DNA of 64,000 nucleotides, taken from the NCBI RefSeq assembly GCF_900169485.1, contig NZ_LT821227.1, positions 1 to 64,000 on the forward strand, given 5' to 3'. The number at the start of each line of letters is the position of its first letter. Position 1 is the first letter of the stretch. Source of the DNA: Phoenicibacter congonensis (lineage in GTDB: Bacteria > Actinomycetota > Coriobacteriia > Coriobacteriales > Eggerthellaceae). The notes under the pieces are model-generated. The model did not search any database, was not told the DNA's origin, and saw only the letters and a list, made by a program, of their open reading frames with translations. Made by a program: the position numbers and the translations under genes. Positions 1 through 64,000 of this stretch are shown piece after piece.

Positions 1-26
1 TGGCTCAACCGACGATTTCTGCATTC

Positions 27-564
27 ATGTCTGTCACCAGTGAAATTTATAGGCAGAGCTGTGAAAATTGAGTCAAAAAAGTCAAGATAATTAGTAAAAA
101 CGAATTTTTGCTACAAATGAACAATTCATAAAAACACCTTTATACAGGTAATTTCCCGATAAATCCCACAGTAAATTACCGATACATCACAAAATAATTG
201 AACGAACCAAGTCAACTGTAGTTACTAATCATTACATCTGCGAACAATGTGTTATGCCTACCACCAGTGCAAGATCAGTACGACATGACTGACACCAATG
301 AGACATGTCTGAAACCAGAACTAAAGACTATCATCTAATCCCGAATTCATGTCTGTCACCAATGTAACACGTTTGTCACTTTTGCGAATTTAGATCAGTC
401 TGATGCGTTTAAACCAATCCCGAATTCATGTCTGTCACCACCGCTTGAAGACTGTCATCAATGGCAGCACTGGCACATGCAATCTTGAATTCATGTCTGT
501 CACCAATGTAACACGTTTGTCGCCAGTGATACATGTCTGGCACCGACATTCAACGTGTGACACT
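27..564. repeat. Degenerate array with exact 20-bp period downstream of gpsA
   Basis: A 12-bp core close to ATGTCTGTCACC, usually followed by A(A/G)TG, recurs about a dozen times. Cores begin at 27, 254, 285, 305, 349, 369, 428, 448, 493, 513, 533 and 553. Within clusters the spacing is exactly 20 bp (285/305, 349/369, 428/448 and 493/513/533/553). Variants include ATGTCTGGCACC, ATGACTGACACC and ACGTTTGTCGCC. The stretch has no credible gene. The unit resembles the GTGTCTGGCACC-type REP sequences that accompany RAYT transposases in other bacteria, but no transposase is in the window, so that link is only a suggestion. Confidence 0.85.
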
Positions 565-566
565 AT

Positions 567-1565
567 TTAAAACTCTTGTTTTAAAGGACGCGAAGCTAAG
601 ACTTTCACTTGCTCTAGCACATTTGCCCCATTCCATATAATGTCGTTAATCATGTTTGTAATCGGAAGTTCAACATTAAATTTCTTGGAGAGTGTTTGCA
701 GATTCTGCGCAGCGACAGCGCCTTCAACAATCATCTTTGTGTCATGTTTAAAATCATCGAGCGTCTTGCCTTTCGAAAGATAGTCCTCTCCGAATCGTCG
801 GTTTCTCGAATGTCTTGACATGCAAGTCACAACCATATCGCCGATTCCCGCAAGACCCTGGCATGTCCTCTCATCTCCACCTGCGCTTTTAACCATACGA
901 CTCATCTCAGCGACACCGCGCGTGATAATCAGAGCCGCAGTATTATCTCCAAAACCGAGCCCATAACAAAGCCCCACTGCTATAGCTATAACATTCTTAA
1001 AGGTTGCACACAACTCAACACCATAGACGTCTGTCATAGTGTAAACACGAAAATATTCAGAAGAAAAAACGTCACGGATTCTGTTCGCAAGTTCAAGATC
1101 AGAGCAGGCGCAAGTTGCTGCACTGTAGACCTGTTTTATCACCTCTTCTGCGTGGGTTGGACCACTAAGAACAGCGATTCTTCTCTCATTCCCCAAAACA
1201 TCTGCTAAGACTTCGCTAGAAAGCAGTCCAGTGTCGTGTTCGGCGCCTTTAGAACAAATCACAATAGGTAAATCATCGTCGACAAAAGCCTTAAAACCCT
1301 CGGCAGTTGAACGTAAAAATTGTGATGGAGTCACCACAACACAGAGTTTTGCTCCATCTAAAGCCTCCTCAAAAGAATTTGTCGCCTTAATCCTGTCATC
1401 AAGAACTATGCTTGAGAGATAAATGGGGTTCTTGTGGGATATGTTAATCCCCTTCTCAACTTCAGGCTCAAGAGCCCACAGCATTATGTCATTTCCATTC
1501 TTCGCAAGAAGTTGAGACAGAGCACATCCCCAAGAGCCAGCTCCAATTACAGCTATCTTCGACAC
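567..1565 (-). CDS. gpsA: Glycerol-3-phosphate dehydrogenase [NAD(P)+]
   Basis: Cytoplasmic enzyme that reduces dihydroxyacetone phosphate to sn-glycerol 3-phosphate, the backbone for phospholipid synthesis. At 332 aa it has the usual length. The N-terminal Rossmann motif GAGSWGCAL lies at residues 8-16, the conserved catalytic-lysine segment ATFKNVIAIAVG is near residue 190, and the substrate-binding SRNRRFGE is near 255. The start is GTG at 1563-1565, preceded by a good GAGGTGAG ribosome site. Transcription runs from der and plsY, which make the matching acyltransferase step, but a 566-bp repeat-filled gap separates it from plsY, and a second repeat array follows its stop. It may therefore depend on its own promoter. 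Confidence 0.96.
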   Translation of the reverse strand: MSKIAVIGAGSWGCALSQLLAKNGNDIMLWALEPEVEKGINISHKNPIYLSSIVLDDRIKATNSFEEALDGAKLCVVVTPSQFLRSTAEGFKAFVDDDLPIVICSKGAEHDTGLLSSEVLADVLGNERRIAVLSGPTHAEEVIKQVYSAATCACSDLELANRIRDVFSSEYFRVYTMTDVYGVELCATFKNVIAIAVGLCYGLGFGDNTAALIITRGVAEMSRMVKSAGGDERTCQGLAGIGDMVVTCMSRHSRNRRFGEDYLSKGKTLDDFKHDTKMIVEGAVAAQNLQTLSKKFNVELPITNMINDIIWNGANVLEQVKVLASRPLKQEF

Positions 1566-1675
1566 TTTCTCACCTCACAACTATTAAAGTTTCGAATCAT
1601 ATTTAGTATATTGTCTCATGCAAACAAACATCTTTTTGCAATTTGAGTCATGTTTCCATCAAGTATGTTAAGTAT

Positions 1676-2095
1676 TTTTTATGTCTGGCACCAGTGCATC
1701 ATGACTGTCACCAGTGCATACAGCGCAAACATTCAAGACTGTCACCAGTGTAAAATTTCTAGCACCATCGTGAAGAAAGATACAAAAAATCATGTCTGGC
1801 ACCATTGGCAGACTTCTATCTCCCCCGACAAATCCAACTTATATGAATCAAGTATAAATTTGGGCATAGTGGTTGACAGTATTCGTTGGGTTAATGCAAT
1901 TTATGTCTGGCACCATTGCATCAGTATTATTTATGTCTGGCACCAGTGCATCATGACTGTCACCAGTGCATACAGTGTAAACATTCAAGACTGACACCTG
2001 TGTAAAATTTCTAGCACCATCATGAAGAAAGATACAAAAAATCATGACTGTCACCAGTGCGGACAGTGCAAACATTCATGACTGACACCGTTGTG
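1676..2095. repeat. 20-bp-unit repeat array with a ~125-bp internal duplication, between plsY and gpsA
   Basis: Cores related to ATGTCTGGCACC begin at 1681, 1701, 1735, 1755, 1792, 1903, 1933, 1953, 1987, 2007, 2044 and 2078. The sequence from 1681 to about 1805 is repeated with few changes from 1933 to about 2057 (offset 252 bp), preserving the internal spacings 20, 34, 20 and 37 bp. This shows the array grew by block duplication as well as by single units. It belongs to the same family as the array at 27-564, so gpsA is bracketed by the repeats. The open frames across it are repeat translations, not genes. Confidence 0.85.
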
Positions 2096-2131
2096 AAACG
2101 ACGTAGCCGCCACTGTAGTAGCTGCAAGCAA

Positions 2132-2794
2132 CTAGTTGTCGCTCTTCTTCGAAGCTCCTATTTTTCGCTCTGTTCCATTTTTAATGCGCACAATATTGCC
2201 GCGATGCGCCCAGATAACGACAAGACCCGCTACGCTTAAGATGAGCGCAGGAAGCGGGCTATTCCAATGGGTAACAAACGCAGCTAAAGGATAAAGCGCA
2301 GCTGCGGTCACCGAACCCGCTGACACATATTTCGTGGCCAAAACTACAAGTAAAAAAGCTCCAAAGAGTATACAAGCTACCGGAACGCTCATGGAAATGA
2401 AGCTAGCTCCAAACGCGGTTGAAATTCCTTTTCCACCTTTCCAACCAAGCCATGGACAAAAAATGTGGCCCATAGTTGCAAAAAAAGTTGCCAAAGCCGC
2501 AGTCAGCTCCGCTGGGTTTTCACAAAGCGGAAATTGAGCACCAGTTAAAAAAATTGGAGCAACATAGAGCCCAATTGCGGCAGCAAGCATGCCTTTCAAA
2601 AAATCACCAACAAAAACGGCTCCTCCGCCGACTTTGCCCATTGATCTCATCGAGTTAGTAAAGCCAATGTTTCCAGAGCCTTCATCTCTAACATCCTTAT
2701 GAAAAAAGACTTTAGAAATCAAAACGCCGCAAGGAATCGAGCCTAGCAAAAAAGATACAAGCGACAAAAGCAGTAAAACAGCTATATTCTGCAA
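2132..2794 (-). CDS. plsY: Acyl-phosphate:glycerol-3-phosphate acyltransferase PlsY (intact copy)
   Basis: Integral membrane enzyme that acylates the sn-1 position of glycerol 3-phosphate using acyl phosphate, the first step of phosphatidic acid synthesis. It has 220 aa and several hydrophobic segments, the first at residues 4-26. Family motifs are GSGNIGFTN (residues 40-48; usually GSGNPGATN) and GHIFCPWLGWKGGKG near residue 110. The start is TTG at 2792-2794 with AAAGGA eight bases upstream. This is the only full-length copy and the last in transcription order after der and two truncated copies. The 212-bp repeat covers its first 68 codons. Confidence 0.94.
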   Translation of the reverse strand: MQNIAVLLLLSLVSFLLGSIPCGVLISKVFFHKDVRDEGSGNIGFTNSMRSMGKVGGGAVFVGDFLKGMLAAAIGLYVAPIFLTGAQFPLCENPAELTAALATFFATMGHIFCPWLGWKGGKGISTAFGASFISMSVPVACILFGAFLLVVLATKYVSAGSVTAAALYPLAAFVTHWNSPLPALILSVAGLVVIWAHRGNIVRIKNGTERKIGASKKSDN

Positions 2795-3006
2795 CTCTCT
2801 AATCCTTTCAAAAAATCACCAACAAAAACGGCTCCTCCGCCGACTTTGCCCATTGATCTCATCGAGTTAGTAAAGCCAATGTTTCCAGAACCTTCATCTC
2901 TAACATCCTTATGAAAAAAGACTTTAGAAATCAAAACGCCGCAAGGAATCGAGCCTAGCAAAAAAGATACAAGCGACAAAAGCAGTAAAACAGCTATATT
3001 CTGCAA
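2782..3006 (-). pseudogene. Truncated plsY copy (middle repeat unit)
   Basis: An N-terminal fragment of PlsY: 68 residues identical to the intact protein, then a six-residue junk tail (LESCRI) and a stop, because the 212-bp unit is not a multiple of three. It keeps the TTG start (3004-3006) and the same AAAGGA ribosome site, and its stop overlaps the start of the intact copy by 13 bp, so ribosomes could pass from one copy to the next. The peptide holds the first membrane segment and the GSGNIGFTN motif but not the rest of the active site. It is probably non-functional. Confidence 0.9.
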
Positions 3007-3218
3007 CTCTCTAATCCTTTCAAAAAATCACCAACAAAAACGGCTCCTCCGCCGACTTTGCCCATTGATCTCATCGAGTTAGTAAAGCCAATGTTTCCAG
3101 AGCCTTTATCTCTAACATCCTTATGAAAAAAGACTTTAGAAATCAAAACGCCGCAAGGAATCGAGCCTAGCAAAAAAGATACAAGCGACAAAAGCAGTAA
3201 AACAGCTATATTCTGCAA
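2994..3218 (-). pseudogene. Truncated plsY copy (der-proximal repeat unit)
   Basis: This is the first plsY start after der: TTG at 3216-3218, five bases after the der stop codon (3223-3225), with the ribosome site inside the last der codons. It encodes 68 PlsY residues plus the tail LESCRI and stops inside the next unit. It differs from the other copies by one substitution (DKGSGN for DEGSGN). A longer reading frame begins upstream inside der, but the TTG used by the other copies is the natural start. It is likely a duplication scar, though a membrane peptide may be made. Confidence 0.9.
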
Positions 3219-3222
3219 CTCT

Positions 3223-4560
3223 CTAATCCTTTCCGCGCATAAATATCTTGATTGGCGTTCCACTCAAATCAAATGAATCCCGCAGCTTATTCTCCAAAAA
3301 CCGCTTGTAATTAGGCGTTACTATGTCGGGGCGGTTGCAAAAAATTTGGAAAGTCGGCGGTTTTACACCACTTTGAGTAATATATTTCATGCGAAGAATG
3401 GCCTTTCCAGAAGTGATAGTGTGACCTGAACTTCGTATGTCTGCAAGCCATTCGTTCAATTTGGCAGTGGATAATTTTTTGCAGTAATTGTCATATGCTA
3501 TGTTTATTGAATCCCAAATCTTATCGACTTTCTTTCCTGTCAAGGCAGAAATAGACTGAATTGGAGCATAACTAGCAAACTGCATAAATTCTTCAAGGTC
3601 AGCGCGAATTTCTTTCTTCGCTTCTGCGCCTTCTACAGCATCCCACTTATTAAGAGCAATGCACATAGCGCAGTGCTTCTCTTCTGCATAATTTGCAACA
3701 CGCTGATCTTCGTTCGTGATGCCAAGCGTGCCATCGACAACAAGTACAGCAACGTCAGCCCTATCAATTGCACGCATTGCTCGCACATAACTGAAATATT
3801 CCACATTGTCGTCAATCTTTGATTTCCTGCGCAAGCCAGCTGTGTCAATAATGCGATAGGTTCGCCCCTCATGTTCAACGACTGTGTCTATCGCGTCGCG
3901 GGTCGTTCCGGCGACATCACTAACAATAGAGCGGTTCTGATCGGTAAGCTTGTTAGTCAAAGTAGACTTACCAGCGTTAGGACGCCCTATTATCGCAACA
4001 TTAATGAAATCATCTTCCTCACCAATAAAAGAATCCGCTTCGTCTTGATCTTGCTCAGCAACTCGTTTCAAATCGTCAACAACAATGTCTAGAAGATCCC
4101 CCGTTCCATGGCCATGAACAGCGCTGACGGCGATTGGCTGTCCGAAACCAAGCGACATGAAATTCCAAATCTCGCCTTCATCATCGGGGTTGTCCATTTT
4201 ATTGACAGCTAAATGAACTTGTTTTTTTGTTTTCTTCAAAAGACAAGCAACGTCCTGGTCATCAGATTGAATTCCAACTTTTCCATCTACCAAAAAAACA
4301 ATGGAATCAGCCTCTTCTGCCCCCATCAGAGCAGAACTGCGAATGTCCCCTTTAAAACAGTCGTCGTCCGACATCTCAAGTCCGCCGGTGTCAATCAAAT
4401 CAAAAGCAACACCGTTCCACTCGCAAGGGTGGTATGTGCGATCGCGGGTCACACCACGACGCTCGTGAACAATCGCCTCGTCTCTCTCGCACAAACGATT
4501 AACAAGTGCCGACTTGCCAACATTTGGCCTTCCTACTATTGCAACTTTTAAATTCTTCAT
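3223..4560 (-). CDS. der: Ribosome-associated GTPase Der (EngA)
   Basis: Essential double-GTPase needed for 50S ribosomal subunit assembly. Its 445 aa match the family. Two G domains are visible: GRPNVGKSALVNRL near residue 10 with DTGG, NKMD and a later SAL element, and GRPNAGKSTLTNKL near 193 with DTAG and NKWD. The C-terminal KH-like domain ends in RGKD. Its stop lies just before the first plsY start, so der and plsY appear translationally coupled. Confidence 0.97.
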   Translation of the reverse strand: MKNLKVAIVGRPNVGKSALVNRLCERDEAIVHERRGVTRDRTYHPCEWNGVAFDLIDTGGLEMSDDDCFKGDIRSSALMGAEEADSIVFLVDGKVGIQSDDQDVACLLKKTKKQVHLAVNKMDNPDDEGEIWNFMSLGFGQPIAVSAVHGHGTGDLLDIVVDDLKRVAEQDQDEADSFIGEEDDFINVAIIGRPNAGKSTLTNKLTDQNRSIVSDVAGTTRDAIDTVVEHEGRTYRIIDTAGLRRKSKIDDNVEYFSYVRAMRAIDRADVAVLVVDGTLGITNEDQRVANYAEEKHCAMCIALNKWDAVEGAEAKKEIRADLEEFMQFASYAPIQSISALTGKKVDKIWDSINIAYDNYCKKLSTAKLNEWLADIRSSGHTITSGKAILRMKYITQSGVKPPTFQIFCNRPDIVTPNYKRFLENKLRDSFDLSGTPIKIFMRGKD

Positions 4561-5118
4561 TTTGTCTTTCTTAACTAGTTAAAGATTCATTAAACCCGAT
4601 AAAGTTTTTGCCTAACGTGAATTCTATCAACAAAACGAACATACACAAAGTGATGCTATATGCTAAGCAACCGCTACCAGATCCCGACAGCGTAACCATA
4701 CCTACAGTCCTCTTGGTTAACGCAAAATAAAACTGACCTAGTCATAAAACAGCTAAATCTATAACCCCCCAAAACTCTAACAGAGCTTTAATGAACAACG
4801 CAGGCTAAACTTCTTCAATTAGTACGCACATTTGCGCGAGCTATTCAATTCGAGTTGTGCCCTCAATTTAGCTTGCACGTTTGAGGAAGACATGGGCACA
4901 TTGTTATTAAAGCCACGAGATTATGGCAAAAATTGGGACAAATGCCAAAATCTCATCGGCAAGGCGCATACTTGGTTCGCCATAAAAGCCAACAAGCAGC
5001 TCCAGGATAATCACTAACACGTCGTCACACCCTGCAAAAGCAGGCATCACATTAGCTTGCGCCGCACATTATCGATGCGAGCATCTCACAAAACTACAAC
5101 CTCTCGGTACCAAAAACC
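4561..5118. other. Gene-poor intergenic region (558 bp)
   Basis: This lies between der and the alcohol dehydrogenase, both on the minus strand, so it should hold the der promoter. No RNA family, repeat or strong terminator was recognised. The only item of note is a 46-codon minus-strand frame at 4907-5047 (ATG start, no clear ribosome site) whose translation is strongly hydrophobic with two possible membrane stretches. It could be a small membrane protein, the relic of a gene or chance. Confidence 0.5.
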
Positions 5119-6300
5119 CTAGAGAGCGCTCTTGTAGATGTTTACTGCGTCTCCCATAGTAAGTTTCTTAAATGAACCAAAAAGCTCACCTTTGTTTTCC
5201 TTTAAAGTAGGAAGCATTTTTTCAATGTCGTCTTCCACAAATCCAAACTCTGAAAGCCTTGTTGGCATGTTCATCGAAACAAAAAATTCACGCGTAGCCC
5301 GAATCGCAGCACGGGCGTCGGCCTCAATGTCGTCAGTTGTGGTAATTCCAAAAACTTCTCTGCCATAAAGCGCAAATCTAGCAGGGTTTTCTTTGTAAAC
5401 ATAATCCATCCATGCAGGAAAAAGAACAGCCAACCCCGCTCCGTGGGTCACGTCTGGCTTTAATGCCGACAGCTCGTGTTCCATGCCATGGGTCGCCCAA
5501 TCTTCATGTCGACCACATCCAGCAATTCCATTGTGACACAAGGCACCTGCCCACATGATGTTTGCACGCGCATCATAGTTATCAGGCTCCTCTAAAACTC
5601 GGAGAGCGTTAGCACGAATCGTCTTCATGAGCGACATGTTCAAGTTGTCTGTAGCTGGAATGTTTTCTGCATCGTCAAAGAAACGCTCTAGAAGGTGAGC
5701 AAACATGTCGGTACAACCCGCAGCAGTTTGATAGGCTGGAAGGCTCATAGTGAGTTCAGGATTCAAAAAAGCAAATTTTGGACGGTTAATGTCGGATCCA
5801 AAACCAGTTTTTAATCCCAACTCATCATTTGAAATTACTGAGTTTTTGGACGATTCACTTCCTGCGGCAGGAATAGTTAACACGACCGCAATTGGTAAGG
5901 CCTCTGTAACGGGTATTTTTTTGCACACAAAATCCCAGGGGTCACCATCATAGTGAGCAGAATCAGCTATACACTTAATCGAATCAATCACTGACCCACC
6001 GCCGACGGCAATCAAATAGTCAATATCATGTTCTTTGCAGAGTTTTTGACCTTCACGAACAAGGCTAATCTCGGGGTTTGGTCGAACTCCACCAAGATCA
6101 ACCCATTCAACACCAGCGTCTTCTAGTGACTTTTCAACTTTATCAATCAAACCTGACTCTTTAGCGTGGTGACTTCCAAAATGAATCAATGCGCGTTTTG
6201 CTCCGGCTTCTTTTAATCTTTCTCCGACTTTGAGCTCAGCATCCTTTCCAAAAATAAATCTTGTTGGAGAATAAAATTCAAAATCATTAAATGCTGTCAT
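5119..6300 (-). CDS. Iron-dependent alcohol dehydrogenase (BdhA/YqhD type)
   Basis: A cytoplasmic NAD(P)H-dependent group III alcohol dehydrogenase, likely reducing aldehydes to alcohols during fermentation. At 393 aa it has the usual length. The cofactor-binding GGGSVIDS lies near residue 93, and metal-binding residues sit in GCTDMFAHLLERF and HEDWATHGMEHEL. The start is ATG at 6298-6300 with GGAGGGG four bases upstream; a longer frame starting seven codons earlier has no such site. It stands alone between gaps on both sides. The substrate cannot be told from sequence; butanol and ethanol dehydrogenases are both possible. Confidence 0.92.
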   Translation of the reverse strand: MTAFNDFEFYSPTRFIFGKDAELKVGERLKEAGAKRALIHFGSHHAKESGLIDKVEKSLEDAGVEWVDLGGVRPNPEISLVREGQKLCKEHDIDYLIAVGGGSVIDSIKCIADSAHYDGDPWDFVCKKIPVTEALPIAVVLTIPAAGSESSKNSVISNDELGLKTGFGSDINRPKFAFLNPELTMSLPAYQTAAGCTDMFAHLLERFFDDAENIPATDNLNMSLMKTIRANALRVLEEPDNYDARANIMWAGALCHNGIAGCGRHEDWATHGMEHELSALKPDVTHGAGLAVLFPAWMDYVYKENPARFALYGREVFGITTTDDIEADARAAIRATREFFVSMNMPTRLSEFGFVEDDIEKMLPTLKENKGELFGSFKKLTMGDAVNIYKSAL

Positions 6301-6479
6301 AGCCCCTCCAAATCTACACACAAAAGATTATTTATTACAAAACTAGTATAAAACATGCCCATTAAATTCCCCTATCCAAGCGCTTTTCGCAAAATAAACG
6401 CAAAAATTGGAGAGCAAAAACTCAGCAAAAGAACAACGTTTCTATTCCGTGAGATAAAGAAGAAATGCAATCAAACTCT

Positions 6480-7403
6480 TTAGGAAGCTACAAAATTTTT
6501 ATCTAAAAAAGATTCGAGCTCATCAATCTGAGAAGCAGGTGTGGAAGCACCAGCAGTTATACCGATTAAAAATTCAGAATCAAAGTTTTCACATAAAATC
6601 TTGCGAATATAGTCAACTAACGCGTCTAATTCCACCATTGATTCAATATGAAAGCAATGCTTGCATTTTTCTTGACAGAGTTCAAATAGACGCCGGGTGT
6701 TTGCCGACTTTTTCCCACCTAGAACAATCATTACATTGGCTTTAGCCGACAAGTCAAGTGCTGCCTCCTGCCGTTCTTTCGTTGCATTGCAAATTGTGTT
6801 CTTGATTTCCAGGTTTTGGGAACCCTCTGGCGAAAAAGGTTGCTTCTGTCCCCGGTTCATTCTTTTTTTAACTTCGCGCACAATTTTTGAAAAAGTTTCT
6901 TCAGATTGCGTGGTTTGCGAAACAATTCCTACACTATGCGGATAAGAATCTGGAAGATTATCAACATCCGGAACTAAGACAACTTTGGTTGCACCCTGTT
7001 TTGCATATTCAACAATCGCCTCAACCTCAGGATGCCCTTCCTCACCGACGACAATCACAAGTTCATGTCTCTCGCCTAAATTCTTAGCAGAAAGCTGTGC
7101 TTTTTTGACATAAGGGCATGTTGCATCGATTACTTTTGCATGTTTCTCAATCTCTCGCTCAACGCTTGGTTTAACACCATGTGATCGCAAAACGACAGTT
7201 CCACATGCCTCAGCCGGCGATTTGATAACAGAGACACCCCTGCTAGAAAAATCATTAACGACTATTGGATTGTGAATAATCTCACCAAATGTAGATACAT
7301 TTTGTTCACTGTCAATAGCTTTGCTCGTTAACTCTAACGCGCGCACAACTCCATAACAAGCCCCTGCAGGATTGGCACAAACTACTTTTACCCTAGCACC
7401 CAC
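6480..7403 (-). CDS. ispH: 4-hydroxy-3-methylbut-2-enyl diphosphate reductase
   Basis: Last enzyme of the methylerythritol phosphate route, an Fe-S protein making IPP and DMAPP. It has 307 aa. The three cluster cysteines are present: ANPAGACYGV (Cys16), DATCPYVKK (about residue 95) and NTICNATKERQ (about 205). Conserved histidines are seen in EIIHNP and RSHGVKP. The start is GTG at 7401-7403, overlapping the end of the acyltransferase gene by 11 bp, which points to translational coupling with cmk-plsC. Confidence 0.96.
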   Translation of the reverse strand: MGARVKVVCANPAGACYGVVRALELTSKAIDSEQNVSTFGEIIHNPIVVNDFSSRGVSVIKSPAEACGTVVLRSHGVKPSVEREIEKHAKVIDATCPYVKKAQLSAKNLGERHELVIVVGEEGHPEVEAIVEYAKQGATKVVLVPDVDNLPDSYPHSVGIVSQTTQSEETFSKIVREVKKRMNRGQKQPFSPEGSQNLEIKNTICNATKERQEAALDLSAKANVMIVLGGKKSANTRRLFELCQEKCKHCFHIESMVELDALVDYIRKILCENFDSEFLIGITAGASTPASQIDELESFLDKNFVAS

Positions 7404-8241
7404 CGAGAAGTTCCTCCGTTGTGTGATGAATGTGCAGGTTCTTTACCTCTTCGACATCAGAATAGTCAATATCATTAGGAAAAAGAGTTTTCATATCGAC
7501 TTGTTCAGGCTTAATCGCATCCCTAAGCGCAAAAACCTCTCGCATAGCCCACCAACTGCAAATCGCAAGCCTATCTTTCTTCTCAAAACAGTCAAAATCA
7601 GAGAGCAAAATCGGATCTCCATATTCAATTTCAACTTTTGGAAAGTGCAAGCGCTCACCCTTTTTCTTAATCTTCCCAACATTTCTAAATGCACAAGGAA
7701 TGATTGGAGCATCACCAGCCATCTTAGCTATGAACGCAAAGCCGGAATGAAGCGAGAGATCAGCCGTTCCGCGCCCTCTTCTTGTGCCTTCAGGCATAAT
7801 CGTAACCATTTCTTTGCGTTGCAGCATCTTTACGGCACGCTTTAAAGATTTTCTGTCGGAAGTTTCACGCGAAATTGGGAATGCACCGGCACGCGCAATG
7901 ATTTGCCTAGCAATCCATGGCTTACCTTCGAAAAGAGTCTCGCGAGCAACAATTCGTGGACAGCATTTGGGGCGAGGTCCAAGAAAAGCAAACACAGCAT
8001 CAAGATAGGATTCATGATTTGCGATTATTATGCATCCGCGTTTGTCTTTAAAATCAGTAACTTTTCTCTTGTTAATAACTTTATAACGAAACGCGACTTT
8101 TGCAATAAAACCCAGCACAAAGAAAGCAAACCAACTAAACCAGTGGGTAATTCTGCGTTTAATTGGGATGCCCTCTTTATCAACGTTAAACTCTCCATCA
8201 AAGGGAAGGTCAAACATTTCCTCGGTTCGAAGTATTTTCAT
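7393..8241 (-). CDS. plsC: 1-acyl-sn-glycerol-3-phosphate acyltransferase (PlsC family)
   Basis: Membrane-associated enzyme that acylates lysophosphatidic acid to phosphatidic acid. It has 282 aa, with a hydrophobic anchor around residues 34-50. The catalytic HX4D box is NHESYLD (about residue 75) and the substrate-binding box is PEGTRRGRG (about 150). It begins directly after the cmk stop codon and overlaps ispH. The order cmk-plsC-ispH is a familiar grouping in Coriobacteriia and related Gram-positives (recalled, not checked). Confidence 0.93.
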   Translation of the reverse strand: MKILRTEEMFDLPFDGEFNVDKEGIPIKRRITHWFSWFAFFVLGFIAKVAFRYKVINKRKVTDFKDKRGCIIIANHESYLDAVFAFLGPRPKCCPRIVARETLFEGKPWIARQIIARAGAFPISRETSDRKSLKRAVKMLQRKEMVTIMPEGTRRGRGTADLSLHSGFAFIAKMAGDAPIIPCAFRNVGKIKKKGERLHFPKVEIEYGDPILLSDFDCFEKKDRLAICSWWAMREVFALRDAIKPEQVDMKTLFPNDIDYSDVEEVKNLHIHHTTEELLGGC

Positions 8242-8916
8242 CTATCGTCTACGCTCGTTTGCAAGCTCGCAAATTTTTGCAATAACTGTTTCGATGTGAT
8301 CGCCAGTAGAGTCAATTTCTACTGCGTCATCTGCTTTCTTTAAAGGAGAAGTATCACGGGTTGTGTCAGCTCTATCGCGTCTAATAATGTCGGCCAACAC
8401 CTCTTCATAATCAATGGAACCCACGCACCTATCGGCATTTTGTCGCACTCTGCGATGTGCTCTTTCCTCAGGAGAAGCCGTCAAAAAGACTTTAACTTCA
8501 GCATTTGGAAAAACAACAGTGCCAATGTCGCGTCCCTCAACAACATAATCGCCAGCATTACCAATTCGTTGCTGCTGTAAAACCAACGCCTCACGAACGG
8601 CTGGTGCTGAGCTAACAGGAGACACGGCCTTGTCGATTTCTGCAGTTCTGATGTCGCTTGTGACGTCGTGCCCATCAACGAACACCTGATTTGGTGTTGG
8701 GTCTTCATTCGTGTGCCCAAAAGCGATTTCACATTCTCGAGCCACTTTACCAAGGGCCTCATTATCGTCCAAATCCACGCCATTGTGCTTGGCGAGCCAT
8801 GCAACTGCACGATACATTGCGCCAGTGTCTAGGCATGAAAACCCGAGTTCACGTGCAACAACCTTTGCTACAGAAGACTTCCCCGCACCACAAGGTCCAT
8901 CGATTGCAACAATCAT
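8242..8916 (-). CDS. cmk: Cytidylate kinase
   Basis: Phosphorylates CMP and dCMP for nucleotide recycling. It has 224 aa with the P-loop GPCGAGKSSVAK at residues 7-18, the family CMP-binding segment DTGAMYRAVAW and the lid region RDRADTTRDTSPL. It abuts aroA upstream and plsC downstream with no spacer, so the four genes aroA-cmk-plsC-ispH are read as one unit. Confidence 0.96.
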   Translation of the reverse strand: MIVAIDGPCGAGKSSVAKVVARELGFSCLDTGAMYRAVAWLAKHNGVDLDDNEALGKVARECEIAFGHTNEDPTPNQVFVDGHDVTSDIRTAEIDKAVSPVSSAPAVREALVLQQQRIGNAGDYVVEGRDIGTVVFPNAEVKVFLTASPEERAHRRVRQNADRCVGSIDYEEVLADIIRRDRADTTRDTSPLKKADDAVEIDSTGDHIETVIAKICELANERRR

Positions 8917-10242
8917 TTATTCTCCTTTTGTTAATTTTTTAACGTCGTCAAGAAAGTGTGGATAGGAAACATCTATGCAGTCAAAATCTTCTACAGAGAT
9001 TGATTTCTTACCCACAAGTCCGGCAATCGCCCAAGTTATTGCCATTCGGTGGTCGCGATGAGAAGGCATAACAAGCCCATCAGGCAAATCAAAGTCAGGA
9101 TCTCCCTCGATAAACAAATCATCGCCATGGGTCCAAACACTTGCGCCAAGCTCAGTTAAACCATCGATTATTGCTTGCAGGCGGTCAGTTTCCTTGGCGC
9201 GAAGTTCTTCGCAATTCCGAAAAACCGTGACACCCTTTGCACAAGATGCAACAAGAGCAAGAATTGGAACTTCATCAACAACTGTTGCGAAATATTTAGC
9301 AGGAATCTCACAGCCCTTGATGTTTGGGGAATATTCAGCGTGAATGTCGCCATAATTTTCCTTGCCTTCCGAGCCTTTCACTTCCCAAGTGATTTTAGCG
9401 CCCATGCGCTCAAGGGTTCGCAAAAAACCAGTTCGAGAGGGGCTTAAAAGCACGTCTTTAACTGTAATAGAGCTCCCCTTTAAAAGAACAGCAAGGCAGC
9501 ACAAAAAAGCAGCAGAAGAAGCATCCCCTGGAACATTCAAATCAGCTGCCTTCATTTGCACAGGTCCTGAAACTTCGGCATATCTGGTTTGAGCAACAGT
9601 TTCAACGCCATATTGGCTCAACATCAATTCGGTGTGAGTCCTCGATTGTTCTGGCTCTGTTACAGATGTCTTTCCATTAGCATAAACCCCAGCAAGCAGT
9701 ACTGCCGACTTTAGCTGCGCAGAAGCCATTGGGCTTTCATATTGAATAGCCTTTAAATTCCTGTTTCCGTGAATTGTAATTGGAAGAGTTTCTGCGCCCT
9801 CCGGAGAGAATTTTGCGCCCATCAACATGAGCGGGGCCGTAATTCGGCGCATTGGTCGCATGCAAAGAGACTCATCACCCGTAATTTCAACCTCGATGTT
9901 CCAAGGTGCCAAAATTCCCATGAGCAAACGTGCCGTGGTTCCCGAATTCATACAATTAATTGGAGCAGCGGGTTGCTTTGGTCCTTTGCTTCCCCAACCA
10001 GTTATCTCTCCAGTAAGAGAGCCATCACTCTGCTTTTTTAAATCTACTTTGGCTCCCAGAGCAGTCACCGCCTCAATTGAAGCTCGAACGTCGGCTGAAT
10101 CTAAAACCCCAGAAACTTTCGAAGTTCCTTCGCTCATTGCAGAAAAAAGAATCGATCGATGTGAGATTGACTTATCGCCAGAAACCGCGACAGACCCTTT
10201 AATTGGACCTGATAGAGGCTCAATTTTAACCGTGTTAGACAT
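8917..10242 (-). CDS. aroA: 3-phosphoshikimate 1-carboxyvinyltransferase (EPSP synthase)
   Basis: Sixth step of the shikimate pathway, joining PEP to shikimate 3-phosphate. At 441 aa it is normal length. Motifs are SGDKSISHRS (residues 21-30), NSGTTARLL (about 100), the PGDASSAAF segment and the C-terminal DHRMAITWAI. The start is ATG with GAGGGGAGA just upstream. It follows rluB by 39 bp and runs straight into cmk. Confidence 0.97.
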   Translation of the reverse strand: MSNTVKIEPLSGPIKGSVAVSGDKSISHRSILFSAMSEGTSKVSGVLDSADVRASIEAVTALGAKVDLKKQSDGSLTGEITGWGSKGPKQPAAPINCMNSGTTARLLMGILAPWNIEVEITGDESLCMRPMRRITAPLMLMGAKFSPEGAETLPITIHGNRNLKAIQYESPMASAQLKSAVLLAGVYANGKTSVTEPEQSRTHTELMLSQYGVETVAQTRYAEVSGPVQMKAADLNVPGDASSAAFLCCLAVLLKGSSITVKDVLLSPSRTGFLRTLERMGAKITWEVKGSEGKENYGDIHAEYSPNIKGCEIPAKYFATVVDEVPILALVASCAKGVTVFRNCEELRAKETDRLQAIIDGLTELGASVWTHGDDLFIEGDPDFDLPDGLVMPSHRDHRMAITWAIAGLVGKKSISVEDFDCIDVSYPHFLDDVKKLTKGE

Positions 10243-10281
10243 AATCTCCCCTCGCTTTATTGTTATAAAAACAATTCTACA

Positions 10282-10998
10282 CTATACAAAAGAGCGCAAT
10301 ATTTCCAGCTCCTTGCCCTTTACTTCGCGCATTTGGCCAGCCTTAACAGAGTCGATTGAAATGTTTGCATATTTCGTTCTTTTAAGAGAAACAACAGGAT
10401 GATTTACTGCAGAAAACATCCTGCGGACTTGCCTGTTTTTCCCCTCGTGAATTGTGATTTCAACAACAGATTCATCTTTATCTGACGACAGAAGCTTGCA
10501 TGAAGCTGGAGAAGTTATAAAATCCCCCAGATCGACACCTCTTCTCAAAACATCAAGATCGCAAGATAAAACATTTCCTTGTACAGTAGCAACATAGGTT
10601 TTACGAACTTCTGATGAAGGATGCATTAATTTAGCACCAAGTTCGCCATCGTTTGTGACAAGCAAAAGGCCGCTTGTGTCAAAGTCGAGCCGTCCAACTG
10701 GAAAAAGTCCAATATGTTCACTTTTAGAAATTAAGTCTTTCACAGTTGGACGACCTTGTGGGTCATCCATAGTGGTAACAAAACCACAGGGTTTATTTAA
10801 AGCTAAGACGACCTTTTCTGCCGCTATTTTAACAACCTCACTATCTACTGCAACAACATCTACATTTTCATCAACACTCGTGCCAAGTTCACTAACCACA
10901 TGTCCGTTTACAGTAACACGCCCTTCAGCAATTATTTTTTCAGAATTACGTCTCGAAGCCACACCACTTCTGGCTAGATATTTTTGCAATCTCATCAT
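10282..10998 (-). CDS. rluB: Ribosomal large-subunit pseudouridine synthase B
   Basis: RNA pseudouridine synthase of the RsuA/RluB family, modifying 23S rRNA. It has 238 aa, with an S4 RNA-binding domain (residues 1-60, RLQKYLARSGVASRR) followed by the catalytic domain carrying GRLDFDTSGLLLVTNDG with the active-site aspartate near residue 104. The start ATG directly follows the scpB stop; a second ATG one codon later is equally possible. Its pairing with scpAB is common in Gram-positive bacteria. Confidence 0.94.
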   Translation of the reverse strand: MMRLQKYLARSGVASRRNSEKIIAEGRVTVNGHVVSELGTSVDENVDVVAVDSEVVKIAAEKVVLALNKPCGFVTTMDDPQGRPTVKDLISKSEHIGLFPVGRLDFDTSGLLLVTNDGELGAKLMHPSSEVRKTYVATVQGNVLSCDLDVLRRGVDLGDFITSPASCKLLSSDKDESVVEITIHEGKNRQVRRMFSAVNHPVVSLKRTKYANISIDSVKAGQMREVKGKELEILRSFV

Positions 10999-11631
10999 TT
11001 ATCTGTCGACATCGTCCGCAAGTTCAGTGTTTCTTGACCTTAGAGCACCAAGACGTTCCGCAATCGAAATTCTTGCGTCTTCGTCTGGTGCAAATTCCTC
11101 AAGTGGAGGCAATTGTTCAATATCAGTTAAGCCAAATGAATTCAAAAATTGTGTTGTTGTCGATAAGAGTGCAGGATTTCCTGCATCTGTAGAGATTCCT
11201 GATTCAAAAATGTAGCCTTTATTAATCAAAGTTGTTACAAGTGAATCAGAATTAACACCGCGAATTTCTGCAATTTGAGAACGCGTAACTGGTTGCGTGT
11301 AGGCAACAATTGAGAGCACTTCCACAGCAGAAGCGGAAAGTTTGCGCCTGTCTTGATCAAGAATAAAGCTTTCGCATGCATCGAAATATTCTTCTTTTGT
11401 AAAAAGCTGATAGCCGCCAGCAACCTCTCTAATTTCTAACGCCGACTCATCTTCAAAGAGATAGTCATCAAGATCAGCAATGCTAAGCTCAATATCTTCT
11501 GCATCTTCTCCAAGGGCTGAGCATAAATCGTCCATCGAGACAGCCCCTTCCGACACAAAAAGGATCGCCTCAATCTTTTGCATCAATTTACGGTCAGACC
11601 TTGTTTTATATTCAGTAATCGCTTCAAACAT
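10999..11631 (-). CDS. scpB: Segregation and condensation protein B
   Basis: Winged-helix subunit of the SMC-ScpA-ScpB condensin that compacts and segregates the chromosome. It has 210 aa, with the typical IEAILFVSEGAVSMDDL start and ALSIVAYTQPVTRSQI-like second winged helix (here VLSIVAYTQPVTRSQIAEI). It lies 13 bp after scpA and is followed immediately by rluB. Confidence 0.95.
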   Translation of the reverse strand: MFEAITEYKTRSDRKLMQKIEAILFVSEGAVSMDDLCSALGEDAEDIELSIADLDDYLFEDESALEIREVAGGYQLFTKEEYFDACESFILDQDRRKLSASAVEVLSIVAYTQPVTRSQIAEIRGVNSDSLVTTLINKGYIFESGISTDAGNPALLSTTTQFLNSFGLTDIEQLPPLEEFAPDEDARISIAERLGALRSRNTELADDVDR

Positions 11632-11644
11632 TTTTCATTCTTTC

Positions 11645-12376
11645 CTATTCTTTTGCTTCAATTTCAATGTCGCCAAATTCACAAACTTGCTCAACATTTA
11701 CAAGATTGCGTTTATACAACTCAAGAACTGCCAACAGTGTTACAACCACAATCTCACGCCGAGGAGATTCTTTAACAAGTTCGCTAAAACGCATCTTTCC
11801 TTCAATCTTGCATCTCGACAAGACAGTTTGTGCAAACACTTCAACATTTAATGGCTTTGATGCAATGTGAGAAGAAGCCAAAAGAAACTGGTCTTTTCGA
11901 CCAAGCAACAATGCAGCCTTCTCAGAAAAAACTACAACTTCAACATCTTTTAAAAAATTCGGGGCTACTTCTTTAAAATCACTTGTTGGACCAAATGTGC
12001 GCGTGATGTGGCGCGTTTCGGCATCAAACATATCATTTAGTCGGGCGGAAACATTCTTGAATTGCTTGTAAACGATCAGCTTTTGAATCAGAAGTTCTCT
12101 TGCCTCTAATGGAGAAAGCATCTCATCTTCTTCTAAAGTGACAATTTGTTTAGGCAACATAGACTTTGCTTTAATTTCAAGCAAAGTTGCCGCTACCAGC
12201 ATAAAATCGGACGCTGTCTCTGTGTCTAAAATAACCATTCTTGACACAATTGCGAGATATTGATCGGTTATCTCCGAAATCGAAATCGAAGAAATGTCAA
12301 CCCGTTTAGATTGAACAAGCTGAAGCAGAAGGTCGAAAGGACCTTCAAAGTTTGCAGTTTTGATGTTGATACTCAA
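11645..12376 (-). CDS. scpA: Segregation and condensation protein A
   Basis: Kleisin subunit that links the SMC heads and binds ScpB. It has 243 aa, with the N-terminal FEGPFDLLLQLVQSKRVDI motif (residues 9-27) and a C-terminal winged helix. The start is TTG at 12374-12376, supported by AGAAGG five to six bases upstream. It is the first of the scpA-scpB-rluB group. Confidence 0.95.
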   Translation of the reverse strand: MSINIKTANFEGPFDLLLQLVQSKRVDISSISISEITDQYLAIVSRMVILDTETASDFMLVAATLLEIKAKSMLPKQIVTLEEDEMLSPLEARELLIQKLIVYKQFKNVSARLNDMFDAETRHITRTFGPTSDFKEVAPNFLKDVEVVVFSEKAALLLGRKDQFLLASSHIASKPLNVEVFAQTVLSRCKIEGKMRFSELVKESPRREIVVVTLLAVLELYKRNLVNVEQVCEFGDIEIEAKE

Positions 12377-12386
12377 AACTTGCCTT

Positions 12387-13061
12387 CTAGTAAAAAGGAA
12401 TCATGAGGCGTCCGAGATTTCCCGCAGTTAAATTTAAATAGGCCGAAATTAGATCAATGTTGATGATGTATGGAATAACAATTATCGCAATTAGCAAAAT
12501 TGGAAGCGCATACTGCTGCATTGCATACCATTTTGGCAACTTGTCCTCAGGAATAAACAGAGCGATTATCGATGAGCCGTCAAGTGGCGGCACTGGGATC
12601 AAATTAAAGAACATCAAATAGAGGTTAATCAAAATAAACTGAGGTAAAAACAGGAAATAAAAGTAATAGCCAATCACATTGTTATAAATAGCAAACGCTT
12701 CCCCTTTAAAGAGGTTCATAATCAATGCGCCAACAAATGCCATTACAAAGTTAGCCAAAGGACCTGCAAGTCCAACAATACAGTCACCTTTTCTTTTGTC
12801 CTTAAAATACATTGGATTGTATGGAACAGGCTTTGCATAACCAAACACAGGCAGGTTCATTATCATAAGAAACAGTGGCAAAATTACCGTTCCAAAAATG
12901 TCAACATGCTTCGCTGGATTTAGAGAAAGACGGCCTGCCTGCTTCGCCGTGGGGTCTCCTAGTTTATATGCAGCAAACCCGTGAGCGACTTCATGAAGAA
13001 CAATTGCTGGCACAAAAGCCAGTATTATGCAGGCATATGAAGCAATAGTGTCAAAATTCAT
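12387..13061 (-). CDS. Site-2-protease-like membrane peptidase (M50 family)
   Basis: Polytopic zinc metalloprotease related to the YwhC/Rip branch of site-2 proteases. It has 224 aa with about five hydrophobic segments. The zinc motif HEVAHG lies at residues 23-28 and the second metal-ligand region is PVPPLDGSS near 160. Family members cut membrane-bound substrates, but the substrate here is unknown. It lies 10 bp before scpA's upstream side and 10 bp after the ABC-F gene. Its position next to scpAB is conserved in many Gram-positives (recalled). Confidence 0.9.
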   Translation of the reverse strand: MNFDTIASYACIILAFVPAIVLHEVAHGFAAYKLGDPTAKQAGRLSLNPAKHVDIFGTVILPLFLMIMNLPVFGYAKPVPYNPMYFKDKRKGDCIVGLAGPLANFVMAFVGALIMNLFKGEAFAIYNNVIGYYFYFLFLPQFILINLYLMFFNLIPVPPLDGSSIIALFIPEDKLPKWYAMQQYALPILLIAIIVIPYIINIDLISAYLNLTAGNLGRLMIPFY

Positions 13062-13071
13062 AGACTTAAGT

Positions 13072-15141
13072 TTAACAGTTCTGCTGGATTACAGCTAACT
13101 CTTCGCTTCTTTCCAGCCACTCTGCTTCAATTTCAGGCAATCTCTCTTTGAGCATTGCATGTTCTGTTATTATCGCCGTTGGGTTTTCAGCGGTCATATA
13201 AAAATTTGGCTCAGCCATTATTTTTAAAAGCTCATCGATTCTTGCGCTATCTTCGTCCATCTGTTTTTCTAGATTAGCCAGTTGTTTACGCAAATCTTTA
13301 GTGATTGTGGACATTTTGTTTCGAGCCTCAGCTTCTGCTCGTTTCTGTTCTTTTGTTTTAGGTGCACCTCCACGTGACTGACCTGAACCATTTGCAAATT
13401 TATTTCCACCATTAGCTTTATCAGAGGAAGAAATCTTTCCTCCACCTGCAAGACCTTTGGCATGTTTTGGGTTCGCTGCATTAAAAGATTCACGTGCAAC
13501 TTCTTCTTTAGCGTGTGCCAGCTCATCGTTATTCATCATTTCGTCTTGAGCGCTTTTAAAAAGATAGTAATCATAATCGCCGTTATAAACGTTGATTTGT
13601 CCATCTTTTACTTCTGCAATTTTATTGGCAACACTTCGTATCAAGTGGCGATCGTGAGTAATGAACAGAATGCTACCTTCAAATGAATTTAGTGCCTGTT
13701 CTAAAACGTCTACGCTGGCGATGTCAAGGTGATTTGTTGGCTCATCCAAACACAAAAGCGGCTTTGGTTCAACAAGCATCTTAGCAAGCGCTAGTCTACA
13801 CTTTTCACCGCCAGACAAGACGCTAACTTTTTTGTCCACATCATCACCTTTAAACAAAAAAGCTCCAAGAAGCGAGCGAACTTGAGAAATTGTCCATCCA
13901 GGCGCTGTTTGATCTAACTCTTCAAAAACCGTGTTTCGAACATCAAGTTCATCTAATTGATGCTGGGCAAAATAGGTGTAGTCAACATGAATTCCATACT
14001 TTAACGTGCCGCTATCGGGCGTGATAGCTCCTGCGACCATCTTTAAAAGTGTAGATTTTCCAGCTCCATTCGGGCCAACAAGTGCAATCTTGTCACCTCT
14101 ATACATCGTAAAATCAACGTCATCATAAACAACATGGTCACCAAAAGCTTTGTGAATAGAGCGCATTTTGACAACTTCATCACCGGTGCGCTGTGGTTGA
14201 ACAAACTTGAAGTGAACCCTTTTCGGCTCCGGCGGGATCTCAATTCTGTTTTCGTATATTTTCTCGAGTTTACGCAAGCGATCCTGAGCCTGCTTAGCCT
14301 TCGAAGCTTTATATCTAAATTTACGAACAAAATCTTCCAGATGCGCAATTTCAGCATCTTGTTTGACTTTGTCTTCTTTTAGCTGCTCTATTCTAATTTC
14401 ACGAAGCTTTAAATATTTAGAATAATTTCCCTCATAGCACTCCGATTTACCATTTGCAATCTCAACAACACGATTGACCACGTTATCCATAAAAGCACGA
14501 TCATGAGAGACAACAATAACTGTTCCCGAATAGCCCTTCAAAAAAGACTCAAGCCAGCGCACACTTTCAAGATCAAGATGATTTGTTGGCTCGTCAAGCA
14601 GCAAAATTTTTGGTGCTTTAACAAGCAATTTCGAAAGGGCAATTCTCATTTGCCAGCCACCTGAGAATTCAGACGTTTTGCGCTTCATGTCTTCTTCTTT
14701 AAATCCAAGACCGAACAAAACAGCGCGCGCGTCGGCCTCTAAAGTGTAACCTCCAGCAAGCTCAAACTTTTCACGAACTTCGCCAAGACGAGCAACCAAA
14801 GAATCGTCTTGTGTTTTTGAAACTTCGTCTTCTAAAGCATGAAGCTCTCTCTCAAGAGAAATGAGCTCAGTCTGCGAAGAAATCACCTCATCGAAGACTT
14901 CGTTGTCTTCCATTTCAATTGCTTCCTGGCGAAGATAGCCAATATCAGCACCTTTTTCGACAATAACATCTCCATTGTCAGGGTGTTCTACCCCAGCAAT
15001 AATGTTTAGAAGCGTGGTCTTTCCAGCGCCATTTACTCCGACAAGCGCCAGACGCTCGCCTGACTTGAGACGAAAAGTGACATCACGAAACAGCGACCCA
15101 AAGCCAAAGTCTTTTGATAAATGTTCTACTTGTAAAATCAT
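13072..15141 (-). CDS. ABC-F family ATP-binding protein
   Basis: Soluble protein with two ABC ATPase domains and no membrane segment, of the ribosome-associated ABC-F class. It has 689 aa. Walker A motifs are GVNGAGKTT (residues 34-42) and GPNGAGKST (about 360), with signatures SGGWQMR and SGGEKCR and Walker [11 protein letters not shown] and [11 protein letters not shown] basic linker separates the domains. The C-terminal tail holds a Gly/Ser/Lys-rich stretch and a coiled coil. The ribosome site is weak, and the start is nine bases past the DUF2207 gene. It may act in translation or antibiotic protection; the sequence does not decide. Confidence 0.93.
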
Positions 15142-15150
15142 GCTTTAATT

Positions 15151-17319
15151 TTAGCGCGCTCCGCCGAAGCCTCCTCCGCCGAAGCCTCCTCCGCCGCCAC
15201 CAGAGAAGCCTCCACCACTAAAGCCACCGCCGTCAGACCAGTCACCGCCAGTGGCAGATGATATGGCGCTCGTGACTTCATTAAATGAAGTCTCCAGGCT
15301 CGAAATTCCATCAATAAACGATGCGCCTGTTTGATTAACTCCTGGAGAATACCAGAACCACCAAGGCATCACAGAAATGTCATTACTCTCACCGACAAAA
15401 ATGTTCGGGTTAGCAATCTTTAGCTGCTCAATGGCTTGCTTAGCAACACCAAGGACATAGGCATAAACCATGAATTCGCCCCACACAGTTGTATCAAGTG
15501 CAGGACGCTCGCCCAATGCTGTGAAATCGCAAAGCCATTTCTTAAGCGCTTTAGTCTTCGCGTGGGCTTCGTTCGCCCGAATTGTGCGTCGAAGCATCAG
15601 GTGGCTAATTTTCTTGAAGATGATTCCAACCACAAACATTAAAATCACAGCGAAGATACCATAAACCACAAGATCCCCAGAAACAATGTCGGTATCCCAA
15701 AGGAAAATAAGGGCCAGAAGGATTAGGAACATAATTCCTGTAAGTATTCCCGAAACAGTGTTGAATACTGTTGAAATTTTTGTTCCTTTTTCCTCGAACA
15801 GTTGTGCTTTATCAACTTCTTTAGAAAGAACTCCTTGCCAATCACTAAGACATGATTCAGCATAAACCCCATTATCTTTTGCCATGTCAGAGATGTCGGA
15901 GAACAAAATCGAAGTGCCTTTATATATTTCAAATGGGTCTAAATCCCCAAGAACCGACACAGAGGAAATATTGCTCACCGACACTGATGGAGTTTCGGCT
16001 CTTGCATCGAATTGCCCTGCAGATTGCACAGATTCTGAAGACCCCGAATCATATAAATTATTCTGTGCGGACACAGAAGCCGAGGTACTTGACGAAGGCT
16101 TTCCCACGCCAACAGGAACTTCTTCAAAAAGAAAGCGCAATGTTTCACGCTCTAATGCAGAAAGTTTTTTAGCCGTAGGGTTGCCAATAGAGATAACATA
16201 ATCGTTCTTATTTCTCTTAGATTTATCATTGTGCGATAGCCCACAGTCTTCAATCTTAATAATCCCTCGTGCATGAAGATGCATTATTGCTGCGATTAAA
16301 TCAGATTGCTTCTCTTTTCCCCAGTTCTCATTTCGAGAAATCACACAAGGGCTCCATTCGGGGTCTGGTACGTCGCGCCAATAATCGCCCTGAAACACAG
16401 GCTTGTGTTCCTTTCCATATTTAAAGAACAGGATCAAGAAAACAATTATGAGAACAATTGGCACTGCAATCAAAGCGCATAACAATGCCAAGTTTTTTGT
16501 GCGTTGAAAATTAGCGTCGTTTGCATATTTATCTTCTTCAGCAAGAATAGAAGAAAGCATTTCACGTCTTGGATTTGCCCCTTGATAGGCACTGTCATAG
16601 CTTGTTATCCAACTATTCGGAAAACAAACGCGAGTCTCAGCAAAAGATCCTGATGCCACCGAAGGAACGCTCATTTGAATGGACGTTTGATTGTTGTCGA
16701 TGTGTCCATCTAGAGGCCCATGAGCCCATGCCCTAACATCTTGAGAAGGAATAACACCTTCAGGAACTGGCAAGTTCACCGTGCACGTGACATCGCTTGA
16801 CTTCTTTTCCCACACATCAGAGACAAACTTCCAATAGAGCTCTGCAGTGTCTTTATAAACACTGACGGCGTTTTTATAAACATAATTTAGAGTGATTTCG
16901 TAGGTTCCAGATGAATAGCTAGAAAACACATAAACCGTGCCATCGCTATTATCGATAGTATATGCGGCAACGTCTGGCCCACCGGAATATCTCCATTCAG
17001 ACACAAAGTCAACTTGTGGCAATTCTTCGGGGGCAAAGCCTGCTTCATCAACCCTCTTAACTGTCACTGAATCAATTTCAAAATCAGCATCACTGCCGAG
17101 AGGAACCATTAGAAGCGAAAAAACGCCATCGAATTCTACCTGGCGAGATTGTGTGACGTTCATGGAAGTGTCACTGTTGACAGTCGCAGTTATGTCTGTT
17201 TTTGTGAGCGAATAGTCTTTCGCAAAAGCAACTCTTTGCGGAACCAGAAAGACTACAAAAACAAACAAGGCAATTAAAAGCGTGGTTGGCCATAGCGCTC
17301 TTTTGTATTGAGAGTGCAT
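15151..17319 (-). CDS. DUF2207 family membrane protein with glycine-rich tail
   Basis: A 722-aa secreted or membrane protein of unknown function. A signal peptide covers residues ~1-33 (ALWPTTLLIALFVFVVFLV then VAFA), followed by a large extracytoplasmic DUF2207 domain, a strong membrane segment near residue 285, a Ser-rich cytoplasmic part, two more membrane segments and a C-terminus made almost only of Gly with Ser and Phe. The start ATG at 17317-17319 has AAGGTGAG upstream; a longer frame would overlap lemA. DUF2207 and LemA are often neighbours, and lemA lies directly upstream here. Confidence 0.88.
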   Translation of the reverse strand: MHSQYKRALWPTTLLIALFVFVVFLVPQRVAFAKDYSLTKTDITATVNSDTSMNVTQSRQVEFDGVFSLLMVPLGSDADFEIDSVTVKRVDEAGFAPEELPQVDFVSEWRYSGGPDVAAYTIDNSDGTVYVFSSYSSGTYEITLNYVYKNAVSVYKDTAELYWKFVSDVWEKKSSDVTCTVNLPVPEGVIPSQDVRAWAHGPLDGHIDNNQTSIQMSVPSVASGSFAETRVCFPNSWITSYDSAYQGANPRREMLSSILAEEDKYANDANFQRTKNLALLCALIAVPIVLIIVFLILFFKYGKEHKPVFQGDYWRDVPDPEWSPCVISRNENWGKEKQSDLIAAIMHLHARGIIKIEDCGLSHNDKSKRNKNDYVISIGNPTAKKLSALERETLRFLFEEVPVGVGKPSSSTSASVSAQNNLYDSGSSESVQSAGQFDARAETPSVSVSNISSVSVLGDLDPFEIYKGTSILFSDISDMAKDNGVYAESCLSDWQGVLSKEVDKAQLFEEKGTKISTVFNTVSGILTGIMFLILLALIFLWDTDIVSGDLVVYGIFAVILMFVVGIIFKKISHLMLRRTIRANEAHAKTKALKKWLCDFTALGERPALDTTVWGEFMVYAYVLGVAKQAIEQLKIANPNIFVGESNDISVMPWWFWYSPGVNQTGASFIDGISSLETSFNEVTSAISSATGGDWSDGGGFSGGGFSGGGGGGFGGGGFGGAR

Positions 17320-17347
17320 AATTCTCACCTTAAAAACGAACGGATTT

Positions 17348-17899
17348 CTAGAATTGAACTTTTGGAGCAACCTCGGCACCCGACGCTGCATCAAAGCTTG
17401 GGCGTGCTTGAAAGCCAAACATTCCAGCAAAAATGTTGCCAGGGAATGTTTGCAAAGCGTTGTTGTACTTCATAACAACGTCGTTGTAGCTCTGACGCAT
17501 GTAGCTGATTTTGTCCTCGGTGTTCGAAAGCTCGCTCTGAAGCTCGAGGAAGTTTGTGTTTGCCTTCAACTCTGGATAGGCTTCAGCAACAGCGAAAAGC
17601 GACTTTAATGTTCCTGTAAGGACATTATCTGCGGCCATTTTTTCCTCAGGCGTCGATGCGTTTGCAACAGCAGAACGAGCCTCTGTGACTTTCTGGAAAG
17701 TTTCTGACTCATGTTTTGCATAGCCTTTAACCGTTTCGACAATGTTTGGGATCAAATCAAGACGACGCTGAAGTTGTACATCTATTTGCGCCCATGCGTT
17801 GTCGCAAAGATTGCGGAGTTTTACAAAGTTGTTGTACATCGAAATAAGCAGCAAGGCTAGTGCCACAATAACAACGATGACTACGATAATGATGGTCAT
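17348..17899 (-). CDS. lemA: LemA family protein
   Basis: A 183-aa protein with one N-terminal membrane segment (residues 2-20) and a helical LemA domain with the conserved NLCDNAWAQIDVQLQRRLD, RSAVANA and YNNALQTFPGNI elements. The function of the family is not established. The start is ATG with a near-perfect AAGGAGGA ribosome site. It is first in a two-gene unit with the DUF2207 gene 28 bp downstream. Confidence 0.95.
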   Translation of the reverse strand: MTIIIVVIVVIVALALLLISMYNNFVKLRNLCDNAWAQIDVQLQRRLDLIPNIVETVKGYAKHESETFQKVTEARSAVANASTPEEKMAADNVLTGTLKSLFAVAEAYPELKANTNFLELQSELSNTEDKISYMRQSYNDVVMKYNNALQTFPGNIFAGMFGFQARPSFDAASGAEVAPKVQF

Positions 17900-17934
17900 G
17901 TGTCCTCCTTAAATAATTTAAAAACTTTAAAACA

Positions 17935-17982
17935 ATTATATAAGGGCACTAGTTTTAGCAGAAGTGACATATGTCAAGTGTT
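17935..17982 (-). promoter_or_regulatory. Candidate promoter and palindrome upstream of lemA
   Basis: On the minus strand a TATAAT box lies at 17940-17935, about 36 bases before the lemA start. Further upstream is a perfect 12-bp palindrome TGACATATGTCA (17965-17976) that overlaps a TTGACA-like hexamer. That hexamer is about 31 bases from the TATAAT, too far to be its partner, so the palindrome may instead be a regulator site. Confidence 0.4.
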
Positions 17983-18173
17983 TCTCTTTTGGAACATAAA
18001 AATTACACATGTGAGTTTAGGAAAACATACATAAGGCACTTTTCCTGTTAAATGAAAGTATTTTTTTAGAAAACAGGACGGTAATAATGGATAAACAAGA
18101 GGGATTTCGATAAAAGATGCAGTTCAGATTCGCTTGCAATGTGAAGATAAAGGAGAGCTAAGACTATAGGAGG

Positions 18174-18300
18174 TAGTTTCTGAATGAATCTGACGAGCGC
18201 AATTCGCGGGAAAATCGAACGAGGAAAATTCTAGCGTACTTTGCGTACGTGAATTTTTCGAGTTGAAGATTTTTCGCTCGGCAATCGAGACGGACTTCAA
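18174..18300. repeat. Palindromic element, copy 1 (one end diverged)
   Basis: From 18174 to about 18270 this is nearly identical to the element at 18355-18451 (offset 181 bp). It keeps the left arm starting TTCTGAATGAATCTGACG and the central AGCGTACTTTGCGTACG hairpin, but its right end has diverged and lacks the closing inverted GATTCATTCAGA. It looks like a damaged copy of a ~126-bp palindromic element. Confidence 0.85.
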
Positions 18301-18359
18301 CGAGCAATCATAAAATGGCGTTCAAACAAAACCAAGCAAAAATGACATATACGATAGTT

Positions 18360-18485
18360 TCTGAATGAATCTGACGAGCGCAATTCGCGGGAAAATCGAA
18401 CGAGGAAAATTCTAGCGTACTTGGCGTACGTGAATTTTTCGAGTTGAAGATTTTCGCGCGAAGTGCGCCGTCAGATTCATTCAGA
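18360..18485. repeat. Long palindromic element, copy 2, abutting tRNA-Val
   Basis: An imperfect inverted repeat of 126 bp. It begins TCTGAATGAATCTGACG (18360-18376) and ends with the exact reverse complement (18469-18485). Inner arms also pair (GCGCAATTCGCGGGAAAATC against its near complement, AAAATTC against GAATTTTT, and CGTAC against GTACG around the centre near 18422). Its right edge touches the encoded CCA end of tRNA-Val with no spacer. It could be a MITE-like element, a strong terminator or processing hairpin for the tRNA, or both. Confidence 0.9.
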
Positions 18486-18560
18486 TGGTGGTCGCTACTG
18501 GGTTTGAACCAGTGACCCCCGCCGTGTGAAGGCGATGCTCTCCCGCTGAGCCAAGCGACC
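18486..18560 (-). tRNA. tRNA-Val (anticodon CAC)
   Basis: A 75-nt gene that folds as a full cloverleaf: acceptor GGTCGCT with AGCGACC, D stem GCTC/GAGC, anticodon stem TCGCC/GGCGG with loop TTCACAC, and T arm ACTGG-TTCAAAC-CCAGT. The anticodon CAC reads GUG. The 3' CCA is encoded. Confidence 0.97.
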
Positions 18561-18597
18561 ACAATAAATAACAAGAAAACATTATAGCAGTAAAGAA

Positions 18598-18622
18598 GGG
18601 CGTCATTTCAACGCCCATCTTT
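18598..18622 (-). terminator. Rho-independent terminator after glnB
   Basis: On the minus strand the arms GGGCGT and ACGCCC enclose TGAAATG and are followed by TTCTTTA. It lies about 35 bases after the glnB stop and before the tRNA-Val gene, ending the amtB-glnB unit. Confidence 0.75.
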
Positions 18623-18656
18623 TAAGGATTATGATGTTCAAATTTTGTGTGATGGC

Positions 18657-18995
18657 TTAAACTGCCTTGTTGCCACGCTCTCCTGTCCTAATTCTCACAA
18701 CCTCGTCAACTGGTGTGACAAAAATCTTCCCGTCTCCAACATTGCCAGTTCTTGCGGTTTCGCAAATGATGTCGACTATTTCATCCACGCGTTCTTCTTC
18801 AGTAATAATCTCGAAACGAATCTTAGGAATCGTGTTAAGCATCACCTCAGTTCCTCGGTAATACTCTTTCCATCCATGCTGAGTGCCACAACCCATCACT
18901 TGCGAAATTGTCATGCCATTAACTTTGGCGGCCGATAGCGCCTCTTTTAACGCTTCAAGCTTTTCGGGTCTAACTATTGCTGAAATTCTTTTCAT
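18657..18995 (-). CDS. glnB: Nitrogen regulatory protein PII
   Basis: Trimeric signalling protein that senses ATP/ADP and 2-oxoglutarate and controls nitrogen proteins, here most likely AmtB. It has 112 aa with the family C-terminal segment TGNVGDGKIFVTPVDEVVRIRTGE. In the T-loop (residues 37-55, KEYYRGTEVMLN) Tyr46 is kept, but residue 51, the uridylylated tyrosine in enteric PII proteins, is Val. Control by uridylylation at that site is therefore impossible. It lies 18 bp after amtB, as in the usual amtB-glnK pair. Confidence 0.95.
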   Translation of the reverse strand: MKRISAIVRPEKLEALKEALSAAKVNGMTISQVMGCGTQHGWKEYYRGTEVMLNTIPKIRFEIITEEERVDEIVDIICETARTGNVGDGKIFVTPVDEVVRIRTGERGNKAV

Positions 18996-19013
18996 GATTT
19001 GCTCCTTTCAACT

Positions 19014-20288
19014 CTAATCAAGACCGATGTAGGCTGGGTAAGCCGACTCGCCATGCACCGAAACATCGAGGCCAAGTGCTTCCTCTTCCTCAGAAACACG
19101 AAGGTCCCCTTTAAAGATAGCCTTAATAACAAGACCGATAATAACATCTGCTACAGCGACAAAGACAATTGTAACTAGAATGCCGAGAATTTGACTTAAC
19201 AGCAAGCTTGGATCGCCAGTGTAAATTAAACCTCCTTTGTCGGTCCAGCTGAGATCTGGGACGCAGAAAACGCCTGTTAAAATGCCGCCGATAATTCCGC
19301 CGACCGAATGGCAACCAAAAGCATCAAGTGCGTCGTCGTAACCAATCTTGGCCTTTAAGAAAGAAACAGCAAAGTAGCAAATTGGAGCAACAATGATGCC
19401 CATTAGAACAGCTGCCCATGGCTCCACAAAACCAGCAGCAGGTGTAATTGCCACCAGACCAGCCACAAGACCAGTTGCAGCACCAACTAACGTCGGTTTT
19501 CCATTTCGAACACGCTCAACAGTCATCCATGCAACAAGACCTGCTCCAGAAGCAACAACAGTGTTGAGAACAGCTAGTGCTGCAACACCATCCGCAGCAA
19601 ACTGGCTTCCTCCATTAAAACCGAACCAGCCAAACCACAGAAGTGTTGCGCCAAGGGCTACAAATGGAACGTTGTGAGGTCTGTAGCTCATAACTCCAAA
19701 ACCCTTGCGCTTCCCCAGCAAAAGAGCCAAGATCAAACCTGTGAGACCCGATGAAATGTGGACAACATCACCACCTGCAAAGTCAAGCGCGCCAATTGTG
19801 TCACCAATGAAGCTGCCATCTCCACCCCACGCCATGTGAGCCAGTGGTGGATACACAACAATTGTCCAAACGGCAACAAAAGCACAAATTGCACCAAACT
19901 TCATTCTTCCTGCAAGAGCGCCTGTGATGATTGCAGTTGTAATCATGCAAAACGCCATTTGGAAAAAAACATCTACTAACGCAGGATAGGTCTCATGCGA
20001 CAGTGCACTTGCATCCTCGTTTATGAGGTTGCCAACCAAACCAAACAGCCCAATTTGGTCAAATCCGCCAAAGAATGGAATCGAGCCATCCCCCCCATAG
20101 GCAAAAGACCAGCCAAACATGGTCCAAGTGAGAGCTACAATTCCAAGCACTCCAAAACACATAATCATCGTGTTGACGACATTCTTGCGGCGCGAAAGAC
20201 CGCCATAAAAAAACGCCAACCCCGGCGTCATGAGCAGCACGAGCATCGCACAAACAATCATGAATCCAGTGTTACCAGAATCAAACAT
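19014..20288 (-). CDS. amtB: Ammonium transporter Amt
   Basis: Eleven-helix membrane channel for ammonium/ammonia. It has about 424 aa, with typical segments MTPGLAFFYGGLSRRKNVVN near the start, AHMAWGGDGS, GLTGLILALLLGKRKG and the twin-His region DALDAFGCHSVGGIIGGIL. Two ATG codons lie at the start; the second (20286-20288) has the better spacing to GGGAGG. The cytoplasmic tail is acidic. The glnB gene follows at once, so PII probably binds and gates this channel. Confidence 0.96.
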   Translation of the reverse strand: MFDSGNTGFMIVCAMLVLLMTPGLAFFYGGLSRRKNVVNTMIMCFGVLGIVALTWTMFGWSFAYGGDGSIPFFGGFDQIGLFGLVGNLINEDASALSHETYPALVDVFFQMAFCMITTAIITGALAGRMKFGAICAFVAVWTIVVYPPLAHMAWGGDGSFIGDTIGALDFAGGDVVHISSGLTGLILALLLGKRKGFGVMSYRPHNVPFVALGATLLWFGWFGFNGGSQFAADGVAALAVLNTVVASGAGLVAWMTVERVRNGKPTLVGAATGLVAGLVAITPAAGFVEPWAAVLMGIIVAPICYFAVSFLKAKIGYDDALDAFGCHSVGGIIGGILTGVFCVPDLSWTDKGGLIYTGDPSLLLSQILGILVTIVFVAVADVIIGLVIKAIFKGDLRVSEEEEALGLDVSVHGESAYPAYIGLD

Positions 20289-20291
20289 CAT

Positions 20292-20625
20292 TTCCTCCCA
20301 TCCCTAAGTTTTTCCATTGAATAACTCCGATTATGAAACTGATGAATTTAGACACTGGACTACAAACTGAATTTAATAGAGAGTTAAACACTTGGCAATT
20401 AAACAGAAACAGCATCGAAACTGACTTGAAATAATCCCAGTGTAAACATGTTTTTTAATGTCACAAGACGTAGTGTTTAAATAATGCATTACACCTTTAC
20501 CTCGGTGCCGCAAGCAAAACTGAACTCTATATTAGTCATGCATACTATCGAGCAAAGCGAAACAACCGCGCCACAAAAACAAAGCATGAAACGCAGGTTA
20601 AAGCAAAGAAAGAGACTATAAACCT
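20292..20625. other. Intergenic region upstream of amtB (334 bp)
   Basis: It separates amtB from the CLC gene, both on the minus strand, and should hold the amtB promoter. It is AT-rich with no recognisable RNA family, repeat or convincing terminator. Confidence 0.4.
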
Positions 20626-21834
20626 CTACCAAATGCGTTCAAGAAAGCCAAGTTGCTGCTGAGAATAGATTCTAAATTTTCCTGATGCGATGAGAGATAT
20701 TCCAACAACGAGTAGGAAAAATTCAGGGGTTACAAAACCAAACAATTCAACTGCAAGCAGAAGCGAAGCTAGAGGACACTTCGTTATTCCGCAAAACATA
20801 CCAATCATGCCAAGCGCAGCAAAAACAACAACGTCAACAGAAAATATTTGAGCGTAAAAGTTACCAAAAGTAGCTCCCACAAACAGAGCAGGAATAATTT
20901 CTCCCCCCTGGAATCCGCCACCTAGGCTAATGCATGTAAACAGCAACTTCAAAACACAAACATACCAAGCAAGTCTCAAAGATGCGTTAGTTAAACAAGC
21001 TAGGATTGTCTCAGTCCCAGCGCCATTGTAGGTTTGATCTCCAACAAGATAGGTTCCTGCAATGATGATTAGCGATGACCACAGAATCGGAAGAATTTTG
21101 CTCTTAGACAGCTTTTTGTAGAGAACTTTCGTGTATTTAATGCTCTGAGAAAAAATAACGGAAGCAGCAGCGCAACACAATCCAAAAAAGCAAACTATGC
21201 CAGTCGTTTCTAGGTTAAAAGGAAGAGAGGTGTTCAATTCGGCGATTAAAAAAGGAACGTTTAAAAAGCCTGCAATTACTCTGGCAATCAATGCTGAAAT
21301 TGCTGCAGGCAAAATAGCTTGAGGCGTGCTCACTCTGCCTTTTTCTATTTCTAGGGCAAAAACGCAAGCTGCCATCGGTGTTCCAAAAAGAGCAGAGAAA
21401 GCCGCACTCATGCCTGAGATGATAATGATTGGAGAATCAGAATCTGGGACCTTAAACAACCGGCCGATGGTACTTCCAAAAGAACCACCAATTTGCAACG
21501 CTGCTGCCTCCCTGCCGATGCTAGCACCAAAGAACTGGGAAACTAAGGTCGAAACAAAAATCAAAGGTGTCATGACCCATCGAACATATTTCTTCTCATG
21601 CATTCTCTCGATAACGAGATTAGTTCCACCAGGGTTATCCACCTTCGCAGCGTGATGAATTGCCAAAATGAAAAGCCCACCAAAAGGAAGAAGCAATACA
21701 AGCCACTGGCGAGTTGCGCGAAACGAATTACACCAAAAAAGGGCGAGCGCAAACAGGGAAACCAGCAGCCCTACTGCCAGCCCAATTACGATTGAAACAA
21801 GCCCAATTTTGACAATCTTTAAAAACCTCTCCAC
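20626..21834 (-). CDS. CLC-family anion channel or antiporter
   Basis: Polytopic membrane protein of 402 aa with the CLC fold. The gating-glutamate motif is GREAAALQIGG near residue 110 (GREGP in classical members), and a glutamate pair lies in FALEIEKG near 160. The usual GSGIP chloride motif is replaced by GGTNL near residue 70. Such changes occur in CLC-F fluoride/proton antiporters (GNNLI-type motif, recalled), so fluoride export is possible, but no fluoride riboswitch was seen upstream. The start is GTG at 21832-21834 with a poor ribosome site, so it is not firm. Confidence 0.85.
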   Translation of the reverse strand: MERFLKIVKIGLVSIVIGLAVGLLVSLFALALFWCNSFRATRQWLVLLLPFGGLFILAIHHAAKVDNPGGTNLVIERMHEKKYVRWVMTPLIFVSTLVSQFFGASIGREAAALQIGGSFGSTIGRLFKVPDSDSPIIIISGMSAAFSALFGTPMAACVFALEIEKGRVSTPQAILPAAISALIARVIAGFLNVPFLIAELNTSLPFNLETTGIVCFFGLCCAAASVIFSQSIKYTKVLYKKLSKSKILPILWSSLIIIAGTYLVGDQTYNGAGTETILACLTNASLRLAWYVCVLKLLFTCISLGGGFQGGEIIPALFVGATFGNFYAQIFSVDVVVFAALGMIGMFCGITKCPLASLLLAVELFGFVTPEFFLLVVGISLIASGKFRIYSQQQLGFLERIW

Positions 21835-22164
21835 AGCAAAACATTATATTGCTAGGCATGCCTCTCAAACATGACTAAAAAGAAAGCGAAGAACCTCTGT
21901 GCACATTGAAAAAAGGAAGGATTAACGCAGGTCTAAAAAGAGAACGATCTCATCTGCTGAGCGAACGTGTCAAAAAACAATGAAAGTAATGAGAAAACCT
22001 CAGTAATGCCCAAATAAAAATACAATCAAGGTGAAAATTCTCTTAAAAATTTGCAATTCAAAGCATTAACTAGCGTTATTTGAATCGAAAAAACTACATA
22101 AATGCGTAAAGCAACGAGAACTTAGATGTTTTTAAATCGCAGCAACTAAAACGTGCAAAAGCAA
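21835..22164. other. Intergenic region upstream of the CLC gene (330 bp)
   Basis: AT-rich with no open frame of interest, no hairpin-plus-T-tract and no recognised riboswitch. It was specifically searched by eye for the conserved fluoride riboswitch core, which is absent. Confidence 0.4.
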
Positions 22165-23499
22165 CTAGGAAGTGTGTCTCCAGTGAGAGTCTGTTAGTGC
22201 TCGAGCGAGAACTAACCCAAACGGCAAGCAAACGATAACCATAACTCCGTGAATTAGCCAAGAGAAAGCTTCTCCTGTTTCGAACTGCGCCATAAAGAAC
22301 ATAGCTTTATAAAGATAGAGCCCTGGCACCATGATTACAACTGAGGGAACAGTGATGGCAGTGCGTGGATACCTCGTTTTTTGCCAAACTAAACTAGCAA
22401 GAATACCTGCGGTAAATGCCCCAACAAAAGCTCCTATTTCAGGTGCGAATCCAAAGTATTTTACGAGTTCCAGATTTAGAGTGTCAGATATTCCGCCCAT
22501 AACGCCTGCAGTAAATGCAACTTTAACGGGAGAGTTAAACATTATCGAAAATCCAAAGACACCAACGAAAGCCGCAACTAATCGCAAACCGCACATTCCA
22601 ATCTCAGGGATGTCAAGTGGCAGAAAATCTCCAGGTTTTAATTGCAAGAAGACCGCAAGCATCCACCCGACGAGAGTTGCAAGCAAAATTGTGAGCGATG
22701 CATAAACTAGGCGCTCAATTCCGCTTCGCATGTCAAACAAATACATGTCTAGCGCGGCAGTAATCAGAGGAAATCCAGGGATAACGAACAGCATAGCGCC
22801 AATGTATCCCATTTGATGCATCAACGCGTCGGGAACAAAAAGACTAATGAAACACAACGAAAGGAAATATGCGAGACAAGAACATGCAACTCCAAGACCA
22901 ACTGCCAGCAACTGATTAATTCTGTTAGCAAGAAGGAGTCTCCTTACAATTTGTCCGATTCCAGCTCCAACAAAAGCACAAATCATCTCTATGAGTCCTC
23001 CGCCCAGCAAAAAAGTAAATGCGCCGCAAGCAGCTGCCGAAGCAAGGCCACTAACATAGGGATTGTAAAGAGCTTTCTTGTTCCTGGCCTCATCCATTCG
23101 AAGATGATAGTTGGTAACAGAGATGTCATATCCATGGTCGTCGATCTCAACGAGAAATTTATCAAGATCAAGAACGAGATTGGTGTTAACACCACTTTCT
23201 GGAATTACAACAGTTTGTGAAATCTGTTCTGCGCCCTCTCGCACAGTACACTCAATGTCGGTGAGTCCAATCGACACAGTAGCCGTGACATTCAAGGCGC
23301 GGGCAGTTCTGTTTACAGCATCTCGAACACGCCATCCACCAGAACCACTTTTAAGGAACAAAGCCGCCATGCGACAAATAATGGAAGTTTTTTCGTGAAG
23401 AGTTGCATGACCTGCTGGGACATTCCTGTCGGTTTCGATTTCTTCATGCCAAGCAACAGGCATATGATGATTTGTGCCAACAGGTTTTACTTTGTTCAT
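22165..23499 (-). CDS. Threonine/serine exporter family protein (fused ThrE type)
   Basis: A 444-aa membrane protein that joins the two halves found separately in YjjP/YjjB: an N-terminal DUF1212 domain (soluble part residues ~30-140, then several helices) and a C-terminal DUF3815-like half with further helices. Family members export threonine, serine or organic acids such as succinate; the substrate here is unknown. It follows coaD by 27 bp on the same strand. Confidence 0.88.
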   Translation of the reverse strand: MNKVKPVGTNHHMPVAWHEEIETDRNVPAGHATLHEKTSIICRMAALFLKSGSGGWRVRDAVNRTARALNVTATVSIGLTDIECTVREGAEQISQTVVIPESGVNTNLVLDLDKFLVEIDDHGYDISVTNYHLRMDEARNKKALYNPYVSGLASAAACGAFTFLLGGGLIEMICAFVGAGIGQIVRRLLLANRINQLLAVGLGVACSCLAYFLSLCFISLFVPDALMHQMGYIGAMLFVIPGFPLITAALDMYLFDMRSGIERLVYASLTILLATLVGWMLAVFLQLKPGDFLPLDIPEIGMCGLRLVAAFVGVFGFSIMFNSPVKVAFTAGVMGGISDTLNLELVKYFGFAPEIGAFVGAFTAGILASLVWQKTRYPRTAITVPSVVIMVPGLYLYKAMFFMAQFETGEAFSWLIHGVMVIVCLPFGLVLARALTDSHWRHTS

Positions 23500-23526
23500 T
23501 CTTTTCCTAAAACTCCTAGTATCAGG

Positions 23527-24012
23527 TTACTTCTGTTTTTTCAACTCTGCGTAATAATTTAGCACACACTCTGGCACAAGTTTAGAAATGTCGGCATCGA
23601 GTTCGTGTAACTCTCTCACAACCGAGCTTGAAACATACATATACTCAGGTGCACTCATGATATAGACATTCTCGAGATTTGGATCAATTTGGTGGTTTAA
23701 TGCACCCTGCTGAAACTCATATTCAAAATCAGTAATCGCGCGCAGTCCCTTAACAATAACTTCAGCGTTATTGTCTTTAGCAAATTTAACGAGCATATTC
23801 GTAAATGGCTTAACTGAAACGTTGTCCATGTCGCCAACGGCTTCACTAACAAGTTTCACTCTCGTGTCAATGTCAAACTTAGGATGCTTGTTTTTAGATG
23901 CAGCAACACCAACAATCACGTCGGAAAAAAGCAGAGACGCGCGTTTAATAATGTCAAGATGACCAAGCGTAATGGGGTCAAACGTGCCTGGCACGATTGC
24001 AATTTGTCGCAC
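23527..24012 (-). CDS. coaD: Phosphopantetheine adenylyltransferase
   Basis: Penultimate step of coenzyme A synthesis, joining AMP to 4'-phosphopantetheine. It has 161 aa with VPGTFDPITLGHLDII at residues 7-22 (T/HxGH nucleotidyl-transferase box) and the C-terminal YMYVSSSVVREL (ISSTxVR-like) motif. The start is GTG at 24010-24012 with AAGGAG upstream. It sits 9 bp after hypD. Confidence 0.96.
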   Translation of the reverse strand: MRQIAIVPGTFDPITLGHLDIIKRASLLFSDVIVGVAASKNKHPKFDIDTRVKLVSEAVGDMDNVSVKPFTNMLVKFAKDNNAEVIVKGLRAITDFEYEFQQGALNHQIDPNLENVYIMSAPEYMYVSSSVVRELHELDADISKLVPECVLNYYAELKKQK

Positions 24013-24021
24013 AATTTCTCC

Positions 24022-25116
24022 TTAGTAATAACGATAATATGCCGCACAGCTTCCTTCAGAAGAAACCATACATGGCCCAACTGGGTTTTCTGGAGTGCAA
24101 ACCTTGCGGAATAATGGGCACTCTTTTGGAGATATTACACCTCTTAAAACATCACCGCAACGACAACCTTTCGGTTCCACAGTTGGCTCAACTTCTAGGC
24201 CAAATCTGCTCCATGCGTCAAATTCTTTATATTCATCACGAATTCTGTAGCCGCTGCCAGCTATTTCCCCAATTCCACGCCACTCGGCATCGCATGTTTC
24301 AAACACATTAGCAATTGCCTCCTTGGCAGCAACATTACCTTTGGACTCGACAGCTCTTGCATATGCATTCTCGATTCTTGCCTCACCATCAGAAATCTGA
24401 CACATTAACATCTCTACGCCTCGAAGAATGTCAACAGGTTCAAAACCTGTTACCACACCTGGAATGTGATATTTTTGCGCCAGAAACTCATAGGGTTTCG
24501 TGCCGATAATGACTGACACATGGCCTGGTAAAATCAAGCCATCAACTTTAACTTGAGGGTCATTGACGATAGTTTCCAATGCGCCTGGCATGTTTTTGTG
24601 GGCCACGAAAACTGAGAAATTATTAAGCCCCATCGATTTTGCTCGAAGAACAGTAGAAGCTATCAAAGGGGTTGTAGTCTCAAAACCAACTCCAACAAAT
24701 ATCACCTGTTTATCAGGCGACTCCACAGCAACATTCAGAGCGTCAAGCGGTGAATAGACGATTCGAATGTCTGCACCTCGTGCCTGCTCTTTTAGCAGAC
24801 TCGAAGTCGACCCTGGCACACGCGTCATGTCCCCAAAAGTCGTTATGACAATATCAGGCATTTTAGTGAGAGCAATAACCTTGTCTATGTCTACATTTGC
24901 AGTAACGCAAACAGGACAACCTGGACCTGATATCAAATGAATGTTTGACGGAATAATTGATTTAATTCCTGCGCGCGCAATCGAGACCGTGTGAGTTCCG
25001 CAGACCTCCATTAAGTTGACATCTCTGTCAACATTGTGGTTCTCTATCGCTTTTATTAGCGTTTTTGCAAGGTCTGGATTGCGGAAACCTTCCAAAATGC
25101 TTGGCACTGGCTCCAT
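24022..25116 (-). CDS. hypD: Hydrogenase maturation factor HypD
   Basis: Fe-S protein that, with HypC, forms the scaffold on which Fe(CN)2CO is built for [NiFe]-hydrogenase. It has about 364 aa. Seen motifs are CGTHTVSIARAG, GPGCPVCVT (cluster region), GFETTTPL and the C-terminal cysteines in GCRCGDVLRG and CPLFRKVC. The start ATG at 25114-25116 overlaps the hypC stop (TAATG); a TTG two codons upstream is less likely. Confidence 0.96.
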   Translation of the reverse strand: MEPVPSILEGFRNPDLAKTLIKAIENHNVDRDVNLMEVCGTHTVSIARAGIKSIIPSNIHLISGPGCPVCVTANVDIDKVIALTKMPDIVITTFGDMTRVPGSTSSLLKEQARGADIRIVYSPLDALNVAVESPDKQVIFVGVGFETTTPLIASTVLRAKSMGLNNFSVFVAHKNMPGALETIVNDPQVKVDGLILPGHVSVIIGTKPYEFLAQKYHIPGVVTGFEPVDILRGVEMLMCQISDGEARIENAYARAVESKGNVAAKEAIANVFETCDAEWRGIGEIAGSGYRIRDEYKEFDAWSRFGLEVEPTVEPKGCRCGDVLRGVISPKECPLFRKVCTPENPVGPCMVSSEGSCAAYYRYY

Positions 25117-25346
25117 TAACAAATCTCCGAAAACTCAGGCATTTCTTTTATTAAATCGAGGGTCTGCTGTGCAATTACCTCATCAACAATTTCAATCGAG
25201 AAACCAGCGTGAACAAGAACATAATCATCAACTTTAACATCTGGCGTTAAGTCGCAAGAAACGCGTCGTCTTGTTCCCAAGATGTTGACATTGGCGATGT
25301 TGCCTTCCTCTAATGATTCAACTTTTGCTGGAATTGCCAAGCACAT
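25116..25346 (-). CDS. hypC: Hydrogenase maturation chaperone HypC
   Basis: Small chaperone (76 aa) that binds HypD and the hydrogenase large subunit. It begins MCLAIPAKV, with the essential Cys2 after the start Met. It lies two bases after hypF and overlaps hypD, giving the order hypF-hypC-hypD. Confidence 0.96.
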   Translation of the reverse strand: MCLAIPAKVESLEEGNIANVNILGTRRRVSCDLTPDVKVDDYVLVHAGFSIEIVDEVIAQQTLDLIKEMPEFSEIC

Positions 25347-25348
25347 GT

Positions 25349-27910
25349 CTACTCTTCGACCGCCTTCGCTCTATGTCGTGCACAGTTAACTATTGCTTGC
25401 CCATATGATACCCCACCGTCGTTAGGTGACAGGTCTCTGTTCAGAATAACGTCAAAGCCATCGCTCTCTAGGGCAGCCACACTACTTTCGCACAAATAAC
25501 GATTCATCCATACGCCGCCAGCCAAAACGCACTTTTTAATGCCATAAATTTGGTAGGTAATTTGCGCAATCAGTCTAACTAGCTTCACTATTGCATCATG
25601 GAATCGTCTCGCAATAACCGCTTTGTCAACATTATTTCTAATGTCTTCAAGAATCGCGGCGACCACTTTTTTGGGATCAATTACAAACATAGAAGTGTCT
25701 AGAGCTGTTGAGTGTTCAGTAGCGGAATTCTTTTGCACTTCAAATGCATATCGCACATCATCCGAATCATAATCATCAAACTCGAAGTTAAACATGGCTG
25801 CCTCAAGCTCAATGGCAGCCTCGCCCTCATATGTAGGCTGAACGCAAATCCCTAACAGTGCAGCAACAGCATCAAATAATCTTCCCACTGAAGAAGTGTA
25901 GGGAGTGTTGGTGCTAGACTCAATGAGCGATTCACACGCTTTCGCCTCATCTCCCATCTCACTCACGAACTCTCTTGCCTCATCAAGAAGATCGCAAGAA
26001 TAAAGCAAGCCATATGCAGTGCGAGTTGGTTTTTTGACTGCCCCTGCCCCACTAGGTAGCGGAAAATAGGCAAAATTAGCAACTCTTTCATAGGTCTCAA
26101 GGTTTGAAAGAAGAACTTCGCCACCCCAAATGCAACCATCTGCACCAAAACCTGTTCCGTCAAAAGAAAAACCGATGGTTGCTTCATCAATTCCATTTTC
26201 AGCCATTGCTGAAACTATGTGCGCATGATGATGATAGACTTCATCGAACCCAAGCGGTTCCTCTGCTTCAATTACATGTTTTTTCGCCCATTTGCTTGTC
26301 AAATATTCAGGATGTTTGTCACACACAATTGCGCAATGATCACTCAAATCAAACAAATTCTCAAACCGAGATTTCGTCTCAAACCAAGCGTCAGAAACAT
26401 CAACATCTCCAACGTCGCCATTGTGTTGCGAAACAAAAGCATGCTGCTTGCGCACAAAAGTGAATGTGTTTTTTTGCTCAGGGCCAGTTGCAAAAGTTTC
26501 AAAATCATTTTCAAAAGGAACGCTCAAAGGACGAGGTGCATATCCCCTAGCACGTCGAATCATTTGTACTGCTGACTCATCGTTTCCAAAATCAAGAACA
26601 CGCACAACCGAATCATCAAAACGCGTGAGTATCTCTCGGTCATTTCCAAGAATTGCATCTGCTATCCCCAAAAACTTTGTTTTTGCCACATCATCGTCTG
26701 TGACAATTGGCTCATCATGCAAATTGCCCGAAGTCATAACAAGAACTGCAGAATCATCATTAGAAACTTTTTCGAATGATTCAAGCAAAAGCGCTTGAAC
26801 GGGAGTGTATGGAAGCATCACACCAAGTTCTGGCAAATCTCCAGAGAGAGCATCTGGAAGATTAAAACATGCAGTGCACCTACTTGCTGAAAAATCTTCA
26901 TTGGAACATTTTGCTGCAGAAGTGTCAGAGCAATTATCGTCTGACTCGAAGGCATCGTTTATTGATGCGTGAGTAATCTTGTGAGTCAGGTAACTGTCAC
27001 CGCAACTGCGAGAGTTCTGCGAGATAGAACTGAGTTTTTTTAAAAGAACGATAGGTTTTTCAGGAGAATCCAAAATGCTTGCTTCTGCGTCGCTTACATT
27101 GCAAAAACCCCTCACAACATCTACGCTTTTCATCATGACCGCAAACGCTTTGTTGTCGCGGTGCTTGCGAGCACGCAGCTTGTTTAATGCCTCTGGATTT
27201 TTCCCGTCACAAACGAGATGAAAACCGCCAAGACCTTTTACTGCAAGAATCTCACCATCTTTCAGACGCCGTGCACATTCCGAAAAAATAGCATCTGAAA
27301 TTTCGAGATTCGTTCCCTCTTTAATGGAACAAAAATCGTCAAGATAAACATGGGGACCACACTCAAAACAGGCATTTGGCTGCGCGTGAAAACGCCTGTT
27401 TGCAGGATCTCTATATTCGATTTCGCAAGCTTCACACATCGGGAACTTCTTCATCGAAGTCTTAGGGCGATCGTAGGGAAGCTCATCAATAATCGTAAAA
27501 CGAGGACCGCAATTTGTGCAGTTAATAAATGGGTAGTGATAACGCCTGTCATTTTTATCAAAAAGTTCTCGCATGCAGTCGGTGCACATTGCAATGTCGG
27601 GAGAAACAAGAGTTTTTTCGTTTACGCAATCCTCGTCTGACATGCGAATCTCAAAACCCTCAAAGTGTTGCAATGGAATGTCTTCAATGCTAATTTCTTT
27701 CACGCTAGATGCAGCAGGAGCATTTTCAGAAAGCGCCATAATAAAAGAGGCAACGTTTTTTTCTTCCCCTTCACCTTCAACATGCACGCCATCGGAGGCA
27801 TTGAGCACCCAGCCTGAAATCAAATGCTTCTTTGCTTCACGATAAACAAAGGGTCTGAATCCGACCCCTTGTACAATGCCTTTTATGTGTAATCTAACGC
27901 AACGATTCAA
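25349..27910 (-). CDS. hypF: Carbamoyltransferase HypF
   Basis: Makes the carbamoyl group that becomes the cyanide ligands of [NiFe]-hydrogenase. It has 853 aa, longer than the usual ~750. Order: acylphosphatase domain (1-90, GVGFRPFVYREA), two zinc fingers (CTDC/CTNCG and CEAC/CFECG, ~105-185), YrdC-like domain (~200-420) and Kae1-like domain (YHHHAHIVSAM and SFDGTGFGADG). A Ser/Cys-rich insertion of about 50 residues lies inside the YrdC-like domain near residues 285-340. The start is TTG, two bases after pgi. Confidence 0.94.
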   Translation of the reverse strand: MNRCVRLHIKGIVQGVGFRPFVYREAKKHLISGWVLNASDGVHVEGEGEEKNVASFIMALSENAPAASSVKEISIEDIPLQHFEGFEIRMSDEDCVNEKTLVSPDIAMCTDCMRELFDKNDRRYHYPFINCTNCGPRFTIIDELPYDRPKTSMKKFPMCEACEIEYRDPANRRFHAQPNACFECGPHVYLDDFCSIKEGTNLEISDAIFSECARRLKDGEILAVKGLGGFHLVCDGKNPEALNKLRARKHRDNKAFAVMMKSVDVVRGFCNVSDAEASILDSPEKPIVLLKKLSSISQNSRSCGDSYLTHKITHASINDAFESDDNCSDTSAAKCSNEDFSASRCTACFNLPDALSGDLPELGVMLPYTPVQALLLESFEKVSNDDSAVLVMTSGNLHDEPIVTDDDVAKTKFLGIADAILGNDREILTRFDDSVVRVLDFGNDESAVQMIRRARGYAPRPLSVPFENDFETFATGPEQKNTFTFVRKQHAFVSQHNGDVGDVDVSDAWFETKSRFENLFDLSDHCAIVCDKHPEYLTSKWAKKHVIEAEEPLGFDEVYHHHAHIVSAMAENGIDEATIGFSFDGTGFGADGCIWGGEVLLSNLETYERVANFAYFPLPSGAGAVKKPTRTAYGLLYSCDLLDEAREFVSEMGDEAKACESLIESSTNTPYTSSVGRLFDAVAALLGICVQPTYEGEAAIELEAAMFNFEFDDYDSDDVRYAFEVQKNSATEHSTALDTSMFVIDPKKVVAAILEDIRNNVDKAVIARRFHDAIVKLVRLIAQITYQIYGIKKCVLAGGVWMNRYLCESSVAALESDGFDVILNRDLSPNDGGVSYGQAIVNCARHRAKAVEE

Positions 27911-27912
27911 AA

Positions 27913-29622
27913 CTATTTCGCCTGCTTTTCTATAATCATGTCATCAATCACGTCTCGAACAATGTGATTCAAAAGACGAATTGCAACACCTGAATTATTT
28001 GGGAGATGAATGTGTAGCGCTCTGCGTCCTCTCTCACTCAAGATTTGCATGTCGCCAATCGCTTGGGCGTGTGCTAAAGTTCCAAGAGTTGGAGCTTTCG
28101 CATGATCGCCAAGCTCAATGTCTTTTAGCTCACTAGCTGAAACAATTAAAAACACGCCGTTGTTAGGGCCACCTTTTTGCAACTGACCAGTGCTGTGTAA
28201 AAATCTTGGACCAATTTCAAGGCAAGACATAACTCCAAATGCATGAGCCACACTTGAGCGAATTTTATCGAGAGCCTCACGACGTCCTTCTCCAGTAAAT
28301 GGCAAAAAGGCATTTACACTGAAATAGTCGCCAGGTTCTATTGACTCAAAAAGAGCGCGAATTGATTCATGCAATGTGTCACACTCAGGAATTGCATCAC
28401 TTGCAAACACAAGAGCTTCGCCCATGTACGCCTCTTCTGCATAGCTAACTTTTCTTCCGCGATCAAGGTTTCCTTCTTCCAAAACCTTTAAAGTAGCAGC
28501 TTTTGCAGAAGCAACATCTGGCTGGTCAAACGGACAGATTTTCATAAGCCATCCACACATTGCAATTGCATATTCCCAAATTACAAAATGTTGTGCAAGC
28601 TCGTAAACACTAGAAATGCTGAATTTCTTAACAGGAATGTTTTCATCAATATATTTCAAAGACAACTCAAAGGAAGCCTTTTCATCCCAAAAGTCAGTCT
28701 CAGTTTCGTACATAATTGCAGTTCTGTCGCCGGTGTCTTTTGAGAGAAGAAGCGAGTCAATTTCAATGTTAGGCGTGACGCCTTTTCCATTCTTGCCTAA
28801 TGACTCCGCAACGAGCTGTTCAATCCACAGGCCCAAAACACGACCACGTTTTGGTGTGAGAAACGAAAACTTGTTGCGACCACGCTCGTAGTTTTCAAAG
28901 AGAAACGCAGCAAGTTCAACAGCGGGATTTGAGGTCACATCTGCTCTGCATTGCTCTTCAGCGTCTGCTGCAAATTCAAGAAACTTAATGATGTCAATTC
29001 CAGTTAAGGCAGCAGGCACTAAGCCAAACACCGAAAGTGCGGAATAACGGCCTCCAACGCTTTCCTTCCCATAGAAAATCTTTCGCCAGCCTTCTTCTTG
29101 CGCCATTTTGTCAAGCGAAGAGCCAGGGTCAGTAATAGCAACGAGGTGGTTAGGCAATTCATCTCCCAAAATTGGCGCGAAAGCCTGTTTAATTGCAATT
29201 AAAAGCGAGTTTGGCTCGATGGTGCCACCACTCTTTGATGAGACGAGAAGAAGCGTCTCGAAAGGGTTAGTTGTTTCCAAAAATTCACGAACACGCACAG
29301 GTGAGACCGAGTCAATAATGCGAAACGTGACATTTCCACGATCTTGCTTGTCATATTTTGTGATTGTCATTGGAGCTTGCGTTGAGCCGCCTTGCCCAAG
29401 AAGTACAACTTTGTTCAAGCCGTCATTTCTCGCCTGTCTTGCGAAAGAAATGATAGAGCCTGGCGAAACAGGAGGCCTTGAGGCTAAATCGCGCCAACCC
29501 ATAAACTGCGCGGCACATTCCATTGCGTCTTCAGAAAAGTCGTAGAGGCTTGCATCTCCTGCACCAATTCTTCTAGCTACGCTGTTTTCCACCAGCAGCT
29601 TTGACGCTGAATTATCGCTCAT
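27913..29622 (-). CDS. pgi: Glucose-6-phosphate isomerase
   Basis: Interconverts glucose 6-phosphate and fructose 6-phosphate. Its 569 aa have the SIS-type phosphosugar isomerase fold. Visible are LLVSSKSGGTIEPNSL (about residue 128; phosphate-binding), GKESVGGRYSALSVFGLVP (about 187) and a C-terminal GPRFLHSTGQLQKGG. It is closer to the isomerase half of bifunctional transaldolase-isomerase proteins than to the E. coli enzyme (from recalled motifs). It is the first gene of a unit continuing into hypF, an unusual partner. Confidence 0.92.
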   Translation of the reverse strand: MSDNSASKLLVENSVARRIGAGDASLYDFSEDAMECAAQFMGWRDLASRPPVSPGSIISFARQARNDGLNKVVLLGQGGSTQAPMTITKYDKQDRGNVTFRIIDSVSPVRVREFLETTNPFETLLLVSSKSGGTIEPNSLLIAIKQAFAPILGDELPNHLVAITDPGSSLDKMAQEEGWRKIFYGKESVGGRYSALSVFGLVPAALTGIDIIKFLEFAADAEEQCRADVTSNPAVELAAFLFENYERGRNKFSFLTPKRGRVLGLWIEQLVAESLGKNGKGVTPNIEIDSLLLSKDTGDRTAIMYETETDFWDEKASFELSLKYIDENIPVKKFSISSVYELAQHFVIWEYAIAMCGWLMKICPFDQPDVASAKAATLKVLEEGNLDRGRKVSYAEEAYMGEALVFASDAIPECDTLHESIRALFESIEPGDYFSVNAFLPFTGEGRREALDKIRSSVAHAFGVMSCLEIGPRFLHSTGQLQKGGPNNGVFLIVSASELKDIELGDHAKAPTLGTLAHAQAIGDMQILSERGRRALHIHLPNNSGVAIRLLNHIVRDVIDDMIIEKQAK

Positions 29623-29706
29623 ATAAAACTCCTTTAGCTAAAGTCATGATTATATCACGCTGGGACTTTCGCTGCACTTCGCTTGAGCTTGCGCAAACGC
29701 CAGCAC

Positions 29707-29722
29707 GTGTGCCAGACACACA
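29707..29722. repeat. Isolated copy of the TGTCTGGCACC-type repeat core
   Basis: GTGTGCCAGACACACA, read on the minus strand as TGTGTGTCTGGCACAC, matches the core of the arrays around gpsA. It lies between pgi and the por terminator. A single copy could be chance, but all such copies lie between genes. Confidence 0.45.
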
Positions 29723-29730
29723 ATCTTTAA

Positions 29731-29760
29731 AAGAAAAAAAGCCCAGCTAAAGCCAGGCTT
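29731..29760 (-). terminator. Rho-independent terminator after porB
   Basis: On the minus strand the stem AAGCCTGGC / GCTGGGCTT (two G-U pairs) closes a TTTA loop and is followed by TTTTTTTCTT. It lies about 50 bases after the porB stop. Confidence 0.9.
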
Positions 29761-29810
29761 TTCATTGTTATTTATTCAAAAATCGGAATTCTGCAAACCC
29801 TAAAACGAGC

Positions 29811-30761
29811 CTACTCTGCAGGATGCGTTGCTGTCTGCATTCCCTGGAGATAGTTCCAATAGGAATCGACATCTTCTTTAATTTCCTCAAGAAGACCAGC
29901 ATTTTCCGGTTTAAAGAGATGTTTGAAACGACCTTGTGGTTTCAAGAAGTCCTCAAGAGGCACACGCTTGTTCTCTTTAACGTCGGTTACGTTCCACACA
30001 CCATTTTCAACTTCGAACAAAGGCCAGTAACGTGAGTTAACTGCCGCACGACAAATTTGAGCCGTCAAATCCTCGGAATATCTCCAACCACGTGGACAAG
30101 GAGCAAGCACTACGAGGAAGGCAGAACCTTCGCACTCAAACGCTTTAGCTGCCTTTGCAGTGAGATCTTTCCAATGTCCCACAGTAGATTGAGCAACATA
30201 TGGAATGTGATGAGCTGCAATCACACTTGCGAGGTCTTTTCTGATTTGTGGCTTGCCTTGCTGTGCTGCACCAACTTCTGAAGTCGTTGCCCAAGCACCT
30301 TTTGGGGTTGCAGATGAGCGCTGAATGCCTGTGTTCATGTAGGCATTGTTGTCATAGCAAACATAAACCATGTCGTGTCCGCGCTCCATTGCACCTGACA
30401 AAGACTGAAGGCCGATGTCATAGGTGCCACCGTCACCGCCAAATGCCACAAACTTGCACTTTTTATTCTCAGGAATTTTTCCCGCGCGCTGCATTGCTTT
30501 GAACGCAGCTTCAACACCAGAAACCGTCGCTGCTGAGTTTTCAAACGCATTATGAATAAAAGGCACATTCCAAGCGTTATATGGATAAATCGTAGTCGAG
30601 ACTTCCAAGCAACCAGTTGCACAGCCAACTACTGGTTGGCAATCCTCTGGCACGCCCATGAGCACCTGACGAACACACATTGAAGCGCCACATCCAGCAC
30701 ACAAGCGATGGCCTGGAGCAAGTCTTTCAGGAAGTTGAGAAAGTTCTTTCAAATTAGCCAT
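29811..30761 (-). CDS. porB: Pyruvate:ferredoxin oxidoreductase, beta subunit
   Basis: Thiamine diphosphate-binding subunit (316 aa) of the four-subunit 2-oxoacid oxidoreductase that turns pyruvate and CoA into acetyl-CoA, CO2 and reduced ferredoxin. Cluster cysteines are in RLCAGCGASMC (residues 19-29), and the TPP signature spans GGDGGTYDIGLQSL to YDNNAYMNTGIQRS (about 108-150). The start overlaps the porA stop (TAATG). It is last in porG-porD-porA-porB. Confidence 0.95.
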   Translation of the reverse strand: MANLKELSQLPERLAPGHRLCAGCGASMCVRQVLMGVPEDCQPVVGCATGCLEVSTTIYPYNAWNVPFIHNAFENSAATVSGVEAAFKAMQRAGKIPENKKCKFVAFGGDGGTYDIGLQSLSGAMERGHDMVYVCYDNNAYMNTGIQRSSATPKGAWATTSEVGAAQQGKPQIRKDLASVIAAHHIPYVAQSTVGHWKDLTAKAAKAFECEGSAFLVVLAPCPRGWRYSEDLTAQICRAAVNSRYWPLFEVENGVWNVTDVKENKRVPLEDFLKPQGRFKHLFKPENAGLLEEIKEDVDSYWNYLQGMQTATHPAE

Positions 30762-31978
30762 TATTCTTCCCCTTTCTCATCCATGTATCCAATAAATTTA
30801 AGAGTACCGCTTTCAGTCCCGTTGTCTCTCAAATCTTGTGCCTCAGAAATGATTTGGCGAACAAGCTTTTCAGTAAAGTCAAGACCACCAAGGCCAAAGA
30901 CATAATTCTTGAATGGAACATTAACGCCTGCTGCAAAAAGAGCCGATGCGACATCTGCACCAAGTGGTGCAAAATGGTCACCAATGCTGTCAGCACGGTC
31001 GAGAACAACCACGCTGCATTTGCGAGCATCTGCAACTTGCTTGATGGCATTAACAATAATCTCATCAGGGAAAGGACGATAAACGCGAGGACGAATTACG
31101 CCAACATTAACGCCTTCCTCACGAAGAATCCTTGCAACATGACGGACATTGCCGCCAGCCGAACCAAGAACGACAACGAGAATGTCAGCATCCTCGCATC
31201 CCCAACAATCGACAAGGTCGAATGGACGACCAGTTATTTCTGCCCACTCTTTGCCATATTTCTCAATAATTGGAAGAGCGGCGCGTGATGTGTCACGAAG
31301 TACTTTGCGTGTCTTCATGTATGAAGAACCGTTAGCAAAAAGACCATGACCCACAGGCTCAGAAGATGTGAGCAGTCCGTTTTCTCCTACATAGTCGCCA
31401 ACGAAATTCTTGACTGTTTCATCGTCTTCTTTAACGCAATATTGCATTGCATGAGAAGTAGTGAATCCGTCAAGCGTTGTCATTACAGGCAAATGAACGT
31501 CTCTATCTTCCGCAATTGGAAAAGAAATGATTGAGTTGTCATATGCCTCTTGAGCAGTCTCTGCAAAAAACATAATCCAACCTGCGTCGCGCGCACCCAT
31601 AACGTCGGAATGGTCGCCGTGAATGTTAATTGGTGCTGAAAGCGCACGATTTGCATTCGCCATGACGATTGGAAGTCTCATGCCGGAAGCGATGTAGAGT
31701 TCTTCCCACATGAGAGCTAATCCCTGAGAAGCAGTTGCAGTTGCCACTCGAGCACCAGCTGCAGAAGCACCAACACAGGCACTCATAGCTGAATGCTCAG
31801 ATTCAACAGTAACAAACTCAGTGTGCACGAGTCCATTGGCCACAAACTTCGCATATCCCTCAACAATAGTGGTTTGAGGGGTGATAGGGTATGCAGCCAT
31901 TACATCGGGATCAACCTGACGGAATGCCTCAGCAATCATCTGGTTGCCAGTAGCTGAAAATGGTTGTGAAGTTGCCAT
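30761..31978 (-). CDS. porA: Pyruvate:ferredoxin oxidoreductase, alpha subunit
   Basis: A 405-aa subunit holding the pyrimidine-binding and transketolase-like domains. It starts with the usual NQMIAEAFRQVDPDVMAAYPITPQT region, contains TVESEHSAMSACVGASAAGAR (about residue 57) and the C-terminal domain II with FGLGG. Start and stop both overlap neighbours by TAATG, showing tight translational coupling in the por operon. Confidence 0.95.
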   Translation of the reverse strand: MATSQPFSATGNQMIAEAFRQVDPDVMAAYPITPQTTIVEGYAKFVANGLVHTEFVTVESEHSAMSACVGASAAGARVATATASQGLALMWEELYIASGMRLPIVMANANRALSAPINIHGDHSDVMGARDAGWIMFFAETAQEAYDNSIISFPIAEDRDVHLPVMTTLDGFTTSHAMQYCVKEDDETVKNFVGDYVGENGLLTSSEPVGHGLFANGSSYMKTRKVLRDTSRAALPIIEKYGKEWAEITGRPFDLVDCWGCEDADILVVVLGSAGGNVRHVARILREEGVNVGVIRPRVYRPFPDEIIVNAIKQVADARKCSVVVLDRADSIGDHFAPLGADVASALFAAGVNVPFKNYVFGLGGLDFTEKLVRQIISEAQDLRDNGTESGTLKFIGYMDEKGEE

Positions 31979-32301
31979 TATTCGTCTCCTTTCGCCAGAG
32001 CCTCAGATTCTTTAATGATTGAGAGTGCATCAAATTTGCATTCATGAACACAAACGCCGCATCCTTTGCAGTGGTCGTAATCAATACCAATCATTTCTCC
32101 GTCTTTCACTTGAATTGATGAATCAGGGCAAACTACCCAGCACATCATGCAATTCTTGCAAGCATCTTTTTTCCAAACAGGGCGCTTTGATCTCCAGCCA
32201 CCTGTGACATATTCTTTAGCTGTGCCTGCATTGCACACATATCCTTGAGGAATTTCTTCCGGACGCCACTCGTCGAAAGTTTCAAGATTTGGCATCTGCA
32301 T
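31978..32301 (-). CDS. porD: Pyruvate:ferredoxin oxidoreductase, delta (ferredoxin) subunit
   Basis: A 107-aa protein with two [4Fe-4S] motifs, CKNCMMCWVVCPDSS and CKGCGVCVHECKFDAL, that passes electrons from the TPP subunit. It lies between porG and porA with overlapping start and stop codons. Confidence 0.96.
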   Translation of the reverse strand: MQMPNLETFDEWRPEEIPQGYVCNAGTAKEYVTGGWRSKRPVWKKDACKNCMMCWVVCPDSSIQVKDGEMIGIDYDHCKGCGVCVHECKFDALSIIKESEALAKGDE

Positions 32302-32873
32302 TATTCTTGCACCTCCTCATATGCACGATCAACACTTGTTAAATTAGCATCAATGATTTCCTGCGTAAATTTCTTACCGAATGTTGTCTTGAGATGTTCT
32401 TTAATCCCATCAAGAGAAACCACACCAGTCACCTTAGCCAAAGCTCCGCAAATTGGGGTGTTTGGGATGTCTCTCTTAATAGTTGAAAGAGCAATGTCGG
32501 AAGCGTTAACGGCAGCCACTTTTACACTCTCAGGAGCATTTAGCTTCTTTCTGGCATCAGCAACGGTCATTGCAGTGTTCAAAATAACAACTCCGTCGTC
32601 CTTGATGCCTTCCAAAACATCAACAATATCAAGAAGTGTTTCGTCCAAAACAACAACGATGTCTGGGGTTTTGATTGAATTGTGTACTTCGATTGGTTGA
32701 TCAGAAACACGAGTGTAGGCCTTCAAAGGAGCACCTGTGCGCTCTGGACCATACTCAGGCATTGCTTGGATGTAGGCACCAGCTGAAAGCGCAGTGTCTG
32801 CAATGAGTTTTGCAGCAGTAACAGCACCTTGGCCAGCACGAGCATGCCATCTGATTTCTGTCATCTTTGCCAT
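32301..32873 (-). CDS. porG: Pyruvate:ferredoxin oxidoreductase, gamma subunit
   Basis: A 190-aa subunit starting MAKMTEIRWHARAGQGAVTAAKL, the family's RGxGGQG-type signature. The ATG at 32871-32873 is preceded by AAGGGGAAG; a longer frame nine codons upstream lacks such a site. First gene of the por operon. The separate gamma subunit marks the ancestral four-subunit form, not the fused clostridial one. Confidence 0.95.
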   Translation of the reverse strand: MAKMTEIRWHARAGQGAVTAAKLIADTALSAGAYIQAMPEYGPERTGAPLKAYTRVSDQPIEVHNSIKTPDIVVVLDETLLDIVDVLEGIKDDGVVILNTAMTVADARKKLNAPESVKVAAVNASDIALSTIKRDIPNTPICGALAKVTGVVSLDGIKEHLKTTFGKKFTQEIIDANLTSVDRAYEEVQE

Positions 32874-32930
32874 ACTTCCCCTTTCTTTGTAAATTGACAA
32901 TTATCAATTCTATGTTCTTAAAGACGAACA

Positions 32931-32968
32931 AAAAAACCTCGCCGTGACTTTTTCGGTCAACGACGAGG
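32931..32968 (-). terminator. Rho-independent terminator after feoB
   Basis: On the minus strand, arms CCTCGTCGT(T)GAC and GTCACGGCGAGG with a CGAAAAA loop are followed by a run of T. It lies about 70 bases after the feoB stop and also insulates the por operon. Confidence 0.9.
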
Positions 32969-33040
32969 CTATCTAGGAGTATATCGAATAACCTGCTGTG
33001 ACTAAACCCAGCTGATATATTCGCAAAAAAGAGTTAGCGC

Positions 33041-35575
33041 CTACTTGTGGCAGAAATCCTTTGCAGGACAACCACCGCAACTTCCGCAATCGCAGAGTGC
33101 GCTTTTGCCTTGGCGCTTTTTGTCAACCATTCTCCAAATAATGATTGCAACTATTAGAACAAGCAGAACAACAACACCAGTAAAGTCAAATTGACCAAGA
33201 ATAATGTTGCCAATCTGATTAATTAGAGTACCAACGAGGTAGGCAAATCCACATTGATAGCCAATGGCGAACCAGAACCAACGTGCGCTGTTCATTTCGC
33301 GCTTGATTGCACCCATTGCAGCGAAGCAAGGTGCGCACAGCAAGTTGAAGAACAAGAATGCAAGTGCTGCAGGTGCCGCCATAGCGCGGAAGAACTCGCT
33401 CACGCCAATGCTGCCACCATAAATAACAGACATTGTTGAAACGAGGTTTTCCTTCGCAACAAGACCTGTTAGGCATGTGACAGTTGTTTGCCATTCGCCA
33501 AATCCAAGTGGGGCAAAAATCCAGCAGAGAGCATTGCCGATTGCGGCAAGTATTGAAGAATCAATTTGATCTTCTTCAAGCATTCCGAATGAGCCTTCTG
33601 CAAAACCAAAGTTCTGAAGGAACCAAATCACAATAGTTGAAAGGAGAATGATGGTTCCAGCTTTTTTAATGAAGGCCCATGCACGGTCCCACATTGTTTT
33701 CAAAACAGAAGTGAGTTTTGGAAGATGATATTGTGGAAGCTCCATGATAAACGGTGATGACTCTCCCTTGAAGCGGTTTAACCTTTGGAGGAAAAGTCCA
33801 CTAATCAAGATTGCGAAGATGCCACCGAAGTAGGCTGCAGTTGTGATTACTGCCGCATACTCACCGCCCATGACTGCGCCCGCAATGAGAGCGATGATTG
33901 GCAACTTAGCAGAACAAGGAATCATCGTTGTGGTCATGACAGTAATTCGACGTTCCTTCGGCTCCTCAATTGTGCGCGTTGACATAATCGCAGGCACGCC
34001 ACAACCTGTTGAGATGAGCATTGGGATTATGCTTTTGCCTGAGAGTCCAAAGCGTCTAAACAATCTGTCAAGCACGAATGCAACACGCGCCATATATCCG
34101 CATTCTTCAATAAATGCAAGGCAGATGAACAATACCATCAACTGTGGAACAAATCCGAGTACCGCACCAACACCACCAATAATGCCATCAACTATCAAGC
34201 CCTGTAACCATGATGGCGATTCAAGACTCTCGAGCCAATCACTTGCAGCATTAGTTAAAGAAGGAATAAAACCATCATAATCTGCAGGGTCAGGTTCGTC
34301 AGCCTGAGCAAGGACAGCTTCCTCAAAGTCCGAAGAAGTAACCTCAATCTTGTCTCCAGTTGGGACATCGTCTTCATACAAGTCAACATCTCTTGCCGTG
34401 AAAGACGCATTAGCGGTCACAAAATCATCAAGCGTTTTATTAGCGTCAGCGTCTTCTGGATCTTCTGCTAATGCATCAACCGCACCTGAGACTTCTTCAG
34501 TGTCAATGCCTTTAGCCTCAGCCGCAGCGAGATATCCACTGATCTTATCAGCATAATTTCCTTCTGCATACTCATCAGCAGCCTCTTCATAGGCCTGCTG
34601 GCTTTCGCTGTTTACAAAAAAACCATCGCCAAAAAGGTTATCGTTTACCCAGTCGGTTGCTGGCTGACCAACCCAAACCATCGCGATGTTAAAAATCAAG
34701 AACATCACAAGGGCAAAAATTGGAAGTCCCAAGACTCTGTTCGTGACTACACTGTCGATTTTTTCGGAAATCGGCTTCTTTGGCTTTTCTGGTGCTTTTT
34801 TACACTCTTTAACGATTGGAACAATGTAGTCATATCTTGCATTAGTGATGATTGTTTCCGCATCATCCCCAAGTTCTTGCTCAGCAGCTTCAATGTCATG
34901 CTGCACATGCTCACGATCTTCTTGTGAAACGCCAATCTTATCAAGGATTTTTTGGTCGCCCTCAAAGATTTTAATTGCATACCATTTTTGAATCGACTCT
35001 GGGAAATCATGCAAAACGCGCTCTTCAATGTGCGCCAGAGCGTGTTCTACACAACCCGCATAGCTATGACACGGAGCTCTGTCGCCCTTCCTTGCAGCTT
35101 CAATTGCCAGTTCAGCGGCTTCCTGCACATTTTCGCCTTTTGCAGCTGAAATCTCAACTACTGAGCAGCCTAATTTTTCCCCGAGTAGTTTCGTGTTAAG
35201 AGTAACGCCGCTTTTGCGAACAACGTCCATCATGTTAATAGCAACCACAACCGGGATGCCAAGCTCGATTAGTTGTGTAGTGAGATAGAGATTCCTCTCA
35301 ATGTTAGAGCCGTCTACAATGTTCAGAATTACATCTGGACGTTCATCAAGAAGGAAATTTCTAGCAACAACTTCTTCCTGAGTGTAGGGGGACAAGGAAT
35401 ATATTCCTGGAAGGTCAGTGATGCGAACGTCTTTGTGGCCTTTAATGAATCCATGTTTCTTTTCAACAGTTACACCAGGCCAATTGCCTACATATTGGTT
35501 AGCGCCTGTGAGAGCATTAAAAAGAGTCGTTTTGCCACTGTTAGGATTGCCAGCAAGTGCGATTGACATGCCCAT
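33041..35575 (-). CDS. feoB: Ferrous iron transport protein B
   Basis: Membrane Fe(II) transporter with a cytoplasmic GTPase domain. It has 844 aa, above the usual ~770. G motifs are GNPNSGKTTLFN (residues 9-20), DLPGIYS and NMMD. After the GDI-like linker and first membrane segment (~285-305) there is an extra acidic, Ala/Asp/Glu-rich extracytoplasmic stretch of roughly 130 residues (~320-450) before the remaining helices with the Gate motifs. The tail ends in a Cys-rich CDCGSCGGCPAKDFC. The start overlaps the feoA stop (TAATG). Confidence 0.95.
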   Translation of the reverse strand: MGMSIALAGNPNSGKTTLFNALTGANQYVGNWPGVTVEKKHGFIKGHKDVRITDLPGIYSLSPYTQEEVVARNFLLDERPDVILNIVDGSNIERNLYLTTQLIELGIPVVVAINMMDVVRKSGVTLNTKLLGEKLGCSVVEISAAKGENVQEAAELAIEAARKGDRAPCHSYAGCVEHALAHIEERVLHDFPESIQKWYAIKIFEGDQKILDKIGVSQEDREHVQHDIEAAEQELGDDAETIITNARYDYIVPIVKECKKAPEKPKKPISEKIDSVVTNRVLGLPIFALVMFLIFNIAMVWVGQPATDWVNDNLFGDGFFVNSESQQAYEEAADEYAEGNYADKISGYLAAAEAKGIDTEEVSGAVDALAEDPEDADANKTLDDFVTANASFTARDVDLYEDDVPTGDKIEVTSSDFEEAVLAQADEPDPADYDGFIPSLTNAASDWLESLESPSWLQGLIVDGIIGGVGAVLGFVPQLMVLFICLAFIEECGYMARVAFVLDRLFRRFGLSGKSIIPMLISTGCGVPAIMSTRTIEEPKERRITVMTTTMIPCSAKLPIIALIAGAVMGGEYAAVITTAAYFGGIFAILISGLFLQRLNRFKGESSPFIMELPQYHLPKLTSVLKTMWDRAWAFIKKAGTIILLSTIVIWFLQNFGFAEGSFGMLEEDQIDSSILAAIGNALCWIFAPLGFGEWQTTVTCLTGLVAKENLVSTMSVIYGGSIGVSEFFRAMAAPAALAFLFFNLLCAPCFAAMGAIKREMNSARWFWFAIGYQCGFAYLVGTLINQIGNIILGQFDFTGVVVLLVLIVAIIIWRMVDKKRQGKSALCDCGSCGGCPAKDFCHK

Positions 35576-35796
35576 TATTGCACCTCAATCATTTCTGCAT
35601 CTTTGCGACGCAAACTCAAATGATAATCCCTCAACTCGATTTCCATAGGGTCTCCTAGCGGAGCAACCTTAACAACCTTGAGTGCAGTGCCACGAGTGAT
35701 GCCCATATCCATGATTCTGCGACGAAGTGCCCCAGACCCTTGGATATTGGCAACAATGCTCACGTCACCCACCTTAGCGTCTTTCATTGTTTTCAT
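35575..35796 (-). CDS. feoA: Ferrous iron transport protein A
   Basis: Small SH3-like protein (73 aa) that supports FeoB. It has the family core LRRRIMDMGITRGT and the C-terminal LRDYHLSLRRKDAEMI. The start ATG at 35794-35796 is chosen because GGGAG lies seven bases upstream; an ATG six codons earlier overlaps that site. Confidence 0.93.
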   Translation of the reverse strand: MKTMKDAKVGDVSIVANIQGSGALRRRIMDMGITRGTALKVVKVAPLGDPMEIELRDYHLSLRRKDAEMIEVQ

Positions 35797-35850
35797 CCAA
35801 AAACTCCCAAACATTTAATAAGCAACAAATAATTAACCTGAGAAATTAAC

Positions 35851-35868
35851 TGTTAGCAATAGCTAACA
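35851..35868. promoter_or_regulatory. Candidate iron-dependent repressor operator upstream of feoAB
   Basis: A perfect inverted repeat TGTTAGC-AATA-GCTAACA lies 55 bases before the feoA start. Its TTAGC...GCTAA pattern resembles DtxR/IdeR-type boxes (TTAGGTTAGSCTAACCTAA), and a further half site ATGTTAGCA occurs at about 35885. The position suits repression of the iron-uptake operon when iron is plentiful. Confidence 0.6.
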
Positions 35869-35934
35869 TAAATTACCGATACCTATGTTAGCACATGCGA
35901 ACTCAAATTAGCGAAAACTTTTTAAATCTCTGAA

Positions 35935-36298
35935 TTTTTAAGGAATCAGCCAACATAAATCCAAGTTAGGCACCCCATTTGCATTAGTGCCAGGCATAAA
36001 AGTTATGACATTTAGGCAAGTTTTGCAGGGTACAACAATAGTATTTACGTTAATTAAAGCTAAATTGGTGCCATACATAAATTCAAGGAAGAAACTAAAT
36101 GTGACAAAGGTGTGTTAATCCCCACGAACAAGCTATCAATTCATACAACAAATACACCCGGGAAACACACTTGGTAAAGTTCCTTCTTCACAAATTGGAA
36201 TTGACTTTGTGCCGAATACAAACTCACCTGAGGAATAAGTTTGGTAAAAGTGTCTGCTAGGGCCACTTTTTAAAGGAGTTAAAAATAAATTAAAGGTG
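35935..36298. other. Intergenic region with isolated repeat cores and a weak hairpin
   Basis: It lies between feoA and the LOG gene. Two minus-strand copies of the ATGTCTGGCACC-type core are visible: ATGCCTGGCACT (rc of about 35990-36001) and ATGTATGGCACC (rc of about 36068-36079). A hairpin with arms AAAAGTG/CACTTTT at 36246-36270 may weakly terminate the LOG transcript. No gene is evident. Confidence 0.5.
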
Positions 36299-36850
36299 CT
36301 AGCTACTTTTCTCAAGCACATGCGAAAGAGTTTTTTTTAATTCTGCGACAGTAGAAACAAACTGAATTTCTGAGAGACGCGAAGGCGTTGAAAAGCCTTT
36401 TTCTATCATCTCATCAAGAAGTGTTCGCAGAGGATCATAATAGCCGTCGAGATTGAGGATGAAGCATGGCTTGTGCAGGCGATGAAGCGAACACAGCGAC
36501 ATGATTTCTGAAATCTCTTCAAGTGTTCCAGTTCCTCCTGGGAGAGCAACATAGGCGTCACCCTTTTGTAACATTAGAGCTTTTCGCTGTTGCATGTTCT
36601 CTGTCACAATCAAATCAGATACTTCCTCGAACTGCAAATCTTGGTCAATAAAGAAATGAGGCTCAACTCCAGTTACATGTGCACCGTGATCAAGTGCACT
36701 TTTTGCAACGGCGCCCATGAGCCCGACTTTCGAGCCGCCATAAATTAAAGAGTGACCATTGTCTCCAATCCAAGCGCCAAATTCTTCGGCAGCTTTTTTA
36801 TAATTAGGGTCGTTCCCAAAGGAAGCACCCAAATAAACAGTAATGTTCAT
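36299..36850 (-). CDS. LOG family protein (nucleoside 5'-monophosphate phosphoribohydrolase-like)
   Basis: A 183-aa Rossmann-like protein of the TIGR00730 family. It begins MNITVYLGAS, with GGSKVGLMGAVA near residue 40 and the signature PGGTGTLEEISE near 105, plus the MQQRKALM element. Family members cleave cytokinin-type or purine nucleotides to free base and ribose 5-phosphate; the natural substrate in anaerobes is not known. The start at 36848-36850 has GGAGAG upstream; a 34-codon longer frame is not supported. Confidence 0.92.
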   Translation of the reverse strand: MNITVYLGASFGNDPNYKKAAEEFGAWIGDNGHSLIYGGSKVGLMGAVAKSALDHGAHVTGVEPHFFIDQDLQFEEVSDLIVTENMQQRKALMLQKGDAYVALPGGTGTLEEISEIMSLCSLHRLHKPCFILNLDGYYDPLRTLLDEMIEKGFSTPSRLSEIQFVSTVAELKKTLSHVLEKSS

Positions 36851-37280
36851 GTTCTCTCCAAATAAAAAGAAGTCAATCGCTTTCATGAAATGCCACGTGC
36901 AGAATAGATGAGAAATAACTTGCCGCACAAGAGGCATTGTATTGACTCTCAAACCTTAAATAATTATATAAAACGCGACTGCCCAGCAATCTTGTTAAGC
37001 TTTAAAAGAGAAATGCTTTATTGGCGGCGAAGTAAATAATAGTTTCCAAATTCGGAAACAACCGTTCATTAGGAAGTCTTCCACTTTTTTATACATAAAA
37101 ACGTTTGGATTATTTTGAGGAAAACCTCAAGTTGTGTTTCCCACAGACAATCACCAGCAATCGTTCTCCGTTCGAAACATTGCTAAGGGAGAAATCACTC
37201 GAGAAGGTACAAAATTTCTTCAGCAATTCAAAACACTTAAGCCGTAACTTTTGCATCTATCATGACTAGCTAGATGCAAA
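36851..37280. other. Intergenic region between LOG gene and lysS terminator
   Basis: About 430 bp on the promoter side of the LOG gene. It is AT-rich, with a small hairpin around 37116-37132 (GAGGAAAACCTC). No gene, RNA family or repeat was recognised. Confidence 0.4.
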
Positions 37281-37312
37281 TAAAAAGAGGGCATTTAAAC
37301 TCAAACGCCCTC
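37281..37312 (-). terminator. Rho-independent terminator after lysS
   Basis: On the minus strand, arms GAGGGCGTTT and AAATGCCCTC are followed by TTTTTATTTG. It lies 32 bases past the lysS stop. Confidence 0.9.
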
Positions 37313-37344
37313 ATAAAAAATTGCGTGACCAAGACGACTATTAA

Positions 37345-39285
37345 CTAGTAGAGTTTTGCACCTGCAGGAATGTGATTATCAACAATCAAAAGGTGAAGTT
37401 TCTCAGCACCCTCTTCTTCATGTACAGCCGAGATCAACATTCCTTCTGAGGCAATGCCCATCATCTTTCGCGACGGCAGGTTCACTATCGCAATTGCAGT
37501 TTTGCCAATTAGCTGTTCAGGCTCATAATAATCATGAATTCCACTCAGGATAGTGCGATCTTTTCTTTCACCATCATCAAGCGTGAACTTCAAAAGTTTT
37601 TTCGACTTTGGAACTGCTTCACAATCCAAAATTTTTACTGCACGAAAATCAGACTTTGAAAACGTATCGAAGTCCACCATTTCCTCAAACAGAGGCTCTA
37701 CTTTTACTTTAGAAAAATCAATTGTTTCAGGTTCAACCACGCTTTCAACAGCGACTTTCTGAGCTGAGTCTGCCTTTTTAGTAAAGTCAGCAGATGGTTT
37801 CATTGCCGGGAACAAAAGAACATCACGGATGGAAGCGGAATCGGTCAACAGCATCACAAGACGATCAATTCCTATGCCGCAACCACCAGTTGGTGGCAAT
37901 CCATATTCAAGTGCACGAATGTAGTCGGCGTCAAATCCCATTGCTTCATCGTCACCCATGTCCTTTGCAGCGACTTGAGCTCGGAAACGTTCTGCCTGAT
38001 CAATTGGATCATTTAATTCGGTGAACGCATTTGCATATTCATGACCACAAATAAACAACTCAAAGCGCTGGGTAAGCTCTGGGTTATCGGGGCATTTCAT
38101 TGCGAGCGGAGAAACCTCAAGTGGATGCTCCGTGACAAATGTAGGTTGAATCAGCTTCTCTTCTGCAACTGCCTCAAAGATTTCCGCCAAAATTTTGCCT
38201 TTACCCCAAGCGGCCTGAACATCAACACCATTGTTCTTCGCTATAGAAGCAAGCTCCTCGCGACTGCGGTTGATGTTTACATCTTCACCTGAATATTTAG
38301 AAGCAAGTTCACTCATTGTGGCAACTGCAAAATCTCCAGAAAGATCAATGTCGGTTCCCTGGTAATTAATTTGCAAGGTGCCATTTGCCGCCATACAAGC
38401 GTCCTGGATTAACGCTTGAGTAATCTCAATCATTCCATTGAGGTCAGAAAATGCTTCGTAGAACTCAATCGTTGTAAATTCTGGATTGTGATAGGGGTCC
38501 ATGCCTTCGTTTCTAAACTGGCGACCCAATTCATAAACACGATCCATTCCACCAACAATGAGACGTTTCAAAGGCAACTCAGTTGCAATGCGCAAATAGA
38601 AATCAATATCTAACGCATTGAAGTGAGTTATGAACGGTTTGGCATTTGCACCACCAAGAATCTGGTGCAAAAAAGGAGTCTCTACCTCGTGATAGCCACG
38701 ATTATCCATAAAGCGGCGAATCGCTGAGACTATCTCAGAGCGTTTAACAAAAGTATCTTTTACCTCAGGATTCATGATGAGGTCAACGTAACGCTGACGA
38801 TATCGCGTCTCCTTGTCAGTGAGACCATGGAACTTTTCTGGCAAAGGACGAAGAGACTTGCTCATCAATTCAAACGACGATACGCAAATCGAAACTTCTC
38901 CGCGCTTTGTTTTCATCATGGTGCCTGTGACCGCAATCCAGTCACCGACATCAAGTTCTTTCATCTTTGCAAATTGCTCGTCGCCAAGGTTGTTGATTCT
39001 ACAGAAAATTTGCATTTTTGCAGTGCTGTCCATTACCTCCATAAAGGCAACCTTGCCTTGGCCACGCTTTGCCATTAAACGCCCTGCGATGGAAACTTCA
39101 TCCTCTGTGAGTTCGCCATCTTCAAGACCAGCATATTTTTCCAAAAGCTCACCAACGTAATCGCTTGGAGAAAAAGCATGACCATAGGGATTTTCGCCAG
39201 CGTCAATCATTGCTTGACGCTTGTTTTTGCGCACTTGGACTGGGTCGTCCTCTGCAACTAGTTTGTTTAGTGTTTCTTCAGCCAT
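37345..39285 (-). CDS. lysS: Lysyl-tRNA synthetase (class II) fused to a tRNA-binding domain
   Basis: Charges tRNA-Lys. The first ~495 residues are a normal LysS: OB-fold anticodon domain, motif 2 FRNEGMDPYHNPEFT, and motif 3 GCGIGIDRLVMLL. After a Ser/Val/Glu linker, residues ~535-646 form a second OB fold of the Trbp111/EMAPII type (FRAVKILDCEAVPKSKKLL, SGIHDYYEPEQLIGK, MGIASEGMLISA) as found at the C-terminus of MetRS. At 646 aa it is ~150 longer than usual. It follows greA by 11 bp. Confidence 0.96.
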   Translation of the reverse strand: MAEETLNKLVAEDDPVQVRKNKRQAMIDAGENPYGHAFSPSDYVGELLEKYAGLEDGELTEDEVSIAGRLMAKRGQGKVAFMEVMDSTAKMQIFCRINNLGDEQFAKMKELDVGDWIAVTGTMMKTKRGEVSICVSSFELMSKSLRPLPEKFHGLTDKETRYRQRYVDLIMNPEVKDTFVKRSEIVSAIRRFMDNRGYHEVETPFLHQILGGANAKPFITHFNALDIDFYLRIATELPLKRLIVGGMDRVYELGRQFRNEGMDPYHNPEFTTIEFYEAFSDLNGMIEITQALIQDACMAANGTLQINYQGTDIDLSGDFAVATMSELASKYSGEDVNINRSREELASIAKNNGVDVQAAWGKGKILAEIFEAVAEEKLIQPTFVTEHPLEVSPLAMKCPDNPELTQRFELFICGHEYANAFTELNDPIDQAERFRAQVAAKDMGDDEAMGFDADYIRALEYGLPPTGGCGIGIDRLVMLLTDSASIRDVLLFPAMKPSADFTKKADSAQKVAVESVVEPETIDFSKVKVEPLFEEMVDFDTFSKSDFRAVKILDCEAVPKSKKLLKFTLDDGERKDRTILSGIHDYYEPEQLIGKTAIAIVNLPSRKMMGIASEGMLISAVHEEEGAEKLHLLIVDNHIPAGAKLY

Positions 39286-39296
39286 ATCACCAATAA

Positions 39297-39764
39297 CTAT
39301 TTAAATGACAAAATTTTTATTTGAGTTTCGCGGCCGTTTGGCCCAACTGCTATTACTGTGTCACCTTTTTTAGATCCAAGAAGAGCCTGTCCAACAGGGC
39401 TTAAATTAGAAATCTTGCCAGCAGCGACGTTGCTTTCTGCTCCACCCACAATTGTAAAAACACGCTCAGCACCGTTCATTTCAACTGTGACGGTGTTGCC
39501 AATGTTTATTTTAGAGCCCTTTTTTGCAGCAGAAATAATCGTTGCTTCCTGCAAAATGCGATTTATCTCAACAATTCTGCCTTCCATCATCGCTTGCTCA
39601 TTTTTCGCATCGTCATACTCAGAATTTTCTGAAATGTCACCAAACTCGCGTGCAACCTTAATGCGCTCTCCAACCTCGGCACGTTTCTCAGTTTCGAGAT
39701 AATGAAGTTCATCAAGAAGGTCTTGTTTTCCTTCTTCCGTAAGAATAATTTCTGAATCAGTCAT
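39297..39764 (-). CDS. greA: Transcription elongation factor GreA
   Basis: Rescues backtracked RNA polymerase by stimulating transcript cleavage. It has 155 aa: an N-terminal coiled coil with the acidic tip GDISENSEYDDAKNEQ (about residues 42-57) and a C-terminal FKBP-like domain with LSPVGQALLGSKKGD. The greA-lysS pairing is common. Confidence 0.97.
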   Translation of the reverse strand: MTDSEIILTEEGKQDLLDELHYLETEKRAEVGERIKVAREFGDISENSEYDDAKNEQAMMEGRIVEINRILQEATIISAAKKGSKINIGNTVTVEMNGAERVFTIVGGAESNVAAGKISNLSPVGQALLGSKKGDTVIAVGPNGRETQIKILSFK

Positions 39765-39870
39765 TTTTTCTCCTCGTTTTATTTGCCCTAACTGGGCTAA
39801 TCCTTAACTGAATTATTGTGTCATTAGTTCTGCGAAATACATCACTTTAAAAAGCATTTGGCAAGATCTG

Positions 39871-40209
39871 CTATTTCTTAACGACTACTCTTTTTACCTT
39901 TTTCTTAGGTTCTTCATCGTCAGCATCTGCTTCCTCAGCTGCTTCTGGTTCATCGTCATTCTCGATGTCTTCGTCATCTTCAACCTCAACAACTTTCACC
40001 TTTTTCTTAGGTTTTGAAGTAGACTCAACCTCTTCCTCTTCAGCTGCTTCTTCTTTGCCCTCGTTCAAGCCATCTTTTAGGTTCTTAACTGTTTTTCCAA
40101 GAGAGCTTCCAATTTTAGGAAGATTCTTTGCAAATTTTGCGCCAAACAAAACAAGAACAATAATAAGAATAACGATTAGTTCTGGAGTTCCAAGACCAAA
40201 AATTTTCAT
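39871..40209 (-). CDS. tatA: Sec-independent translocase subunit TatA/E
   Basis: Pore-forming subunit for export of folded twin-arginine proteins. It has 112 aa: one N-terminal membrane helix (residues 8-24, after GLGTPEL), the FG hinge (LFGAKFAKNLPKIGSSLG), an amphipathic helix and a long tail of mixed acidic and lysine blocks (KPKKKVKVVEVEDDED). No tatC is in the window. Confidence 0.95.
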   Translation of the reverse strand: MKIFGLGTPELIVILIIVLVLFGAKFAKNLPKIGSSLGKTVKNLKDGLNEGKEEAAEEEEVESTSKPKKKVKVVEVEDDEDIENDDEPEAAEEADADDEEPKKKVKRVVVKK

Positions 40210-40311
40210 TTCAATAACCCTTCGTACAGCGTTTTATTAACGCCTTGCAGACGTATAATTAACCGTTAGATAATATCACACACGCGCAGGCAAAGGGAGA
40301 TTTCAAAGCTC

Positions 40312-41808
40312 ATGAATAAAGAGTCAATTTCCACGATGAATTTAAGTGCAGGCGCGAAATTTTGCATCGACACACTTGAAAATGCGGGCTTTGAAGCGTG
40401 GGTGGTCGGAGGCTGTGTCCGTGATTCTATTCTTGGCTATGCTCCACACGATTACGACATAGCAACAGACGCCAAGCCAAATGAAACAGAAGCTGTTTTT
40501 AGCAAAGCGGGTCTAAAGACATTCGATGTCGGAAAGAAGCACGGCACTATCTCTGTTCTATTTGAAAGCTCTTTAGATGAATGTGGCGCAGATACTTGTG
40601 TCAGGCCTGAAGCTTTCATGAAAGATGTCAAAGCAAAAAAAGAAACTCCACACCATCAAAATGAAACCTCAGCTCATCAAAAACAAGAAACGATTGAGAT
40701 TACAACCTATCGCGTTGAAGGGAAATATTTCGACGCACGCCACCCCGACTCTGTCGAGTTCGTGCGCTCAATCAAAGAAGACCTGAAACGCCGAGACTTT
40801 ACTATGAATGCAATCGCATTCAACCCTCGACTCGGCTTTTTTGATCCACTTGGAGGGATGAAAGACATAAAGGCAAAAGTCATTCGTTGCGTTGGAGATC
40901 CAAAGAAGCGCTTTAAAGACGACGCGTTGAGAATGCTCAGGGCATGTCGCTTTAAAAGCCAGTTAGGTTTCATCATCGAAGAACAAACATGGGCTGAAGC
41001 CGTTCGTCAAAAGGCAGGGATTCTTTCAATTTCGAACGAAAGAACAACTTCTGAAATCAACAAACTGCTTCAAGGCGAACATGTTCTTGAGGCACTAATT
41101 TCGTGTCCCGACGTTTTAGAAGTCGCTCTTCCGGAAATCACTGCATGCAGAGGGTTTGATCAACAGACAAAATATCACGCATTCGACGTTTGGGTCCACA
41201 TCGCCCACGTCGTCGCCCACGTAAAAAACACGCAACTTTTGCGCTGGGCAGCACTTTGCCACGACATCGGCAAACCGTCCACATTCTTTCTCGATGAAAA
41301 CAAACAAGGACACTTCTACGGACATGCTGTTCAGAGTGCAACCTTAACAAAAAACGTAATGAGCCGAATGTGCCTTGACAAAAAGACAAAGCAGCAAGTC
41401 ATAACCCTTGTCGAACGTCACAACGACACGCTTTCCCCTGAGAAACAAAATATCACACGAACAATTAGGCTAATGGGTGGCAACGTGTGGCTCTTTCGGC
41501 AACTATTGCAACTCAAGCGTGCCGACTCTTTAGGGCATGCCTCACAATATCAACGAGAAACAAGTGTTTACGACGAAATAGAAAAATCACTCGACGATTT
41601 GCTTGCTGACGGGTATGTTTTCAACGTGCGAGATCTTGAAATCTCTGGCAAAGACTTGTTAGCGCTAGGCATGGATGAAGGTCCACGAATAAAAGAAAAA
41701 CTAGGAGTCGCCCTTGAATGGGTGCAAACTGGAGTCTGCAATAACAAAAAAGATGAACTCATAGCTCAAATGGAAAAGCACCTTACAAGAAACTTAAATC
41801 CTTTATGA
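40312..41808 (+). CDS. CCA tRNA nucleotidyltransferase / poly(A) polymerase family with HD domain
   Basis: Template-independent nucleotidyltransferase that repairs or adds the tRNA CCA end, fused to an HD phosphohydrolase domain. Its 498 aa include VVGGCVRDSILG (~30), catalytic HDYDIATDAKP (~44), RRDFTMNAIAFNP (~162), the ERTTSEI RNA-binding element and the metal motif LCHDIGKP (~322). An extra ~35-residue polar, His-rich loop (~92-127) interrupts the catalytic domain. It is the first plus-strand gene of the window, divergent from tatA. The two tRNAs here already encode CCA, so a repair role is likely. Confidence 0.93.
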   Translation: MNKESISTMNLSAGAKFCIDTLENAGFEAWVVGGCVRDSILGYAPHDYDIATDAKPNETEAVFSKAGLKTFDVGKKHGTISVLFESSLDECGADTCVRPEAFMKDVKAKKETPHHQNETSAHQKQETIEITTYRVEGKYFDARHPDSVEFVRSIKEDLKRRDFTMNAIAFNPRLGFFDPLGGMKDIKAKVIRCVGDPKKRFKDDALRMLRACRFKSQLGFIIEEQTWAEAVRQKAGILSISNERTTSEINKLLQGEHVLEALISCPDVLEVALPEITACRGFDQQTKYHAFDVWVHIAHVVAHVKNTQLLRWAALCHDIGKPSTFFLDENKQGHFYGHAVQSATLTKNVMSRMCLDKKTKQQVITLVERHNDTLSPEKQNITRTIRLMGGNVWLFRQLLQLKRADSLGHASQYQRETSVYDEIEKSLDDLLADGYVFNVRDLEISGKDLLALGMDEGPRIKEKLGVALEWVQTGVCNNKKDELIAQMEKHLTRNLNPL

Positions 41809-41951
41809 GTTAGCAAGCTTGACTTAACCCAGGGTTAAAGGCACAAAATACGAAATCAATTTTTTATTAAAACACATGCGACAAAGGCACTTAAACGCAC
41901 TCAATCGCCGAAATATATGGCAGAATTTATGCAAAGTAACTAGGAGGAAAG

Positions 41952-42368
41952 ATGTCAATCACGACAGACGAAATTCAAGATTTATTCATGAACCAAATTG
42001 ACTGTGGAAGTGTTGTAGCTTCACAATTTTCTGATGAAACAAATAGGTCAGCATCTGACCTAATGAAGGCATGCAGTGGATTCGGTGGTGGTTTATTCTG
42101 CGGCGAGACCTGTGGTGCTATTGCTGCGGCTAACGTGGTCATAGGATTAAAATATGGAATCGACACTCCTGGCGATGAAGAAGGCAAGACGGAACTTATC
42201 AAGAAAGTGAGTGAATTCAACGCAAGAATGCACGAGAAATATCCCAGCTTTTTGTGCACTAATCTTTTGGGGTCTGATCTTGCGACAGCTGCAGAGTCAG
42301 GAAAAATGATGCAGTTCTGTCCCAATTTCTGCAAAGAAGTAATCGACGTCTTAAAAGAAATAATCTAG
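41952..42368 (+). CDS. C_GCAxxG_C_C family protein (first copy)
   Basis: A 138-aa Cys-rich protein of the TIGR01909/C_GCAxxG_C_C family, whose role is unknown but which may bind redox metal. Conserved pieces are NQIDCGSVVASQF (~15), GFGGGLFCGETCGAIAAAN (~40-58), a mid Cys in YPSFLCTNLLG and FCPNFCKEV at the end. A good AGGAGGAAAG site precedes the start. It is paired with a second family member downstream. Confidence 0.88.
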   Translation: MSITTDEIQDLFMNQIDCGSVVASQFSDETNRSASDLMKACSGFGGGLFCGETCGAIAAANVVIGLKYGIDTPGDEEGKTELIKKVSEFNARMHEKYPSFLCTNLLGSDLATAAESGKMMQFCPNFCKEVIDVLKEII

Positions 42369-42538
42369 ATTGATGGCAACTGATTTGTGCTTTTTTACAA
42401 CTTACACAAAACTAAACATAATTAATGAATTTTTTCGCATTGAGCAACCATAAAAATAGATTTGAGCTGCTTTATGCGTGGCGCACGTGCATAACACCAA
42501 GCAATGTGCTTTTATAGAATGTATTAAGGAGAGAAGAA

Positions 42539-42991
42539 ATGGCAAAAGCAGACACAGCAGAAGAATTATTTCGCGAAGGGTTTAACTGCTGCCAATCAGT
42601 CTACTGTGCATTTGCAGAAGAAATGGGATTAACACCTGCCGAGGCTGCAAAGAAATCTAGTCCCTTTGGAGCAGGGTTCGGGAAGCTTCGGGAAGTGTGC
42701 GGTGCTGTCACTGGAATGGTCATGGTCTTAGGAGAAATGGAGGGCTACAGCGACCCAAAAGACTCTCAAGGCAAAAAGGAGTTATATGAGAAGGTGCGTC
42801 AACTCTGCAATCAATTTGAAGAATCAGAGGGAAGCATCATTTGCAGAGAACTCTTAGGGCTCAAAAAGGGTGAGGAGCTAGAAGAGCCAGCAATTAGGCC
42901 AGCCAATTATTATGAGACTCGCCCTTGTTTAAAAGCTTGTCGTCGTGCGGCAGAAATTTTGGAATGCCACCTAATTAAAAATGCGCTCTAA
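42539..42991 (+). CDS. C_GCAxxG_C_C family protein (second copy)
   Basis: A 150-aa relative of the previous gene with a closer match to the family: FREGFNCCQSVYCAFAEE (~12), GAGFGKLREVCGAVTGMVM (~43-61), SIICRELLGL (~100) and RPCLKACRRAAEIL at the end. An AAGGAGAGAAG site lies before the ATG. It ends six bases from the stop of the converging glycosyltransferase gene. Confidence 0.92.
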   Translation: MAKADTAEELFREGFNCCQSVYCAFAEEMGLTPAEAAKKSSPFGAGFGKLREVCGAVTGMVMVLGEMEGYSDPKDSQGKKELYEKVRQLCNQFEESEGSIICRELLGLKKGEELEEPAIRPANYYETRPCLKACRRAAEILECHLIKNAL

Positions 42992-42997
42992 AAAAGA

Positions 42998-44413
42998 TTA
43001 TCGAATGTCTCTGTATGCCGCAGCGATTTCCTCTATGGGAACGCCGTCGCGATAGGCTTTACGCAGGCGGTTCATCTGCCACATAACTTTTAGCTTTCCC
43101 CCTTCATGATAGCGACGACTCGATGTCTCTATCAGCCCCTTTGCAACACCAATTTTTTCCCCTCGTTGTTTTAAGGTGAGTGAAAGCTGGTAGTCCTCCA
43201 TTATTGGCAAATCTGGAAAGCCACCAATCTCGAAGAAAAGATCTTTTTTAATGAAGATTCCTTGATCTCCGAATACTACCTTTCGGTCATAAATCCTATT
43301 ATTCGAAATTATTTGACAGATTTTCATAAGAGGATCAGAGTCGTCAAACTTCACTCCAAAACATCCCCAGTTGGCTTTCTTCAAAGTTTTACGAACTTGC
43401 TCAACAAGGCTTTTTGGAGGACGGCAGTCGCAATGCAAAAACATGAGAATATCACCCTTTGCAAGCCTGGCAGCCTCATTCATCTGTTTAGCTCGTCCTT
43501 TTTCAGTTCGAATTAATCGCGCGTTAATAGGCAGGTTTTCCTGCAGATAGCCGACAGTTCCGTCGCTAGACCCTCCATCAGCAAAAATAATTTCGGCTTT
43601 CTCAGCTATTGGACCAACGCTTTCCAAAAAAGTAGAAATTGTAGAAATCTCGTTATAGATTGGGACAATGACAGAAACAACGCTTCCGCATAGCCCTGCG
43701 AGCTCAAAACGCGAAGTATCGAAATTATCAAGAAAAACCTTTGTTAAGCTATTCGACGAAAGAAACTCTCTCTTTTTCCACAATTCATAAAAATCAGCTG
43801 GAACATCAACGTCTTTTTCTTCTTTTCCAAGAGCCACATTAAGAGTTTCTTTGCCACACTGTTTTAAAGTGTCGTCTAAAACCGTCTTTTGACCTTCGTT
43901 CTTAACGTGAAAGATGCATGACTTTAGCTCATTCAATCCGACATAGCAATAGCCCCCATCATCAGTTGGGCCAATAACAACATCAGACTCTAAAAGACTT
44001 CTAAACGCACATGATATTGAGTCTGCATCTATGCACGGAACATCGCAGCCAACCAGAACTTTTCGACCAGGCGCCCCGAATGCCCAAGAGTCACTAAAAG
44101 CATTATTCATCCGGTCAAAAATGTCGGTGCCCCGCTGCGGAAATGTGCAAAAAGGAATCGAAATCTCATCGTTTAGAAATGAGCGGAATTCATCTTTGTC
44201 ATCATCTGTCGCTTCTCCATCTTCAAAATAGCAGACATCAACTCGATCAGCAATCGAAGAGATGACCCCTAGTTCATCTGCCATAAAAGAGTAATGAAGA
44301 TTTACACACTCATCGGGTGTCAAAAAAGGACTGAGTCGAGTCTTGGTTTTTCCCGCTACTGGAATTCTAGTGAAAAGGATTATAGTTTTTATGTTTGTAT
44401 AATTGCAACTCAT
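42998..44413 (-). CDS. Fused DUF2064 transferase and family 2 glycosyltransferase
   Basis: A 471-aa fusion. The N-terminal half (1-~215) matches the TIGR04282/DUF2064 transferase: ILFTRIPVAGKTKTRL and a GCDVPCID/GPTDDGGYCYVG core. The C-terminal half (~245-471) matches TIGR04283, a GT2 enzyme: SVIVPIYNEIS, ADGGSSDGT, LIRTEKGRAKQMNEAA, FLHCDCR and GDQGIF. The two are usually called rSAM/selenodomain-associated transferases 1 and 2; the radical-SAM partner is not in this window. Start uncertain: ATG at 44413 fits the family, but its ribosome site is weak, and a GTG 15 codons earlier also exists. Confidence 0.88.
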   Translation of the reverse strand: MSCNYTNIKTIILFTRIPVAGKTKTRLSPFLTPDECVNLHYSFMADELGVISSIADRVDVCYFEDGEATDDDKDEFRSFLNDEISIPFCTFPQRGTDIFDRMNNAFSDSWAFGAPGRKVLVGCDVPCIDADSISCAFRSLLESDVVIGPTDDGGYCYVGLNELKSCIFHVKNEGQKTVLDDTLKQCGKETLNVALGKEEKDVDVPADFYELWKKREFLSSNSLTKVFLDNFDTSRFELAGLCGSVVSVIVPIYNEISTISTFLESVGPIAEKAEIIFADGGSSDGTVGYLQENLPINARLIRTEKGRAKQMNEAARLAKGDILMFLHCDCRPPKSLVEQVRKTLKKANWGCFGVKFDDSDPLMKICQIISNNRIYDRKVVFGDQGIFIKKDLFFEIGGFPDLPIMEDYQLSLTLKQRGEKIGVAKGLIETSSRRYHEGGKLKVMWQMNRLRKAYRDGVPIEEIAAAYRDIR

Positions 44414-44454
44414 TGAATCAATGTATTCTCTAATTTTTAAGCTTGGCACAAACC

Positions 44455-44515
44455 CCACATGTCAGTCACTATTTTAACAGCCTCCAAATTCATGTGTGAC
44501 CCCATTGCCAGGCCC
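44455..44515 (+). repeat. Isolated ATGTCTGTCACC-type repeat cores
   Basis: ATGTCAGTCACT at 44459 and TTCATGTGTGACCCC with its core at 44492 resemble the arrays around gpsA and are spaced 33 bp, like some units there. A further inverted relative, TTTAGTGCCAAACC, lies at about 44560, and ATGCCTAGCACT lies at 45649. Confidence 0.5.
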
Positions 44516-44576
44516 CTTGTCAAAAGACTAACCTCCTCTAAACATAGTGAGAGAAGCATTTAGTGCCAAACCAATA

Positions 44577-45596
44577 TTAAAGCGACACAGATTTCAAATA
44601 ATTAATGTCCAAATAATGACCAAGTTTTTCACGTGTTACGTCATCAAGTATTTCCTTCGAATTGCTTGCATAATCCACACTTGCCTGCGCACACCATGTT
44701 ATTCCTCGCAAACAAGTAAAATTCGCAAACTTCAAACAGCGATCCTTCAAGCCATCATCTTTAAAACGACCAGAAATGTCGTCGATGTATTCGCCAACAA
44801 AATCAATCTTCTCACTCTGCGTGAAGAAAAAGTCGGTTTTCCAAAATGTAGTGGTGTCTGCCAAAAAGTGCCCGATGTCTTGAGCGGGGTCGGCAATCAG
44901 CGGCTTTTCCCAGTCAATTAAATAGCTAGGCTCAGAATCGCTTTCATTTATTAAAAAATTAGTGTTGTTAACTTCGGTGTTAATGATTGAGAAATGATTG
45001 TTTATCTCTCCAAGTCGAACAAGTGTCTTCTCAGCCTCAGAAATTAAACGCACGATTTGGGCCTTAATTCTAGACTCGCAGATGCTAGATTGGAAATAGA
45101 CTGCCGCCATCTTTTTGCATTCTGCAAGCATTTCAGCAAATGCATTGTTTGCTTTTATTAGGCCAGTGTTGTCGGGGATTGGAAATGAATGAATGTCAGC
45201 AAAGATTGAAGCAGCTTCGCTAAGATGGCATCGTTTCTCATAGTCGAGTTTAACGCCAGGAAGAAATTCCTCTACCAATACGCCATTTCTGCAAAGTGAG
45301 CGAGACCCATCACAGTAAAAAGCCCTCGGAGTTCGATTACATTTCTCAAGGGCTTTTAAGCCAGAATATTCATATTCAATTTGATTCTCGATTCCCATTT
45401 GAGAACCACGCTCAACCCGAAGCAACAATTTTTTGTGCGTTGTGGGGTGCTCGAAAATAAAATTTTGGTTATATTCGCCATGTGCAAAGTCGGAATATTG
45501 TTCTTCTACCTCCAAGGGCAGTAAAAGCGCTTCCCGATATTGCCGAGAAGACACAACTTTTGAAAGTCCTGGGATGGCATTTAAACATTCATTCAT
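44577..45596 (-). CDS. Aminoglycoside-phosphotransferase/choline-kinase-like protein with altered catalytic loop
   Basis: A 339-aa protein with the APH kinase fold. The nucleotide-binding lobe is seen in FAHGEYNQNFIFEH and KLLLRVERGSQ. The Brenner motif, HGDxxxxN in active enzymes, reads NTEVNNTN near residue 207, so the His and catalytic Asp are replaced by Asn and Glu. The metal-binding DFG-like site is kept as LIDWEKP. It could be a divergent kinase or a nucleotide-binding pseudokinase. It follows the CCG protein gene by 200 bp, with AAAGG upstream of its ATG. Confidence 0.8.
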   Translation of the reverse strand: MNECLNAIPGLSKVVSSRQYREALLLPLEVEEQYSDFAHGEYNQNFIFEHPTTHKKLLLRVERGSQMGIENQIEYEYSGLKALEKCNRTPRAFYCDGSRSLCRNGVLVEEFLPGVKLDYEKRCHLSEAASIFADIHSFPIPDNTGLIKANNAFAEMLAECKKMAAVYFQSSICESRIKAQIVRLISEAEKTLVRLGEINNHFSIINTEVNNTNFLINESDSEPSYLIDWEKPLIADPAQDIGHFLADTTTFWKTDFFFTQSEKIDFVGEYIDDISGRFKDDGLKDRCLKFANFTCLRGITWCAQASVDYASNSKEILDDVTREKLGHYLDINYLKSVSL

Positions 45597-45796
45597 AACA
45601 TTTGCCTTTCAGACATTGTTTTAATGCAGAAATTATCACCTAAAAATTATGCCTAGCACTAAAGCTCAATATTTAATGTATTCACGTTTCAAGTTCGTAA
45701 ATAACACCTAAATAAAAAAGGCTTAACTCGAAATGGACTTAAAAAAATAATCATTGGAACTGCGCACAAAAGCGAAGCACAGAGCAATGAGCTCGG

Positions 45797-46570
45797 CTAC
45801 ACAACAGGATTGCAGTTTTTTGCAAACTTGCATTTTGCCCTGTTCATAAAAGCATTCTTAGAATCAGGCACTTCATTAACACCAAGAATTAACGATAAAA
45901 CATGGGCACAGTTATCATTGCCCAAACGCGAAAACTGTCCAAGGCATGAAGCGCAATAGGTGATAATTGTTTCGTTTTCTGCAGCGTCCATGACCTTATG
46001 AGTGCATTTCTGAACGGATTTAGGGCCTTTTGCCATAATTTCAGGCAAAAGACCACAGCACGGAACCTTTGACATCGTTTCCACATTCTCAAATGAAACA
46101 CAACTTCTAACTTCTGATTCGAGCTCGTGGGCAGGTCGATCAGGACACGGAACAAAGAGTTTTCCGTGTACCTCGGCAACAGAAGTCGAAGGTTTAAGGT
46201 CTATCTCTTTTAGATATTCATAAATTGAAACAACTGGCAATTGCAAACGCCCACGCATTAATTTCCAACAATTAGGACACAAAACAACTACACGCTCACA
46301 ACCAATCTTTTTAAGCCTTTTCTCTATTCCGCGCAGAACACGATCCGTGCCGCCATGAACTCCATAGCCATCCAATGGATGACCACAACACGCATATGCA
46401 ACTCCACATCCGTGATCGTTGCAAACTTTGGCAATTGCCTCCATTGTTTTTGGGAATTGAGAAGGAAACGCACATGCTGGAAACAAGACATCTTTGCATT
46501 TTTTAGAAGGATAGCACTTGAAAGGATAATGCCCTTTTTCAAGGCAAATCATTTTTGTAGAAAAACTCAT
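45797..46570 (-). CDS. CCG-domain Fe-S protein (heterodisulfide-reductase-related)
   Basis: A 257-aa Cys-rich protein with two halves typical of HdrB/GlpC-like cysteine-rich domains: CCGHPLDGYGVHGG (~60) with VLCPNCWKLM (~98), and VPCCGLLPEIMAKGP (~168) with YCASCLGQF (~205). These usually hold a non-cubane Fe-S cluster and take part in thiol/disulfide or quinone electron transfer. Its start overlaps the TVP38 stop (TAATG), so the two are made together. Confidence 0.87.
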   Translation of the reverse strand: MSFSTKMICLEKGHYPFKCYPSKKCKDVLFPACAFPSQFPKTMEAIAKVCNDHGCGVAYACCGHPLDGYGVHGGTDRVLRGIEKRLKKIGCERVVVLCPNCWKLMRGRLQLPVVSIYEYLKEIDLKPSTSVAEVHGKLFVPCPDRPAHELESEVRSCVSFENVETMSKVPCCGLLPEIMAKGPKSVQKCTHKVMDAAENETIITYCASCLGQFSRLGNDNCAHVLSLILGVNEVPDSKNAFMNRAKCKFAKNCNPVV

Positions 46571-47259
46571 TATTCAATGTTCGCTTTCTTCTTCAAAAAA
46601 TAGGCTATCAAAAGTGTGACAATCAGCAGGATAGCCGCAAAACCAAAATAGAGAAGTCGGTTGTCAGCATCAAGCAGCCCAGCTGAAGCTACTGTGTAAA
46701 CTGCAGTCCCCGGAATCATAAAAATTGCGGAATAGAGCGTGTATGAAAAAAAGCTTATGTCTGTTATTCCATATGCAAAATTTTGAAGGTTATAGGGAAA
46801 AATCGGAATCAGCCGCGTGATTGCAAGGAGATAAATGTCACTTTTGTGAGCTCCCTCAAAAAACAACTTGTTAAGCTGCCTATTCTGAGACAGTTTTGGC
46901 TTTAGCGAATCTTTCAAAAAATAACGTCCGACAAGAAATGAAACCATTGCGCCAAGCGTCACGGCGAGCCAACACAAAAAAGTTCCAGTAATCGCGCCAA
47001 ACAAAGTGCCTGCCGCAATTGCAAAAATAACGCCAGGCAGGGCCAAAACTACACATCCAATTATTGATAACACTACATAAATGATTCCAGTTGTAACAGG
47101 ATGCTCAACTAGCATCGATTTGAGCCAGTCTATAAATTGGCCATTAGCAATCATGTCAGACCAACCAAAAACAAAATTCAAAACTACAATCAAAACTACA
47201 AGCCCCAAGAAAACAAGGAGCTTGTAGTTTTTTTTACAAAATTCGAGAGCCGAAGCCAT
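46570..47259 (-). CDS. TVP38/TMEM64 family membrane protein
   Basis: A 229-aa polytopic protein of the DedA/VTT superfamily. It has an N-terminal membrane segment (~13-30), the VTT core GVIFAIAAGTLFGAITGTFLCWLAVTLGA-like region (GTLFGAITG at ~85), FLVGRYFLKDSLKP and RLIPIFPYNLQNFAYGIT. Relatives act as lipid scramblases or in membrane stress; the role here is unknown. It lies two bases after a second TVP38 gene and is coupled to the CCG protein. Confidence 0.92.
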   Translation of the reverse strand: MASALEFCKKNYKLLVFLGLVVLIVVLNFVFGWSDMIANGQFIDWLKSMLVEHPVTTGIIYVVLSIIGCVVLALPGVIFAIAAGTLFGAITGTFLCWLAVTLGAMVSFLVGRYFLKDSLKPKLSQNRQLNKLFFEGAHKSDIYLLAITRLIPIFPYNLQNFAYGITDISFFSYTLYSAIFMIPGTAVYTVASAGLLDADNRLLYFGFAAILLIVTLLIAYFLKKKANIE

Positions 47260-47261
47260 GA

Positions 47262-48743
47262 CTATTCCTCAACAGAGGTTTCCGATTCTTTGGTTACAAA
47301 AGACTCCGAAACATTCTCTTTAACTGACTCATCAGATTCTTTTACCGAATTAGAACCACTTGAGATTGCTTCTTCTTCAATTGGCTGCACAGGAACAACA
47401 TCGGCCTCAGCCCTAGATTGGTTAGGTTTCGCCTTTCTGCGCGTGTTGAATTTGCCTTCAGCATTAACTTCAATCGCAGACTTTCCATTTGCAGCAGCTT
47501 CAGCATCTGCAGTCTCGTTAGATTCATCCATGAGTTCCTTATGACGTGATTTCCAAACGAGCGCAAAAAACCAAACTACGCCCGCAATGATAAACATCAT
47601 AATCATGGCCATAAACACGGTGTAAATCTCACCTGTCAAGGTTGATCCTACATAGGAGTAAACAATAGTTGCAGGAAGCTGGCCAATGCCTGTCCAAATA
47701 AAGAAGTCAAGAAAACTCATGCCTGTAATGCCAGCAGCATATGAAATGTAGTCAAAAGAAACAAATGGAAGAAGGCGACAAATGAGAATCGCATTTTTGC
47801 CATACTTTGTAAACCATCTGTCAACACTAGCCAAAGCACCTCTGCTCATAAAAAGCATAACGGCGTCGCGTCCAAATAAACGTGCAATATAAAAACAAAT
47901 TACAGCCGCAAGCATAGCTGATGACCAAGAAAGAATCGCTCCCCAAACCCAGCCAAAAACAGCAGCGTTTGAAAAAGTAATCAAGAAAGCAGGAATTGGT
48001 GCAGCTAGAGACTGGAACACCATCAAGAAAGTAGAAACCAAAGGTCCCCAAACACCTGTTCCTCTAATGAGTTCTTTTACCTTTTCAATGTCACCAGCTG
48101 ACAAAAGATTAAAGACATATCCAATTGCATCATGAACTGGCTGATAGAAGCTACAAACTAAAATTATTACAAAAAGAATGAAAAATGAAATCCACTTGAC
48201 GCGACTTTGGTAGATTGAGCGTCTTCTCTCTTCTTCGTCCTCATATGGTTTTTCAGGGGCTTTATGGACAAATTCGTAAACAAAAATAGCAATGCCACCA
48301 AGAACAAAGAATGCAAACAGTAACCAGGACACCATTTGAATGTTCCAATGGAAAACAATACCGAAGAAACCGCGCTTCGTGAACATGCCAAGTGCGCGCA
48401 CAATATGCGCAAAATCAGCTCCATAGACGATAATCGCAAACATTATCGTGCACATCACTGAGCCCAGAGTTCCTCTCCAGCCAACACCACGGCGATGTCC
48501 ACGTCCTCCATAAATCGCTCCAGCAAGACCAATCAAGAACACATACCAAAAGATGTATCCAAAATATGACATCTGAATGCTTGTCTGACCGAAGCAAAAA
48601 TACTCAACCGTGCAAGCCCAGCAAAAAGAGACATAAACATAGGAAAAATATTTCATGAATGTCTCAAGTTTTTTAACACCTGTCGTTCTGGTGTCAGGTT
48701 CAATCACCTTTTCCGCTTTTTCTTTCCCCTTTAAAAGGGCCAT
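47262..48743 (-). CDS. Large TVP38/TMEM64 family membrane protein
   Basis: A 493-aa protein. Residues ~30-200 form about five membrane segments not found in ordinary TVP38 proteins, followed by a VTT core (~235-400: GVWGPLVSTFLMVFQSLAAP, FYIARLFGRDAVML, CRLLPFVSFDYISYAAGIT) and a ~80-residue cytoplasmic tail rich in Glu, Ser and Val. It has a GGAGGTAA ribosome site. It is placed between the lipoprotein gene and a normal TVP38 gene. Confidence 0.9.
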   Translation of the reverse strand: MALLKGKEKAEKVIEPDTRTTGVKKLETFMKYFSYVYVSFCWACTVEYFCFGQTSIQMSYFGYIFWYVFLIGLAGAIYGGRGHRRGVGWRGTLGSVMCTIMFAIIVYGADFAHIVRALGMFTKRGFFGIVFHWNIQMVSWLLFAFFVLGGIAIFVYEFVHKAPEKPYEDEEERRRSIYQSRVKWISFFILFVIILVCSFYQPVHDAIGYVFNLLSAGDIEKVKELIRGTGVWGPLVSTFLMVFQSLAAPIPAFLITFSNAAVFGWVWGAILSWSSAMLAAVICFYIARLFGRDAVMLFMSRGALASVDRWFTKYGKNAILICRLLPFVSFDYISYAAGITGMSFLDFFIWTGIGQLPATIVYSYVGSTLTGEIYTVFMAMIMMFIIAGVVWFFALVWKSRHKELMDESNETADAEAAANGKSAIEVNAEGKFNTRRKAKPNQSRAEADVVPVQPIEEEAISSGSNSVKESDESVKENVSESFVTKESETSVEE

Positions 48744-48790
48744 CTATTACCTCCATAATCAATTAACCAAAGCTAACCCACCGAACATGA

Positions 48791-48821
48791 AGATAGCCAC
48801 AGTGAGTTGCCGTGGCTATCT
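48791..48821 (-). terminator. Hairpin between lipoprotein and TVP38 genes
   Basis: Arms AGATAGCCAC and GTGGCTATCT enclose an 11-base loop. The following T-tract is poor on the minus strand (TCATGTT), so it may act as an attenuator or an mRNA end that lets part of the transcript continue into the TVP38 genes. Confidence 0.6.
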
Positions 48822-48858
48822 TTCAAATTAATTTAAATAGACGCTTTCAAGCAAGGCA

Positions 48859-49578
48859 TTAAGCCTTAGCTTTGAATGTAACTACAACTTTAGTTCCGCC
48901 AGCTGGGAGGACGTCCTCACGACCGTTGAACCAAGTGTAGTTAGTTGCTGTTGTTGTGTTTGATTCCCAAGCAGCGTCAGAACAAATTCCAACTGCACAG
49001 GAGTCGAGGCAAAGTACGCATCCGGTATTCTTTGCTTTTGCACGATCAATGTTGCCTCCAAATCTCCAGTCGGCTTGTCTCTGCTCGCCATTCGTTGTTT
49101 TGAAGCATTTCTCAATTGGGAAAGGATCTTTTCCGTCCCACTGAATTGTAACGTCAAGCTTGTCGCCCTCGATAGATTTTCCCTCACCAGGAGCCGCAGA
49201 CATATCAGCAGCTGTTAGATTGTTTCCAGGAGTGAAACCGAGATCCATCATGTCTTGATAGAACTCTTTTTCATCGCCAAGACCAGTGAGAACAGACTTG
49301 TCTCCATTCGAACCGCCCTTGTATACAATTGCATGGCGTGTGTTTTCGGTGAAGTAAATGTCATTTACTTCAGCAAGGTATCTAATCTCTTTTTTCTCTT
49401 TGTCAACGACGATAGGCTTTGATTCAGTTGGCATTTCAACAGATTCTTTCTTTGTATCATCGCTCTTTTGATCACTTGAAGAAGAGCCGCATCCCACAAG
49501 TGCGAAAGCAAGAAGCGCTGCACATGCAGCAACTACAGCAAGCTTAATCCAAGACATAGCTGTCTTTGAGTTATTCAT
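48859..49578 (-). CDS. YdjY-like lipoprotein
   Basis: A 239-aa exported lipoprotein. It has a signal peptide with lipobox LVGC (Cys30) followed by Ser/Asp/Lys linker, then a YdjY-like domain (IRYLAEVNDIYFTENTRHAIV, then FYQDMMDLGFTPGNNLT) and a C-terminal Cys cluster (CVLCLDSCAVGIC) that could bind a metal or Fe-S centre. The YdjY assignment rests on recalled motif pattern. It has GGGAGG before its ATG and is first of the group running to the glycosyltransferase. Confidence 0.75.
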   Translation of the reverse strand: MNNSKTAMSWIKLAVVAACAALLAFALVGCGSSSSDQKSDDTKKESVEMPTESKPIVVDKEKKEIRYLAEVNDIYFTENTRHAIVYKGGSNGDKSVLTGLGDEKEFYQDMMDLGFTPGNNLTAADMSAAPGEGKSIEGDKLDVTIQWDGKDPFPIEKCFKTTNGEQRQADWRFGGNIDRAKAKNTGCVLCLDSCAVGICSDAAWESNTTTATNYTWFNGREDVLPAGGTKVVVTFKAKA

Positions 49579-49856
49579 ATTTCCTCCCTATAAAAGATAA
49601 TCCCATCCAAAATACAATTGGAAGAGAGACATAATTCCCCCGCAGACACGGGTAATGCAGATCGGTTTCCTGAAGCAGAAAGCGTCTATGAAAAATTTCA
49701 AAAAACCTGAACTATATTATAGCACTGTTAAGAAAAAGTCATTCAAGCACGCCACAAAAAACACACAGCAAAGACGCTGTAAAAACAACTTTCACACTTG
49801 CATTGCTAAAGCACAAAGCAAAGAATATTGGCAGGCTAGTTAAAAACCCACAGATG

Positions 49857-52019
49857 CTAAACTAGGGAAATTGGGTCAACGTCGACAGCTGTCGAAACTC
49901 CTTTAGAAGCATTGAAACAACGAAACACTTTTTCAATCTTAGAAGAAATTTCCATTTCGAGTGGCACCTTTAGCAAAACATGAAAATGCCAGCTCTTTTG
50001 CACCTTCTCAAACGGGCAAGCAGAAGCTGGAGAGATAATAAGACCAGACGCTTCTTCTTCTGACAACTCATCAACGACTCGTTCGCGCAGTCTGTCAATG
50101 TCTTTGCGAGCAAGCTCTTTGTCAGTCGACCAAACAAGAAGCCTAACTAGTGAAACATAAGGTGGAAATTTTAATACTTTTCGCTTTGGCAGCTCCACGC
50201 GCAAAAACAACTCCCTGTCATGTTCTTTTGCGGCGCGCAGTGCCGAATTATCGGGCTCATAGGTTTGCACAATGACTCTTCCCTCGTAAGTTGACCTTCC
50301 GCAACGCCCGCTAACTTGTTCAATCAAATCAAAAGTGCGTTCTGAAGCTCTAAAATCAGGAACGTGCATTACAGTGTCAGCATTAATCACTCCAACAAGC
50401 GTAACCTCATCAAAGTCAAGACCCTTAGCAATCATTTGAGTGCCCAAAAGAACAGAGCGACTTGCATCATCGAATTCTCTAAGGAGCCTCTCATGTGAAT
50501 TAGCCCTTTCGGTTGTATCGGCGTCCATTCTAACAACTAGAACATCTTCAAAACCTGGTCTCTTTGACAACAAGAGGCGCAGTTCCCCTTCAACTTTTTG
50601 AGTTCCAGTTCCCAATCTTTTTAAATAGGGAGATCCGCAAGCAGGGCAAACGGCAGGCGACTTTACGTCATAGCCACAGTGATGACATTTCAACTTATTT
50701 CCATCTTCATGATAGGTCAAAGAGGTGGAGCAATTCGGGCATTCAGGAACGAAGCCGCAATCTCGACACAAAAGAAATTTTGAGTAGCCGCGCTGATTAA
50801 GAAGAAGCACCACCTTGTGCCCCTTTCCTAACTCCTCAAAAATCGAAGACTTCAAATGCGGAGAAAACAGGCTGTATTTACCGCCTTTCGGAAGCGTAGT
50901 CATGTTCACAATTTCCACTTTTGGCATAGATTGCCCCGTGGCCCTTGCACTGAGTTCTACTCTTCTCCAATCTGCGTTATGCTTTGAGCAATAAATAGCT
51001 TCGATGCTCGGAGTTGCACTGCCCAAAACAAGCACTCCCCCAGCCTCTTCCATCAACTTCTTTGCGACAGTTCGTGCGTGATAACGCGGGGCACTTTCCT
51101 GTTTGTAGGAAGTTTCATGTTCCTCGTCGATAACAACTATTCCAACATTTTTTAAAGGAGAAAATAGCGCACTTCGTGCACCAATCACCACTCTGGCGTT
51201 GCCATCTTTTATCCAAAACCACTGTTGGCGTCTTTGTGCTTGTGTCATTTTTGAATGCATAACAGCAATCTCATCACCAAAGCGCGACTTAAAACGCGCA
51301 ACGGTTTGTGGCGTCAAGGAAATTTCAGGCACAAGAACTATCGCATTTTTCCCCTCACTCAAAACTTTTGAAATAACTTGAAGATAGACCTCTGTTTTGC
51401 CAGAGCCTGTGACACCATCAAGCAAAACACAAGAGCCGTTTTGCAAAGATCGCATCTGTTCAATCACATTAATAGCATGATTTTGCTCCGACGTTAAATG
51501 CTCCGGTTCTGAGTAGTTGTTAAATATTGAATCAACGTCTTTTTTGTCAAACTCGATTTTCTTAGGTCGGCGAGATGCTTTTACTAACGAAGTTGTGCCG
51601 TCTTTATGAGATACAAAATGTGGCGTTCCACCAGAAGGCAAAGCAAGTCGCACAGCGCTTGAAAGTGGCGAAACATATTTATGAGCTATCCAAATTAGTT
51701 CTTCTGCCCTTTGCCTTTCAAAATAGCTCTCGCTCAAAACGTCTTTAATTTCCTTGACTTCAAAATCTAAATCAGTTGCGTTTTGGTGAAGATTAACTGA
51801 AATGACAAACCCCACAGCAGGTTTATTTCGGCATTCAACAAGAACAGCCTTGCCAACTTCCACAAACTTTGCTTCTCTAGATTCACAAAAATTTTTAGAT
51901 AAAGTTTTTGTTGTTACATCGTGAGGCAAAAATCGATTAGGGATAGCATAGGTAAAAGCTCTATCTATCACCTTTGAAGTTGAATCTATTACAATTTCTG
52001 CAGTTGCCACAGTAAACAC
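49857..52019 (-). CDS. priA: Primosomal protein N' (replication restart helicase PriA)
   Basis: Superfamily 2 DNA helicase that reloads the replisome at stalled forks. It has 720 aa: 3'-DNA-binding domain (1-~110), Walker A GVTGSGKTEVYLQ (~205), DEEHETSYK box, zinc-binding cysteines in CRDCGFVPECPNC and CHHCGYDV...CPACG (~440-480), and the helicase C lobe GTQMIAKGLDFD. The start GTG could be 52019 or three codons later; the ribosome site is weak. Confidence 0.96.
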   Translation of the reverse strand: MFTVATAEIVIDSTSKVIDRAFTYAIPNRFLPHDVTTKTLSKNFCESREAKFVEVGKAVLVECRNKPAVGFVISVNLHQNATDLDFEVKEIKDVLSESYFERQRAEELIWIAHKYVSPLSSAVRLALPSGGTPHFVSHKDGTTSLVKASRRPKKIEFDKKDVDSIFNNYSEPEHLTSEQNHAINVIEQMRSLQNGSCVLLDGVTGSGKTEVYLQVISKVLSEGKNAIVLVPEISLTPQTVARFKSRFGDEIAVMHSKMTQAQRRQQWFWIKDGNARVVIGARSALFSPLKNVGIVVIDEEHETSYKQESAPRYHARTVAKKLMEEAGGVLVLGSATPSIEAIYCSKHNADWRRVELSARATGQSMPKVEIVNMTTLPKGGKYSLFSPHLKSSIFEELGKGHKVVLLLNQRGYSKFLLCRDCGFVPECPNCSTSLTYHEDGNKLKCHHCGYDVKSPAVCPACGSPYLKRLGTGTQKVEGELRLLLSKRPGFEDVLVVRMDADTTERANSHERLLREFDDASRSVLLGTQMIAKGLDFDEVTLVGVINADTVMHVPDFRASERTFDLIEQVSGRCGRSTYEGRVIVQTYEPDNSALRAAKEHDRELFLRVELPKRKVLKFPPYVSLVRLLVWSTDKELARKDIDRLRERVVDELSEEEASGLIISPASACPFEKVQKSWHFHVLLKVPLEMEISSKIEKVFRCFNASKGVSTAVDVDPISLV

Positions 52020-52144
52020 CCACTAATTCAAACTAGACAAAACTAACCAAAGATTTCATATTCCATCTAAAACTTTTATAAAAATCTATTCGTATAACGC
52101 AAACTCAAATGTCACAAAGTGCGGAAAAGTTATTAGGCAAACAA

Positions 52145-53488
52145 TTAGAAATCAACCTTGAAAGCAGGCTTGACAAGCCCATTGTGGTCAACAGCTATCA
52201 CTCCCTCATTGCCACAACGCAAATAAATGCCTGCAAATTTTCCGTTATATGAATAAAGTCCTGGCATCGCATTGAACTTTTGCACTGGCGTCGTGTTGTC
52301 AAGTTTTTCGCCAGTAAACAAAACATCTGTTTTGTGTTGCTTAGCATACTCCTGTGCAACATAACCCGTGTTAACATGTGATTTCACAACTTCAGCCCAT
52401 TTTTGTGTATCCTCAAAATCAGGACCTGCAAAAACACCTTTTGCGCCGTAATCATCTTCAGGTTTCAAAATCCATCCATTAGGATTGTTCTGAATTTCGT
52501 TTACATCAACAATGCCACCAGAATCGAGACGATAGGTTCTAGGGCAATGAGAATCAATAAAGTCACACTCTGAGTCTGTTAAAAACCTTCTTGTTTCAGG
52601 CAAAAATAAAGCGATGTTTACAGTTTTTGTGTGAACAACTGTGGTTCTAAAGTGCCCAACTAAACACACTTTTTCTGCTGCAACAGCATCGATTAAACCA
52701 CAGCATGAATCAATGTTATTTTGAATGTCACATGTTACAGCGCGTCTATAAACACAGTCAACAACTTCACCATCTTTGTTGTCTTTAAGATGCTCTCCAT
52801 CAAATTCAAGATCGCGAATGTCAACGACTCGAGCTCTCACACCGCAACGTTTAAATGCATCTGCGAATCGGTCAAAGTCGGAATAAGTTGCATGCTCATC
52901 CATGAAATCAGCAATCACCACAAGAGGATTCTCGCGATAAAAACAGCACTCCCTGTAGTTTTTCAGACACTGATTCGCCCAAGAATCAAAGAGCTCATAA
53001 TTCTCAACCGACTTGTGTGCATTTGCAAACTGCTTAAAAGCATCACCTTTAGCAATAGCCTCGCCCAGAACAAGGTCACGAGACATGCAGCTTGTTCCAT
53101 CGGTGTTAAACTCGCAAAACTTGAAGTCTAGAGTTTCTTCATCCATAAAAATGTCAAAGCGAGCCATTGGCAAAAGCTCAGAATATTGACAGGGCAGCAT
53201 TATCAACTCTTCAAGCTGTTTTGAATAACCAAATAGTTCTCTATAATTAGCATCTTCTAAATAGCGGCGAATGATTTTTGTGAGTATTGAATGAGTGGTT
53301 GAAACAATTTCTTCAAAATGCTTGTTTAAATTTTCATTCACAAGATAGGGAAAATAAGAAAAATTGAGAGGTTCTCCATGAGCGTCGACGTCACTGCGAA
53401 CTAGATAGTCAAGTGCAGCTTCTCTGCCAGTCAAATCACCATCAAGTTCACACAAAATTTGCTTATATTCATCGTTAAGAGTATTCAC
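52145..53488 (-). CDS. Glutathionylspermidine-synthase-family ATP-grasp ligase
   Basis: About 447 aa with the C-terminal domain of the glutathionylspermidine synthase family. Motifs include FCEFNTDGTSCMSRD (~135), the VYRRAV region and ATP-binding KPEDDYGAKGVFAG (~355). It lacks the N-terminal CHAP amidase of the E. coli enzyme. The start is taken as GTG at 53486-53488 because GGAGGGG lies six bases upstream; a further-upstream ATG includes that site in the coding sequence. The amine and peptide it joins are unknown. Confidence 0.85.
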   Translation of the reverse strand: MNTLNDEYKQILCELDGDLTGREAALDYLVRSDVDAHGEPLNFSYFPYLVNENLNKHFEEIVSTTHSILTKIIRRYLEDANYRELFGYSKQLEELIMLPCQYSELLPMARFDIFMDEETLDFKFCEFNTDGTSCMSRDLVLGEAIAKGDAFKQFANAHKSVENYELFDSWANQCLKNYRECCFYRENPLVVIADFMDEHATYSDFDRFADAFKRCGVRARVVDIRDLEFDGEHLKDNKDGEVVDCVYRRAVTCDIQNNIDSCCGLIDAVAAEKVCLVGHFRTTVVHTKTVNIALFLPETRRFLTDSECDFIDSHCPRTYRLDSGGIVDVNEIQNNPNGWILKPEDDYGAKGVFAGPDFEDTQKWAEVVKSHVNTGYVAQEYAKQHKTDVLFTGEKLDNTTPVQKFNAMPGLYSYNGKFAGIYLRCGNEGVIAVDHNGLVKPAFKVDF

Positions 53489-53566
53489 TATGCGCCCCTC
53501 CATTTTCGCAAATTTCAATGTCACAATTATAATTTAAGGTTCTAAAGCAAATTATGAGGAGGAGTC

Positions 53567-54229
53567 TTGCTCTTAGTAATTCCAAAAGCACTGGCAAGAA
53601 TCGTTTTGGCGATAACAATCATTTTGGCAGGACTAATGGTTTGTATCCACATCCCACAAGTCACAGAAATAGTTTCAAGGTTGACTTCTAATGCCGCTTC
53701 TGTGGGATTGTCATCGGATGCGATGGCAAAAATTAGCGTTAGCACAAGGGATTTTTCGTTAGGGTTAATTGGACCAGAAGGACTTAAAAGCGTGCTTGCA
53801 ACCCTCGGAATTCCAACTAGCGCCCTTGACGAATCGATGCTCACCCATTTGCAAGATTGCACATGGGTGTTCAATCTAATGACAGACCTGTTCAAAGCAT
53901 TAGGAATTGCATCATTGGTGCTTGCAGTGCTCGCACTAATAATAGGTCGAAGAAATGAGCTTTCGAAACTTCTGTTGCAATCTTCAATTCTTGCAATCCT
54001 AATTCTTGCTGCTTTTGGAATATGGATTACCGTTGGTTTTGATTCATTTTTTACATGGATGCACTCCCTGTTTTTTGCTTCTGGCACCTGGACCTTTCCG
54101 GCCGACTCATTCCTAATTCAGATGTTTCCCGAAAGCTTTTGGATTGGCATGGGGGTTGTGTGGGGCGCTTCGTCGGTTCTATTCTCACTTGCTCTAATTC
54201 TCATATCGCAGGTAATTAAGAAACGATAG
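53567..54229 (+). CDS. DUF1461 / TIGR01906 family integral membrane protein
   Basis: A 220-aa protein with four to five membrane segments (residues ~8-28, ~100-130, ~140-160 and ~185-215) and an extracytoplasmic loop containing DFSLGLIGPEGLKSVL, which is typical of the TIGR01906 family. Its function is unknown. The start is TTG at 53567, preceded by GAGGAGGAG. It is on the plus strand, divergent from the ATP-grasp gene. Confidence 0.8.
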   Translation: MLLVIPKALARIVLAITIILAGLMVCIHIPQVTEIVSRLTSNAASVGLSSDAMAKISVSTRDFSLGLIGPEGLKSVLATLGIPTSALDESMLTHLQDCTWVFNLMTDLFKALGIASLVLAVLALIIGRRNELSKLLLQSSILAILILAAFGIWITVGFDSFFTWMHSLFFASGTWTFPADSFLIQMFPESFWIGMGVVWGASSVLFSLALILISQVIKKR

Positions 54230-54290
54230 CCCTGTGCTAGAATTTTTCTGCTGTGATATTGATTTGAGTGTTTTAGAAGAAAGAGGAAAA

Positions 54291-54584
54291 ATGAAGATTT
54301 GGGACAAAGTCAATGAATGTGACGTAGAAATCGATTCATGGGATGACTTGATGCAAATCATGATTGACGGCCGACAGGTTGATATCATCGTTGGACACGA
54401 GAAATCGGATGCTGACGGCTACCTCACATGGGACGTTGAGCATTGGTCAGCTATTGATGACAGAAGATTCATCAGAACATATGCATTAAAAGGACGCGAA
54501 CTCGGAGAGTCAACTGGACACAACATCTATGACCTAAAAAATGAGTTCCACCCAGAGGATGCAGAGAAAGTTCAGCTTTCATAA
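54291..54584 (+). CDS. Small hypothetical protein
   Basis: A 97-aa acidic soluble protein starting MKIWDKVNECDVEID, with no family I recognise. AGAGGA lies before the ATG at 54291; a longer frame from 54234 has no ribosome site. It lies 61 bp after the DUF1461 gene and is followed by a strong terminator, so it is likely expressed with it. Confidence 0.75.
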   Translation: MKIWDKVNECDVEIDSWDDLMQIMIDGRQVDIIVGHEKSDADGYLTWDVEHWSAIDDRRFIRTYALKGRELGESTGHNIYDLKNEFHPEDAEKVQLS

Positions 54585-54670
54585 ACAATCGATTTTTTTA
54601 ACCTTGAGGAGCAGCTCTCTTTGTCAACCTTAAGCTGAAGAAGAGTGCCTGACAAAAGATATTAGGAATT

Positions 54671-54700
54671 AAAAATGCCCTGCTCGAGCGGGGCATTTTT
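54671..54700. terminator. Bidirectional rho-independent terminator
   Basis: An almost perfect palindrome with arms AAAAATGCCC(T)GC and GC(G)GGGCATTTTT around TCGA. It has T-tracts in both directions and sits between the converging small plus-strand gene and cysE. Confidence 0.93.
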
Positions 54701-54764
54701 AATACAAACAATTTTAAAAGGGTTATCGCCAATCAAAATTTAAATCAACATAGCATTTGCAAAA

Positions 54765-55574
54765 CTAGACGACCAAAGTTCCAGGTTCAGTCGATTTTGT
54801 AACCCAAGTGTTTGAACCAACAGTGCAACCATCGCCAATAAAGGTGTCTCCTCCAAGGATAGTTGCATTTGCATAAATTACAACATTGTTGCCAATGTTA
54901 GGATGACGCTTTCCGCCCTTTACAGGATTTCCATTTTCATCCTTCTCAAAACTTTTTGCGCCAATGGTCACACCTTGATAAAGCTTCACATGATTTCCCA
55001 AAACGGCGGTTTCGCCAATCACGATTCCTGTCGCGTGATCAATACAAAAATATTCTCCAATAGTTGCGCCAGGATGAATGTCAACACCTGTCTTTTGATG
55101 AGCAAATTCGCTTATCAAACGAGGAATAACAGGGATTTTCCTGATGTAGAGCTCATAGGCGAGACGATGACAAAAAGAAGCGAAATAGCCAGGGTAACAA
55201 AGAACAATTTCTTTGTAGGACAAAGCGGCGGGGTCTCCATCATAAATTGCTTTTATGTCTTTATTGAGCATTTTTAAAATTCTTGGCAATTGCTCAACAA
55301 AATCATCTGCAACTTCAGCAGCTTTGTCTTCAGCTTCACGCCCTATAACGCCAATTTCTGAAAGAGCAATCTCAATTTCAGAAGACAAATTTCTTCTTAA
55401 ATCGAAGACTAGCTCATATTCCCCTCTGTGATCATTAAAAATTGATGGATACATTAAAGCTTGAACATCTTTAATGACATCTTGAATTACCTCGCGATGA
55501 GGTGCGCGACCGTCACCCTCAACGCAAGGATGACGGTTCGCGATAATTTCGTGGATTACTTTTTCGGTGTCCAA
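54765..55574 (-). CDS. cysE: Serine O-acetyltransferase
   Basis: Activates serine with acetyl-CoA for cysteine synthesis. It has 269 aa: an N-terminal helical domain and a left-handed beta-helix of hexapeptide repeats (IHPGATIGEYFCIDHATGIV, then VIGETAVLGNHVKLYQGVTIGA), with catalytic His/Asp in the IDHATG segment. The start is TTG with GAGGAA upstream, five bases after cysK. It is closer to the EpsC-type than to E. coli CysE. Confidence 0.94.
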   Translation of the reverse strand: MDTEKVIHEIIANRHPCVEGDGRAPHREVIQDVIKDVQALMYPSIFNDHRGEYELVFDLRRNLSSEIEIALSEIGVIGREAEDKAAEVADDFVEQLPRILKMLNKDIKAIYDGDPAALSYKEIVLCYPGYFASFCHRLAYELYIRKIPVIPRLISEFAHQKTGVDIHPGATIGEYFCIDHATGIVIGETAVLGNHVKLYQGVTIGAKSFEKDENGNPVKGGKRHPNIGNNVVIYANATILGGDTFIGDGCTVGSNTWVTKSTEPGTLVV

Positions 55575-55579
55575 ATTCT

Positions 55580-56512
55580 CTATTCCTCATAAAGTGCAGT
55601 TGATAAATATCTATCGCCCGAATCAGGAAGAATAACGACTATGTTCTTGCCTTCGTTCTCGGGGCGCTTAGCAAGTTCTTTTGCTGCCCACACTGCAGCA
55701 CCTGCAGAAATGCCAACTAATATTCCTTCGGTTCTAGAAAACTCACGTCCCGTTTCTAGTGCATCGTCATTTTCAACTTTAATGATCTCATCGATAACAT
55801 TCATGTCCACAACATCTGCAATAAACCCAGGAGAGATTCCTTGGACCTTATGAGGTCCAGGCTGTCCTCCAGAAAGAACTGGAGAAGCGGCAGCCTCAAC
55901 AGCCACCATTTTAACAACAAGTCCCTTTTCCTTGAAAAGTTTGCCAATTCCACTGATTGTTCCACCAGTGCCGACACCTGCGACAACAATGTCGACTTCG
56001 TTATCAAGAGCATCTAAAATTTCAGGACCAGTAGTATCATAATGAGCCTTCCAGTTAGCAGGATTCGTAAATTGGCTCGGAATAAATGAGTTTGGAATTT
56101 CTGCTGCAAGCTCTTTGGCTTTTGCAATTGCGCCCTTCATTCCACCTGCGCCGTCAGACAAAACCACCTCGGCGCCATATGCTTTCATTAACTTTCGACG
56201 CTCAACGCTAAATGTCTCAGGCATAACAATAATCACGCGGTATCCCTTATGGACCCCAACCGCAGAGAGTCCAATGCCTGTGTTTCCGCTGGTGGGCTCA
56301 ATGATTACAGATCCCTCTTTTAATTCGCCAGACTTTTCAGCTTCCTCAATCATCGACAAAGCAATGCGGTCTTTAATTGAACCAGTGAGGTTGAAAGCCT
56401 CAACTTTTCCGAAAATGTTAGCTTTATTGTTAACAGCCTTTTCCGTAGCAACCAGCTCCACCAAAGGCGTGTTGCCAATGAGCTGTTCTGTACTTTTTAA
56501 AATGTTTGCCAT
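55580..56512 (-). CDS. cysK: Cysteine synthase (O-acetylserine sulfhydrylase)
   Basis: PLP enzyme that makes cysteine from O-acetylserine and sulfide. It has 310 aa, with the PLP lysine in NLTGSIKDRIALSMI (~40-54), the phosphate loop GTGGTISGIGK and the TSGNTGIGL motif. The usual GSVKDR is GSIKDR here. First of the cysK-cysE pair. No S-box or T-box leader was seen upstream; a GGCACC/GGTGC hairpin lies between galU and cysK. Confidence 0.96.
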   Translation of the reverse strand: MANILKSTEQLIGNTPLVELVATEKAVNNKANIFGKVEAFNLTGSIKDRIALSMIEEAEKSGELKEGSVIIEPTSGNTGIGLSAVGVHKGYRVIIVMPETFSVERRKLMKAYGAEVVLSDGAGGMKGAIAKAKELAAEIPNSFIPSQFTNPANWKAHYDTTGPEILDALDNEVDIVVAGVGTGGTISGIGKLFKEKGLVVKMVAVEAAASPVLSGGQPGPHKVQGISPGFIADVVDMNVIDEIIKVENDDALETGREFSRTEGILVGISAGAAVWAAKELAKRPENEGKNIVVILPDSGDRYLSTALYEE

Positions 56513-56646
56513 TGTGTAGTCTTCTCCTTTAATTTTAAATTTTGAATAAGAAAAAGAATAATATTCAGTTCATGCACCAACTAAAGGTGCCTAAAGAAGA
56601 CATCGAGGAATTACGAAATGTTCGAATGTGATTAACATGGTTAACA

Positions 56647-57450
56647 TCATACATGTTTTTCCAAAAAGTTGTTTGCAAATAACCAACTTTCTGGAGTGCC
56701 TGTGTCAAGGCCATCTTCTGGCGCAAATTCCACAGCATACATTTCTTCTTCTGACAAAAGGGCGAAAAGCGCATCAGTGAGCTGGATTTCCCCACCCACG
56801 CCAGGCTTTGTCTCCGCCAAAATTTTCATAACCCGTGGAGACAAAAGATATCTTCCGAACACGCAAAGATTAGTGGGAGCGTCTTCAAGCGAAGGCTTTT
56901 CTACCAATGTGTCAACTTTCCAAACACCCTCACCCAAGTTTTCACCGCCCATGATTCCAAAACGGTGAACCTCTTCGTCAGGAACTGGAACAACAGCGAT
57001 TACACTTGCGCCACCATGGGATTCTGAAACCTCTTTCATGCGAGGAAGCATTTTGTTTCCGGGAACAATAACGTCTCCTAGACAAACAAAAAATGCTTCA
57101 TCTCCAGTTGCAGGAGATGCGCACAAAACTGCATGACCAAGGCCCAAAGCCTCATCTTGATATACATACTCAACATTTAAATTGCCAGCATGCTCGACTC
57201 GATTGGCGAGTTCATCTTTCCCTTTTGAACGAAGATGATTGACTAGCTTTTCATCAGGAGAAAAATGCTGTTCAATTGCTGCTTTCTCGCGCGAATTCAC
57301 AATGACAACACCATCGGAGACATCAAGTCCTTCTTCCACAATCCACTGAATTGCAGGCTTTCCGCCAACTGGCAACATCTCTTTAGGCACGGCTTTGGTG
57401 ATTGGCAAAAAACGAGTTCCAAGCCCAGCAGCAGGAATAACAGTTTTCAT
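56647..57450 (-). CDS. galU: UTP-glucose-1-phosphate uridylyltransferase
   Basis: Makes UDP-glucose for envelope glycans. It has 267 aa, somewhat short for the family. Motifs are PAAGLGTRFLPITKAVPKEMLP (start), the QDEALGLGHAVLCA region, FVCLGDVIVP, the VEKPSLEDAPTN segment and GGEIQLTDALFAL. A GGAGGA site precedes the ATG. Confidence 0.95.
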   Translation of the reverse strand: MKTVIPAAGLGTRFLPITKAVPKEMLPVGGKPAIQWIVEEGLDVSDGVVIVNSREKAAIEQHFSPDEKLVNHLRSKGKDELANRVEHAGNLNVEYVYQDEALGLGHAVLCASPATGDEAFFVCLGDVIVPGNKMLPRMKEVSESHGGASVIAVVPVPDEEVHRFGIMGGENLGEGVWKVDTLVEKPSLEDAPTNLCVFGRYLLSPRVMKILAETKPGVGGEIQLTDALFALLSEEEMYAVEFAPEDGLDTGTPESWLFANNFLEKHV

Positions 57451-57676
57451 TTGTCCTCCAAACTATTTCGACTAATACAAAAGAATTATAATTCATTGAT
57501 TTAGACACCAAAAATGCCAAAAGAATTACTATGAAGGTTAAAAGTTGAGGGAGAGTCTAAACAAAACAAGTCGAGATAAAGATTTACTGTTTGAAGCTAA
57601 TTTAAAGCATCAAAAAACTATATATAAAAACAGTCTTCCCGAAAAAAGAAATTAGAAAGTCGAAAGGAACATAAAA

Positions 57677-58243
57677 ATGGCATCTAAGTTTTCAAACTTC
57701 CTAAAAGAAGTAACCATCGATTCTTTATTAGTTGGAATTGCAACCATAGTTGTTGGGTTGCTATTTATTCTTCTTCCAGCATCATCGGGTTGGATTCTCT
57801 GCGTCATCACGGGCATTGCTTTATTAACAATGGGAATTTTCTCATTGTATGGCTATTTTTCCTACGGCAGATTTTTATGTGGCTATTCGTTTATTGTGGC
57901 AATTCTGTTTCTCATAATGGGCGCGCTTTGTCTTATTCAACCGATGCTCATAATGGGAATACTCACAATTGTTCTCGGGCTCATTGTCATTGTCGACGCG
58001 GCTACAACACTTGCAGAAGGAATTGCTTTTGTCAGAGCCCGCATTAAAGGTGGAATGCCTTTAGCTATCTTTTCCGCAATTCTCATGCTTCTTGGAATTT
58101 TCATCATTATGAGTCCAGCTGAAACGGTAATGATTTTCACCGGCTGGGTTCTGGTTTTAGATGGAGTCTTTGACGTCGTAGCAATGCTGACATATGGCAA
58201 GAAGATCAAAGACTTCAAGAAATCAATGTTCGGGGAACGCTAG
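57677..58243 (+). CDS. DUF308 (HdeD-like) membrane protein
   Basis: A 188-aa protein with six membrane helices arranged as paired repeats (IATIVVGLLFILLPASSGW, FLIMGALCLIQPMLIMGIL, LLGIFIIMSPAETVMIF), the DUF308 pattern. Related proteins occur in acid-stress loci, but the role here is unknown. It is alone on the plus strand, with AAAGGA before the ATG. Confidence 0.88.
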   Translation: MASKFSNFLKEVTIDSLLVGIATIVVGLLFILLPASSGWILCVITGIALLTMGIFSLYGYFSYGRFLCGYSFIVAILFLIMGALCLIQPMLIMGILTIVLGLIVIVDAATTLAEGIAFVRARIKGGMPLAIFSAILMLLGIFIIMSPAETVMIFTGWVLVLDGVFDVVAMLTYGKKIKDFKKSMFGER

Positions 58244-58389
58244 CCGCAAGTTCCAGTGCGGTTATTAAAATCGCCAATTAGCGACTAGACGCGCAACTAG
58301 AGATTTACAACCTGAAAAACTGCGCTAATACGACTTTTAAATGCGCAAACTTAAAATTAGCTAGGATAAAAAAAGAGAGTCAAAAGAAA

Positions 58390-58464
58390 TGGCTCCCCGG
58401 GTAGGATTCGAACCTACAACCCTCCGGTTAACAGCCGGATGCTCTGCCGTTGAGCTACCGAGGA
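58390..58464 (-). tRNA. tRNA-Asn (anticodon GTT)
   Basis: A 75-nt gene with acceptor TCCTCGG/CCGGGGA (one T-G pair), D stem GCTC/GAGC, anticodon stem TCCGG/CCGGA around CTGTTAA, T loop TTCGAAT and an encoded CCA. The anticodon GTT reads AAC/AAU. Confidence 0.97.
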
Positions 58465-58533
58465 ATATTCGCGCCTTTATGAAATGTTTAACGGCGCGAC
58501 TACCTATTATACACAAATAAATGAATCTGCGAG

Positions 58534-60288
58534 TTATTTTTGTAAATAATTGCGAAGCACTCCACAACGCGATGGATGACGAAGTTTGGCTAGCGTTTTG
58601 CTTTCAATTTGACGAATGCGCTCGCGAGTTACTTTGAACTCCCGGCCAACTTCCTCGAGTGTGTGCGGATGACCATCTTCAAGCCCAAAACGCAGAAGAA
58701 TGACTTTCCTCTCACGCTCTCCCAAAGTCCCAAGAACTTCTCTAATCTGCTGTTGTAGCATTGCAAACCTTGCAGCCTCAGCAGGGTCAATAGCTTTTTC
58801 GTCTTCAATAAAGTCACCGAGCTGAGAGTCTTCCTCTTCACCAATTGGCGTCTCCAAAGAAACTGGGTCTTGCGCAATCTTTTGAATCTCTTGCACACGT
58901 TCTGGCGTGATGTCCATGAGAACTGCAATTTCTTCAGGGCTTGGGTCGCGGCCAAGTTCCTGTTGAAGTTTTCTTTGCGTGCGAACGAGCTTGTTAATAG
59001 TCTCAACCATGTGTACAGGAATACGAATAGTTCTTGCCTGATCTGCAATTGCACGCGTTATTGCCTGACGAATCCACCATGTTGCATATGTGGAAAACTT
59101 GTATCCACGCTTGTATTCAAACTTTTCGACAGCGCGAATGAGTCCAAGGTTTCCCTCTTGAATGAGGTCGAGAAGCGAAAGCCCACGACCAATGTAGCGC
59201 TTTGCGTTAGCAACCACAAGGCGCAGGTTTGCTTCCATCAACGCAGAACGCGCATCAAGTCCAACATTCTCGATTCTTGTTAAACGGCGCTTGTCACGAC
59301 GCGAAAGTTCAATTCCCTGTTCTTCAGCGGCTTCGAGTTCTTCCGTTGCCTTTAACCCTGCCTCAATTTTCATTGCAAGGTCAACCTCTTCTTCTTTGGT
59401 AAGTAGGTCAACTTTGCCAATTTCTTTCAAATACATGCGAATTGGATCGCCAGTTAACAAAGTCCTTGAGACGTCAACGTTTCTTCTGCGAGCTCCGCTT
59501 TTAGAGCGTGGAGTGACTGTCTTTAGCTTTTTAACATTAGACTCTGTGCTCTTCAGCTCTTCGTCAGGAATTCCTTCTAGCAAATCCTCGCTATCTACAT
59601 CATCGTAGTCATCATTAAATAAAGCATCTTCATCTGGCGCATCGCCCATTCTCCCAACTTCTGCAAGCTCTCCATCGTCAGAAACTAGAGCAACTTCAAT
59701 TGCGTCTTCCGTTTTTTTCGGCTTTCTGCCAGGCTTTTTCTTAGCAGTTGTCTTTGTTGATTTTGCAGACGATTTCACTACAGACTCAGAAACTGTCTTC
59801 TCTGCTTCTGAATTGTCGCCTTCATCTTTTGATTTTTTAGCCGAAGATTTAGCAGCAGCTTTTTTTGTTGCTGTCGTTGTTTTTCTTGCAGTCTTTTTTG
59901 TCTCTTTATCGCTGTTTTCCGCCTCGGCTACATTTATGACATCTGCTTCACCAGTTGTGGATTTGCTAGCAGTCTTTTTTGTAGCCGTTTTGGTCGTAGT
60001 TTTCCTTGTAGTTCTTTTCTTGACAGTTGTCGCGCTAGCATCTTTCTCGGCTTCTGCTTCTAGCCCCTCACTAGTTGTTGCCTTTCTAGTGGTTGTCTTT
60101 TTTGCAGTGCTAGACTTAGCAGCCGTTTTTTTGGTTGAAGCACTTGACGTTGCGGCTTTTGTCGTTTTGGTTTTTTTGGCACTCTCAGTTTTGGCCACAA
60201 TTTTAACGTCGCTTACAGTCTCTGCGCTATCAACTTCTGTATTCTCTTTTTTTGAAATGGTTTTTGGGGTCTTTGACTCTGATGTCAT
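58534..60288 (-). CDS. rpoD: Primary sigma factor RpoD with long basic N-terminal extension
   Basis: Directs RNA polymerase to housekeeping promoters. It has 584 aa. The C-terminal ~310 residues are a standard sigma-70: region 1.2 [16 protein letters not shown], region 2 with [21 protein letters not shown], region 3 and region 4 ending [22 protein letters not shown]. The first ~195 residues are low-complexity, rich in Lys, Thr, Ala and Ser like histone H1, then an acidic stretch (~200-250). The ATG at 60286-60288 is 13 bases from GGGAGG; a TTG seven codons upstream would include that site. Confidence 0.96.
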
Positions 60289-60473
60289 TAGTTTATATAA
60301 TCCTCCCAAGATACATAACGATAGAACATATAACTATAGCACTAATGAGGCAAAAAGCAAGTCATCTACCCCTAATTGGTTAGAACAAACACAGGATTTT
60401 AAAAAAAGAAAACTAGCTGCCGTGAAGCCAAAAAAATCTATAGTTAGAACAGAGTTTCCCTGTTAAAAAACGA

Positions 60474-61010
60474 TTAGTCGTCTTTTTGCGAGCACAAAAG
60501 CAGAATTCCTCCTACTAGACTCAAAAATATTAGAGTGCAAACTCCAAATGCGACAGTGTTCTTGCGTGTTCCTTTGTAAATCCCCCAGCTGACTACGGTC
60601 ATAGGAATCATCCAGGCAAGAGGAATTAAGGCCCAACAAACAGCAATCGTTGAAATTAAATTGAAAATGAATGCAATCAAACGAAGGGTGCGGTCCTTAT
60701 CAGACATGACAGGCTTTACATCAAAATAAACCGCATCGGTTGGCTGCCAACTTGCATTTGTTTGATATTGTGCATCGTAATTTTGATTAGCCTGATTGAT
60801 CTGTGCCTGTGAATTACAAGCTTGATTAGCATAAACTTGTGAATTACTGTCTTGATTAACCTGAACTTGCTTTGAATCAATATGGTTGGCATATGCCTGC
60901 TGATATGATTCGCTGGGCTGGCTTACCTGCTGTGAGATTTTAGACCCACACTTCGAACAAAACACTGCATCATCAGGGACAAAGGAACCGCAATTTGAGC
61001 AACAATTCAT
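60474..61010 (-). CDS. Zinc-ribbon membrane protein with Gln/Asn-rich linker
   Basis: A 178-aa protein. Residues 3-23 form a zinc ribbon (CCSNCGSFV...FCSKCG); residues ~26-90 are a repetitive Gln/Asn/Ser/Tyr-rich linker (QVNQDSNSQ, QINQANQN); and two membrane segments follow (~110-140 and ~150-172). Function unknown. AGGAG lies before the ATG. Confidence 0.85.
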   Translation of the reverse strand: MNCCSNCGSFVPDDAVFCSKCGSKISQQVSQPSESYQQAYANHIDSKQVQVNQDSNSQVYANQACNSQAQINQANQNYDAQYQTNASWQPTDAVYFDVKPVMSDKDRTLRLIAFIFNLISTIAVCWALIPLAWMIPMTVVSWGIYKGTRKNTVAFGVCTLIFLSLVGGILLLCSQKDD

Positions 61011-61360
61011 AACAAACTCCTAGTTTTTAAACTAAAAACATGCTATCAGACAATTGCTATACAACGCAAACGAGTTAAATCGTTACGATTAAAAAGCGCA
61101 CGCCATCAAATTGAGTACGGAGCACATAATGCTTCATTGTTGCGACATACATCACACTCACCAATCAAAAAGTGACCAACCTAATAATTGTTGTGAGGAT
61201 TCTCCTAAATCACGCTCGACTGTCACGCTTTGTGGCGTAGAATTTCAAATAATGGCAAGATGATTGGCGCGAACATCGTGCGTGTGGGATTTGTCTCATA
61301 AACAAATTATCATTCTGAAGTTTCTGCAAATCTGTAGCGTTATTAATGCGCAGCTCACCA
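61011..61360. other. Intergenic region upstream of the cobalamin-like leader
   Basis: AT-rich; presumably holds the promoters of the zinc-ribbon gene (minus) and the corrinoid-related gene (plus). No other feature was recognised. Confidence 0.4.
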
Positions 61361-61361
61361 C

Positions 61362-61455
61362 ACAGGGGAATTAGGGTGAAAATCCCTTGCTATACCAGTA
61401 ACCGTAAATGCATCGCTCTGCATAACACAGCAAAGTCGGAATACTCGAAGGCAAC
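61362..61455 (+). promoter_or_regulatory. Cobalamin-riboswitch-like leader
   Basis: The sequence shows the conserved parts of a B12 riboswitch in order: GGGGAATTAGGGTGAAAATC (61365-61384), CCAGTAACCGTAAATGC as the CCCGCnACUGUAA-like core (about 61395-61411), a short hairpin ATGCA-TCGCTC-TGCAT, and AAGTCGGAATACTCGAAGGC (61433-61452) as the AGTCAGGATACCTGCC-like end. It resembles short variants that lack the middle arms. It lies directly before the corrinoid-activation gene, which fits cobalamin control. Its last element also reads in frame as part of a ferredoxin domain. Confidence 0.75.
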
Positions 61456-61551
61456 TGTTCGGAAATTTCAGATGATGAGAGAAAAAGGCTTAAACCACAA
61501 GATTTAGATAGTGGCGTTAGGCTATCATGTCTTGCCCGCCCAACGAGCGAC

Positions 61552-62895
61552 TTGACTTTAGAGTTAATGCAAAAAAAGCTTGAGCATAAAGTTCTCACAA
61601 CTGGCAAAATGCCAAAATTCAAAAAAGACGAAGGCCTCATCGGCTATGGATTTGCTATTGACATTGGAACGACGACAGTAGTCGCAACTTTGGTTAATCT
61701 AGAAACAGGAGAGCAGCTGAGCAGCGCCTCTGACATTAACGCACAAAAGCATTATGGGCTCGATGTACTTACACGCATTACATATGAATATGAACACGGC
61801 GAAGATGGCATAATTGACCTACAAAAAGCAATTGTAGACTCTCTTAATGAGTTAATGCTCAGTGCATGCAAACAATCTAGTGTTTCTATTGAACAAATTG
61901 AGAATATAAATGTCGCTGCAAACTGCACAATGATGCACATGCTTTTAGGCGTTGATGCCAGGTCAATTGGAAAAGCGCCCTACCAGCCAGCTTTTAAAGA
62001 AGCAAAAGAAATGCCTGCCAAAGAAATTGGACTCAAAGGCAGTGACGATTGTGTTCTGTATTGCCTGCCACATGTTTCTTCATATATTGGTGCAGACATT
62101 GTTGCAGGCGCATATGTGTGCGAAATGCACAAATCTAACGATAACGAACTATTTATTGACATTGGCACGAACGGCGAAATAGTTCTAGCTAAATGCGGAA
62201 AATTGTTCAGTTGTTCTTGTGCTGCTGGACCAGCTCTGGAAGGAATGAACATTTCTTCAGGAATGCGAGCAGCTGCAGGTGCAATCGAAGACGTTCACAT
62301 CTTCACCGACGAAATCAAACTAGACACAATCGGTGACAAAAAACCTGAAGGCATTTGTGGAAGTGGGATTTTGGCTGTAATTCGAGAGCTTGTAGTAAAC
62401 GAATTTATTCAAAAGAGTGGTGTTTTTATTAAACCTGACAGACTACCTGATGACGATTGGCGCAAAAAATTCATTAGAATGAATGGCACAAAACGTGAAC
62501 TGGTGATGTGTGAAGACCCTGAAATCATTGTTTCTCAAAGCGATGTGCGACAGGTACAAATGGCAAAAGGGGCAATTCTCTCGGGCTTCATGGCGTTATT
62601 AAATGAAGCTGGAATTGACATGGAAGACCTTGACAAAGTTTTCATTGCAGGCCAATTTGGGGCGCACTTGTCGGTCGACTCGCTCGTAGGCAGCGGAATT
62701 TTGCCTGCTTGCGTGCAAGATAAGCTAGTCTATGTCGGCAACAGTTCAAAAACTGGTGCCTACATGACACTCATGAGCAAGAAAGTCAAAGAGGAAATAG
62801 AAACGCTTGCGACTGAAATTGACTATCTGGAACTTTCAAATCTAGAAAACTACGACAGACTTTACTCAGATTGTATGCTGTTCCCTCAGTTTTAG
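61552..62895 (+). CDS. Corrinoid activation/regeneration protein (ASKHA, DUF4445), 5'-truncated
   Basis: ATP-dependent reductive activator of corrinoid enzymes, normally a [2Fe-2S] ferredoxin domain plus an ASKHA ATPase. The ASKHA part is intact: YGFAIDIGTTTVVATLV, DIGTNGEIVLAKCG, AAGPALEGMNISSGMRAAAGA, GICGSGILAVI and FIAGQFGAHL. The ferredoxin part is mostly missing. In-frame sequence from 61426 to 61551 still encodes its C-terminal half (KVGILEGN, DDERKRL, SGVRLSCLARPTSDL) but contains no ATG, GTG or TTG start and is preceded by a stop at 61423. The first usable starts (TTG 61552, ATG 61567) have poor ribosome sites. Confidence 0.8.
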   Translation: MTLELMQKKLEHKVLTTGKMPKFKKDEGLIGYGFAIDIGTTTVVATLVNLETGEQLSSASDINAQKHYGLDVLTRITYEYEHGEDGIIDLQKAIVDSLNELMLSACKQSSVSIEQIENINVAANCTMMHMLLGVDARSIGKAPYQPAFKEAKEMPAKEIGLKGSDDCVLYCLPHVSSYIGADIVAGAYVCEMHKSNDNELFIDIGTNGEIVLAKCGKLFSCSCAAGPALEGMNISSGMRAAAGAIEDVHIFTDEIKLDTIGDKKPEGICGSGILAVIRELVVNEFIQKSGVFIKPDRLPDDDWRKKFIRMNGTKRELVMCEDPEIIVSQSDVRQVQMAKGAILSGFMALLNEAGIDMEDLDKVFIAGQFGAHLSVDSLVGSGILPACVQDKLVYVGNSSKTGAYMTLMSKKVKEEIETLATEIDYLELSNLENYDRLYSDCMLFPQF

Positions 62896-63017
62896 CTAAA
62901 TTGCTCTCGCGGCTTCAGAAACACACACTAAAAATAGAGAATCAGCACTCAAGTATTAACTAAGATCGTCACGAAAGAGATGTCTTCTTTACTAGGCGCA
63001 ATAGACACAATCAATTA

Positions 63018-63059
63018 GTGCCCGCTAAATTGAAGAACCCCCTTCGCTAAAGCGGGCAC
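63018..63059. terminator. Hairpin between activase and carbonic anhydrase genes
   Basis: Perfect 9-bp arms GTGCCCGCT and AGCGGGCAC enclose a 24-base loop with a smaller GAAG/CTTC stem. No clear T-tract follows on either strand. It sits between converging genes and probably ends both transcripts. Confidence 0.55.
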
Positions 63060-63110
63060 ACTTGCAGTATCGTCAACCGCCTTAAACATGAAGAGAAAGT
63101 GTCTTCATGA

Positions 63111-63662
63111 CTACAGAAACTTCACTTCTCCTGTTTCAACGTCATAAATAGCGCCTGTGACAGTCACACCATCCGAAACGAGCTCTTTAACTTCATCGTT
63201 GGCTAAAAGCTTGTCCACGCTTGCTTTAACGTTTAATTCACAAGCTTTTAAATCATCAGTTTCGCTTCCAATAGCTTCTTCGATAGGAGCAGTTAAAGCG
63301 CACAAACAGCCATGACCAGCATGACCAATCGCAGCTCCTACGGCACCACAATTTGTGTGCCCCAAAACCACAACGAGCTTTGACTTTAAATGTTCAGCCG
63401 CATAAACAACGCTTGCAAGTTGTGTGTCAGTAACTATGTTTCCTGCAACACGAATAACGAACAACTCACCAATCCCGGCCATGAAAATGTGCTCTGGCAC
63501 CACCCTCGAATCGGAGCAGGTGAGAATAACTGCATGTGGGTGTTGCCCATTCTCAAAAGTTTCTTTTCTTTTTTTAAGCGAGATGTTACCATCATTTGAT
63601 TTTGCGGAAAGATAGCGAGCGTTTCCATTTTTTAGGATTTGCAGGGACTCATTAGCATTCAT
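63111..63662 (-). CDS. Beta-class carbonic anhydrase
   Basis: Zinc enzyme interconverting CO2 and bicarbonate. It has 183 aa with the zinc-site motifs ILTCSDSRV (~48-56; Cys and catalytic Asp/Arg) and VLGHTNCGAVGAA (~100-112; His and Cys). The start ATG at 63660-63662 has GAGGGGAGA upstream; a frame 21 codons longer is not supported. Confidence 0.95.
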   Translation of the reverse strand: MNANESLQILKNGNARYLSAKSNDGNISLKKRKETFENGQHPHAVILTCSDSRVVPEHIFMAGIGELFVIRVAGNIVTDTQLASVVYAAEHLKSKLVVVLGHTNCGAVGAAIGHAGHGCLCALTAPIEEAIGSETDDLKACELNVKASVDKLLANDEVKELVSDGVTVTGAIYDVETGEVKFL

Positions 63663-63762
63663 AGATTCTCCCCTCAACGAAATGCAATAGCTAATTATCT
63701 CACAGCTAGCATTTATTAAAAACACTCAAGTAATGTTTCTTAAATGCAAATGTGGGGCTTAG

Positions 63763-64000
63763 TTACAGCAGGTCTCTACAAAAATCTGTGATTCTTTGCA
63801 ACGAATCAACAATTTCCACGGCACGAGCGATACATTCTCTCCTTGAGTCGGTCTCAGGCGGGCGCAACCCGGCTTTCGCCGCGCCAAAACGAGCCTTGTC
63901 GGTGAGATCGTCCCAGTTTTCGAGAACTCTTTTGAGCACAGTCGTTCCTTGTTCGCCAAGAATTGATTTTTCCCAATTGCTTGAACACTCATCAATGAGA
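63763..64000 (-). CDS. C-terminal fragment of an unidentified protein, cut by window edge
   Basis: The minus-strand frame open at the window end encodes 78 residues, including SILGEQGTTVLKRVLENWDD and ARAVEIVDSLQRITDFCRDL, then TAA at 63763-63765. It looks like a genuine helical, mixed-charge C-terminus. A competing frame over the same DNA gives an unlikely basic protein. No family was recognised. Confidence 0.6.
   Translation of the reverse strand, partial: LIDECSSNWEKSILGEQGTTVLKRVLENWDDLTDKARFGAAKAGLRPPETDSRRECIARAVEIVDSLQRITDFCRDLL

Follow-up and report, generated by a model that had tools for sequence, protein, structure and literature searches.

A six-gene block of Phoenicibacter congonensis: one family's version of a membrane module widespread among anaerobes and related to E. 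coli ydjXYZ-ynjABCDEF

What might a lipoprotein, two membrane proteins, an Fe-S protein, a kinase-like protein and a fused glycosyltransferase be doing together on one strand of a Phoenicibacter congonensis chromosome? The window in which they lie is the stretch of 64,000 nucleotides at positions 1 to 64,000 of contig NZ_LT821227.1. The positions that a first-pass annotation had given for the six minus-strand reading frames and the two convergent plus-strand ones were all verified in the sequence. The six are listed in order of transcription, followed by the flanking features.

42998-49578, minus strand: the six-gene block
48859..49578, minus strand: YdjY-domain lipoprotein with a lipobox Cys (NF040466, 138.4 bits, cut-off 50)
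47262..48743, minus strand: TVP38/VTT protein of YdjZ type with additional membrane segments at the N-terminus (PF09335, 90 bits)
46570..47259, minus strand: TVP38/VTT protein of YdjX type (PF09335, 81 bits)
45797..46570, minus strand: HdrB/GlpC-like CCG protein (PF02754, 36 bits, two stretches)
44577..45596, minus strand: APH/choline-kinase-like protein with an atypical active site (PF01636, 31.6 bits, above cut-off)
42998..44458, minus strand: glycosyltransferase (GT) fusion of TIGR04282 (CofC-like GT-A domain) and TIGR04283 (GT2), both passing NCBIfam curated cut-offs
41952..42368, plus strand: convergent C_GCAxxG_C_C redox protein (PF09719, 77 bits)
42539..42991, plus strand: convergent C_GCAxxG_C_C redox protein (PF09719, 109 bits)
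49764..49781, minus strand: terminator-like hairpin between priA and YdjY (consensus scan and sequence)

The identity of the gene set is secure: it is one Coriobacteriia family's version of the E. coli operon ydjXYZ-ynjABCDEF. That operon is FNR-activated, and ynjABCDEFI cluster genetically with the Suf Fe-S assembly genes (PMC3930520). Common to ydjX-ydjY-ydjZ-ynjA-ynjB-ynjC-ynjD-ynjE-ynjF and the block are a YdjY lipoprotein (37% identity between the E. coli and window proteins), a neighbouring pair of TVP38 proteins, one of YdjZ and one of YdjX type, and an anaerobe setting; in close relatives of the window the importer YnjBCD lies in the same cluster too. However, the gene order differs, and the window adds the CCG, APH-like and GT genes and has no YnjA, YnjB-D, YnjE or YnjF. 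The block had been presented as a candidate undescribed group. A conserved set it is, but YdjY, two TVP38 proteins and YnjBCD are those of the E. coli operon, and to that extent the group was known already.

The two TVP38 proteins were typed on orthologues from relatives, to which the window copies are 42-80% (YdjZ type) and 53-90% (YdjX type) identical. Those orthologues are 47-54% identical to E. coli YdjZ and 32-39% to E. coli YdjX, the best E. coli match of the latter type. Between the window and its relative G001 the YdjZ-type protein is 80% identical. COG0398 DedA proteins, YdjZ among them, are proposed phospholipid scramblases, and COG0398 overall is described as tied to aerobic metabolism (PMC10127716). 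With these putative TMEM41B-like scramblases the proteins of the block share the VTT domain and YdjZ/YdjX orthology; they differ from COG0398 as a whole in having YdjY and CCG as fixed partners and in occurring in anaerobes. Assignment as an UndP flippase of UptA type (COG0586 DedA) was rejected, the NCBIfam UptA score being 44 bits against a cut-off of 250.

Do the genes belong together? Gene-neighbourhood comparison, with scatter among relatives as the check set beforehand, found the block unscattered and shared beyond the TVP38-CCG pair, and synteny bore out the claim that it is one conserved functional group. The YdjY-YdjZ-YdjX-CCG-GT core is present in every one of the six genomes of the same family in which YdjY was found, its synteny being seen in G001, G002, G225, G246 and G284; accompanied by the importer YnjBCD, it also occurs in Clostridia. 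Core, YnjBCD and APH stand in one cluster in G002, G225, G246, Catonella, Terrisporobacter and C. carboxidivorans. The two genes of the TVP38-CCG pair overlap, as had been proposed, by TAATG at 46570, and do so in G001 as well. Among 298 genomes of the class, TIGR04283 occurs in 8 of 9 YdjY carriers, always near YdjY, and in 21 of 289 others (p=2.6e-8, kinship ignored). Chance neighbourhood is ruled out by this synteny and co-occurrence. Elsewhere the recurrent partners of the block are YnjBCD, nucleoside hydrolase, ArsS, C_GCAxxG, the rhodanese YnjE (part of the cluster in G146 and in Catonella) and the CDP-alcohol transferase YnjF. The block is, then, a variant, specific to its family, of a membrane module that is widespread among anaerobes and has the E. 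coli operon as its best known relative.

Where the unit begins can be suggested. Between priA and YdjY lies the hairpin, and YdjY is preceded by a TATAAT (49716-49721) and by a strong SD; together they weakly suggest that it is the first gene of the transcription unit; in the consensus scan such sites are no commoner in real sequence than in shuffles. A separate promoter could lie in the 200 bp gap between CCG and APH. The GT probably starts at ATG 44413 rather than GTG 44458.

The individual proteins carry several peculiarities. In YdjY, C187xxC190xxxC194, H82 and D192 are invariant among 51 homologues, and no solved structure resembling it was found by profile search or by fold search of its AlphaFold2 model (pLDDT 89) against the PDB. 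As part of the pathway proposed below, it may be a metal-binding lipoprotein with a Cys3-His site. The CCG protein, for which no solved structure was found, has two complete CX(n)CCX(n)CXXC motifs (residues 33-101 and 142-209), as have HdrB/GlpC/TfrB-type proteins. This family's version differs from these in lacking an N-terminal ferredoxin domain and an adjoining flavoprotein or quinone partner; the window protein has no ferredoxin motif, in contrast to most Clostridia and Brachyspira versions. The APH-like protein shares its overall fold and D-W-E motif with choline/ethanolamine kinases and the APH family; Foldseek gave ethanolamine and choline kinases as best matches of its medium-confidence model (E 2e-7). 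Unlike them it has N206-T207-E208 in place of HxD and R60 in place of Lys, with D228-W-E retained, and the homologues belonging to the operon keep the N-T-E motif in lineages from Clostridia to Coriobacteriia. Since the usual catalytic Asp is missing, the protein may not be a kinase at all. MTR kinase, thiamine kinase and lanthionine-synthetase were discarded as identities, NCBIfam matches being weak or none. The fused transferase scores 138 bits for TIGR04282 (cut-off 134) and 235 bits for TIGR04283 (cut-off 182) on a single chain; homologues of the two halves are also fused in Catonella and separate in G002 and others.

A link of the block to glycolipid assembly and to thiol or metalloid redox chemistry had been suggested at the outset; it remains putative. 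How could the parts work together? Tentatively, we favour a membrane pathway that puts a nucleoside-derived sugar on an acceptor in the envelope, aided by Fe-S/thiol redox chemistry. The nucleoside would be imported by YnjBCD or made inside the cell by ArsS, which attaches a 5'-deoxyadenosyl group to its substrate. Its cleavage would yield a 5-substituted or plain pentose, which the APH-like protein and the CofC-like domain would handle or activate. The TIGR04283 domain would transfer the sugar onto a membrane acceptor, and the scramblase-like YdjX/YdjZ pair would carry the product across the membrane. CCG, as a cytoplasmic Fe-S protein, and YdjY, with its putative site on the outer face, could supply electron or thiol/chalcogen chemistry. 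In some lineages YnjF may take the place of GT plus kinase: in loci containing YnjB, YnjF (8) and GT with APH (4) are never found together. YnjBCD and ArsS tend toward mutual exclusion, like alternative nucleoside sources: among 35 genomes with YdjY, 3 have both YnjB and ArsS, 15 and 11 have one only, and 6 have neither (p=0.006, kinship ignored). The pathway is also favoured by the company that APH keeps away from GT and YdjY, namely YnjBCD and nucleoside hydrolase in the genomes named below, and by the occurrence of ArsS with TIGR04283 in 21/29 (p=5e-13, kinship ignored). Against it stands the lack of both YnjB and ArsS in the window species.

The fuller statement is a doubtful one: that this is a new anaerobe pathway, with E. 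coli ydj-ynj as one branch, making an envelope conjugate with a nucleoside-derived pentose, the nucleoside being supplied through YnjBCD or ArsS, and using a kinase-like enzyme whose active site has been re-made, together with a metal-binding lipoprotein whose fold is unsolved. If correct, one testable system would unite the FNR-activated orphan operon of E. coli with the 'arsenosugar' transferases, with an importer, likewise an orphan, that is linked to nucleosides, and with a lipoprotein whose fold is unsolved; it would range over Enterobacteria, Brachyspira, sulfate reducers and anaerobes of mouth and gut. Through its operon, E. coli K-12 allows a direct test, and the system would reveal the cargo of the anaerobe branch of TMEM41B-like DedA proteins.

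Other suggestions can be made. One, unlikely in our opinion, is chalcogen or metalloid handling, in which the TVP38 pair would move reduced species or oxyanions such as selenite, YdjY and CCG would reduce or carry them, and C_GCAxxG and rhodanese would hold sulfane or selenide, GT and kinase having been added later. Three invariant Cys and one His in YdjY, the recurrence of YnjE and C_GCAxxG, and an in-frame TGA in many ArsS copies are consistent with it. C_GCAxxG proteins, which the first-pass annotation had noted as converging on the block, turn up, like ArsS, within this cluster or close to it in other anaerobes; the family recurs in 10 YdjY loci. The protein at 41952..42368 is kept beside the block in G001, an 80% identical neighbour being found in L044; no counterpart of that at 42539..42991 was seen in the retrieved G001 block. 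SelD and YedF adjoin YdjY-TVP38 in several Desulfobacterota loci, and ArsS, ArsM, SelD and YedF, as neighbours elsewhere, lend a metalloid link only indirect support. SelD is present in 9/9 YdjY genomes of the class; however, it is in 205/298 class genomes anyway, is missing from most YdjY loci, and as a marker was rejected as unconvincing (p=0.06, kinship ignored). Nucleoside hydrolase, GT and YnjF would be left unexplained.

True synthesis of an arsenosugar or other organoarsenical by ArsM-ArsS-GT, with TVP38 exporting an arsenolipid, is unlikely. Both transferase families are those of ArsM-ArsS-TIGR04282-TIGR04283 loci, above curated cut-offs and here fused. ArsS lies in or near the YdjY cluster in other anaerobes, G001 has a TGA-containing copy away from its block, and in G287 APH adjoins an ArsM-like gene with ArsS 7 kb off. 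Phoenicibacter congonensis (G000) itself has an ArsM-like gene at 606.8 kb, 560 kb from the block (223 bits, below the cut-off of 263). Yet the block adds YdjY, the TVP38 pair, CCG and the atypical kinase, and the radical-SAM partner is missing genome-wide, with no TIGR04167 match above cut-off. Moreover, ArsM was not found in such ArsS genomes as those of Catonella, Brachyspira and Syntrophus, so ArsM-ArsS coupling is not a general rule, and ArsS there may use another substrate.

Nucleoside salvage is very unlikely: YnjBCD would import, the hydrolase cleave and the APH-like protein phosphorylate a 5'-deoxynucleoside-type substrate, the GT half being unrelated. Kinase-based 5'-deoxynucleoside salvage is known (PMC6079011, PMC10986504), and in several Coriobacteriia APH, YnjBCD and the hydrolase form a group by themselves: apart from GT and YdjY, APH has both as neighbours in G186, G057, G008, G007 and G234, and the hydrolase in G291 and G285. 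The window, in contrast, keeps APH with GT and without YnjB, and APH is accompanied by GT and CCG in all five dereplicated YdjY loci that have it.

It is just as improbable that the supply of substrate has been lost and the block is decaying as a remnant: YnjB, found by genome search in G002, G225, G246 and G284, is absent from G001 and, together with ArsS, from the complete 1.45 Mb genome of the window species, and the relative G021 has a broken TVP38-GT remnant, but every reading frame of the block is intact, its proteins being 68-90% identical to those of G001 with low dN (0.08-0.27) and synonymous sites near, at or beyond saturation.

The six minus-strand genes at 42998-49578 and the two convergent C_GCAxxG genes reported in the first-pass annotation are borne out by the sequence and by family profile matches. 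From its 5' end the block encodes the YdjY lipoprotein, TVP38-1 (YdjZ type), TVP38-2 (YdjX type), the HdrB/GlpC-like Fe-S protein CCG, an APH/choline-kinase-like (APH-like) protein and a TIGR04282-TIGR04283 fusion (GT). The YdjY gene is separated from priA by a terminator-like hairpin and a TATAAT, and so it probably heads the unit. The CCG gene start holds a TAATG overlap, and GT probably starts at 44413.

The identity and conservation of this gene set are, from sequence comparison, very probable, and that its members form one functional pathway is probable too. Within the genus, G001 keeps the six genes in the same order and tight spacing, with one convergent C_GCAxxG gene, at 68-90% protein identity and low dN. 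In the complete 1.45 Mb genome of the window species (G000) the block is intact and under constraint. YdjY-YdjZ-YdjX-CCG-GT recurs in G002, G225, G246 and G284; YnjB-permease-permease-YnjD-APH come next within the same cluster in the first three, whereas G284 carries the importer and APH, along with a nucleoside hydrolase and a GT gene, at a distance of 25 kb. Few genomes of the class carry YdjY (9 of 298). TIGR04283 occurs in eight of these nine, always within about 10 kb of YdjY, as against 21 of the 289 others, and in the window's own family it was found (E below 1e-40) in YdjY genomes only. In the YdjY tree the six rows from the window's family form a single clade within Bacillota sequences, and the remaining three rows from Coriobacteriia fall in other places, so that YdjY was likely acquired at least twice. 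A short ORF of G021 (L048:7679-8470), adjoining hydrogenase genes, fuses a TVP38 piece with the end of a TIGR04283 domain and looks like what a deletion has left of the operon described here.

GTDB genomes were scanned with a YdjY alignment, which gave 80 loci from anaerobes.

Genes near YdjY (loci out of 95, window included)
TVP38: 77
TIGR04282/83: 29
CCG: 28
YnjB: 25
YnjF: 16
ArsS-like (radical SAM): 14
YnjE: 13
C_GCAxxG: 10
APH: 9

Two of the ArsS-like copies (Thermincola, Desulfosporosinus) are in genomes without ArsS above cut-off. The window's full gene set together with YnjBCD is found in Catonella, Terrisporobacter and C. carboxidivorans. Among loci with YnjB, those with YnjF (8) and those with GT and APH (4) do not overlap.

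The first-pass annotation considered the group a candidate undescribed one. For part of it this does not hold: the E. coli operon ydjX-ydjY-ydjZ-ynjA-ynjB-ynjC-ynjD-ynjE-ynjF is already known, though unexplained, and the relatives' TVP38-1 resembles E. coli YdjZ (about 47-54% identity), their TVP38-2 has YdjX as its top E. coli match, and YnjB of G002 scores above the NCBIfam YnjB cut-off. In E. coli, ydjXYZ-ynjABCD is activated by FNR (PMC3688515), and a screen of genetic interactions placed ynjABCDEFI together with the Suf Fe-S genes (PMC3930520).

The APH-like protein, in a medium-confidence model, matches the folds of ethanolamine/choline kinases, N-acetylhexosamine kinase and MTR kinase. 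N-T-E replaces HxD in the operon's homologues, and the stand-alone relatives examined carry variants of the same motif; the protein is an atypical kinase or else a pseudokinase. Both Cys motifs of CCG are complete. Most Clostridia and Brachyspira versions have a ferredoxin domain, which the window's family has lost. The YdjY model (core pLDDT about 98) gave no fold match in PDB (best E 1.6); Cys187, Cys190, Cys194, His82 and Asp192 are invariant in the homologue alignment.

What might the substrate be? Among 35 YdjY genomes, 3 have both YnjB and ArsS, 15 YnjB only, 11 ArsS only and 6 neither (p=0.006, kinship ignored). Apart from YdjY/GT, another five Coriobacteriia have APH in the company of YnjBCD and an IU-type nucleoside hydrolase, and two others have it with only the hydrolase; G146 holds APH, YnjBCD, nucleoside hydrolase and GT together without YdjY. 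A passage of PMC12159101 cites ArsS as adding a 5'-deoxyadenosyl group to arsenic; its product is therefore a nucleoside. Given this, the simplest reading of the YnjB-ArsS exclusion is that a nucleoside would be either imported (YnjBCD) or made in the cell (ArsS). That the pathway puts a nucleoside-derived sugar onto a membrane acceptor we suggest tentatively. A main role in metalloid or in selenium chemistry, two rivals taken jointly, is about as likely. SelD and YedF adjoin YdjY-TVP38 in some Desulfobacterota, and in G287 (L183:7136-15829) an APH-like gene adjoins an ArsM-like gene and ArsS follows at 7 kb, a locus that by its gene content links the atypical kinase-like APH to arsenic-type genes.

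Neither ArsS nor YnjB was found in the whole G000 genome. As the block is intact and constrained, the window species likely has a third source of substrate or an altered substrate. An ArsM-like gene lies 560 kb from the block. In this locus (L165:5865-9621; contig 1, about 603.9-607.6 kb) it overlaps a BioB-like radical SAM gene and adjoins genes for an ABC transporter; SaoA and SaoP are the top-scoring profiles, though under their cut-offs, for the transporter's ATPase and permease, and orthologues of these ABC genes (57% identity) adjoin ArsS in G287 (L183).

Several minor observations can be added. In G008 (L182:1466-9000), a genome without YdjY or TIGR04283, CCG adjoins nucleoside hydrolase, YnjBCD and an APH-like gene. 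SelD and YedF genes lie <10 kb from YdjY-TVP38 on Desulfobacterota-type contigs (L109:4790-5833, L094:12617-13240). Brachyspira loci L127, L130, L132, L136 and L138 each carry YdjY in two or three tandem copies. A family-less small membrane protein (31 loci, Desulfobacterota and Clostridia; L099:3107-3556, L113:10558-10932, L119:10643-11044) is encoded immediately 3' of YdjY. Short intergenic repeat arrays with the core TATGNCTGGCACC occupy 1671-2098 of the window and recur 600 kb away (L165:5308-5865, 9768-10210, 10832-12287).
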